Assembly (NCBI RefSeq): GCF_004348665.1
Contig: NZ_SMKM01000038.1
Coordinates: 1-32,645 of the forward strand
Direction: 5' to 3'
DNA length: 32,645 bases
Source of the DNA: Actinomadura sp. GC306
GTDB taxonomy: Bacteria > Actinomycetota > Actinomycetes > Streptosporangiales > Streptosporangiaceae
The notes below the pieces were generated by a model. That model worked only from the letters and a program-made list of their open reading frames with translations. It did no database searches and was not told the DNA's origin. The position numbers and the translations under genes were made by a program. Positions 1 through 32,645 of this stretch are shown here, piece by piece; the stretch's first letter is position 1; the number at the start of each line of letters is the position of its first letter.

Positions 1-2
1 GT

Positions 3-1835
3 GCGGGGGCCGGTGCCGGGGACGGGGTCATCGTCGAGTCCTACATCCCCGGCAAGGACTACCGGGTCCTGGTGGTCGGCGGCCGGGTCTCGGCGGCGGC
101 CGAGCTGACCGCCGCCTGCGTCACCGGCGACGGCGCCGCCACGGTCGCCGCGCTGGTGGAGCGGGTCAACGCCGACCCCGCCCGCGGCACGGGCCACGAC
201 CGGCCGCTGACCCGGCTGGCGCTCGGCCCGGCGGAACTGGCGCTCCTCGCCGGGCAGGGGCACGGCCCGGAGACGGTCCCGGACGCCGGGGAGCGGGTGT
301 GGCTGCGCCGCAACGCGAACCTGTCCACCGGCGGCACGAGCCGCGACGTGACCGGCGAGATGCACCCGGACGTCGCGGCCATGTGCGTGCGGGCGGCCGC
401 CGCCGCCGGGATGGACGTGTGCGGCATCGACCTGCGGCTGCCCGGCATCGGCTCCCCGCCGCCCGCCGAGCCCGGCGCCGCCGGGATCCTGGAGGTCAAC
501 GCCGCCCCCGGCCTGCGGATGCACCTCGCCCCGCACGAGGGCGCCGCCCGCGACGTCGCCGGCGACGTCATCGACCTGATGTACCCCGCCGGGACGCCGT
601 CGCGGGTGCCGGTCGTGTCGGTGACCGGCACCAACGGCAAGACCACCACGGTCCGGATGATCGCGCGGATGCTGGAGCTGGACGGCCGGCGGACCGGCAT
701 GACCAGCACCGAGGGCGTGTACGTCGGGGGCCGGCTCGTCCACCTGTCGGACGCGTCCGGGCCGCGCTCGGCGGAGATGGTGCTGGGCGACCGCTCGGTG
801 GAGGCCGCGGTGCTGGAGACCGCGCGGGGCGGGATCGTGCGCCGCGGCCTCGGCTACGAGCGCGCCGACGTCGCGGTCGTCACCAACATCACCCGCGACC
901 ACCTCGGCGTCGACGACACCGAGGACCTCGACGACCTCACCGGCATCAAGGCCCTGGTCGCCGAGGAGATCCGGCGCGGCGGGGACCTCGTCCTCAACGC
1001 CGCGGACCCGGCGGCCGCGGGCCTGGCGCGGCGGCAGGCGGTCCGGGACCGCGCGCCGGTGCTGCGCTACTTCGCCCTGGACCCGGGCGAGCCCGTCCTC
1101 GCCGGGCACCTGCGGGAGGGCGGCACCGGGTACTGCGTCGACGGCGGCTGGCTGACCGAGGCGCACGGCGGCCGCCGCACCCGGATCCTGCCCGCCGCCG
1201 ACGTGGCGGGCTCGTTCGGCGGGCACGCCGCCCATGTCGTGGCCAACGCGCTCGCCGCGGCGGCCGCCGCCCGCGCGCTCGGCGTCCCGGTGGAGACGGT
1301 GGCCCGCGCGCTGCGCACGTTCGACCCGCACGCGCACAACCCCGGCCGGGGCTGCGTGTACCGGATCGGCGGCACCCCCGTCCTGGTCGACTACGCGCAC
1401 AACCCGGCGGCGGTCGCGGCGGTGGGGGAGCTCGTCGAGCGGCGCTGGGGCACCGGCGGCGTCGCCGCGGTCACCCTGCCGGGCGACCGGTCCGACGAGC
1501 TGGTGGCCGAGACCGCGCGGGCGCTCGCCCGGACGTTCGGCCGCGTCGTCGTCTACGAGGACGAGGACCTGCGCGGCCGCCGCTCCGGCGAGATGACCCG
1601 GCTGATCGCCGAGGGGCTGCGGGAGGGCCGCCCGGACGTCCGCCACCATCCCGCGGGCGACCTGAAGGGCGCGGTGACCTCGGCGCTGGACATGGCCGGG
1701 CCCGGCGAGCCGGTCCTGCTGCTGTACGAGAAGCTGCAGCCGGTCGCCGAGCTGCTCGACACGCTCGGCGCCCGCCCGGAGGAGGCGGCCGGCGGTCAGT
1801 CCCCGGAGGGCCAGGTGACGGGCAGCCCGACGTAG
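3..1835 (+). CDS. cphA: Cyanophycin synthetase, 5'-truncated by window edge
   Basis: The enzyme polymerises aspartate and arginine into the storage polymer cyanophycin (multi-L-arginyl-poly-L-aspartate) using ATP, in the cytoplasm. The frame is open from base 3, so the real start lies upstream; about 610 residues are visible. The first part (VIVESYIPGKDYRVLVV, then NLSTGGTSRDVT and ILEVNAAPG) is the C-terminal half of the ATP-grasp domain. From about visible residue 200 the Mur-ligase-like domain begins, with the P-loop GTNGKTTT near residue 209, then ETARGGIVRRGL and TNITRDHLG, typical of CphA. The C-terminal ligase lobe contains VDYAHNPAA and ends with LLLYEKLQPV. The final 40 bp overlap the convergent pobA gene. 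A cyanophycinase gene (cphB) often sits next to cphA, but would be outside the window. Family assignment is firm; whether the N-terminal domain is intact cannot be seen. Confidence 0.93.
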   Translation, partial: AGAGAGDGVIVESYIPGKDYRVLVVGGRVSAAAELTAACVTGDGAATVAALVERVNADPARGTGHDRPLTRLALGPAELALLAGQGHGPETVPDAGERVWLRRNANLSTGGTSRDVTGEMHPDVAAMCVRAAAAAGMDVCGIDLRLPGIGSPPPAEPGAAGILEVNAAPGLRMHLAPHEGAARDVAGDVIDLMYPAGTPSRVPVVSVTGTNGKTTTVRMIARMLELDGRRTGMTSTEGVYVGGRLVHLSDASGPRSAEMVLGDRSVEAAVLETARGGIVRRGLGYERADVAVVTNITRDHLGVDDTEDLDDLTGIKALVAEEIRRGGDLVLNAADPAAAGLARRQAVRDRAPVLRYFALDPGEPVLAGHLREGGTGYCVDGGWLTEAHGGRRTRILPAADVAGSFGGHAAHVVANALAAAAAARALGVPVETVARALRTFDPHAHNPGRGCVYRIGGTPVLVDYAHNPAAVAAVGELVERRWGTGGVAAVTLPGDRSDELVAETARALARTFGRVVVYEDEDLRGRRSGEMTRLIAEGLREGRPDVRHHPAGDLKGAVTSALDMAGPGEPVLLLYEKLQPVAELLDTLGARPEEAAGGQSPEGQVTGSPT

Positions 1836-2968
1836 TTCTCCGCGAGCGACGCCGAGGCCGCCTCGGACGCGACCACGTAGTCCAGGTGGGCGCGCTGCAG
1901 CCGCCGCTCGAAGTCGCCCGCGGCGGGGTCGGTGTGCAGCAGGTGCGTCATCCAGTACGAGAAGTGCTCGGCGCGCCACACCCGCCGCAGGACCGCGTCG
2001 GAGTAGCCGTCCAGCAGCGTCTCCGACCCGGAGGCGTACCGCTCGGCCAGCGCCCGCGCCAGCACGATGACGTCCGACACCGCGAGGTTGAGGCCCTTCG
2101 CGCCGGTCGGCGGGACGATGTGCCCCGCGTCCCCGGCGAGGAACAGCCGGTCGTGGCGCATCGGCTCGGTCACGAAGCTGCGCATCGGCGTGATCGACCG
2201 GTCGGTGATCGGGCCCTCGTGCAGCTCCCAGCCGTCGTCGGTGGCGAAGCGGGCCGCCAGCTCGTCCCAGATGCGGGCGTCGGACCAGGCGCCGAGGTCC
2301 TCGTCCGGCGGCACCTGCAGGTACATGCGGCTGACCTTGGGCGAGCGCAGGCTGTGCAGCGCGAAGCCCCGGTCGTGGTGGGCGTAGATCAGCTCGTCGC
2401 TGGACGGGGCGACGTCGGCGAGGATGCCGAGCCACGCGAACGGGTACTCGCGGGAGAACGTCCGCCCCCCGGGCACCGCCGGGCGGCAGACGCCGTGGAA
2501 CCCGTCGCAGCCCGCGACGTAGTCGCATTCGAGCGTGCGGGTCTCGCCGCCGCTGCGGTACGTCACGCTCGCCGCGGCCGGGTCCACCGCCAGCACCTCG
2601 GTCTCGAACCGCAGGTCGCCGCCGTCCGCGAGCCGCTTGGCGACCAGGTCCTTGACGATCTCGGTCTGCGCGTACACGGTCACCGTCCGCCCGGTGAGGT
2701 CGGTCAGCGGGATGCGGTGCCCGGCGCCGCCGAACCGCAGCTCCACGCCGTGGTGGACGAGCCCCACCCGGTCGAGCCGCTCCCCGGCGCCGCTTTCGCG
2801 CAGCACGTCGGTCGTGCCCTGCTCCAGCACCCCGGCGCGCTGCCGGTGCTCGACGTAGTCGCGGTCCCGGCTCTCCAGCACGACCGACTCGATGCCCTGC
2901 AGGTGCAGCAGGTGGGACAGCAGCAGCCCCGCGGGGCCGGCGCCGATGACGGCGACCTGGGTACGCAT
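1796..2968 (-). CDS. pobA: 4-hydroxybenzoate 3-monooxygenase (p-hydroxybenzoate hydroxylase)
   Basis: This FAD-dependent enzyme uses NAD(P)H and O2 to convert 4-hydroxybenzoate into protocatechuate, the substrate of the pca genes upstream in the same operon. The 390-residue protein is colinear with the Pseudomonas enzyme (394 residues, compared from memory). It has the FAD motif GAGPAG at residues 9-14, the DG motif AGCDGFHG and the GD motif LFLAGDAGHIVPPTGAKG. The substrate-contacting residues known in Pseudomonas PobA as Tyr201, Ser212, Arg214, Tyr222 and Tyr385 are all present, in LIYA, LHSLR, SRMY and ENYVGLP. The cofactor-selectivity helix (ESRDRDYVEHR) differs from Pseudomonas, so NADPH versus NADH preference is open. 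It lies 51 bp after the IclR gene and is the last gene of the unit. Its 3' end overlaps cphA on the other strand. Confidence 0.96.
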   Translation of the reverse strand: MRTQVAVIGAGPAGLLLSHLLHLQGIESVVLESRDRDYVEHRQRAGVLEQGTTDVLRESGAGERLDRVGLVHHGVELRFGGAGHRIPLTDLTGRTVTVYAQTEIVKDLVAKRLADGGDLRFETEVLAVDPAAASVTYRSGGETRTLECDYVAGCDGFHGVCRPAVPGGRTFSREYPFAWLGILADVAPSSDELIYAHHDRGFALHSLRSPKVSRMYLQVPPDEDLGAWSDARIWDELAARFATDDGWELHEGPITDRSITPMRSFVTEPMRHDRLFLAGDAGHIVPPTGAKGLNLAVSDVIVLARALAERYASGSETLLDGYSDAVLRRVWRAEHFSYWMTHLLHTDPAAGDFERRLQRAHLDYVVASEAASASLAENYVGLPVTWPSGD

Positions 2969-3019
2969 CCGGTCTCCTCCTCGTCGGGCGGCCCGCGCTC
3001 GTCGTGCGCCGCCTCGGAT

Positions 3020-3877
3020 CTACGCGCCGGCGCTCCGCCCGGCGGGGAACATGTCGGCGTGGCCGTGCCAGTGCGCGGCGACGTCGCGGGACAGGGCCCG
3101 CGCCGCCGTCAGCAGCGGCGGCAGCAGCCGCCGCAGGTCGGCGCCGCGCGTCCCGGACACCAGCGACAGCGCGGCGACCACCTCCCCCGCCGCGTCCCGC
3201 ACCGGGACGCCGGCCGACGACGCGCCGAGCGTCATCTCGTCGCGGGTCAGCGCGTAGCCGTCGCGGCGGACCCGCTCGACGCAGCGGCGCAGCTCGGCCG
3301 GGTCGGTGATGGTGCGGACCGCGTGCCGGGCCAGCTCACCGGCGAGGACCTCCTCGCGGACCGCGGGCGGCGCGTACGCCAGCAGCACCTGCCCGACGCC
3401 GGTGGTGTGCAGCGGCAGCATCCCGCCGACCTGCGTCAGGACCGGCACCGACCGGCGCCCCCGCAGCCGCTCGACGATCAACGCGTGGCCGTCGCGCAGC
3501 ACGCCGAGCTGCACGTTGTCGTGCGTCGCCTCGTACAGGTCCTCCATGTGCGGCAGCGCCAGCTCCCGCAGGCCCATGACGGCGGGGGCCTGGCTGCCGA
3601 TGCGCCACAGCCGCGTCCCGATGCGGTAGGTGCCGTCGGGGACGCGCTCCAGGAACCCGCCGCCGGCCAGCTCCCCCACGAGGCGGTGGCCGGTCGCGAG
3701 CGGCAGGCCGGCGCGGCGGCAGATCTCGCTGAGGGTGAGGCGGACGCCGCCCTGCGCGAACGCGTTCAGGATGGCCATCACCTTGCCCGCGACGCTGACC
3801 GGCCGCGCGACCTGCGGCCCGCCTCCTTCGGCGGTGCCGCCCGTCGCGGGGCCGCCGCCCACCGTGTCCCGTCCCAC
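3020..3877 (-). CDS. IclR-family transcriptional regulator of the pca/pob unit
   Basis: A 285-residue IclR-type regulator. After about 25 low-complexity residues comes the winged HTH (SVAGKVMAILNAF...LTLSEICRRAGLPLATGHRLVGEL), then the IclR effector-binding domain (LYEATHDNVQLGVLRDGHALIVERLRG, LPLHTTGVGQVLLA, ASSAGVPVRDAAGEVVAALSL). I chose the GTG at 3877 because GGAGGG sits five bases before it; a longer open frame upstream runs through pcaC and is not supported. It lies between pcaC (26 bp away) and pobA (51 bp), so it is very likely co-transcribed with them. IclR members such as PcaR, PcaU and PobR control this pathway in other bacteria and sense protocatechuate, 4-hydroxybenzoate or 3-oxoadipate. 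Here the effector and the activator or repressor role are unknown. A dyad at 7647-7661 upstream of pcaH is a candidate site. Confidence 0.88.
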   Translation of the reverse strand: MGRDTVGGGPATGGTAEGGGPQVARPVSVAGKVMAILNAFAQGGVRLTLSEICRRAGLPLATGHRLVGELAGGGFLERVPDGTYRIGTRLWRIGSQAPAVMGLRELALPHMEDLYEATHDNVQLGVLRDGHALIVERLRGRRSVPVLTQVGGMLPLHTTGVGQVLLAYAPPAVREEVLAGELARHAVRTITDPAELRRCVERVRRDGYALTRDEMTLGASSAGVPVRDAAGEVVAALSLVSGTRGADLRRLLPPLLTAARALSRDVAAHWHGHADMFPAGRSAGA

Positions 3878-3903
3878 GTGGTCCCTCCGCCGGGCTCGCG
3901 CCG

Positions 3904-4299
3904 TCACTCCCGCCGCTCGGCGAGCACCCGCTGGGCGACGGCGAACGCCGAGTTCGCGGCGGGCACTCCACAATAGATCGCCGTCTGCAGGAGCACCTCC
4001 TTGATCTCGTCGGGCGTCAGCCCGTTGCGGAGCGCGGCCCGCACGTGCATCGCCAGCTCCTCCAGGTGGCCGCCGGCGACCAGGGCGGTCAGCGTGACGC
4101 AGCTGCGGGTCCTGCGGTCCAGGCCGGGGCGGTTCCAGATCTCGTCCCACGCGTAGCGGGTGATCATGTCCTGGAAGTCCTCGGTGAAGCCGTCCTTGCG
4201 GGCCTCGGCGCGGTCGACGTGCGCGTCGCCGAGGACCTCGCGGCGCGTCGCCATGCCCCGCGCGTGCCGTTCCGCGCCGGTGCGGTGCCCCTCCCTCAT
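3904..4299 (-). CDS. pcaC: 4-carboxymuconolactone decarboxylase
   Basis: Converts 4-carboxymuconolactone into 3-oxoadipate enol-lactone plus CO2. The 131-residue protein has the usual length for stand-alone PcaC. It contains the CMD core: DEIWNRPGLDRRTRSCVTLTALVAGG, then EELAMHVRAALRNGLTPDEIKEVLLQTAIYCGVPAANSAF (split here across a helix pair), which is diagnostic for the family. The ATG at 4299 is chosen because GGGAGC precedes it and because the codon overlaps the pcaD stop as ATGA, a classic translational-coupling junction. Many actinomycetes carry a fused pcaDC gene (pcaL); here the two activities remain separate genes. Confidence 0.95.
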   Translation of the reverse strand: MREGHRTGAERHARGMATRREVLGDAHVDRAEARKDGFTEDFQDMITRYAWDEIWNRPGLDRRTRSCVTLTALVAGGHLEELAMHVRAALRNGLTPDEIKEVLLQTAIYCGVPAANSAFAVAQRVLAERRE

Positions 4300-5090
4300 C
4301 GGGCCGCTCCCTTCCATGTGGCGTCGAGATGGGCGGTGATCGCCTCGGTGACCGGGCCGGGCCGCTCGGCGCCCGCGAGGTGCGCGGCCCCGTCGATGAC
4401 GGTGAGGCGGGCGCCGGGGATGCCGGCGGCCAGCCGGTCGGCGTGGCCGGCGGGCGGGGTCGGCCCGTCCTGCGCCCCGGCGATCACCAGGGTCGGCGCG
4501 GCGACCTCCCCGAGGCGGCCGGTGGCGTCGAACCGCGCGAGCGCCTCGCAGCAGCCCGCGTACCCCTCGGGGGAGGTGGCGCGGAGCATCGCGACGTAGG
4601 GTTCCGCGCCGGTGAACCCGGGGGTGAACCAGCGTCCGGCCGCCGTGTCCGCCACCGGCCCGACGCCCTCCCGGCGGACGAGCGCGGCCCGCTCGTGCCA
4701 CGGCCCCGGATCGCCGAAGCGCGGGGACGTGCAGCACAGCACGAGGCTCGCGACCCGCTCCGGAGCCCGGAGCGCTAGGGCAGTGCCGACGGCGCCGCCC
4801 AGAGATACCCCCGCGTACGCGACCCGCTCTTCGCCGAGGTCGTCCAGGAGGCGCAGGACGCCGTCGGCGAGGTCCTCCACGGTGAACGGGCCGGCGGGCG
4901 GCGGCGCGCCGCCGTGGCCGGGCAGGTCGAAGCGCAGCGTCCGCCGGCCGCGGTGCAGCGCGGGCAGCTGCGGCAGCCACAGGTCCATGGTCGTGCCGAG
5001 GGACGGGCCGAGGACGACGAGCGGCGCGCCGACCGGGCCGTCGAGGCGGTGCTGCGGCGGGGCTCCCGCCGGTACGGGCGCGGCGGTCAC
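4296..5090 (-). CDS. pcaD: 3-oxoadipate enol-lactonase (alpha/beta hydrolase)
   Basis: Hydrolyses 3-oxoadipate enol-lactone to 3-oxoadipate. The 264-residue protein is a typical alpha/beta hydrolase. It has LGPSLGTTMDLW and RFDLPGHG near the N-terminus, the nucleophile elbow GVSLGGAVG (catalytic Ser), the acid loop AGAQDGPTPP (Asp) and the late GAAHLAG (His). The GTG at 5090 overlaps the pcaB stop codon as GTGA, and its own stop overlaps the pcaC ATG as ATGA, so pcaB, pcaD and pcaC are coupled. Proteins of this family can be generic esterases, but the position between pcaB and pcaC makes PcaD nearly certain. Confidence 0.94.
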   Translation of the reverse strand: MTAAPVPAGAPPQHRLDGPVGAPLVVLGPSLGTTMDLWLPQLPALHRGRRTLRFDLPGHGGAPPPAGPFTVEDLADGVLRLLDDLGEERVAYAGVSLGGAVGTALALRAPERVASLVLCCTSPRFGDPGPWHERAALVRREGVGPVADTAAGRWFTPGFTGAEPYVAMLRATSPEGYAGCCEALARFDATGRLGEVAAPTLVIAGAQDGPTPPAGHADRLAAGIPGARLTVIDGAAHLAGAERPGPVTEAITAHLDATWKGAAR

Positions 5091-6286
5091 GGGCGGCTCC
5101 CCCGGTAGGCGTCGAGGGCCCGGTCGACGAGGGCGGCGGCGGCGCCGGCCCCCGGGTCGCCGCCGAGCACGTCCAGCAGGTCGCCGAGATCGGCGCCCAT
5201 CCGCTCGGGCGAGACCTCCAGGCCGCCGAGCAGCTCGGCGGCCGTCTCGGCGGCGCCGCCGGTGAGCCGCAGGCACTCGCGCAGCGGCTGCCACTCGGCG
5301 TGCCACTCCCCCGCCGGCCGCTCGTGCGGCGCGGCCTGCGCGGCCAGCAGGACCTGCACCTGCGCGGGGACCTGCAGCGCGGCCGAGCGGATCAGCGCGG
5401 ACAGGGCCGGGTTGCGCTTGTGCGGCATGGACGAGGAGCCGCCGCGGCCGGCCCCGGCGGGCTCGGCGGCCTCGCCGACCTCGCTCTGCGCCAGCAGCCA
5501 CACGTCGGTCGCGATCTTGCCGAGCGCCCCGGCGGTCAGCGCCAGCGCCGCCGCGAGCTCCGCGACCGGGGTGCGGCGGGTATGCCACGGCAGGACGGGA
5601 GCCGCCAGCCCCGTCTCCTCGGCGAAGGCCGCGACGAGGTCGAACGCCCGGTCGCCGAACGCGTCGAGCGTCCCGGCGGGGCCGCCGAGCTGCACCGGCA
5701 GCGGCACCGCGGCGAGCCGGCCGCGGGCGTCCAGGCAGCCCAGCAGCCAGTTCGCGGCCTTGGCGCCGAACGTCGTCGGCAGCGCCTGGCGGCCCAGTGT
5801 GCGGGCGGCCATGGGGGTGTCGCGGTACCGCGCCGCGAGCCCGGCCAGCGCGTCCAGTGCCCGGTCGAGGTGGGCGAGGACGACGCGCCTGGTCCGGGCC
5901 GCGACGAGCATGGCGCCGGTGTCGGCGATGTCCTGGCTGGTGGCGCCGTGGTGGACGTGCCGCCCGGCCGGCCCCGCGAGGGCTCGCAGGTCGGCGACGA
6001 GCGGCACCACGGGGTTGCCGGAGCCGCGCGCCCGGCGGGCCAGGTCCGCCGGGTCGAAGCGGCCCGCGTCCGCGGCGGCGGCGATCGCGTCGGCCGCGTC
6101 TCGCGGAATGATGCCGAGGCGGGCCTGGGCCCTGGCGAGGGCGGCCTCGGCGTCCAGCATCGCCGCGAGGTAGGCGGCGTCGCCCGTCGCGGCCTCGGCC
6201 TCGGTCCCCGCGCGGACGGGCGACAGCAGCCCCGTGTCGAGCGGGGGGGCGTCCGGCCGCGCGGGGCCGCGTCCGTCAGAAGCCAA
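5087..6286 (-). CDS. pcaB: 3-carboxy-cis,cis-muconate cycloisomerase
   Basis: Cyclises 3-carboxy-cis,cis-muconate to 4-carboxymuconolactone. It belongs to the fumarase/aspartase superfamily; the signature GSSSMPHKRNP is at about residues 283-293, and the other conserved regions are HHGATSQDIADTGAML and ARTLGRQALPTTFGAK. The N-terminal run PPLDTGLLSPVRAGT is typical for PcaB and fixes the frame. The best start is an unusual TTG at 6286, inside the last codons of pcaG (11-bp overlap), preceded by GGAGA about nine bases upstream; this gives 399 residues. No ATG or GTG lies in frame close to this point, so a leucine codon start is inferred rather than proven. It is followed directly by pcaD. Confidence 0.93.
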   Translation of the reverse strand: MASDGRGPARPDAPPLDTGLLSPVRAGTEAEAATGDAAYLAAMLDAEAALARAQARLGIIPRDAADAIAAAADAGRFDPADLARRARGSGNPVVPLVADLRALAGPAGRHVHHGATSQDIADTGAMLVAARTRRVVLAHLDRALDALAGLAARYRDTPMAARTLGRQALPTTFGAKAANWLLGCLDARGRLAAVPLPVQLGGPAGTLDAFGDRAFDLVAAFAEETGLAAPVLPWHTRRTPVAELAAALALTAGALGKIATDVWLLAQSEVGEAAEPAGAGRGGSSSMPHKRNPALSALIRSAALQVPAQVQVLLAAQAAPHERPAGEWHAEWQPLRECLRLTGGAAETAAELLGGLEVSPERMGADLGDLLDVLGGDPGAGAAAALVDRALDAYRGSRP

Positions 6287-6842
6287 GGAAGACCGTCTCC
6301 CCCTCTCCCTGCAGGCGGACGTCGAAGCGGTACCGCCGCTCCCCCTCGCGTGCGGCGACCAGGGTCGCGCGCCGCTCGGCGGGCACGGCGCCGAGCAGCG
6401 GGTCGGCGGCGTGCGCGGCCTCGTCCTCGGGGAAGTACAGCCGGGTGAAGACGGGCTTGAGCAGGCCGCGGGCGAAGACCAGGACGGCGATGTAGGGGGC
6501 GCCGCCGGCGGCCGCGCCGGGCTTGACGGTGCGGAACCAGTAGGCGCCGTCCGGGTCGGTGCCGCACCGGCCGAACCCGGAGAAGTCGTGGCCGTCCCGG
6601 ACGATGCCGCCCGGCCGCCGCGGGACCTCACCGTCCTCATCGGCGTGCCAGATCTCCAGCAGCGCGTCGGGGACGGGGTCTCCGGCGCCGTCCAGGACCC
6701 GGCCGCGGATCTCGATCGCTCCCGGATGCCAGCCCGGCACGACCTTCGGGCCGGTCTCGTACGGCAGCGCGTACCCGTAGAACGGGCCGACGGTCTGCGA
6801 CGGGGTGGGGCCGGGCACGCCCTCGTGGGAAGCGGTGGTCAT
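6276..6842 (-). CDS. pcaG: Protocatechuate 3,4-dioxygenase alpha subunit
   Basis: Non-iron-binding subunit of the intradiol dioxygenase that cleaves protocatechuate between its two hydroxyls to 3-carboxy-cis,cis-muconate. The 188-residue protein begins with TPSQTVGPFYGYALPY, a hallmark of PcaG, and continues with IEIRGRVLDGAGDPVPDALLEIW and FSGFGRCGTD. It lacks the Tyr/His iron ligands found in PcaH, as expected. The ATG at 6842 shares a base with the pcaH stop (TGATG). The stop is overlapped by the TTG start of pcaB. The enzyme works as a multimer of alpha-beta pairs with the product of the preceding gene. Confidence 0.96.
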   Translation of the reverse strand: MTTASHEGVPGPTPSQTVGPFYGYALPYETGPKVVPGWHPGAIEIRGRVLDGAGDPVPDALLEIWHADEDGEVPRRPGGIVRDGHDFSGFGRCGTDPDGAYWFRTVKPGAAAGGAPYIAVLVFARGLLKPVFTRLYFPEDEAAHAADPLLGAVPAERRATLVAAREGERRYRFDVRLQGEGETVFLGF

Positions 6843-7507
6843 CAGGTCTCCATCGGGGTGTCGCCGAGCACGATGTCCCACTGGTAGCCGAGCGCCCACT
6901 CGGGCTTGGTGGTGTCCATGTCGAAGCGGCAGACCAGCTTCTCGCGGTCCCGCTCGTCGGGGATCGACTGGAAGATCGGGTCGTAGGCGAACAGCGGGTC
7001 GCCCGGGAAGTACATCTGGGTCACGAGGCGCTGCGTGAACGCGGTGCCGAACACCGAGAAGTGGATGTGCGCGGGCCGCCACGCGTTGTGGTGGTTGCGC
7101 CACGGGTACGCGCCCGGCTTGATCGTCACGAAGCGGTAGCGGCCGTCGTCGTCGGTGAGGCACCGCCCGGCGCCGGTGAAGTTCGGGTCGAGCGGCGCGG
7201 GGTGCAGGTCGCCGAGGTGCGCGTACCGGCCCGCCGCGTTCGCCTGCCAGACCTCGACCAGCGTGCCGCGCACCGGGCGGCCGTGCGCGTCCAGGACCCG
7301 GCCGGTCACGATGATCCGCTCGCCGAGCGGCTCGCCGGGGTGCTGGACGGTGAGGTCATCGTCGCGCCGGCCGAGCTCCTGGTGGCCGAAGACGGGCGAG
7401 GTCAGCTCGACGTCGTCCGGGCCGAGCTTGGGCATGATCAGTTCTTGTGCGGGCGCCCGGAGCACGGTGCTCTTGTAGTCCGGGGACAGGTATGGAGGAT
7501 GCGTCAT
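6842..7507 (-). CDS. pcaH: Protocatechuate 3,4-dioxygenase beta subunit
   Basis: Catalytic, Fe(III)-binding subunit of protocatechuate 3,4-dioxygenase and first gene of the operon. In the 221-residue protein the four iron ligands can be placed: Tyr95 (AAGRYAHL), Tyr134 (PGAYPWRNHH), His147 and His149 (PAHIHFSVFG). Their spacing (39, 13 and 2 residues) equals that of Tyr408, Tyr447, His460 and His462 in the Pseudomonas enzyme as I recall it. The N-terminal PPYLSPDYKSTVLRAP is typical of actinomycete PcaH. The ATG at 7507 has GGAAGGG upstream. The 187-bp gap upstream, to the sigma factor gene, must contain the operon promoter. Confidence 0.97.
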   Translation of the reverse strand: MTHPPYLSPDYKSTVLRAPAQELIMPKLGPDDVELTSPVFGHQELGRRDDDLTVQHPGEPLGERIIVTGRVLDAHGRPVRGTLVEVWQANAAGRYAHLGDLHPAPLDPNFTGAGRCLTDDDGRYRFVTIKPGAYPWRNHHNAWRPAHIHFSVFGTAFTQRLVTQMYFPGDPLFAYDPIFQSIPDERDREKLVCRFDMDTTKPEWALGYQWDIVLGDTPMET

Positions 7508-7646
7508 GCGCCGTTCCCTTCCGCCGCGACGTGCTCGGTCGGCTCTGTCGTGTCGTGCCCGGCCGGGCGCGGGCCGAACGCCGCGCGGCCCCGCGCGGTG
7601 CCGCCGCCCACCATGGCAGCACCGGCCGGCGGCGGCACGCCCGGGT

Positions 7647-7661
7647 TTCCGCTGAGTGGAA
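7647..7661. promoter_or_regulatory. Candidate IclR-type operator upstream of pcaH
   Basis: The sequence TTCCGCTGAGTGGAA is an imperfect dyad (TTCCnC / GnGGAA) in the only sizeable gap before the pca operon, about 140 bp from the pcaH start. IclR regulators bind short palindromes of this general kind. No other copy was noticed beside genes in this window. Assignment to the IclR protein at 3020-3877 is inference. Confidence 0.4.
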
Positions 7662-7694
7662 GACCGGACGTCTGAGCAGTGCCGTCCGGCCTGC

Positions 7695-8666
7695 TCAGAG
7701 TCGTTCGGCCAGGCCGAACAGCGGGAAGAGGCTCGTGTCGAAGAACGCCGAGACGTGCGCGACGCCGCCCTCGGTCACGTCGAGAACCTGGAGCTGGTAG
7801 CCGCGGTGGACCCCCTCCTCGTCGCGCATGTAGAGCCCGAACGCGGGCTGCGCGTTCGCGGACGCCGGGACCATCCGGATGTCGCCCGGGGCGGGGCCGC
7901 ACTGCGCGAGGATGAGCCGCACGACGGTGTCGGCGCCGACGAACCACTCGGGGAACGGCGGCATCTCCCAGACGACGTCCTCCTTGAACAGCTCGATGAG
8001 GCCGGTGATGTCGGCGTTCTCGAACGCCTTCGCGTACCGTTCGAGCAGGTCGCGCTGCGCCGGGTCGGTCGGCTCGGCGAGCGCGTCGCGCGCCGGCGCG
8101 TGCTCCGCCAGCTGCGCCCGCGCCCGCTGCAGCGCGCTGTTCACCGCGGCGGTGGAGGTGTCCAGCAGCTCGGCGGCCTCCGCGGCGCGCCACTTCAGGA
8201 CGTCCCGCAGGATCAGCACGACCCGCTGCTTGGCGGGCAGGTGCTGCAGCGCCGCGACGAACGCGAGCCGGGTGCTCTCCCGGGCGGCGACGATGGTCGC
8301 CGGGTCGGCGGCGTCCGCGCCGGTCACGGCGTCGGGGGCGGGTTCCAGCCAGGGCACCTCGGGCGAGGCGACGACGGGCCGCTCGGGCTCGTCGCTCGGC
8401 GCGCCGAGCCCGGACGGCATCGGCCGCCGGCCGCGCTGGTCGATCGCCGTCAGGCACACGTTCGTGGCGATGCGGTACAGCCACGTCCGCAGCGAGGAGC
8501 GCCCCTCGAAGTCCCCGTAGGAGCGCCAGGCACGCAGGTAGGTCTCCTGCACCAGGTCCTCGGCGTCGTGGATGGAGCCGAGCATCCGGTAGCAGTGCGC
8601 CAGCAGCTCCCGCCGGTACGGATCGGCGAGTTCCTGGAAGTCTCGTTCTAGGGTGCTGTTCGCCAT
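7695..8666 (-). CDS. ECF sigma factor with C-terminal SnoaL-like domain (SigG/TIGR02960 type)
   Basis: A 323-residue alternative sigma factor. Sigma region 2 is clear (RRELLAHCYRMLGS, DAEDLVQETYLRAWRSYG, SLRTWLYRIATNVCL), and so is region 4 (ALQHLPAKQRVVLILRDVLKWRAAEAAELL, then AAVNSALQRARAQL). From about residue 205 to the end follows an NTF2/SnoaL-like domain (LLERYAKAFENADITGLIELFKEDVVWEMPPFPEWF), which in such sigma factors replaces a separate anti-sigma factor as regulatory module. I chose the ATG at 8666 because AAGGTG lies six bases upstream; the GTG four codons earlier is part of that ribosome site. No anti-sigma gene is adjacent. The next gene downstream on the strand is pcaH, 187 bp away, but nothing shows that this factor controls it. 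Confidence 0.9.
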   Translation of the reverse strand: MANSTLERDFQELADPYRRELLAHCYRMLGSIHDAEDLVQETYLRAWRSYGDFEGRSSLRTWLYRIATNVCLTAIDQRGRRPMPSGLGAPSDEPERPVVASPEVPWLEPAPDAVTGADAADPATIVAARESTRLAFVAALQHLPAKQRVVLILRDVLKWRAAEAAELLDTSTAAVNSALQRARAQLAEHAPARDALAEPTDPAQRDLLERYAKAFENADITGLIELFKEDVVWEMPPFPEWFVGADTVVRLILAQCGPAPGDIRMVPASANAQPAFGLYMRDEEGVHRGYQLQVLDVTEGGVAHVSAFFDTSLFPLFGLAERL

Positions 8667-8844
8667 CGTGGTCGTCACCTTCGCTGGGCGTCGTCGCTTG
8701 CACGGGCGCCGCCGGCGGGCCCCGTCGACCCGACCGTAGGCGCACCCACCGACAGAACACGCCCGGCCGCCAGTCTACGCCCCTGACCAGCGAGATCACC
8801 GGGAGGCGGCGGGCCCGGCACCGCCGCCGCGGCCGCCGGGGGCC

Positions 8845-11800
8845 TCAGGCCGGCAGCGACTCCAGCATCCGGCCGGCCTCCCCGGCGGCCTGCCGGTTGC
8901 CGGTCTTCCCGCACACGATGGCCGCCTGCGCCAGGTACTCCCGCGCCTCGTCCGGCCGGGCGAGGCCCAGGTGGATCCGGCCGAGCAGCAGCAGGCTCAG
9001 CCCGCGGCCCCACCGGTCGCCGATGTCCGCCTGGATCTCCAGGGCGGACAGGGCGTGCCGGCGGGCCTCCGGATGGCCGCCGCCGTCGGCGTGCGCGCGG
9101 GCGATGAGGTCGAGGGTGTCGGCCGCGCCGCGCCGGTCGCCGATCTCGGCGCGAATCTCCAGGGCCTGCCGGCCGTACTCCAGCGCCTTGCCGAGCTCGC
9201 CGCGCCGCCGCATGAGGCGCGCCAGCGTCGTCAGGCTGTCGGCCTCCCCGTGCCGGTCGCCGATCTCGCGGCGCAGCGCCAGCGCCCGGGTGACCAGCCC
9301 GAGCGCCTCGGCGCAGCGCCCCGCGTAGCGGTGGATGCGGGCGAGCAGGTCGAGGATCTCGCCCTCGCCGTACGGGTCGGCGGCCCCCCGGCGGATCCGC
9401 AGCGCCGCCAGCCCCGCGGCGAGGGCGGCCGCCTCGTCCCCGAGGCGCCAGCGGGCGTGCGCGAGGGTGCCGAGGCTGTCGGCCTCGCCGCGGCGGTCGC
9501 CGATCTCGCGGTGCAGCGCCAGCGCCCGCTCGGCCAGTTCGGCGGCGAGCTCGTTGCGGCCCAGCCGGCGGTGGTTGCTCGACAGGATGTCGAGGCACTC
9601 GGCCTGACCCTGCCGGTCGTCGGTGTCGGTGCGGATGCGCAGCGCGATCCCGGCGTGCCGCAGCCCCTTGCGGTACTGGGACAGGGAGTGGTGGATCCGC
9701 GCGAGGGTGGTGTGGGCGGCGCCCTCCGCGTCGAGGTCGCCGATCTCCCGCAGGACGGCGATGGCCTTGCGGGCGTGCTTGACCGCGGCCTTCAGCGCGC
9801 CGCGGCGGCGGCACACGTCGGCCAGCATGGTGCGCGTCCGGCCGGCCGAGGCGCGGTCCCCGATGGCCCGCTCGATGCGCAGCGCCTCCTTGAGGGCGCG
9901 CTGGGCGGCCGAGTACTGGGCGAGGCGCAGCCGGACGCGGCCGATGGTCTCCAGCGTCTCCGCCTCGCCGTAGCGGTCCCCGGTCGCGCGCTGGATCTCC
10001 AGGGCCGCGTTGAGGTGCCGCAGGCCGTCGTCGTGGCCGCCCAGCCGGCTCTCCAGCCGGCCGAGGAGCGTGCGGGCCTCCGCCTCGCCCGTCCGGTCGC
10101 CGATCTCCCGCTTGGCCTTCAGGACGGTGCGGGCGGTGCGCAGCGCGCGGGCGTACTCGGCCTGCCTGCGGTCGATGTGCGCGAGGGTGAGCAGGTCGTC
10201 GGTCGCGCCGGGCCGGTCGCCGGTCCGCCGGCAGATCTCCAGGGACTCCTCGGCGCACGCGCGGGCCTCGGCGTAGCGGGCGGTCCGCGCGTGGATGCGG
10301 GCGAGGATGTAGAGGGAGTGCCCCGCGCCCGCGAGGTCGCCGATCTCCCGCTGCACGGCGAGGGCCTCCTCGGCGCGGTCGCGCGCCTCGTCGTAGCGGC
10401 CCTGGTGCCACCGGACGAGCGCGATCGTGGCGATGCTCTCGGCGGCGCCGCGGCGGTCGCCGATCCCGCGGCGGATCCGCAGCGCCGCGGCGGCGTACCC
10501 GGCGGCCTCGCCGTAGCGGCCGGTGCGGATGGCGACCCGGGCGAAGACGTCCAGCGTCACGCCCTGGCCGGGCAGGTCGCCGGTCTCGCGCTGGAGCCGC
10601 AGCGCCTCCCCGGCGCGGGCGAGCGCCTCCTCGTGGTCGCCCATCCGGCATTGGATCCGGGCGATGGTGGCGAGGCTCTCGCCCTGCCCGATCCGCTCGC
10701 CGCCGCCCGCGCCCGCCCGGACGCCGATGGCGAGGGCGGCGCGGGCGTGGGCCAGGGCGTCGCGGTACCGGCCGGCGCCGCGTTCGATCTCGGCGAGGTT
10801 GTTCAGCGTCTTGCCGAGGCCGTGGCCGTCCTTCAGCGCGCGCTGCAGGGCGAGCGCCTGCTCGGCGTGCCGGCGGGCCCCGGCGTGCCGGCCGAGGCGC
10901 CGCTCCACCACGGCGATGAGGTTCAGGACCGAGGCAACGCCGTGCTCGTCGCCGGTCCGGCGCCGGATGGCCAGGGCGTGCCGCGCGCACCGGATCGCCT
11001 CCTCGTAGCGTCCCGCGTCGTGGTGGAAGGCGGCGATCGTGGAGAGCGCCTCGTCCTCGCGGTACAGGTCGCCGATGTCGCGGCTGATCCGCAGCGCCCG
11101 GTCGGCCCGGTCGAGCGCGTCGCGGCGGTCGCCGAGGGTCTGCAGCACCCGCGCGTGGCTGATCAGGCTCATCGCCACGCCGGCGAGGTCGCCGATGTCC
11201 TCGCGGATGCGCATCGCCTCCTGCGCGCGCAGGAGGGCCTCCCGGAGCCGGCCGCTGCGGCGCAGGGTGCGGGACATGCTGTCGAGGACCTCGCCCTGGC
11301 CGCGCAGGTCGCCCAGGCGCACGTGGACGGCGAGGGCCAGCCGCGCGTAGTGCAGGGCGCGGTCGGTCCTGCCGAGGCGCCGCAGGATCCTGGAGATCAT
11401 CTCCAGGGCGGCGGCCTCGCCGGCGCCGCCGTGCAGTTCGCGGTGGACGCGCAGGGACTCGCGGGCGTGCGCCAGCGCGGTCCGGTAGTGCGCGAGCCGC
11501 CAGTGCACCTGCGCCACCTGCTCGTATCCCTGGCCGAGGCCGTGCCGGTCCCCTTCGAGGGTCAGGATCCACAGCGCGTGCTCGCCGTACTCCAGCGCCT
11601 CCCGGTAGCGGCAGCGCTGGCGCTCGACGCGGGAGCGGGTGTTCAGCGCCCAGGCGGCCAGCCGGTGGTCGCCGAGGTCGGTGAAGATCTCGTAGGCGGC
11701 CCTGGCGTCCTCGGCGGCCTCGGCGTGGTTGCCGCGGTCGCAGTGCACGACGGCCAGCTGGTCGAGCATCCGGGCCTCCCAGTGCCGGTCGCCGGCGGCG

Positions 11801-13296
11801 CGCGCCGCGGCCAGGCCGAGCCGGTGGACCTCCAGGTTCTCGGCGCCGTGCTTGTCGCGCCGCAGGAGCTGGAACAGCGCGTCGGCGAACTGGTACGCCG
11901 GCGCGGGCCCGCCCGGCCCCGCGGCCCGGCGGGCCATCGCCACCACCGCCGCCCGCTCCTCCTCGAACCACTTCAGCGACGCCGCGGCCCTGCGCGGGGA
12001 CACCGCCGCCGCGCCGGACTCCGGGCCGGCCGCCGACGGCGCGATCGCCGCGGCGGCCTCGCGGACGCGGGTCAGGTACCGGCCCAGCAGCCGCCGGACG
12101 GCCGTGTCGGCGGCCGCGCCGTCCTCGCGGGCGAGGCGCTCGGCGGCGTACTCGCTCAGCATCTCGTGCATGCGGTACCGCCCGACCTTGCCGTACTCGA
12201 CCAGGTGCCGCCGGACGAGCCGGCCCAGCAGCCGCCGGGCCTCCTCGACCGGCACGGCGAGCAGCGCGGCGAGGCTGTCGGCGCCGAAGTCGTAGCCGTG
12301 CAGGAGGCCGAGCATCCGGAAGACGCCCTGCTCGCGCGGTTTCAGGCTGTCGTAGGACAGGTCGAACGCGGTGCGCAGGGCGAGCCCGGCGTCGCCGTCG
12401 AGAGCGAGGACGTCGAGCCGGCGGCCGCCGGTCAGCTCCTTCACCAGGGACGTCACGGACTCGAAGCGCCCCGAGGCCAGCCCGACCGTCGCGATCCGGA
12501 TGGCCAGCGGCAGCCGCGCGCACGAGTCGGCGAGGTCGGCGACCGCCTGCGGTTCGCGCTCGCCGCGCCCCCCGCCGAGCAGCCGCGCGGCGAGCTTCCA
12601 GGAGTCGGCGATGGTGAGCGGGGCGACCGGCACCGAGAACGCGCCGAAGCGGGCGGCGAGCCCTTCCAGCAGGGCGCGTCCCGTCGCCACGACCAGGCAG
12701 CCCTGGCCGCCGGGGACCAGCGGGGCGATCTGCTCGGTGTCGGCCGCGTTGTCGAGGACGACCAGGACGCGGCGGTCGGCGACCAGGGACCGGAACAGCG
12801 CGGCGCGGCGCGCCTCGTCCCCGGGGATCTCGGACGCGGCCAGGCCGAGGTCGAGCAGGAGCTGGAACAGCGCCTGCGCGGGCGGCGCCGCGTCCGGGGA
12901 CAGCCCGTGCAGGTCGAGGAAGACCTGGCAGTCGAAGTAGCGCCCGTTCTGGTGGGCCCAGTGCAGGACGAGCGACGTCTTGCCGACGCCGGCCATGCCG
13001 TGGACCTGCACCACGGTCGCCGAGCTCTGCCCCGCGGCCGCGCGGGCGGCGTCCAGCTTCGCCAGCTCCTCCTCCCGCCCGACGAAGTCGCGGGGCGCCG
13101 CGGGCAGCTGCCGGACCGGCGGCACGAACCGCTGCGGGGCGAGGTGGACGGTCTTGTCGCGGACGATGTCCCCGCCTACGCGGACGGGTGCGTGGAAGTG
13201 GTTCGCGAGCGGGTCTGCTGTCGTGGTCGGGTCTGCTGTCGTGCTCGGCTCTGGAGTTGTGATCGGGTCTGGTGTCATGTCCGGTTCTCGTGACAT
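8845..13296 (-). CDS. NB-ARC STAND ATPase with about 24 TPR-like repeats
   Basis: A 1483-residue STAND protein. Residues 1-30 are a repetitive Thr/Pro/Asp linker; residues 32-52 (NHFHAPV...KTVHL) form a short motif before the NTPase; DFVGREEEL opens the NB-ARC module. The P-loop GMAGVGKTS is at 100-108, Walker B RVLVVLD at 177-182, then CLVVATGR, the GLPL-like LPLAIRIA and the MHD-like MHEMLSEYA. From about residue 505 to the end follow about 24 repeats of 40 residues of the form IGDRxGEAxxLxxLARxxRRLGRYxEALxxAxxAL, TPR-type superhelix units. There is no DNA-binding or enzymatic effector domain, unlike SARP regulators with similar cores. The ATG at 13296 has a strong GGAGG; an ATG eight codons earlier lacks one. 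It is divergent from another giant STAND gene. The likely role is sensing or scaffolding by oligomerisation; the function is unknown. Confidence 0.9.
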   Translation of the reverse strand: MSREPDMTPDPITTPEPSTTADPTTTADPLANHFHAPVRVGGDIVRDKTVHLAPQRFVPPVRQLPAAPRDFVGREEELAKLDAARAAAGQSSATVVQVHGMAGVGKTSLVLHWAHQNGRYFDCQVFLDLHGLSPDAAPPAQALFQLLLDLGLAASEIPGDEARRAALFRSLVADRRVLVVLDNAADTEQIAPLVPGGQGCLVVATGRALLEGLAARFGAFSVPVAPLTIADSWKLAARLLGGGRGEREPQAVADLADSCARLPLAIRIATVGLASGRFESVTSLVKELTGGRRLDVLALDGDAGLALRTAFDLSYDSLKPREQGVFRMLGLLHGYDFGADSLAALLAVPVEEARRLLGRLVRRHLVEYGKVGRYRMHEMLSEYAAERLAREDGAAADTAVRRLLGRYLTRVREAAAAIAPSAAGPESGAAAVSPRRAAASLKWFEEERAAVVAMARRAAGPGGPAPAYQFADALFQLLRRDKHGAENLEVHRLGLAAARAAGDRHWEARMLDQLAVVHCDRGNHAEAAEDARAAYEIFTDLGDHRLAAWALNTRSRVERQRCRYREALEYGEHALWILTLEGDRHGLGQGYEQVAQVHWRLAHYRTALAHARESLRVHRELHGGAGEAAALEMISRILRRLGRTDRALHYARLALAVHVRLGDLRGQGEVLDSMSRTLRRSGRLREALLRAQEAMRIREDIGDLAGVAMSLISHARVLQTLGDRRDALDRADRALRISRDIGDLYREDEALSTIAAFHHDAGRYEEAIRCARHALAIRRRTGDEHGVASVLNLIAVVERRLGRHAGARRHAEQALALQRALKDGHGLGKTLNNLAEIERGAGRYRDALAHARAALAIGVRAGAGGGERIGQGESLATIARIQCRMGDHEEALARAGEALRLQRETGDLPGQGVTLDVFARVAIRTGRYGEAAGYAAAALRIRRGIGDRRGAAESIATIALVRWHQGRYDEARDRAEEALAVQREIGDLAGAGHSLYILARIHARTARYAEARACAEESLEICRRTGDRPGATDDLLTLAHIDRRQAEYARALRTARTVLKAKREIGDRTGEAEARTLLGRLESRLGGHDDGLRHLNAALEIQRATGDRYGEAETLETIGRVRLRLAQYSAAQRALKEALRIERAIGDRASAGRTRTMLADVCRRRGALKAAVKHARKAIAVLREIGDLDAEGAAHTTLARIHHSLSQYRKGLRHAGIALRIRTDTDDRQGQAECLDILSSNHRRLGRNELAAELAERALALHREIGDRRGEADSLGTLAHARWRLGDEAAALAAGLAALRIRRGAADPYGEGEILDLLARIHRYAGRCAEALGLVTRALALRREIGDRHGEADSLTTLARLMRRRGELGKALEYGRQALEIRAEIGDRRGAADTLDLIARAHADGGGHPEARRHALSALEIQADIGDRWGRGLSLLLLGRIHLGLARPDEAREYLAQAAIVCGKTGNRQAAGEAGRMLESLPA
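8850..11815 (-). repeat. About 24 in-gene repeats with a strict 120-nt period
   Basis: The TPR part of the NB-ARC gene repeats at DNA level. A core resembling GGTCGCCGATCTC recurs at exactly 120-nt steps, for example at 9015, 9135, 9255, 9495, 9735, 10095 and 10335. The phase is kept from about 9001 to 10600, shifts by 12 nt in the unit at about 10681-10810, and is then kept again to about 11790. Segments 9235-9297 and 9475-9537, exactly 240 nt apart, match at 55 of 63 bases by my count. Confidence 0.85.
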
Positions 13297-13300
13297 GGCC
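13211..13300 (-). repeat. Five 18-bp tandem units at the start of the NB-ARC gene
   Basis: Units at 13211, 13229, 13247, 13265 and 13283 are variants of GGGTCTGCTGTCGTGGTC (plus strand). The first two differ at one base; later ones are more diverged. In the gene they encode six-residue blocks (DPTTTA-like) forming the N-terminal linker. The last unit contains the start codon at 13296 and the one before it holds a second in-frame ATG. The period of six codons means that copy-number change would keep the frame. Confidence 0.8.
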
Positions 13301-13506
13301 GGCCCCCGCCTCCCTGTCATGATGGGTGCTTCAAGCAGACCTTCTGAGCAGGGCGTTCACAACACCTCCTCCAATGCCCGTACAAGGCCGTACACGCCCT
13401 GGATCCCGATTCGGGGCCGGACGTATGTCATGTGCCATATACGGCGCGGCCGTCCCGTGTGTGAATCGGGGTGTCGGACGGCATCCGGGTCGCCGTGGGG
13501 GTTCAG
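13297..13506. promoter_or_regulatory. Divergent promoter region of the two STAND genes
   Basis: This 210-bp gap separates the two divergent STAND genes and must hold both promoters. It contains a direct repeat CCGTACA at 13378-13384 and 13388-13394 (10-bp period) and a dyad CGTAT-N12-ATACG at 13422-13443, whose right arm overlaps TATACG, a possible -10 for the plus-strand gene. No convincing -35 was found. GC content is locally lower than in the flanking genes. Individual sites are tentative. Confidence 0.45.
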
Positions 13507-16500
13507 ATGGTGCTGCGCAACCCGTCCAGGAGCGGAGCGGAGGCGCCGGACCCCCGGCGCGTCGTGACGCGGCAGGACTTCGCGCGTGAGCTGACGATGC
13601 TGCGCGAGCGCGCCGGGCTGACGGTGCGGGACGTCGCGCGGGAGGCGGGCATCCCGCAGGCGAGCGCGGGCGACTACTTCGCCGGGCGGCACCTCCCGCC
13701 GCTGCGGCCGGCGCGGCTCCCGGCGCTGCTGCGCGCGTGCGGGGTGACCGCCGCGGAAGAGGTCGAGGCGTGGCAGGAGGCCCTGCGCAGGGTGCGCCGG
13801 ACGCCGGGGCGGCGCCCGGCGGTCGTCCCGTACCGGGGGCTCGCCCGGTACGAGACCGAGGACTCCGCGTGGTACTTCGGCCGGGAGGCGCTGACCTCGG
13901 TGCTGGCCGGGCGGGTGCGGGCGCTGGAGGGCCGCGGCGCGATCGTGGTCGTCGGGCCGTCCGGCGCCGGGAAGTCGTCGCTGCTGCGCGCCGGGCTGAT
14001 CCCCGCGCTGCGCGAGGACACCGGGGTCGTCCTCCGCACCGCCGACGAGATCGGCGCCGGCGACGTGGCCGGGCTGTGCGCCGGGGGCGCGGCGGTGGTC
14101 GTGGTCGACCAGTTCGAGGACGTCTTCACGGGCCGCTCCGACGCGGAGGCCGACGACCTGGTCACCGCCCTGCTGGAGCTGCCCGCCACCGTGGTGGCGG
14201 CGCTGCGGGCCGACTTCTACGGGCGGGCGCTGCGGCACCCGGGGCTGGCCCGCGTGCTGCAGGCCGAGCAGGTCGTGGTCACGCCCATGAACGAGGACGA
14301 GCTGCGCCGCGCGATCGTCGCGCCGGCGCAGCGGGCCGGGCTGGAGCTCGAACCGGGGCTGGCGGACCTGCTGCTGCACGAGGTCAGCCCGGGGCCGGAC
14401 GCCGGGGCGGGCGCCGCGCACGAGACGGGCACGCTGCCGCTGCTGTCGCACGCGCTGCTGTCGACGTGGGAGCGGCGCCGGCACGGGACGCTCACGATCG
14501 CCGACTACCGCGACAGCGGCGGCATCGCGGACGCGGTCGCCGCCACCGCGGAGGAGGTCTACCGCGGCCTGGACGAGGACGAGCGCGGCACCGCGCGCCG
14601 GCTGTTCCTGCGGCTGGTCCACCTCACCGGCGACACCGGGGTGACGCGGCGCCGGGTCGCCGAGCGCGAGTTCGGGGAGGAGGGGCGCGACGTCCTGGAC
14701 CGGTTCGTCCGGCAGCGGCTCGTCACCGCCCGCGCCGACGGCGTCGAGATCGCGCACGAGGCGCTGCTGTTCGCCTGGCCCCGGCTGCGCGGCTGGCTGG
14801 ATGCCGACCGGGCCGGGCTGCGCACGCACCGCCGCGTCACCGAGGGCGCCCTGGCGTGGGAGGAGTCGGGCCGCGACCCCGGCGCGCTCCTGCGCGGCGC
14901 GTGGCTGGCGGAGGGCGAGGAACTGGCGGCCGACCCGCGGCGCGGCGGCGGGCTGAATGATTTGGAGCGCCGCTTCCTGGCCGCGTCGGCCGAGCAGCGG
15001 GACGCGGAGGCGCGGGCGACGCGGCTGCTGGTGCGGCGCGGCCGGCGGCTGATCGCGGTGCTGTCGGCGGTGTCCCTGGTGACGCTCGGGCTCACCGGGG
15101 TCACGCTGCGCCAGCGGCACGCCGCCGACCTGCAGGCCGCGGCGGCCGACGCGCAGCGCGACATCGCGGTGTCCCGGCAGGCCGCGATCGAGTCGGCCGG
15201 GCTGCGCGACGAGGACGTGGCGCTCGCGGGCCTGACCGCGCTCGCGGCGTACCGCGTGGCGCCCACGCCGGAGGCGCGGGCCGCCCTGCTGGAGTCCTAC
15301 GCCGGCCCGGCCGCGACCCGCATCGCCGGGGCGCGCGGGATCCTGCAGGCGGTGGCGGCCGGCGCGGACGGCCGCACCCTCGCCGCCGCGGGCGCCGACC
15401 GCGCGGTCCGGCTCTGGGCCGTCGCGGACCGCGGCCGCATCGCGCCGGCCGGGCCGCCGGTGACGGGGCATCCCGACACCGTGTACGGCGTGGCGCTCGG
15501 GCCGGACGGCGAGACGCTCGCCAGCGGGGGCGGCGGCGGGACGGTCCTGCTCCGCCGCCCCGGCGAGGCCCCGCGCCCGCTCACCGGCCCGCGCGACACC
15601 GTGTACGCGGTGGCGTTCAGCCCGGACGGGCGGACCCTCGTCGCGGCGAGCGCGGACAAGACCGTCCGCGCGTGGGACGTCGCCGACCCGGAGCCGGGCG
15701 GCCGCGTGCTGGCCGAGGCGTCCGCCGCCGCGCACAGCGTGGCGTTCGGCCCCGACGGCGGGACGCTCGCCGCGGGCTTCGCCGACGGAAAGGTCCGGCT
15801 TGTGGACCTGGAGCGCGGCGAGCCCGCCGGGCGCCCGCTCGAGGCGGGCGGGCTGACCGTCCACGGGGTGGCGTTCAGCCCGGACGGCGGGACGCTCGCG
15901 GCGGGCAACGCCGACGGGACCGTCCGGCTGTGGCGGATGGACGGCTCCGCGGCCGTCCCCTCGGGCCGTCCGCTGGAGGCGTCGGAGCAGTGGGTCAACG
16001 GGGTGGCGTTCTCCCCGGACGGCCGGTCCCTGGCGGTGGCCAGTTCCGACGGCCGGGTCCGGGTGTGGGACGCCGCCGCCCGGACCGTCACCGCGACACT
16101 GCCGCATCCGGGTCCCGTGACGGCGGTGGCGTACCTGCGGCCGGGGTCGCTCGCCACCGCCGCGTCCGACGGCACGGCGCGGATCTGGGACGTCCCCGGG
16201 CCGGTCATCGAGGGCCCCGGCAAGGACATCTTCGCCATGTCGCTGAGCCGCGACGGGCGGGTGCTCGCGGTGGCCGGGGCGGACGGCACGGCGCGGCTGT
16301 GGTCGGTGGCCGACCCGCGCCGGCCGGCGCCGCTCGGGCCGCTGATCGAGCGGGCGGCCGGGTCCGGCACGGCGTCCGGCGCCGCGGCGCTGAGCCCGGA
16401 CGCCGGGACGCTCGCGATCGGCACGCGCGGCGGCGAGACGCGGCTGTGGGACGTGCGCTCCCCCGCCCGCCCGGCCGGGCTCCCCGCGCCGCTCACCGGG

Positions 16501-17247
16501 CCGCGCGAGCTCGTCCAGGGGCTCGCCTTCGCGCCCGGCGGCCGTCTCCTCGCGGTGTCGAGCAACGACCGGAACGTGTACCTGTGGGACGTGAGCGACC
16601 CGCGCGAGCCGGTGCGCACCGCCACGCTCACCGGTGCGACCAACTACGCCTACCAGGCCGCGTTCAGCCCGGACGGCCGCACCCTCGCCTACGGCACGGC
16701 CGACAGCAAGGTCCACCTCTGGGACGTCACCGACCCGCGTGCCCCGGTACGGCTGGGGCCGCCGCTGGCCGGCCACGAGGGCTATGTGTTCGCCGTGCTC
16801 TTCAGCCCGGACGGCCGGACCATGGCCACGGCGGGCGCCGACAACTCGGTCGTCCTGTGGGACGTCCGCGACCGGGCGCGCCCGCGGCCCCTGCCCCGGC
16901 GCCTGCACGGCCCCGCGAACTACGTGTACTCGCTGGCCTACGGCCCGGACGGCGTCCTCGCGGCGGCGGCCGGGGACGGGAGCGCCTGGCTGTGGGACAC
17001 CGCCGACCCGTCCGAGCCGCGCCACCTGGCGACGCTGACGGGCTCCGCCGAGAGCCTCTACATCGACGTCGCCGTCCCGGAGCGGCCGCTCCTCGCCACC
17101 GCGGGGGTGGGCCGCGAGGTGCGGCTGTGGACGCTGGACCCGGAGGAGGCCGCCGCGCGGGTCTGCGCCACCGCCGGAACCCCGGTCACCGCGGCGGAGT
17201 GGCGGCGCTACCTGCCGTCCGCGTCCTTCGACCCGCCCTGCCGGTGA
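13507..17247 (+). CDS. HTH-nSTAND1 NTPase-transmembrane-WD40 protein
   Basis: A 1246-residue multidomain STAND protein. An XRE-like HTH is at residues 23-65 (FARELTMLRERAGLTVRDVAREAGIP). The nSTAND1 NTPase starts at about 115 (PYRGLARYETEDSAWYFGRE), with P-loop GPSGAGKSS at 150-158 and Walker B VVDQFED at about 199-205. The winged-helix-like lid ends near residue 500. One predicted membrane helix lies at 515-534 (LIAVLSAVSLVTLGLTGVTL), followed by a charged helix. From about residue 600 there are 14 WD40 blades, counted by their LWDV-type ends, enough for two seven-bladed propellers. The C-terminus (WRRYLPSASFDPPC) is a tail common in such actinomycete proteins. The ATG at 13507 follows GGGGG by five bases; a GTG 12 codons upstream is the alternative. 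It is probably a membrane-anchored signal sensor; its partner and output are unknown. Confidence 0.9.
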   Translation: MVLRNPSRSGAEAPDPRRVVTRQDFARELTMLRERAGLTVRDVAREAGIPQASAGDYFAGRHLPPLRPARLPALLRACGVTAAEEVEAWQEALRRVRRTPGRRPAVVPYRGLARYETEDSAWYFGREALTSVLAGRVRALEGRGAIVVVGPSGAGKSSLLRAGLIPALREDTGVVLRTADEIGAGDVAGLCAGGAAVVVVDQFEDVFTGRSDAEADDLVTALLELPATVVAALRADFYGRALRHPGLARVLQAEQVVVTPMNEDELRRAIVAPAQRAGLELEPGLADLLLHEVSPGPDAGAGAAHETGTLPLLSHALLSTWERRRHGTLTIADYRDSGGIADAVAATAEEVYRGLDEDERGTARRLFLRLVHLTGDTGVTRRRVAEREFGEEGRDVLDRFVRQRLVTARADGVEIAHEALLFAWPRLRGWLDADRAGLRTHRRVTEGALAWEESGRDPGALLRGAWLAEGEELAADPRRGGGLNDLERRFLAASAEQRDAEARATRLLVRRGRRLIAVLSAVSLVTLGLTGVTLRQRHAADLQAAAADAQRDIAVSRQAAIESAGLRDEDVALAGLTALAAYRVAPTPEARAALLESYAGPAATRIAGARGILQAVAAGADGRTLAAAGADRAVRLWAVADRGRIAPAGPPVTGHPDTVYGVALGPDGETLASGGGGGTVLLRRPGEAPRPLTGPRDTVYAVAFSPDGRTLVAASADKTVRAWDVADPEPGGRVLAEASAAAHSVAFGPDGGTLAAGFADGKVRLVDLERGEPAGRPLEAGGLTVHGVAFSPDGGTLAAGNADGTVRLWRMDGSAAVPSGRPLEASEQWVNGVAFSPDGRSLAVASSDGRVRVWDAAARTVTATLPHPGPVTAVAYLRPGSLATAASDGTARIWDVPGPVIEGPGKDIFAMSLSRDGRVLAVAGADGTARLWSVADPRRPAPLGPLIERAAGSGTASGAAALSPDAGTLAIGTRGGETRLWDVRSPARPAGLPAPLTGPRELVQGLAFAPGGRLLAVSSNDRNVYLWDVSDPREPVRTATLTGATNYAYQAAFSPDGRTLAYGTADSKVHLWDVTDPRAPVRLGPPLAGHEGYVFAVLFSPDGRTMATAGADNSVVLWDVRDRARPRPLPRRLHGPANYVYSLAYGPDGVLAAAAGDGSAWLWDTADPSEPRHLATLTGSAESLYIDVAVPERPLLATAGVGREVRLWTLDPEEAAARVCATAGTPVTAAEWRRYLPSASFDPPCR

Positions 17248-17285
17248 GGCGGGCCGGTGAAGCGGGGCCGGTGAAGCGGGGCCGG
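17241..17285. repeat. Short tandem repeat spanning the stop codon of the nSTAND1 gene
   Basis: Three copies of CCGGTGAAGCGGGG (13, 14 and 14 bp; the first with two differences) at 17241, 17254 and 17268, then a partial CCGG. The first copy contains the TGA stop at 17245-17247. The third copy brings another TGA in the same frame 27 nt later. It fills most of the gap before the convergent gene. Confidence 0.75.
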
Positions 17286-17290
17286 CCCGG

Positions 17291-17788
17291 CTAGAACTCG
17301 AAGCCGCCGGGGCGGCCGTTGCGGTCGGCGATGAGCCCGGCCAGGGTCGCGATCGCGATCTCCGCCGGGGTCCGCGACCCGATGTTGAGGCCGATGGGCC
17401 GGCGGACCCGCGCGATGTCCGCGGCGGGGACGCCGAGCTCGGTGAGCGCCGGGATGTGCGGCGCGGGATGGCGGGGGTTGCCCATGACGCCGACCCAGCG
17501 GACAGGCTGGGTCAGGACGTCCCGCAGCACCGGGCCGAGCTCGGGCCGGTGGTGGTCGGTGACCACGACGTCGGCCGTCGCGTCGAGGTGCGGCAGGTCG
17601 GTGACGCCGCCGCGGTCCTTGTCGGGGTCGACGAGGACGGTGCGGTAGCCGAGGTCGGCGCCGTAGCGCAGCAGGTGCTCGGCGACCCGGCCGGCGAACA
17701 CCGCGACCAGCGTCCGCTCCGCCGCGTCCGCCGGTGCGTCGCCGTGCGCGACGGCGCAGGACGGGTCGGTCTCGTGCGGTGTTCCCAT
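17291..17788 (-). CDS. XdhC/CoxI-type Rossmann-domain protein
   Basis: A 165-residue protein matching the C-terminal Rossmann domain of XdhC/CoxI proteins. It has VAVFAGRVAEHLLRYGADLGYRTVLVDPD, then VVVTDHH and the hallmark RPIGLNIGSRTPAEIAIATLAGLIADRNG at the end. XdhC proteins help insert or sulfurate the molybdenum cofactor of xanthine or CO dehydrogenases. This copy lacks the N-terminal XdhC_CoxI domain and no molybdenum hydroxylase gene is in the window, so its partner is unknown. The ATG at 17788 has only a weak GGGG ahead of it. It faces the nSTAND1 gene (43-bp gap) and is divergent from the stress protein gene. Confidence 0.8.
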   Translation of the reverse strand: MGTPHETDPSCAVAHGDAPADAAERTLVAVFAGRVAEHLLRYGADLGYRTVLVDPDKDRGGVTDLPHLDATADVVVTDHHRPELGPVLRDVLTQPVRWVGVMGNPRHPAPHIPALTELGVPAADIARVRRPIGLNIGSRTPAEIAIATLAGLIADRNGRPGGFEF

Positions 17789-17893
17789 ACCCCGCAGTCT
17801 GCCCCGCGCGGACGCGGCCGGTCCAGCGGCCGCACCGGTTGCGGAAAGCCCGATTTCCCCGGCGCGAGACCCTTCCGCGGGGACGGGTATGCC

Positions 17894-17909
17894 TGCACCC
17901 TAGAGTGCA
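17894..17909. promoter_or_regulatory. Inverted repeat over a candidate -10 of the stress-protein operon
   Basis: TGCAC-N6-GTGCA is a perfect 5-bp dyad lying 26 bp upstream of the GTG at 17935. It encloses TAGAGT (17901-17906), a plausible -10 hexamer on the plus strand; no good -35 is visible, so activator-dependent or ECF-type initiation is possible. A protein bound here would cover the -10 element. Confidence 0.4.
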
Positions 17910-17934
17910 CATCCAGGCGGGCTCGGGAGGAACC

Positions 17935-18489
17935 GTGATCACGAGACCGGAGGGCGGGCCCCGCGTCGTGGTCGGGGTGGACGACTCGGCGGGCGGCCGC
18001 GGCGCCCTGTCCTGGGCGATCGGCGCGGCCCGGCTGCGCGGGCTGCCGCTGCTGGTCGCCCACGCCGCGCCGCTGCCGCCGCACGTGTCGGCGGCGGGGC
18101 AGCTCGGCTGCGGCGTCACCGACGCGCTGCGCGCGTCCGGCGCCGAGCTCATCGCCCGGGTGCTCGGCGACGTGTGCGGCGGGCCGCCCGAGGGCGTGGA
18201 GATGACGGCGCTGGCGCTGGTGGGCGAGCCGGGCGCGGTGCTGGTGCGGCTCGCGGGCGACGACGACATCCTCGTCGTCGGGCACGGGACGCGCGGCCCG
18301 TTCTCGCGGCTGCTGCGGCCGTCGGTCCGGCTGCACTGCGCCCGGCGGGCGCGGGCGACGCTCGTCTGCGTGCAGACCCCCTCGTTCGACACGATCCTGG
18401 AGCGCCTGGCCGTGGGGGACGAGACGCCCGGTCACGAGACCGGCTCCCGGTTCCGGCGGCTGGGCCGCCGGCTGCGCCACCCGCTGTGA
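17935..18489 (+). CDS. Universal stress protein family (UspA-like), degenerate ATP motif
   Basis: A 184-residue single-domain Usp. The N-terminus RVVVGVDDSAGGRGALSWAIGAARLRGLPLLVAHA is the typical first strand and helix with the conserved Asp. The C-terminal part DDILVVGHGTRGPFSRLLRPSVRLHCARRARATLVCV aligns with the ATP-binding segment G-2x-G-9x-G-S, but the second Gly is Thr and the third is Pro, so ATP binding is doubtful. After it come about 35 extra basic residues. The GTG at 17935 is preceded by GGGAGG four bases upstream. Its stop overlaps the next gene as GTGA, so the two are probably co-translated. Usp proteins respond to starvation or redox stress in the cytoplasm; the role here is unknown. 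Confidence 0.85.
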   Translation: MITRPEGGPRVVVGVDDSAGGRGALSWAIGAARLRGLPLLVAHAAPLPPHVSAAGQLGCGVTDALRASGAELIARVLGDVCGGPPEGVEMTALALVGEPGAVLVRLAGDDDILVVGHGTRGPFSRLLRPSVRLHCARRARATLVCVQTPSFDTILERLAVGDETPGHETGSRFRRLGRRLRHPL

Positions 18490-18525
18490 CCCCGCTCCCT
18501 GTGACCCCGCCCGCCGTGACCCCGC
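18486..18525 (+). repeat. Three 15-bp-spaced copies of GTGACCCCGC at a gene start
   Basis: GTGACCCCGC occurs at 18486, 18501 and 18516. Each copy offers an in-frame GTG start for the PLP enzyme gene, and the first also carries the stop of the stress protein gene. The repeat encodes a VTPxx linker. Confidence 0.85.
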
Positions 18526-19370
18526 CCGCGGGGACCTCGCCCGTCGTGGAGCTGGCGGACGACCGGGCCGCCCGGCGGGGCGTCCGGCTGTTCCTGAAGC
18601 GCGACGACCTGATCCACCCGGAGCTGCCCGGCAACAAGTGGCGCAAGCTCAAGCACAACCTCGGGCCGGCCAGGGAGCACGGGACGGTCCTGACCTTCGG
18701 CGGCGCCTACTCCAACCACATCCGCGCCACGGCCGCGGCCGGGAGGATCTTCGGGTTCGCGACCATCGGCGTGATCCGCGGCGAGGAGCACCTCCCGCTG
18801 AACGACACCCTCGCCTACGCCGAGCGGATGGGCATGCGGCTGACCTACCTGGACCGCGCCGCCTACCGCCGCAAGCACGAACCCGGCGTCCTCGCCGCTT
18901 TGCGCGACCGGTGGGGCGGCTTCTACCTCCTGCCCGAGGGCGGCAGCAACGCGGCGGCCGTCAGGGGGTGCGCGGAACTCGGCGCGGAGGTCCCGGGCTA
19001 CGACGTGGTCTGCTGCCCGTGCGGCACCGGCGGGACCCTCGCCGGGCTGGCCGCCGGGCTCGCCCCGGGGCAGCGCGCCCTGGGCTTCTCCGTCCTGAAG
19101 GGCGGCTTCCTGCCCGCGGAGGTGGAGCGGCTCCAGCGCGAGACGTACGGCGGGCGGCGCGGGGACTGGCGCGTCGAGGACGGCTTCCACTTCGGCGGCT
19201 ACGCCAGGCGGACCCGCGAGCTGGACGGCTTCATCACCGACTTCGCCGATCGGCACGGCGTCGTCCTGGACCGCGTCTACACGGCGAAGATGATGTTCGG
19301 CGTGCTCGCCCTGGCCGAGCGGGGCGCGTTTCCGGAGGGCGCACGCGTCCTGGCCGTCATCACCGGGTGA
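18486..19370 (+). CDS. PLP-dependent D-cysteine desulfhydrase / ACC deaminase-like enzyme
   Basis: A fold-type II PLP enzyme (tryptophan synthase beta family) of up to 294 residues. The motif LFLKRDDLIHPELPGNKWRKLKHNL contains the PLP lysine (GNKWRK). LTFGGAYSNHIRATAAAG binds the substrate carboxylate, and CPCGTGGTLAGLAAGL holds the PLP phosphate. The C-terminus ends with YTAKMMFGVLALAERGAFPEG...VLAVITG. Family members act as 1-aminocyclopropane-1-carboxylate deaminase or D-cysteine desulfhydrase; the two cannot be separated safely by eye, and the latter is the commoner activity in this subgroup. The start is ambiguous among three repeated GTG codons (18486, 18501, 18516). I took the first, which overlaps the upstream stop as GTGA, because no Shine-Dalgarno is visible and coupling would explain translation. 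Confidence 0.85.
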   Translation: MTPLPVTPPAVTPPAGTSPVVELADDRAARRGVRLFLKRDDLIHPELPGNKWRKLKHNLGPAREHGTVLTFGGAYSNHIRATAAAGRIFGFATIGVIRGEEHLPLNDTLAYAERMGMRLTYLDRAAYRRKHEPGVLAALRDRWGGFYLLPEGGSNAAAVRGCAELGAEVPGYDVVCCPCGTGGTLAGLAAGLAPGQRALGFSVLKGGFLPAEVERLQRETYGGRRGDWRVEDGFHFGGYARRTRELDGFITDFADRHGVVLDRVYTAKMMFGVLALAERGAFPEGARVLAVITG

Positions 19371-19407
19371 CCGGGCGAGCCCCGCATGCGCGCGGGGGCC
19401 CGCCCGG
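19371..19407. terminator. Bidirectional terminator hairpin
   Basis: Nested inverted repeats fill the gap between two convergent genes. The outer stem is CCGGGCG (19371-19377) with CGCCCGG (19401-19407); the inner stem is CCCCGC (19380-19385) with GCGGGG (19392-19397), with a six-base loop. No T-run follows on either side, as is common in high-GC actinomycetes. Confidence 0.65.
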
Positions 19408-19419
19408 ACGCCGGTCCGG

Positions 19420-20493
19420 TCAGGCCGGGGGCAGGTCGACCAGGGCGGCCAGGGCGGCGCGGTGGTGGCCCGGGGTGCCGAGGGCGATGGAGTCGGCCTT
19501 GGCGCGCTTGAGGTACAGGTGCGCCGGGTGCTCCCAGGTGAAGCCGATGCCGCCGTGCATCTGCACGCACTCCTCGGCGGCCTTGACCGCGACGGCCGAG
19601 CAGTGCGCCTGCGCGACCGCCGCGGCGACCGCGGCGTCGCCGTCGCCGGCCGCGGCGCACGACGCCGCGTGGCGGGCGACCGCGCGGGCCTGCGTGATGG
19701 ACGCCCACAGGTCGGCGAGGCGGTGCTTGAGGCCCTGGTACGAGCCGACCGGCCGCCCGAACTGGTAGCGGGTCTTCACGTAGGCGACGGTGTCGTCCAG
19801 GCAGCGCTCGGCGAGCCCGAGCTGCTCGGACGCCAGCATCGCGGCGCCGGTCAGGAGCCCCGCCCGGACGGCGTCCGGGCCCTCGGCGACGAGCCGCGCG
19901 GGCGCGCCGGAGAACGCGACGTCCGCCAGGCGGCGCGTCATGTCCAGGGAGGTCACGGCGGTGCGGCGGGCGTCGGCGGCGTCCACCGCGTAGAGGCCGC
20001 CGTCCGCCGGGACGAGGAACACCCCGGCGGCCATCCCGTCGGCGACGCTGGTGACCTCGCCGGTCACCGTCCCGTCCGCGGCCCGGACGCCGGCCGGGGC
20101 CGCGCCGGGCGCGGTGCTGAACGGCACGGCGAGGACCGCGATCTCCTCGGCGGCGGCGAGCCGCGCGAGCAGGTCGCGCTCCCCCGCGGCCAGCAGCGCG
20201 GCCGTGGCGGTGATGGCGCTGCTCAGGAACGGCACGGGCGCGGTGAAGCGGCCGAGCTCCTCCATGACGACGGCGGTCTCGCGCCAGGTGGCGCCCGCGC
20301 CGCCGAGGTCTTCGGGGACGGGCAGCCCCGCGCAGCCGAGCCGGCCCGCGACCGCGCGCCACAGCTCCGCGTCGTACGGCTCGTCCTTCTCGGTACCGGC
20401 GAGCACCGACGTCCAGGGCGCCTTGTCCTCCAGCACCTCGCGGACGCTCGCGCGCAGGTCGTTCTCGATCTCGCTGTACAGCAGGTCGCTCAC
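19420..20493 (-). CDS. Acyl-CoA dehydrogenase-like subunit (C-terminal FAD/catalytic half)
   Basis: A 357-residue acyl-CoA dehydrogenase family protein. The C-terminal helical domain is well preserved: TRYQFGRPVGSYQGLKHRLADLWASI (the R-x-QFG segment that contacts FAD) and ECVQMHGGIGFTWEHPAHLYLKRAKAD, where Glu of TWEH is the expected catalytic base. The middle domain lacks the usual SEPxAGSD flavin signature; the corresponding region is VPFSTAPGAAPAG. This loss is matched by the partner gene upstream, which shows the reverse pattern. The GTG at 20493 overlaps the partner's stop as GTGA. Such paired FadE proteins form alpha2-beta2 enzymes in actinobacterial steroid and branched-acyl catabolism (ChsE-type). 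The substrate is unknown. Confidence 0.9.
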   Translation of the reverse strand: MSDLLYSEIENDLRASVREVLEDKAPWTSVLAGTEKDEPYDAELWRAVAGRLGCAGLPVPEDLGGAGATWRETAVVMEELGRFTAPVPFLSSAITATAALLAAGERDLLARLAAAEEIAVLAVPFSTAPGAAPAGVRAADGTVTGEVTSVADGMAAGVFLVPADGGLYAVDAADARRTAVTSLDMTRRLADVAFSGAPARLVAEGPDAVRAGLLTGAAMLASEQLGLAERCLDDTVAYVKTRYQFGRPVGSYQGLKHRLADLWASITQARAVARHAASCAAAGDGDAAVAAAVAQAHCSAVAVKAAEECVQMHGGIGFTWEHPAHLYLKRAKADSIALGTPGHHRAALAALVDLPPA

Positions 20494-21683
20494 TTGGGCA
20501 GGTCCTTCCACGGCACGTCCTTGTCGACCCGGATCTCTCCGGGAAGGCCGAGGACCCGTTCGGCGATGATGTTGCGCAGGATCTCCGAGGTGCCGCCCTC
20601 GATGGAGTTGCCCTTGGCGCGCAGGTAGCGGTAGCCGGGCGAGCGGCGGGTGAAGTCGACCTCGGCGGGCCGGCGCATGGTCCAGTCGTCGTAGCGCAGG
20701 CCGTCCTCGCCCAGCATCTCCAGCTCCAGGCCGGACACCCGCTGGTTGAGCTCGGCGAACGCGAGCTTGGCGCCCGAGCCCTCCGGGCCGGGCTGCCCGG
20801 CGGTGAGCTGCTGGCGCAGCCGCGCGCCGGTGAGCCGCGCGGCCTCGGTCTCCACCCAGGCCCGCAGCAGGGCCTCGTGCAGGGCGGGGGTGCGCAGCTC
20901 GGGGCGGTCGCGCCACAGCCCGGCGACCACGCCGATCATGCCGCTCTCGCGCGGGGCGGCGGCGCCGCCGATGGCGACCCGCTCGTTCATCAGCGTCGTG
21001 GTGGACACCTGCCAGCCCTGCCCGACCTCGCCGAGCCGGTGCGCGTCGGGGATCCGCACGTCGGTGAGGAACACCTCGTTGAACTCCGCCTCGCCGGTGA
21101 TCTGCCGCAGCGGGCGCACCTCGACGCCCGGCGCGGTCATGTCGCAGACGAAGTAGGTCATGCCGCGGTGCTTGGGCACGTCGGGGTCGGTGCGGGTGAC
21201 GAGGATCGCCCAGCGCGCCTCGTGGGCCATGGACGTCCAGACCTTCTGGCCGTTGACCGTCCAGGCGTCGCCGTCGCGGACGGCGCGGGTGCCGAGCGCG
21301 GCGAGGTCGGAGCCGGCGCCGGGCTCGCTGAACAGCTGGCACCACACCTCCTCGCCGGTCCACAGCGGGCGCAGGAAGCGGCGCTTCTGCTCGTCGGTGC
21401 CGAACGCGAGGATCGTCGGCGCGGCCATGCCGAGCCCGATGCCGTTGCGCTCGGGGTGGTTGGAGGGCGCGCCGGCCTTGGCGAACGCGCGGTCGACCGC
21501 GGGCTGCAGGGCCCGGGCGGCGCCGAGGCCGCCGAGGCCCTCGGGGTAGTGGACCCAGGCGAGCCCGGCGTCGAACCGGGCCCGCAGGAACTCCAGGGGC
21601 TCGCCGGCGGCCGGGTCGTGCGCGGCGAGGAACTCGCCCACCCGCCTCTCCAGCTCGGCGGCGTCGGGCGGTGCTGTGCTCAC
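20490..21683 (-). CDS. Acyl-CoA dehydrogenase, large partner subunit
   Basis: A 397-residue acyl-CoA dehydrogenase and first gene of a two-gene unit. It has WCQLFSEPGAGSDLAAL (flavin signature 1), NGQKVWTSMAHEARWAILVTRT, and the C-terminal GNSIEGGTSEILRNIIAERVLGLP. It lacks the R-x-QFG motif in the helical domain, where the sequence reads GMIGVVAGLWRDRPELR. The downstream partner has that motif but lacks SEPGAGSD, so one complete FAD site per heterodimer is likely. The GTG start at 21683 has GGAGGT seven bases upstream. The gene has its own promoter and a TetR-type palindrome just upstream. Confidence 0.93.
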   Translation of the reverse strand: MSTAPPDAAELERRVGEFLAAHDPAAGEPLEFLRARFDAGLAWVHYPEGLGGLGAARALQPAVDRAFAKAGAPSNHPERNGIGLGMAAPTILAFGTDEQKRRFLRPLWTGEEVWCQLFSEPGAGSDLAALGTRAVRDGDAWTVNGQKVWTSMAHEARWAILVTRTDPDVPKHRGMTYFVCDMTAPGVEVRPLRQITGEAEFNEVFLTDVRIPDAHRLGEVGQGWQVSTTTLMNERVAIGGAAAPRESGMIGVVAGLWRDRPELRTPALHEALLRAWVETEAARLTGARLRQQLTAGQPGPEGSGAKLAFAELNQRVSGLELEMLGEDGLRYDDWTMRRPAEVDFTRRSPGYRYLRAKGNSIEGGTSEILRNIIAERVLGLPGEIRVDKDVPWKDLPK

Positions 21684-21730
21684 GGGGCGGACCTCCGCAG
21701 GGCGAGGGGGCGGCCGGGCCGCCCCATGGA

Positions 21731-21750
21731 CATACCAACCGGTCGGTATG
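21731..21750. promoter_or_regulatory. TetR-type operator of the acyl-CoA dehydrogenase pair
   Basis: CATACCAACCGGTCGGTATG is a 20-bp palindrome with one mismatched pair. It lies directly after the predicted transcription start of the promoter at 21759-21788 and 47 bp before the GTG at 21683, an ideal place for repression. The central ACCGGT with outer TACC/GGTA resembles sites of TetR regulators of acyl-CoA metabolism; the cognate protein is not known. Confidence 0.7.
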
Positions 21751-21758
21751 GTCCGTCC

Positions 21759-21788
21759 AGCCTAGGAACCGCCGGGTCGGCGAGTCAA
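21759..21788 (-). promoter_or_regulatory. Sigma-70-type promoter of the acyl-CoA dehydrogenase pair
   Basis: On the minus strand TTGACT (21783-21788) and TAGGCT (21759-21764) are separated by 18 bp, close to the vegetative consensus. The -35 hexamer contains the TGA stop codon of the SnoaL-like gene (21785-21787). The predicted start point is near 21752, just before the palindrome. Confidence 0.65.
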
Positions 21789-22189
21789 CCGCCCCCCGTC
21801 GCGCGGCCGAGGCCGGCGTGGTCGTGGTAGTCGCGGAACTCCACGATGCGCCCGCCGCGCACGCGCAGGACGAAGACGCTGGGCACGACGAAGTCGCGCC
21901 CGGTCTCGGTGTTGCGCCCCGCGTACTCGAACTCGGCGATGATCACCTCGGGGTCGGCGGTGTGGTGGACGACGACGTTGCGCGCGGTCATCTCCACCGG
22001 CAGCGCCGCCAGGCCCGCGAAGTGCTCGCGCACCGCGTCGCGGCCCTCCAGGCGGGTGGCGGGACGGGCGAACGGGCGCACGACCACCGCGTCCTCGGCG
22101 TACAGCCGCGGCAGCGCCTCGGGCCGCCGCGCGGTCACCCCGTCGATGAGCCGCTGGAAGACGGCCCGGGGGCTGGCGAACTCGGACAT
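21785..22189 (-). CDS. SnoaL-like (NTF2-fold) protein
   Basis: A 134-residue single-domain NTF2-fold protein: FQRLIDGVTARRPEALPRLYAEDAVVVRPF, then LEGRDAVREHFAGLAALP, and the C-terminal RDFVVPSVFVLRVRGGRIVEFRDYHDH. These features fit the SnoaL/ketosteroid-isomerase-like group. Some members are isomerases, hydrolases or hydratases, others only bind small ligands, so no reaction can be assigned. The neighbouring CoA-ester and SDR genes suggest a role in lipid or steroid-like catabolism. The ATG at 22189 has GGAGG three bases ahead. The gene is divergent from the SDR gene. Confidence 0.85.
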   Translation of the reverse strand: MSEFASPRAVFQRLIDGVTARRPEALPRLYAEDAVVVRPFARPATRLEGRDAVREHFAGLAALPVEMTARNVVVHHTADPEVIIAEFEYAGRNTETGRDFVVPSVFVLRVRGGRIVEFRDYHDHAGLGRATGGG

Positions 22190-22195
22190 GTCCCT

Positions 22196-22224
22196 CCACT
22201 ACAAGGCACGGCTTGACTTGTCAA
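22196..22224 (-). promoter_or_regulatory. Candidate promoter of the SnoaL-like gene with dyad over -35
   Basis: On the minus strand TTGACA (22219-22224) and TAGTGG (22196-22201) are 17 bp apart. A 12-bp dyad TTGAC-TT-GTCAA (22213-22224) covers the -35. The predicted start point would fall at or next to the ATG at 22189, which would remove the Shine-Dalgarno, so either the mRNA is leaderless or the -10 is wrongly placed. Confidence 0.4.
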
Positions 22225-22349
22225 CCTAGGCCACCGCCGCGGCCGGCCGGGAATCGGGCCCGCCGGTTCCGGCCGGGTGCGGCTGCGCACGGCGTTCCGC
22301 CTTGCCGCACGGGGAGCGGGTGTGTGACGTTGGGCGCCATGGTGATGAC

Positions 22350-23144
22350 ATGGTGACGCTCGGCGGCCGGACGGCGCTGGTCACGGGCGCCTCGTCCGGT
22401 ATCGGCGCGGCCGTGGCGGAGGCGCTCGCGCGGTCCGGCGCCCGGGTCGGGCTGGTGGCGCGGCGCAAGGACCGGCTGGAGCAGGTGCTCGCCCGGTGCC
22501 GGGAGCACTCCCCGGACTCGGCGATGTGGGCCGCCGACCTCGCGGACCTGGACGGTGTCGCCGGCCTCGCGGCGGAGGTGGAGCGCGCGTTCGGCGCCGT
22601 GGACGTGCTGGTGAACAACGCCGGGATGCCGAAGCGCCGCCGCGTCCAGGACCTCGCACCCGCCGACGCCGAGGAGGTGATGCGGCTGAACTACCTGTCG
22701 CCGGTGCGGCTCACGCTGGCGCTGCTGCCGGGGATGGTCGCGCGCGGGCACGGCCGGCTGGTGGCGGTGGGCTCGGTCGCGGCGCGGCTGGGGCCGCCGC
22801 ACGAGGCCGCCTACGCGGCGTCCAAGGCGGCGCTCACCGCGTTCTGGGAGAGCATGGCGGTCGACCTGGACGGCACCGGGGTGCGGGTGCACGTCGTCCA
22901 GCCCGCGCTGATCACGGGGACCGAGCTGTTCACGCTGCCCGGCAACGAGGAGCCGCTGAGCGACGTCTCCGAGGGGCGGCCGCCGCAGGAGGTCGCCGAG
23001 GCCGTCCTGGACCTGCTGGGCTCGGAGCGGTTCGAGCAGTACGTGCCGGGCTGGTTCCACGAGATGACCGCGGGCAAGGCCGCCGACGTGGACGCGTTCG
23101 TCGCCGGGGTCAAGGAGTGGACCAGGGACCGCCTGCGGCCGTGA
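22350..23144 (+). CDS. Short-chain dehydrogenase/reductase
   Basis: A 264-residue classical SDR. The N-terminal NAD(P)-binding motif TGASSGIG is near residue 10, followed by VGLVARRKDRLEQ; the arginines after the second strand favour NADP(H). NNAG is near residue 88. The catalytic residues are Ser in AVGSVAA and Tyr/Lys in AYAASKAAL. The C-terminal region (VQPALITGTELFTLPGNEEPLS) is the substrate lid. I took the ATG at 22350 because the Rossmann fold begins right after it; an in-frame start 16 codons upstream adds an unconserved tail. The gene is convergent with the carboxylase gene, with a shared hairpin between. The oxidised or reduced substrate is unknown. Confidence 0.92.
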   Translation: MVTLGGRTALVTGASSGIGAAVAEALARSGARVGLVARRKDRLEQVLARCREHSPDSAMWAADLADLDGVAGLAAEVERAFGAVDVLVNNAGMPKRRRVQDLAPADAEEVMRLNYLSPVRLTLALLPGMVARGHGRLVAVGSVAARLGPPHEAAYAASKAALTAFWESMAVDLDGTGVRVHVVQPALITGTELFTLPGNEEPLSDVSEGRPPQEVAEAVLDLLGSERFEQYVPGWFHEMTAGKAADVDAFVAGVKEWTRDRLRP

Positions 23145-23169
23145 CGCGGGCGGCCGGGCCGCCCGTCAC
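23141..23169. terminator. Bidirectional terminator that includes both stop codons
   Basis: CGGGCGGC (23147-23154), loop CGG, GCCGCCCG (23158-23165) form a perfect 8-bp stem in the 21-bp gap between two convergent genes. GTGA (23141-23144) and TCAC (23166-23169) extend it after a two-base bulge and contain the stop codons of both genes. Confidence 0.7.
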
Positions 23170-26100
23170 CAGGTGTCGATCCAGCGGCGGCCGTCCCCGG
23201 GCGGCGGGGCCGCGGCGAACGCGGTGGTGATCCAGCGGCGGGTGTCGGCCGGGTCGATGACGTCGTCCAGCTCGAAGACCGTGGCGGCGTGCAGGGCCTT
23301 GCCGTGCTCGTAGGCGGCGGCGACCATCGTCCGGAACAGCTCCTCCGGGTCGCCGGCCTCGGCGAGCTCCTTGCGGTAGCCGAGCCGGACGGCGCCCTCC
23401 AGGCCCATGCCGCCGATCTCGCCGGTGGGCCAGGCGACGGTCGCGAGGGGCGCCTTGAACCCGCCGCCCGCCATGGCCTGCGCGCCGAGGCCGTAGCCCT
23501 TGCGCAGCACGATCGTGATGACCGGGACGCGCAGGTTCGCGCCGATGACGAACATGCGGCTGAAGTGCCGGACGGTGGCGGTCCGCTCGGCCTCCGGGCC
23601 GACCATGAAGCCGGGCGTGTCGCACAGGGACACGACGGGCAGCCCGTGGGCGTCGCACAGCTGCAGGAACCGCGCGGCCTTGTCGGCGGCGTCGCGGTCG
23701 ATGGCGCCGCCGAGGTGGGCGGGGTTGCTGGCGATGAGGCCCATCGGGCGGCCCTCGATCCGCACCAGCGCGGTGATGATCCCGATCCCGAAGGCGCGCC
23801 GCAGCTCCAGGACCGAGCCGGTGTCGGCGAGGCCGGCGACGGCGCGGCGGACGTCGTAGGCGCGCAGCCGGTTCTCCGGGACGACGTGCCGCAGGACCCG
23901 CTGGTCGGCGCACTCCCAGTCGTCGCGCGGCCCCTGGAAGTAGGACAGGTAGCGGCGGGCGGCGTCGACGGCGGCGGCCTCGTCGGGCACGGCGATGTCC
24001 ACGACGCCGTTGGGCTCCTGGACGCCGATCGGGCCGATCTCCTCGGGCGCGAACACGCCGAGCCCGCCGCCCTCGATCATCGCGGGCCCGCCCATCCCGA
24101 TGTTGGCGTCGCGGGTGGCGATGATGACGTCGCAGCAGCCGAGCAGGGCGGCGTTCCCGGCGAAGCAGCGCCCGGCGGCGATCCCGACGGTCGGGACGCG
24201 GCCGCTGAGCCGCCCCATCGCGTGGAAGGTGGTCACGTCCAGGCCCGACACGCCGGAGGTGTCGGTGTCGCCGGGCCGGCCCCCGCCGCCTTCGGCGAAA
24301 AGCACCACGGGCAGGCGGCGGCGGTGGGCGATGTCCAGCATCCGGTCGGTCTTGCGGTGGTTCTGGTGGCCCTGCGTCCCGGCCATGACCGTGTAGTCGT
24401 AGGACATCACCACGGCCTGCGCGCCCGACACGTCCCCGATGCCGCAGACCATGCCGTCGGCGGGGGTGCGCTCGATCAGGTCCTCCAGGGACCGGCGCCG
24501 CCGCTGCGCGGCGATGGCCAGCGCACCGTACTCGACGAACGTGCCGGCGTCGCAGAGGTCGTCGATGTTCTCCCTGGCGGTGCGGTGGCCGCGCGCGTGC
24601 CGCTTGGCGACCGCCTCGGGACGGGACGCGTCCAACCCGATCTCGTGCCGGCGCAGGGTCTCGGCGAGGTCGGCGCGGATCTCGGCGAGGTCGGGCCCGG
24701 TGTCCTCGGCGGCGTCGTCGCCGGCCACCTCCGCCGGTTCGACGAACAGCAGCGGCGCGCCCTCGGCGACGGTCTCCCCCGGTGCGGCGGTGACGCGCCG
24801 CACGATGCCCGCCTCCCCCGCGTGGACGACGTGCTCCATCTTCATGGCTTCGAGGACCAGGGCCGGTGCCCCGGCCCGCACGGGATCGCCCTCGGCCACG
24901 TCCACGCTGACGACCGTGCCCTGCATGGGGGCGGGCACCGCGACCGTGCCGGGCGGCGCGTCCGGCACCGCGGCGGCGGGCACATCGGTTTCGTCGTGGG
25001 CGGTCTCGACGTAGTAGCGGCGGTGCTCGCTCTCCAGCAGCTCGGGCAGGTGGCCGGCGACGAAGGACGTGTCGAACCCGCCGGAGGTGAAGCCGGGGTG
25101 GCGCAGCACGCCCTGCAGCAGCGGGATGCTCGTCGCGACGCCGGCGATCTCGAACTCGCCGAGCGCGCCGTGCGCGCGGGCGGCGGCGGACGGCAGGTCC
25201 TCCGCGCGGGCGACGACCTTGGCGAGCAGCGGGTCGTAGCGGGGGCTCGCGCGGTAGCCGGCGTACCCGCAGGTGTCGACGCGGACGCCGGGCCCGGACG
25301 GCGGCGCGAACGCGGTCAGCGTCCCGGCCCGCGGGTGCGGCGTGCCGTCCGCGTCGATGGTCTCGGTGTTGACCCGGACCTGGACGGCGCAGCCCGCGGC
25401 GCGGGGCGGCCCGGCGCCCAGGCCCACGGCCGCGAGGTCCTCCCCCAGCGCCAGCCGGATCTGCGTCTTGACCAGGTCGACCCCCGTGATCTCCTCGGTG
25501 ACGGTGTGCTCGACCTGGAGCCTCGGGTTGGCCTCCATGAACCAGAACTCCCCGTCCACGACGAGGAACTCGAACGTGCCGATGCCGTCGTAGCGGACGC
25601 GGGCGGCCATGCGCAGCGCCGCGTCCAGCAGCGCGTCCCGGACGTCGCCGGGCAGCGCCGGCGCGGGCGCGACCTCGATCAGCTTCTGGTGCCGCCGCTG
25701 AATGCTGCAGTCGCGCTCCCAGAGGTGGACGACCGCGCCGGTCCCGTCGCCGGCGACCTGCACCTCGATGTGGCGGGCGCGCGGCACGTACCGCTCGGCG
25801 TACAGGTCGCCGGAGCCGAAGGCGGCGAGCGCCTCGGACCGGCACCGCTCGTACGCCGCGGCCATCCCGGCGGGGTCGGCGACGACGCGCATGCCGCGCC
25901 CGCCGCCGCCGGCCAGCGCCTTCAGCATCACCGGGCCGTGCTCGCGCGCGAACGCCTCGGCCTCGGGGAGGCTCACCGGCCCCGCCGTGCCGCGCGCCAC
26001 GGGCACGCCCGCCTCCCGGGCGAGCTCCCGCGAGCGGGTCTTGTCGCCGAACAGCTCCAGCAGCTCGGGGCGCGGGCCGACGAACACGAGGCCGGCGGAC

Positions 26101-26381
26101 GCGCAGCCCGCCGCGAACCCGGCGTTCTCGCTCAAGAAGCCGTAACCGGGGTGGACGGCAGCGGCGCCCGCGTCCCCGGCCGCGGCGATCAGCGCGCCGG
26201 CGTCGAGGTACCCGGCCGGCCCCTCCCCCGGCAGCACCCGGACCTCGTCGGCGCGGCGGGCGTGCGGCGCCGGGGCCTCGTCGCGGGTGCGCACGGCCAC
26301 CGTGCGCAGGCCCAGTTCCGCCGCGGCCCGGACGATCCGCAGCGCGATCTCGCCCCGGTTGGCCACCAGGATCCCGCCCAC
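23166..26381 (-). CDS. Single-chain acyl-CoA carboxylase (BC-BCCP-CT fusion)
   Basis: A 1071-residue biotin-dependent carboxylase with all three parts in one chain. Residues 1-445 are biotin carboxylase (ILVANRGEIALRIVRAA, VHPGYGFLSENAGFA, ALAGGGGRGMR, ERDCSIQRRHQKLIE, FMEANPRLQVEHTVTE). The biotin carrier domain has EAMKMEH with the biotinylated lysine at about residue 514. The carboxyltransferase (residues 600-1071) carries HRTARENIDDLCDAGTFVEY, GMGGPAMIEGGGLGVF and the late PTGEIGGMGLEGAV. The layout corresponds to the long-chain acyl-CoA carboxylases (LCC) known from Mycobacterium, which form homohexamers. The GTG at 26381 has GAGGAGGG just upstream. It is divergent from a TetR gene with symmetrical operators between. 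The acyl substrate cannot be read from the sequence. Confidence 0.94.
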   Translation of the reverse strand: MGGILVANRGEIALRIVRAAAELGLRTVAVRTRDEAPAPHARRADEVRVLPGEGPAGYLDAGALIAAAGDAGAAAVHPGYGFLSENAGFAAGCASAGLVFVGPRPELLELFGDKTRSRELAREAGVPVARGTAGPVSLPEAEAFAREHGPVMLKALAGGGGRGMRVVADPAGMAAAYERCRSEALAAFGSGDLYAERYVPRARHIEVQVAGDGTGAVVHLWERDCSIQRRHQKLIEVAPAPALPGDVRDALLDAALRMAARVRYDGIGTFEFLVVDGEFWFMEANPRLQVEHTVTEEITGVDLVKTQIRLALGEDLAAVGLGAGPPRAAGCAVQVRVNTETIDADGTPHPRAGTLTAFAPPSGPGVRVDTCGYAGYRASPRYDPLLAKVVARAEDLPSAAARAHGALGEFEIAGVATSIPLLQGVLRHPGFTSGGFDTSFVAGHLPELLESEHRRYYVETAHDETDVPAAAVPDAPPGTVAVPAPMQGTVVSVDVAEGDPVRAGAPALVLEAMKMEHVVHAGEAGIVRRVTAAPGETVAEGAPLLFVEPAEVAGDDAAEDTGPDLAEIRADLAETLRRHEIGLDASRPEAVAKRHARGHRTARENIDDLCDAGTFVEYGALAIAAQRRRRSLEDLIERTPADGMVCGIGDVSGAQAVVMSYDYTVMAGTQGHQNHRKTDRMLDIAHRRRLPVVLFAEGGGGRPGDTDTSGVSGLDVTTFHAMGRLSGRVPTVGIAAGRCFAGNAALLGCCDVIIATRDANIGMGGPAMIEGGGLGVFAPEEIGPIGVQEPNGVVDIAVPDEAAAVDAARRYLSYFQGPRDDWECADQRVLRHVVPENRLRAYDVRRAVAGLADTGSVLELRRAFGIGIITALVRIEGRPMGLIASNPAHLGGAIDRDAADKAARFLQLCDAHGLPVVSLCDTPGFMVGPEAERTATVRHFSRMFVIGANLRVPVITIVLRKGYGLGAQAMAGGGFKAPLATVAWPTGEIGGMGLEGAVRLGYRKELAEAGDPEELFRTMVAAAYEHGKALHAATVFELDDVIDPADTRRWITTAFAAAPPPGDGRRWIDTW

Positions 26382-26416
26382 CGGCCCTCCTCACCTCGCC
26401 TCGCGCGACGCGCCTC

Positions 26417-26488
26417 ACTCTAGAGAGGCGGGCGCGGGCCGGTGACCGGCGGGCGGCCGGTCACCGGACGGGGCGTCCGGGTGATAAT
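26417..26488. promoter_or_regulatory. Divergent carboxylase/tetR promoters with paired operators
   Basis: CCGGTGACCGG (26439-26449) and CCGGTCACCGG (26457-26467) are perfect inverted repeats with a 7-bp spacer; each arm is itself a palindrome around one base. Minus strand: -10 TAGAGT (26417-26422) with GTCACC 18 bp away inside arm 1. Plus strand: -10 GATAAT (26483-26488) with GTCACC 17 bp away inside arm 2. A regulator bound at both arms would cover both -35 regions. The adjacent TetR protein is the obvious candidate. Confidence 0.7.
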
Positions 26489-26494
26489 GATCCG

Positions 26495-26512
26495 GTGGGG
26501 CCGCCACCCCAC
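26495..26512 (+). other. Small stem-loop in the tetR leader
   Basis: GTGGGG (26495-26500) and CCCCAC (26507-26512) form a 6-bp stem with a 6-base loop near the predicted 5' end of the tetR transcript. It may only stabilise the 5' end. Confidence 0.3.
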
Positions 26513-26538
26513 GATCACCCGCGGAGGATCGACGACTC

Positions 26539-27105
26539 ATGGGCACCGGCCGTTCCGTGCGCGAATCCCTCCTGGACGCCGCCGCATCCCTGCTCGTGGA
26601 GCGCGGCTACCGCGGCGTCCGGATGCGGGACGTCGCGGCGGCCGCCGGGGTGAGCCGGCAGACCGTCTACAACGAGTTCGGCGACAAGTGGGGCCTGGCG
26701 CAGGCGGTGGTGGTCCGCGACAACGAGCGCTACCTCGACGGCATCGACGCGGCGCTGTCCGCGCACGACGACCTGTACTCGGCGGTGACGGCGGCGGTCA
26801 TGTACACGCTGGAGACCTCCGCCGACGACCAGCTGAAGAAGGCGGTGCTGACCGGCGCGGGCGGCGACGAGCTGCTTCCGCTGCTCACCACGCAGGCCGA
26901 GCCGGTGCTGTTCACCGCCAGCGCCCGCATCGCCGAGCACGCGCTGCGGCACTGGCCGGACCTGGACCGCGACGCCGTCACCGAGATCGCCGACGCCGCG
27001 GTGCGGCTGACCATGAGCCACCTGATGCTGCCCTCGGGCCCCCCGGAGCGCTTCGCGGACTTCGTCGCCCGCATGGTCACCCGCTACGTGGCCGTCAAGG
27101 GATGA
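26539..27105 (+). CDS. TetR-family transcriptional regulator
   Basis: A 188-residue TetR regulator. The HTH is typical: SVRESLLDAAASLLVERGYRGVRMRDVAAAAGVSRQTVYNEFGDKWGLAQAVV, residues 6-58. The rest is the variable ligand-binding domain. It is divergent from the acyl-CoA carboxylase gene with two near-identical palindromes over both promoters, so it most likely represses itself and the carboxylase, and is released by a fatty or other acyl-CoA (inference). GGAGG lies 11 bases before the ATG, somewhat far. Its last 11 bp overlap the convergent aldehyde dehydrogenase gene. Confidence 0.92.
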   Translation: MGTGRSVRESLLDAAASLLVERGYRGVRMRDVAAAAGVSRQTVYNEFGDKWGLAQAVVVRDNERYLDGIDAALSAHDDLYSAVTAAVMYTLETSADDQLKKAVLTGAGGDELLPLLTTQAEPVLFTASARIAEHALRHWPDLDRDAVTEIADAAVRLTMSHLMLPSGPPERFADFVARMVTRYVAVKG

Positions 27106-28528
27106 CGGTCTGCAGGTGAACGACCTTGACGGCCGTCATCTCGTCGAGGAGCTCGGGGCCGTAGCCGAAGCCCCGGCCGCTGGCGCCGCGCGGGGTCGCG
27201 GCGCCGCCGGGAGCGCCGCCGAACACCGCGTTGATCTTCACCGTGCCGGTCTTCAGGGTGCGCCAGGCCGCCTGCGCGTAGGCCGGGTCGCGGGTCAGCA
27301 CGGTCGCGGCGAGGCCGTAGCGGCCGCGGTGCGCCGCCGCCAGGCCCTCCTCGAACGAGGCGACGGTGCGGACGGGCGCGACCGGCCCGAAGGTCTCCTC
27401 GCCCATCACGGCCATCGCGTCGGTGCAGCCGGTGAGGACGGTGGCCGGGTAGAAGGCGCCGGGGCCCTCGGGGATCCGCCCGCCGGCGCGGAGCCGCGCG
27501 CCGTCCGCGACGGCCTTCTCGACCTGCTCGTGGACCTGGGCGCGGTGCCGCTCGTCCACCAGCGGGGCGAGTTCGGTGGACGGGTCGGCGCCCGGCCCCA
27601 TCCGCAGGCCGCGGGCCCGGCGGACGAGCGCCTCCTCGAACGCGGCGGCCACGGCCTCGTGCACGTAGACGCGCTCGACCGAGGTGCAGATCTGGCCGGC
27701 GTTGGCGAAGCAGCCGGTGGCGGCCTGCGCGGCGGCCCATTCCGGGTCGACGCCGGCGTCCACGATCAGCGGGTCGGTGCCGCCGTTCTCCAGCAGGACC
27801 TTGGCCCCGGTCCCGGCGGTCAGCCCGGCGATGCGGCGGCCCGCGCGGGTCGAGCCGACGTGCGCCACGACGTCCACGCCGCCGTGGCCGGCGAGGGCCT
27901 CGCCCACCTCGGCGTCCCCCGTGACGAGGTTGAGGACGCCGCCGGGCAGCCGCCCGGCGATCAGCTCGGCGAGCATGGCGCCGGTGTGCGGGGTCCGCTC
28001 GGACGGCTTGTGCACGACGGTGTTGCCGGTGGCGACGGCGGCGCCGATCAGCCCGCAGGCGATGGCGACGGGGTCGTTCCACGGCGTGATCACCGCGACG
28101 GTCCCGAGGGGCTCGCGGACCATGAAGTCGGCGGCGTCCCACCCGCCCTGCAGGCTGCGCCCGCCGTGCAGCGGGCCGAGCTCGGCGTACTGGCGCAGCG
28201 TCCCGATCCCGGCCTCGACACCGCCGAGCGCGTCGCCGGACGGCTTGCCCATCTCGGCGGTCACCAGGGCGGCCAGCTCGGCGGCGCGCGCCTCGACGGC
28301 CCGCGCGGCGGCGTGCAGCGCGGCGCCGCGCTCGGCGGCCGGGACCGCCGCCCAGCCCGGCGCGGCGGCCCGGGCCGCCGCGACCGCCGCGTCCACGTCG
28401 CCGCTCCCGCAGACGGGAACCACCCCGAGGGGGCCGCCGTGCGCCGGGTCGGTGACGGTGAACATCCGCTCCCCGGCGCCCTGGCTCCAGCGCCCTCCGG
28501 CCAGCATCCACATGTCGCGCGGTCGCAT
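27095..28528 (-). CDS. NAD(P)-dependent aldehyde dehydrogenase
   Basis: A 477-residue aldehyde dehydrogenase that would oxidise an aldehyde to its acid. Conserved features: VITPWNDPVAIACG (Asn of the oxyanion hole), HKPSERTP (cofactor lysine), VGSTRAGRRIA, catalytic Glu at about residue 247 in LENGGTDP, catalytic Cys at about residue 281 in ANAGQICTS, and EETFGPVAPV. The Glu-Cys spacing of 34 equals that of the family (268/302 numbering). The usual ELGG is changed to ENGG. The ATG at 28528 has GAGGGA six bases upstream. It is divergent from an acyl-CoA dehydrogenase gene and convergent with tetR. The substrate is unknown; fatty or aromatic aldehydes are both possible. Confidence 0.92.
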   Translation of the reverse strand: MRPRDMWMLAGGRWSQGAGERMFTVTDPAHGGPLGVVPVCGSGDVDAAVAAARAAAPGWAAVPAAERGAALHAAARAVEARAAELAALVTAEMGKPSGDALGGVEAGIGTLRQYAELGPLHGGRSLQGGWDAADFMVREPLGTVAVITPWNDPVAIACGLIGAAVATGNTVVHKPSERTPHTGAMLAELIAGRLPGGVLNLVTGDAEVGEALAGHGGVDVVAHVGSTRAGRRIAGLTAGTGAKVLLENGGTDPLIVDAGVDPEWAAAQAATGCFANAGQICTSVERVYVHEAVAAAFEEALVRRARGLRMGPGADPSTELAPLVDERHRAQVHEQVEKAVADGARLRAGGRIPEGPGAFYPATVLTGCTDAMAVMGEETFGPVAPVRTVASFEEGLAAAHRGRYGLAATVLTRDPAYAQAAWRTLKTGTVKINAVFGGAPGGAATPRGASGRGFGYGPELLDEMTAVKVVHLQTVIP

Positions 28529-28628
28529 GTTCGCTCCCTCGTCTCGGCGCGGGGCACGGACGCTCCGCCCGGGCCACGCGATCGCCTCGCCGCCGTGCCG
28601 GGTCCCCTACCCGGGACGGCGGCGTTCA

Positions 28629-28675
28629 TTGACCCGCCCCGACCGTCAGTGACTACTTACTCGATGGGCTAACGT
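28629..28675. promoter_or_regulatory. Divergent promoter region with imperfect dyads
   Basis: The 178-bp gap 28529-28706 separates the divergent aldehyde and acyl-CoA dehydrogenase genes. It contains TTGACC (28629-28634), a perfect odd palindrome GTCAGTGAC (28645-28653), an imperfect dyad AGTGACTACTTACT (28648-28661), and TAACGT (28670-28675), which is a good -10 for the plus strand although the -35 spacing to TTGACC is too long. The dyad resembles a TetR-type site upstream of the -10. Confidence 0.35.
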
Positions 28676-28706
28676 GGGGCCGACAGCCGAGTGCGAGGGA
28701 GGCGCG

Positions 28707-29888
28707 GTGGACTTCGACCTGCCGGAGAGCGCGGCCGCGGTGCGCGAGGGCGTACTGGCGATCGCCGGGAAGTACGACCAGGAGTACTGGAGCCGCTGCG
28801 ACGCGGACAAGCGCTGGCCCGAGGAGGTCTGGCGGGAGCTGGTCGCCGGCGGCTGGCATGCGCTGGCCGTCCCCGAGGAGTACGGGGGCGGGGGGCAGGG
28901 CCTGCTGGAGCTCGCGGTCGCCCTCGAAGCCCTCGCCGAGGGCGGCGCCGGCGGCGCCGCCTCGTTCATGTACCTGCTCACGCCCGCGTTCGGCGGGCTG
29001 ACCATCGCCCGCCACGGCACCCGGGAGCAGAAGGACGAGTTCCTCCCGAAGATCGCCTCCGGTGAGCTGGAGACCTGCTTCGCCATCACCGAGCCGGACG
29101 CGGGCAGCAACTCGATCAACATCACCACCAGCGCCCGCCGCGACGGCGACGCGTTCGTGGTCAGCGGCCAGAAGATCTGGATCTCCGGCGTCGAGCGCGC
29201 CGACCACATGATCCTCGTCGCCCGGACGGTCCCGGCCGCCGAGGCGCGCCCCCGCACGTCGGGCTTCACCGTCCTGCTGGTGGACCTCAAGGAGGCCGTC
29301 GCCGAGGGCACGCTGACCTACCAGCCGATCCCCAAGCTCGGCACCAACACGGTCGCGTCCAGCACGGTGTTCCTGGACGAGGTCCGCGTCCCCGCCGAGC
29401 GCGTCATCGGCGAGGTCGACATGGGGTTCGCCGTCCTGTGGGACATCCTCAACCCCGAGCGCATCCTCGCCGCGGCCGGCGGCGTCGGCTCCGGCGAGCT
29501 GGTGCTCGGCCTCGCCTGCGAGTACGCCACCGACCGGGCGCCGTTCGGGAAGCCGATCGGCACCAACCAGGGCATCGCGTTCCCGCTCGCCCGGATCAAG
29601 GCGCAGGTCGAGCTGGCGCGGCTGATGACCTACAAGGCCGCCTGGCTGTGGGACCGGGGCCGCCCCTGCGGCTCGGAGGCCAACATCGCCAAGCTCACCG
29701 CGGCCGACGCGGCCTGGCAGGCCGCCGACCGCGCGTTCCAGACCTACGGCGGCATGGCGTACTCGCTGGAGTACCCGATCGCCCGGATGTTCCGCGACGC
29801 CCGCATCGCCAAGAACATCCCGGTCGCCGAGGAACTCGTCCTCGCCCACATCGCCCAGCACGAACTGGGACTGCCCAAGTCGTACTGA
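28707..29888 (+). CDS. Acyl-CoA dehydrogenase
   Basis: A 393-residue single-gene acyl-CoA dehydrogenase. It has the middle-domain motif CFAITEPDAGSNSINI (family SEPxAGSD with Asn in place of Asp), VSGQKIWISGVERADHMILVART, and the helical-domain ATDRAPFGKPIGTNQGIAFPLARI. AFQTYGGMAYSLEYPIARMFRDARI carries the Glu (YSLEYP) at the usual catalytic-base position. The C-terminus reads NIPVAEELVLAHIAQHELGLPKSY instead of the frequent YEGTxEIQ. The start is a GTG at 28707 preceded by GGGAGG; the frame upstream has no conserved residues. Its likely role is alpha,beta-desaturation of an acyl-CoA, perhaps feeding the crotonase-fold protein encoded downstream on the other strand. The substrate is unknown. 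Confidence 0.93.
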   Translation: MDFDLPESAAAVREGVLAIAGKYDQEYWSRCDADKRWPEEVWRELVAGGWHALAVPEEYGGGGQGLLELAVALEALAEGGAGGAASFMYLLTPAFGGLTIARHGTREQKDEFLPKIASGELETCFAITEPDAGSNSINITTSARRDGDAFVVSGQKIWISGVERADHMILVARTVPAAEARPRTSGFTVLLVDLKEAVAEGTLTYQPIPKLGTNTVASSTVFLDEVRVPAERVIGEVDMGFAVLWDILNPERILAAAGGVGSGELVLGLACEYATDRAPFGKPIGTNQGIAFPLARIKAQVELARLMTYKAAWLWDRGRPCGSEANIAKLTAADAAWQAADRAFQTYGGMAYSLEYPIARMFRDARIAKNIPVAEELVLAHIAQHELGLPKSY

Positions 29889-29912
29889 CGCCGGAACGCG
29901 CGGGGGGCGCCC

Positions 29913-30710
29913 TCAGCCGAATTTGGGCGGGCGCTTCTCCCGGATGGCCGCGACGCCCTCCCGCACGTCCGGGCCGGTGAACCCGAAGAACTCCATCGCC
30001 AGCGAGGCGTCGAACGTCGGGCCCGCCAGGCGCAGCCAGTTGTTCAGCGCGTACTTGGTGAACGACAGCGCCTCCGCGGGCCCGGCGGCCAGCCGGCCGG
30101 CGATCTCCAGGGCGCGCTCGTGCACCTCGCCGTCGTCCACGCACAGCGAGACCAGGCCGATCCGCTCGGCCTCCTCCCCCGTCAGGACGTCGTTGAGCAG
30201 CAGGTAGTACTTCGCCTTCGCCATCCCGCACAGCAGCGGCCACACGATCGCCGCGTGGTCCCCGGCCGCCACGCCCAGCCGGGTGTGCCCGTCGATGATC
30301 TTCGCGGTGCGGCCGGCGACGGAGATGTCGGCCAGCAGCGCCACCGCCAGCCCCGCGCCCACCACCGGGCCCTGCACCGCGCTGACCACCGGCTTCGAGC
30401 AGTTCACCAGGTTCATCACGATGTCGCGCGCCTCGCGCATGATGCGGCGCCGGGCACCGTGGTCGGCCATCATCTCCTCGATCATGGCGAGGTCGCCGCC
30501 CGCCGAGAACGCCGTCCCCTCGCCGCGCACGACGACCGCGCGCACCGCGTCGTCGGCGTCGGCGTCCCGCCAGATCTCCGCCAGCTCCCCGTGCCCCGTC
30601 GCGTCGACCGCGTTGAGCTTGCCCGGCGTGCTGAGCACGACGCGCAGCACCCCGTCCGCCGCCCAGTCGATCTTCAGCCGCTCGTAGCCGTCATACCGCC
30701 CGCTGCCCAT
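29913..30710 (-). CDS. Crotonase-fold protein (enoyl-CoA hydratase/isomerase family) without the canonical glutamates
   Basis: A 265-residue crotonase superfamily member. The CoA and oxyanion-hole motifs are present: [18 protein letters not shown] and [28 protein letters not shown]. At the positions of the two catalytic glutamates of rat enoyl-CoA hydratase (Glu144 and Glu164), my alignment places Ala (GAGLAVAL) and His ([14 protein letters not shown]). It is therefore probably not a standard hydratase; isomerase, hydrolase, lyase or dehalogenase-type chemistry is possible. The ATG at 30710 has GGGAGG nine bases upstream. Its first 20 bp overlap the 3' end of the esterase gene on the same strand, so the two are co-transcribed. 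Confidence 0.88.
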
Positions 30711-31671
30711 GGCCGGTCGCCTCCCGCGTCCGCACGTCGAATGCCGCGCGCAATCGTCGCACAGCGAACTCCCGCGCCCGGACACCGGCGTCGAACTGCT
30801 CCGGGAGCAGGAAGAACGAGTGCACGACGCCGTCGTAGCGGCGCGCCTCCACCGGCACCCCGGCGGCGGCGAGCCGGCGCGCGTACGCCTCGCCCTCGTC
30901 GCGCAGGATGTCGTACTCCGCGGTGATCACGGTCGCGGGGGCGGCGCCGGCGAGGTCCGGGGCGCGCAGCGGGGCGAGCCGGAAGTCGGCGGGGTCGGCG
31001 CCGGCCCGGTAGAGCTCCATGAACCGGGCGAGCGTGCCGGCGTCCAGCGCGTACCCGGTCCCGAACTCCCGCCAGCTCGGGGCGTCCATGGCCGTGTCGG
31101 TCACCGGGTAGACGAGCAGCTGGTGGACGAGCGGCACGCCGCGGTCGCGGGCGAGCAGCGCCACCGCCGCGGCGAGGTTGCCGCCCGCGCTGTCCCCGGC
31201 CACCGCGAGGGCGCCGGGCAGGACGCCGTAGCGGTGCGGCTCGCGCGCCGCGGACGCCACGACGGCCCAGGCGTCGTCGACGGCGGCGGGGAACGGGTGC
31301 TCGGGCGCCAGCCGGTAGCCGACGTTCAGCACGGCGCATCCGGCGGCGGCCGCGATGTCGCGGCACGTGGCGTCCACGTCGTCGATCCCCCCGAGGACCC
31401 ACGCGCCCCCGTGCAGGTACACGACCGCGGGCAGCGGCCCGCGCTCCGCAGGCTCCGGCCGGTACAGCCGCACCGGGACGGGGCCGCCCGGCCCCCGCAC
31501 GGTGAGGTCGCGCACCTCCGGCAGCTCGGGGCCGGCGGGGGACGGCACCGCCGCGGCCCTCTCCCGCAGCTGCTCGATCGTCGGTTCCGCCGCGCCCCCC
31601 GCGCCGGACGGCAGCGCCGTCCAGCCCGCCACGAACTCCAGGAAGCTCACGGTCTGCGGGTGCAGCGGCAT
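30691..31671 (-). CDS. Alpha/beta hydrolase, hormone-sensitive-lipase type esterase
   Basis: A 326-residue esterase of the HSL (family IV) group. It has [11 protein letters not shown] (the HGG oxyanion hole), [17 protein letters not shown], the nucleophile elbow GDSAGGN with Ser at about residue 161, the acid in EYDILRDEG, and His in [10 protein letters not shown]. These enzymes hydrolyse short to medium acyl esters in the cytoplasm or at the cell surface; no signal peptide is seen, so cytoplasmic. The ATG at 31671 has GGAGG seven bases upstream. It overlaps the crotonase gene by 20 bp. It may release acids that the neighbouring CoA-dependent genes degrade, which is inference. Confidence 0.93.
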
Positions 31672-31759
31672 GCGGCGGCCTCCGGGGGTCTGCGGCGAGA
31701 TGTACCGGATCGCTTCCCCCAGGCCGCCGGGTCAATCCCCGCCCGCGCCGGGCATCGCG

Positions 31760-31780
31760 CCGGCCCGGGCAGCGGGCCGG
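31760..31780 (-). terminator. Terminator hairpin after the PuuD-like gene
   Basis: CCGGCCCG (31760-31767), five-base loop, CGGGCCGG (31773-31780): a perfect 8-bp GC stem six bases after the stop at 31787 on the minus strand. There is no T-run. It separates the amidotransferase-like gene from the esterase gene. Confidence 0.55.
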
Positions 31781-31786
31781 TCCGGG

Positions 31787-32539
31787 TCAGCGGCCGGCGG
31801 CCTCGGCGACCAGGGCCTCGAACAGCCGGCCGTCGCCGGACTCCTCCGGGTGCCACTGGACGGCGAGGCCGAAGCGGTGCCCCTGCAGCTCGACGGCCTC
31901 GACCACCTGGTCCTCCGCCCAGGCCACCGCCGCCAGGCCCCGGCCGAGCCGGCTCACCGCCTGGTGGTGGTAGGTCGGCACGTCGGCGTGGTCGCCCATG
32001 ACCTTGCCGACCAGGCTGGTCGCGCTGATCTGCACCGGATGCGAGCCGACCAGTCCGCTCTCCGGCGCGTGCCCGTCATGGCCCACCGCCTCCGGCAGGT
32101 GCTGGACGAGCGCTCCCCCGCGCGCCACGTTCAGGACCTGCATCCCCCGGCAGGTGGCCAGGAAGGGGAGGCCGGCGTCCACGACCGCGCGGGCGAGCGC
32201 CAGCTCGAAGCGGTCGCGCTGCGGCTGCGGCGGGCCCGTCAGGGCGTGCCGGGCGGCCCCGTAGAGCTCGGGATCGAGGTCGCCGCCGCCCGCGAGGACG
32301 ATGCCGTCCAGCCGCCCGACCAGCGCGTCCACCCCGCGCAGGCTCGCGGTCGGGGGCAGCATGACCGGGACCCCGCCGGCCCGCTCGACGGCGCGGACGT
32401 AGGGCACCGGCAGGAGCGCGGCCTCGCGCACCCAGACCCCCCAGCGGGCCGGCTCCTGGTAGGTGGTGATGCCGATGAGCGGCGGCGCGCCGGCACCGGC
32501 GGCGGTCGGGGCCGGCGCCCCGCGGATGGCCTCTGACAT
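31787..32539 (-). CDS. Class I glutamine amidotransferase-like hydrolase (PuuD/gamma-Glu-GABA hydrolase type)
   Basis: A 250-residue member of the peptidase C26 family. It has PLIGITTYQEPARWGVW at the N-terminus, GIVLAGGGDLDPELYG, the nucleophile Cys at about residue 130 in LATCRGMQVLNVARGG, DHADVPTYHHQAVSRLG, and the His-Glu pair in AVQWHPEES. Members cleave gamma-glutamyl bonds, for example gamma-glutamyl-GABA in polyamine breakdown. In actinomycetes such genes often neighbour glutamine-synthetase-like gamma-glutamylpolyamine synthetases; if so here, that gene lies beyond the window edge. The ATG at 32539 has AGGGGGA about nine bases upstream. The substrate is a family-based guess. Confidence 0.9.
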   Translation of the reverse strand: MSEAIRGAPAPTAAGAGAPPLIGITTYQEPARWGVWVREAALLPVPYVRAVERAGGVPVMLPPTASLRGVDALVGRLDGIVLAGGGDLDPELYGAARHALTGPPQPQRDRFELALARAVVDAGLPFLATCRGMQVLNVARGGALVQHLPEAVGHDGHAPESGLVGSHPVQISATSLVGKVMGDHADVPTYHHQAVSRLGRGLAAVAWAEDQVVEAVELQGHRFGLAVQWHPEESGDGRLFEALVAEAAGR

Positions 32540-32645
32540 GCCCGGTTTCCCCCTGTCGTGCGTTGGCCACGGGACGACTGCCGAGATGGGCGGTTCGTCG
32601 TGTTCGGCTGCCCCTCATGGTGCCTCACCCGCCCCCGGGCCGTCC

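What the first reader, a model, noticed from the sequence alone, without database searches (positions are those of the whole stretch)
8845..17247. Divergent pair of giant STAND NTPases, one soluble NB-ARC-TPR and one membrane-anchored HTH-nSTAND1-WD40
Two STAND ATPases of 1483 and 1246 residues, of different NTPase clades, share a 210-bp promoter region. One has a long TPR superhelix and no effector domain. The other has an HTH, a membrane helix and two likely beta-propellers. Each has a sensor array, but neither has an obvious toxic or enzymatic output, so they may act together: a membrane sensor and a cytosolic scaffold forming a signalling or defence device. The pairing is seen; joint function is inference.
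Basis: partly seen in the sequence, partly recalled or inferred. Interest (0 to 1): 0.7.

Follow-up and report, generated by a model that had tools for sequence, protein, structure and literature searches.

The report
Two-gene STAND module, motif-tagged NLR-like receptor
Two very large signalling ATPase genes lying head to head in an Actinomadura genome are kept, lost and relocated as a pair, and one of them carries a short docking tag that relatives share with the tail of a neighbouring cyclase-like protein, so the pair looks like part of an immune-receptor-like switch rather than two unrelated genes.

Summary
Confirmed: 8845-13296(-) encodes a 1483-aa NB-ARC protein with 24 TPRs; 13507-17247(+) encodes a 1246-aa HTH-nSTAND1-TM-WD40 protein; 210 bp lie between. 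At this site 52 Actinomadura loci with both flanks hold both genes (5, one pair broken) or neither (47); one further contig keeps only a broken P0001. Of six NB-ARC-TPR genes at least 50% identical in 40 genomes, five adjoin an nSTAND1-WD40 gene, two at other sites; 0 of 39 next-closest loci do within 3 kb of sequence held. "No effector" overlooks a 23-residue N-terminal motif in P0001. In A. barringtoniae and A. soli a class III cyclase-like protein, overlapping the P0001-type gene by 4 bp, ends in a similar motif. This is the layout of amyloid-type NLR/effector signalling, with an effector type I did not find described in the searches made. No such effector was found in this window; the rest of the genome was not searched for one. 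Best reading: an NLR-like receptor signalling in trans, controlled by a membrane STAND partner. Function untested.

The parts
8845..13296 (-). P0001: NB-ARC protein with 24 TPRs, 1483 aa
   Evidence: orthologues 70-87% identical
13138..13206 (-). N-terminal docking-type motif of P0001, residues 31-53 (ANHFHAPVRVGGDIVRDKTVHLA)
   Evidence: present in P0001-type proteins; similar motif at C-termini of cyclase-like proteins
12097..13086 (-). NB-ARC/AAA_16 region of P0001, about residues 71-400; Walker A and B intact by eye
   Evidence: sequence
8884..11775 (-). 24 TPR units of 40 aa, residues 508-1471
13297..13506 (.). 210-bp divergent intergenic region
13378..13394 (-). direct repeat TGTACGG-N3-TGTACGG upstream of P0001, candidate operator
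   Evidence: present with 0-1 changes in 5 orthologous intergenic regions (window included) and with 1-2 changes upstream of P0001-type genes at two other sites
13507..17247 (+). P0002: HTH-nSTAND1-TM-WD40 protein, 1246 aa
   Evidence: orthologues 74-88% identical
13561..13806 (+). HTH region of P0002, about residues 19-100
   Evidence: alignment with relatives; no Pfam row seen for it
13822..15036 (+). nSTAND1 NTPase region of P0002, about residues 106-510; Walker A and B intact by eye
   Evidence: 354.5 bits; sequence
15049..15105 (+). predicted transmembrane helix, residues 515-533, Arg-rich on its N side
   Evidence: a comparable helix in 26 of 26 genus relatives with a callable gene and 8 of 8 plasmid relatives examined
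15319..17211 (+). WD40 region, modelled as two beta-propellers

Best explanation
P0001 and P0002 form one co-inherited signalling module. P0001 works like an NLR: TPRs receive a signal, the NB-ARC NTPase switches and oligomerises, and the clustered N-terminal motif (residues 31-53) recruits a separate effector that ends in the same kind of motif, by homotypic (probably cross-beta, amyloid-like) contact. In two relatives of the module that effector is a class III cyclase-like protein, in one of them with a Crp-like cNMP sensor; here it would have to be encoded elsewhere in the genome. P0002 is the membrane partner: cytoplasmic HTH and nSTAND1 NTPase, one TM helix, and two WD40 propellers probably outside; it senses at the envelope and controls P0001, by transcription from the shared region, by contact, or both. 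Shown by computation: domains, pairing, motif sharing, 4-bp gene overlap in two relatives, purifying selection. Inferred: oligomerisation, amyloid contact, topology, direction of control, biological role (defence or regulated death).
For: Both or neither gene in 52 of 52 anchored loci with both flanks: 5 pairs (one broken), 47 empty. Pair recurs at other sites: divergent in G037 (A. barringtoniae), same strand with the effector between in G026 (A. soli). 5 of 6 P0001-type genes (at least 50% identity, window included) in 40 genomes are paired; 0 of 39 next-closest NB-ARC loci have an nSTAND1 gene within 3 kb of sequence held. A motif model from 7 P0001-type N-termini hits 49 of 175 cyclase-family proteins above 8 bits, 47 of the 49 at the C-terminus; reversed and shuffled sets 0. 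In both P0001-type loci with a linked effector its start overlaps the P0001-type stop by 4 bp. Five cyclase-family proteins continue into an AAA_16/NB-ARC-like ATPase (Pfam scores of the two rechecked lie below cut-off, E about 5e-6). Effector model matches class III cyclases. dN/dS 0.37 and 0.36 between window and A. livida. In G043 both genes are frame-broken while flanking genes are full length; in G061, whose contig lacks P0002 in the 2.5 kb held, P0001 lacks its start and changes frame.
Against: No motif-bearing effector was detected in the window or in the four named orthologous loci, which hold about 5 kb beyond P0001 and up to 10 kb beyond P0002; the rest of the genome was not searched for one. 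Joint loss of two adjacent genes can be one deletion, so both-or-neither is weaker than it looks; carriers are a few related species. 126 of 175 cyclase-family proteins have no detectable tag, and the sets were fetched with tagged queries. With the receptor-only model the A. soli effector tail scores just 11.4 bits (E 0.5). The first 60 residues of P0001, which hold the motif, are its least constrained part (dN/dS 0.60), and the window motif lacks one residue of the common form. HTHs of P0002 and of the two paired relatives at other sites are only 31-34% identical while the upstream repeat is similar, so the repeat may not be P0002's site. G016 has a P0001-type gene with no nSTAND1 gene in the 9 kb held upstream, its nearest P0002 relative lying on another contig. 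The usual catalytic Asn of class III cyclases is mostly replaced (by eye; role recalled). Amyloid formation, topology and any phenotype are untested.
Confidence: 0.5

Rival explanations
1. Local regulator and target: P0002 is a membrane-bound transcription factor that binds the shared intergenic region and controls P0001 (and itself); the proteins never touch.
For: P0002 has an HTH. nSTAND1-WD40 genes often sit divergent to other genes: 16 of 26 genus loci have a divergent upstream neighbour by a crude gene caller, and 7 of 8 Streptomyces plasmid loci do, with varied neighbours (lasso peptide gene, acyltransferase, SH3 protein and others). A 17-bp direct repeat is conserved in the intergenic region.
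Against: The repeat, with two changes, also precedes a P0001-type gene with no nSTAND1 neighbour held (L157), and only a four-change variant precedes the non-divergent one (L127); HTHs differ. A purely local target would not need to stay beside P0002 in same-strand order (L127).
Confidence: 0.25
2. Direct hetero-complex: the two STAND proteins co-oligomerise at the membrane as a sensor-scaffold.
For: Co-inheritance and recurrence; both Walker motifs intact by eye.
Confidence: 0.12
3. Chance neighbours kept by synteny in a conserved pca/acyl-CoA region; each has its own function.
For: In the four named orthologous loci the whole neighbourhood is syntenic.
Against: The flanks stay in 47 loci where both genes are absent together; pairing recurs at other sites.
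Confidence: 0.08
4. P0001 is an AfsR- or HaaT-like regulator of secondary metabolism.
For: NCBIfam HaaT 515.5 bits and AfsR 406.3 bits; many NB-ARC relatives carry SARP/BTAD domains.
Against: Both far below their cut-offs (1125 and 1430); no SARP or BTAD domain in P0001; no biosynthetic cluster recognised among the window genes scanned.
Confidence: 0.05

Closest known systems
Bacterial amyloid NLR signalosomes (BASS motifs with Bell-domain effectors; Dyrka et al. 2020, known to me here only through passages of PMC7889193, PMC9815663, PMC8086366, PMC12261475)
   Same: NB-ARC/TPR receptor with a short N-terminal motif repeated at the C-terminus of a protein encoded next door; overlapping genes in two relatives; actinobacteria
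   Different: Effectors beside relatives are cyclase-like (with or without a Crp-like part), not Bell, CHAT or TIR; no linked effector found for the window copy; a second, membrane STAND protein is part of the module. Whether the motif is one of BASS1-10 could not be tested
HTH-nSTAND1-WD40 proteins of actinobacteria (nSTAND1 is Pfam PF20703)
   Same: P0002 has the full architecture including the TM helix
   Different: P0002-type genes pair with a giant NB-ARC-TPR gene; most other members examined have other neighbours
AfsR / HaaT / FxSxx_TPR NB-ARC-TPR proteins
   Same: NTPase and TPR homology
   Different: Scores below cut-offs; no SARP domain; 24 TPRs; motif N-terminus
Apaf-1 (NB-ARC plus two WD40 propellers; CARD recalled)
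   Same: Foldseek matches P0002's propellers to Apaf-1 at TMq 0.53, the highest TMq among the 50 rows shown
   Different: P0002 has an nSTAND1 NTPase, an HTH and a TM helix; propellers are common and the match is not evidence of kinship
Pycsar (recalled: cyclase plus cNMP-sensing effector)
   Same: Cyclase fold and cNMP-binding domain in the motif-bearing family
   Different: PADLOC Pycsar matches cover only the cNMP-binding part, and the cyclase-only protein has none; here both parts are in one protein tied to an NLR

Membership tests
BASS-type amyloid NLR signalosome | STAND/NLR receptor with N-terminal short motif | tested here: met
   P0001 residues 31-53, present in P0001-type proteins
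BASS-type amyloid NLR signalosome | Same motif at the C-terminus of an effector encoded by an adjacent gene | tested here: not met
   Not found in the window or the 4 named orthologous loci; found in relatives L115 and L127 and beside 6 of 39 control NB-ARC loci above 8 bits
BASS-type amyloid NLR signalosome | Bell-domain effector (less often CHAT or TIR) | tested here: not met
   Nine effectors beside relatives were scanned: no Bell, CHAT or TIR domain in Pfam; five have cNMP-binding parts; one was modelled and is cyclase-like
BASS-type amyloid NLR signalosome | Motif belongs to BASS1-10 profiles | not testable with these tools
   Profiles and Dyrka 2020 not held
BASS-type amyloid NLR signalosome | Motif forms amyloid / prion-like foci | not testable with these tools
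   needs experiment
HTH-nSTAND1-WD40 family | nSTAND1 NTPase above Pfam cut-off | tested here: met
   354.5 bits, cut-off 27.1
HTH-nSTAND1-WD40 family | TM helix between NTPase and WD40 | tested here: met
AfsR (NF053617) | curated score and SARP/BTAD domain | tested here: not met
   406.3 of 1430 bits; no BTAD
HaaT (NF041717) | curated score | tested here: not met
   515.5 of 1125 bits
NsdA-family regulator (NF053720) | curated score | tested here: inconclusive
   96.7 bits over cut-off 75, best stretch on TPR residues 1194-1392; a repeat match is likely
Known anti-phage system (PADLOC) | match to a named defence gene | tested here: not met
   Only generic TPR and HEAT-ARM_XIII models, the latter on WD40 residues

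The most novel reading that the evidence does not exclude
A three-part signalosome that I did not find described in the papers searched: a membrane STAND protein with outside propellers licenses a giant TPR NLR, which nucleates, through a shared 20-residue amyloid-like tag, a class III nucleotidyl-cyclase-like effector, often carrying its own cNMP sensor. NLR sensing is thus wired to second-messenger signalling; in the window lineage the effector has moved to trans or been replaced by P0002 itself.
Probability: 0.3. Interest if true: 0.85.

Novelty: new variant of a known kind. Interest (0 to 1): 0.6.

Why it matters
Bacterial NLR-like proteins mostly lack known outputs (my view from the reviews read in passages). 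A short tag that ties NB-ARC-TPR receptors to cyclase-like effectors gives a simple testable output (cyclic nucleotide made, or filament formed, when the receptor is switched on), and the recurrent membrane STAND partner suggests how such receptors may be coupled to the cell surface in filamentous bacteria.

Tried and rejected
Simple sigma-70-type promoters and terminators at 13280-13560: none. Known defence genes: none in PADLOC beyond generic repeats for P0001 and P0002. tRNA or Rfam families in the window: none. Chance synteny as sole cause: rejected by the both-or-neither count and by recurrence. Fast-evolving sensor repeats: not seen in the TPRs; in the window-livida comparison TPRs (dN/dS 0.33-0.34) evolve no faster than NB-ARC (0.38), though WD40 (0.34-0.45) is above nSTAND1 (0.26) and the TM-linker is at 0.92. 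Repeat as P0002's own operator: left open; HTHs differ between paired relatives. A perfect period-10 heptamer repeat occurs in 2.9% of random 200-bp windows, so the variant repeat in L127 is weak evidence; in latina, bangladeshensis and L157 that generic scan picked other repeats. Start codons of some orthologues used are approximate. Plasmids: P0002 relatives in 226 records, all under 60% identity, at most 40.2% in the 15 listed; P0001 relatives in 47 records, none covering 80%. Phages: P0002 only, 3 records, 28% of the query. Papers on cyclase effectors joined to NLRs by amyloid motifs: none recognised in the listings; this covers only the held open-access library and only titles and abstract starts of the rows listed.
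Full report
What is there. The window is one whole contig (C321) of a 7.08-Mb, 554-contig genome; the four named loci found by scanning species genomes with P0002 are all Actinomadura. P0001 (8845-13296, minus) has NB-ARC/AAA_16 and 24 TPR units of 40 aa. P0002 (13507-17247, plus) has an HTH region, nSTAND1, one TM helix and WD40 repeats. A model of P0002 from residue 575 on has pLDDT 85.9 and matches two-propeller proteins, among them AIP1 and Apaf-1. The neighbours are ordinary: protocatechuate, acyl-CoA and related metabolic genes, an ECF sigma factor and XdhC.

Is the pairing more than synteny? Four named species (A. livida, latina, bangladeshensis, madurae) have both genes, but there the whole region is syntenic. 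I therefore used the sigma gene as an anchor: 64 of 65 genus genomes have a match, counting the window's own; I fetched 57 of the other 63 and left out the six weakest (G003, G011, G017, G030, G044, G053). In 52 of the 57 a right-flank gene is also held: 5 have both genes (G031, G032, G043, G047, G048), 47 have neither, none has one. The five without a right flank are G004, G016, G034, G056 (neither gene held) and G061 (P0001 remnant only). G004, next to the window on the tree, has its contig break at the sigma gene; its best P0002 and P0001 matches anywhere are 43% and 39% pieces. In G043 both genes lie in pieces in several frames, with P0002's first 280 residues unmatched, while sigma, pcaH, pcaB and the acyl-CoA dehydrogenase are full length. 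In G061 the 2.5 kb held beyond a truncated, frame-shifted P0001 is unrelated sequence. Both are draft assemblies, so error or misassembly is not excluded. On a three-gene tree carriers fall in more than one place among non-carriers (branch supports not inspected), and identities fall with relatedness, which suggests old inheritance with joint losses.

Recurrence elsewhere. In 40 genus genomes (window included) the NB-ARC part of P0001 finds six places at 50% identity or more, then a step down to 45% and less. Five of the six have an nSTAND1-WD40 neighbour: the window, G031 and G032 at this site, and, at other sites, G037 (divergent) and G026 (same strand); the sixth, G016, has none in the 9 kb held upstream and its contig ends downstream. 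The 39 control loci cover 40 of the 42 places ranked 7 to 48. None has an nSTAND1 hit within 3 kb; four (L180, L181, L190, L195) have one further off, the nearest at about 3.5 kb. In at least four of the 39 (L159, L170, L182, L184) the contig ends within 3 kb of the NB-ARC hit, so absence there is partial. In 48 family genomes other than the window's own (47 of other genera), no match at E 1e-70 or better exceeds 44% identity. Other nSTAND1-WD40 genes also adjoin regulators: of 31 such loci fetched, 26 had a callable gene with an nSTAND1 hit, and 5 of the 26 have a divergent NB-ARC protein next door (L115 is of the P0002 type; L119, L122, L123, L145 belong to one group sharing a downstream ORF of about 218 aa). 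These loci were chosen by similarity to P0002, so the rate is not a genus average.

The motif. P0001-type proteins have a short conserved segment just before NB-ARC. A model from eight segments, one of them an effector tail, found copies at the C-terminal end of ORFs beside NB-ARC genes. Rebuilt from seven receptor N-termini only, it scores the A. barringtoniae neighbour (L115) at 26.3 bits (E 1.1e-5, within its last 22 residues) and the A. soli one (L127) at only 11.4 bits (E 0.5); among the 39 control loci six have such a neighbour above 8 bits (L158, L159, L160, L162, L164, L167), all within the ten loci ranked closest to P0001, and L161 has a weaker one (5.3 bits). Among 175 proteins of the effector family returned score above 8 bits and 47 of these end within 14 aa of the C-terminus; reversed and shuffled sets give 0. 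So 126 of 175 lack a detectable tag, and both searches started from tagged proteins. Nine effectors were scanned: five have a cNMP-binding domain, two of these also HTH_Crp, four have no Pfam match. The cyclase region of the L115 effector models at pLDDT 87.4 and matches class III cyclases; two Asp positions are invariant in the alignments but the usual Asn is mostly absent (by eye; roles recalled). In L115 and L127 the effector start overlaps the P0001-type stop by 4 bp. Five family members (P0026, P0030, P0039, P0109, P0166) continue into an AAA_16-type ATPase with a Walker A behind the cyclase region; for the two rechecked, the Pfam scores are below the curated cut-off.

Relation to known systems. 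Passages of reviews and method papers describe bacterial amyloid signalling motifs at NLR N-termini and at C-termini of Bell, less often CHAT or TIR, effectors (PMC7889193; PMC9815663; PMC12261475; PMC8086366). The first of these has no occurrence of 'cyclase'. Passages of PMC7159879 describe cNMP cyclases in other NTP-dependent conflict systems of multicellular bacteria. Passages of PMC10907252, PMC8195603 and PMC4886424 were also read. The primary BASS paper is not held.

Regulation. A TGTACGG direct repeat lies 98 bp upstream of P0001, is present with no or one change in five orthologous intergenic regions (window included), and recurs with one or two changes upstream of the P0001-type genes in L115 and L157; L127 has only a four-change variant. 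Sites with at most two changes number 34 in 2.6 Mb of partly redundant held sequence.

Verdict. The pair is a real evolutionary unit in the sample examined. The best-supported mechanism is NLR-like, tag-mediated signalling in trans, with a membrane STAND partner. The missing piece in this genome is the effector.

Noticed in passing
L119, L120, L122, L123, L126, L141, L145: A second group of nSTAND1-WD40 genes is accompanied by a conserved ORF of about 218 aa (75-85% identical); three members scanned gave no Pfam match. The divergent partner differs (SARP/BTAD-NB-ARC, HTH-NB-ARC, BTAD only).
   Followed up: partly
L058:1-2500: In G061 a GPP34-like ORF and a Band7-like ORF (named by eye, no search) abut a P0001 remnant lacking its N-terminus.
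   Followed up: no
window 5087-7507: pcaH and pcaB lie here, but no alpha subunit of protocatechuate dioxygenase was recognised between them, and the pcaB frame has about 130 extra N-terminal residues.
   Followed up: no
window 17291-18480: The XdhC_C domain and the conserved sequence next to it lie in different frames of the same strand.
   Followed up: no
L203: On a Streptomyces plasmid an HTH-nSTAND1-WD40 gene is divergent from a lasso peptide gene set.
   Followed up: no
L134 (own genome, C182): Two further NB-ARC genes lie in tandem on one small contig.
   Followed up: no
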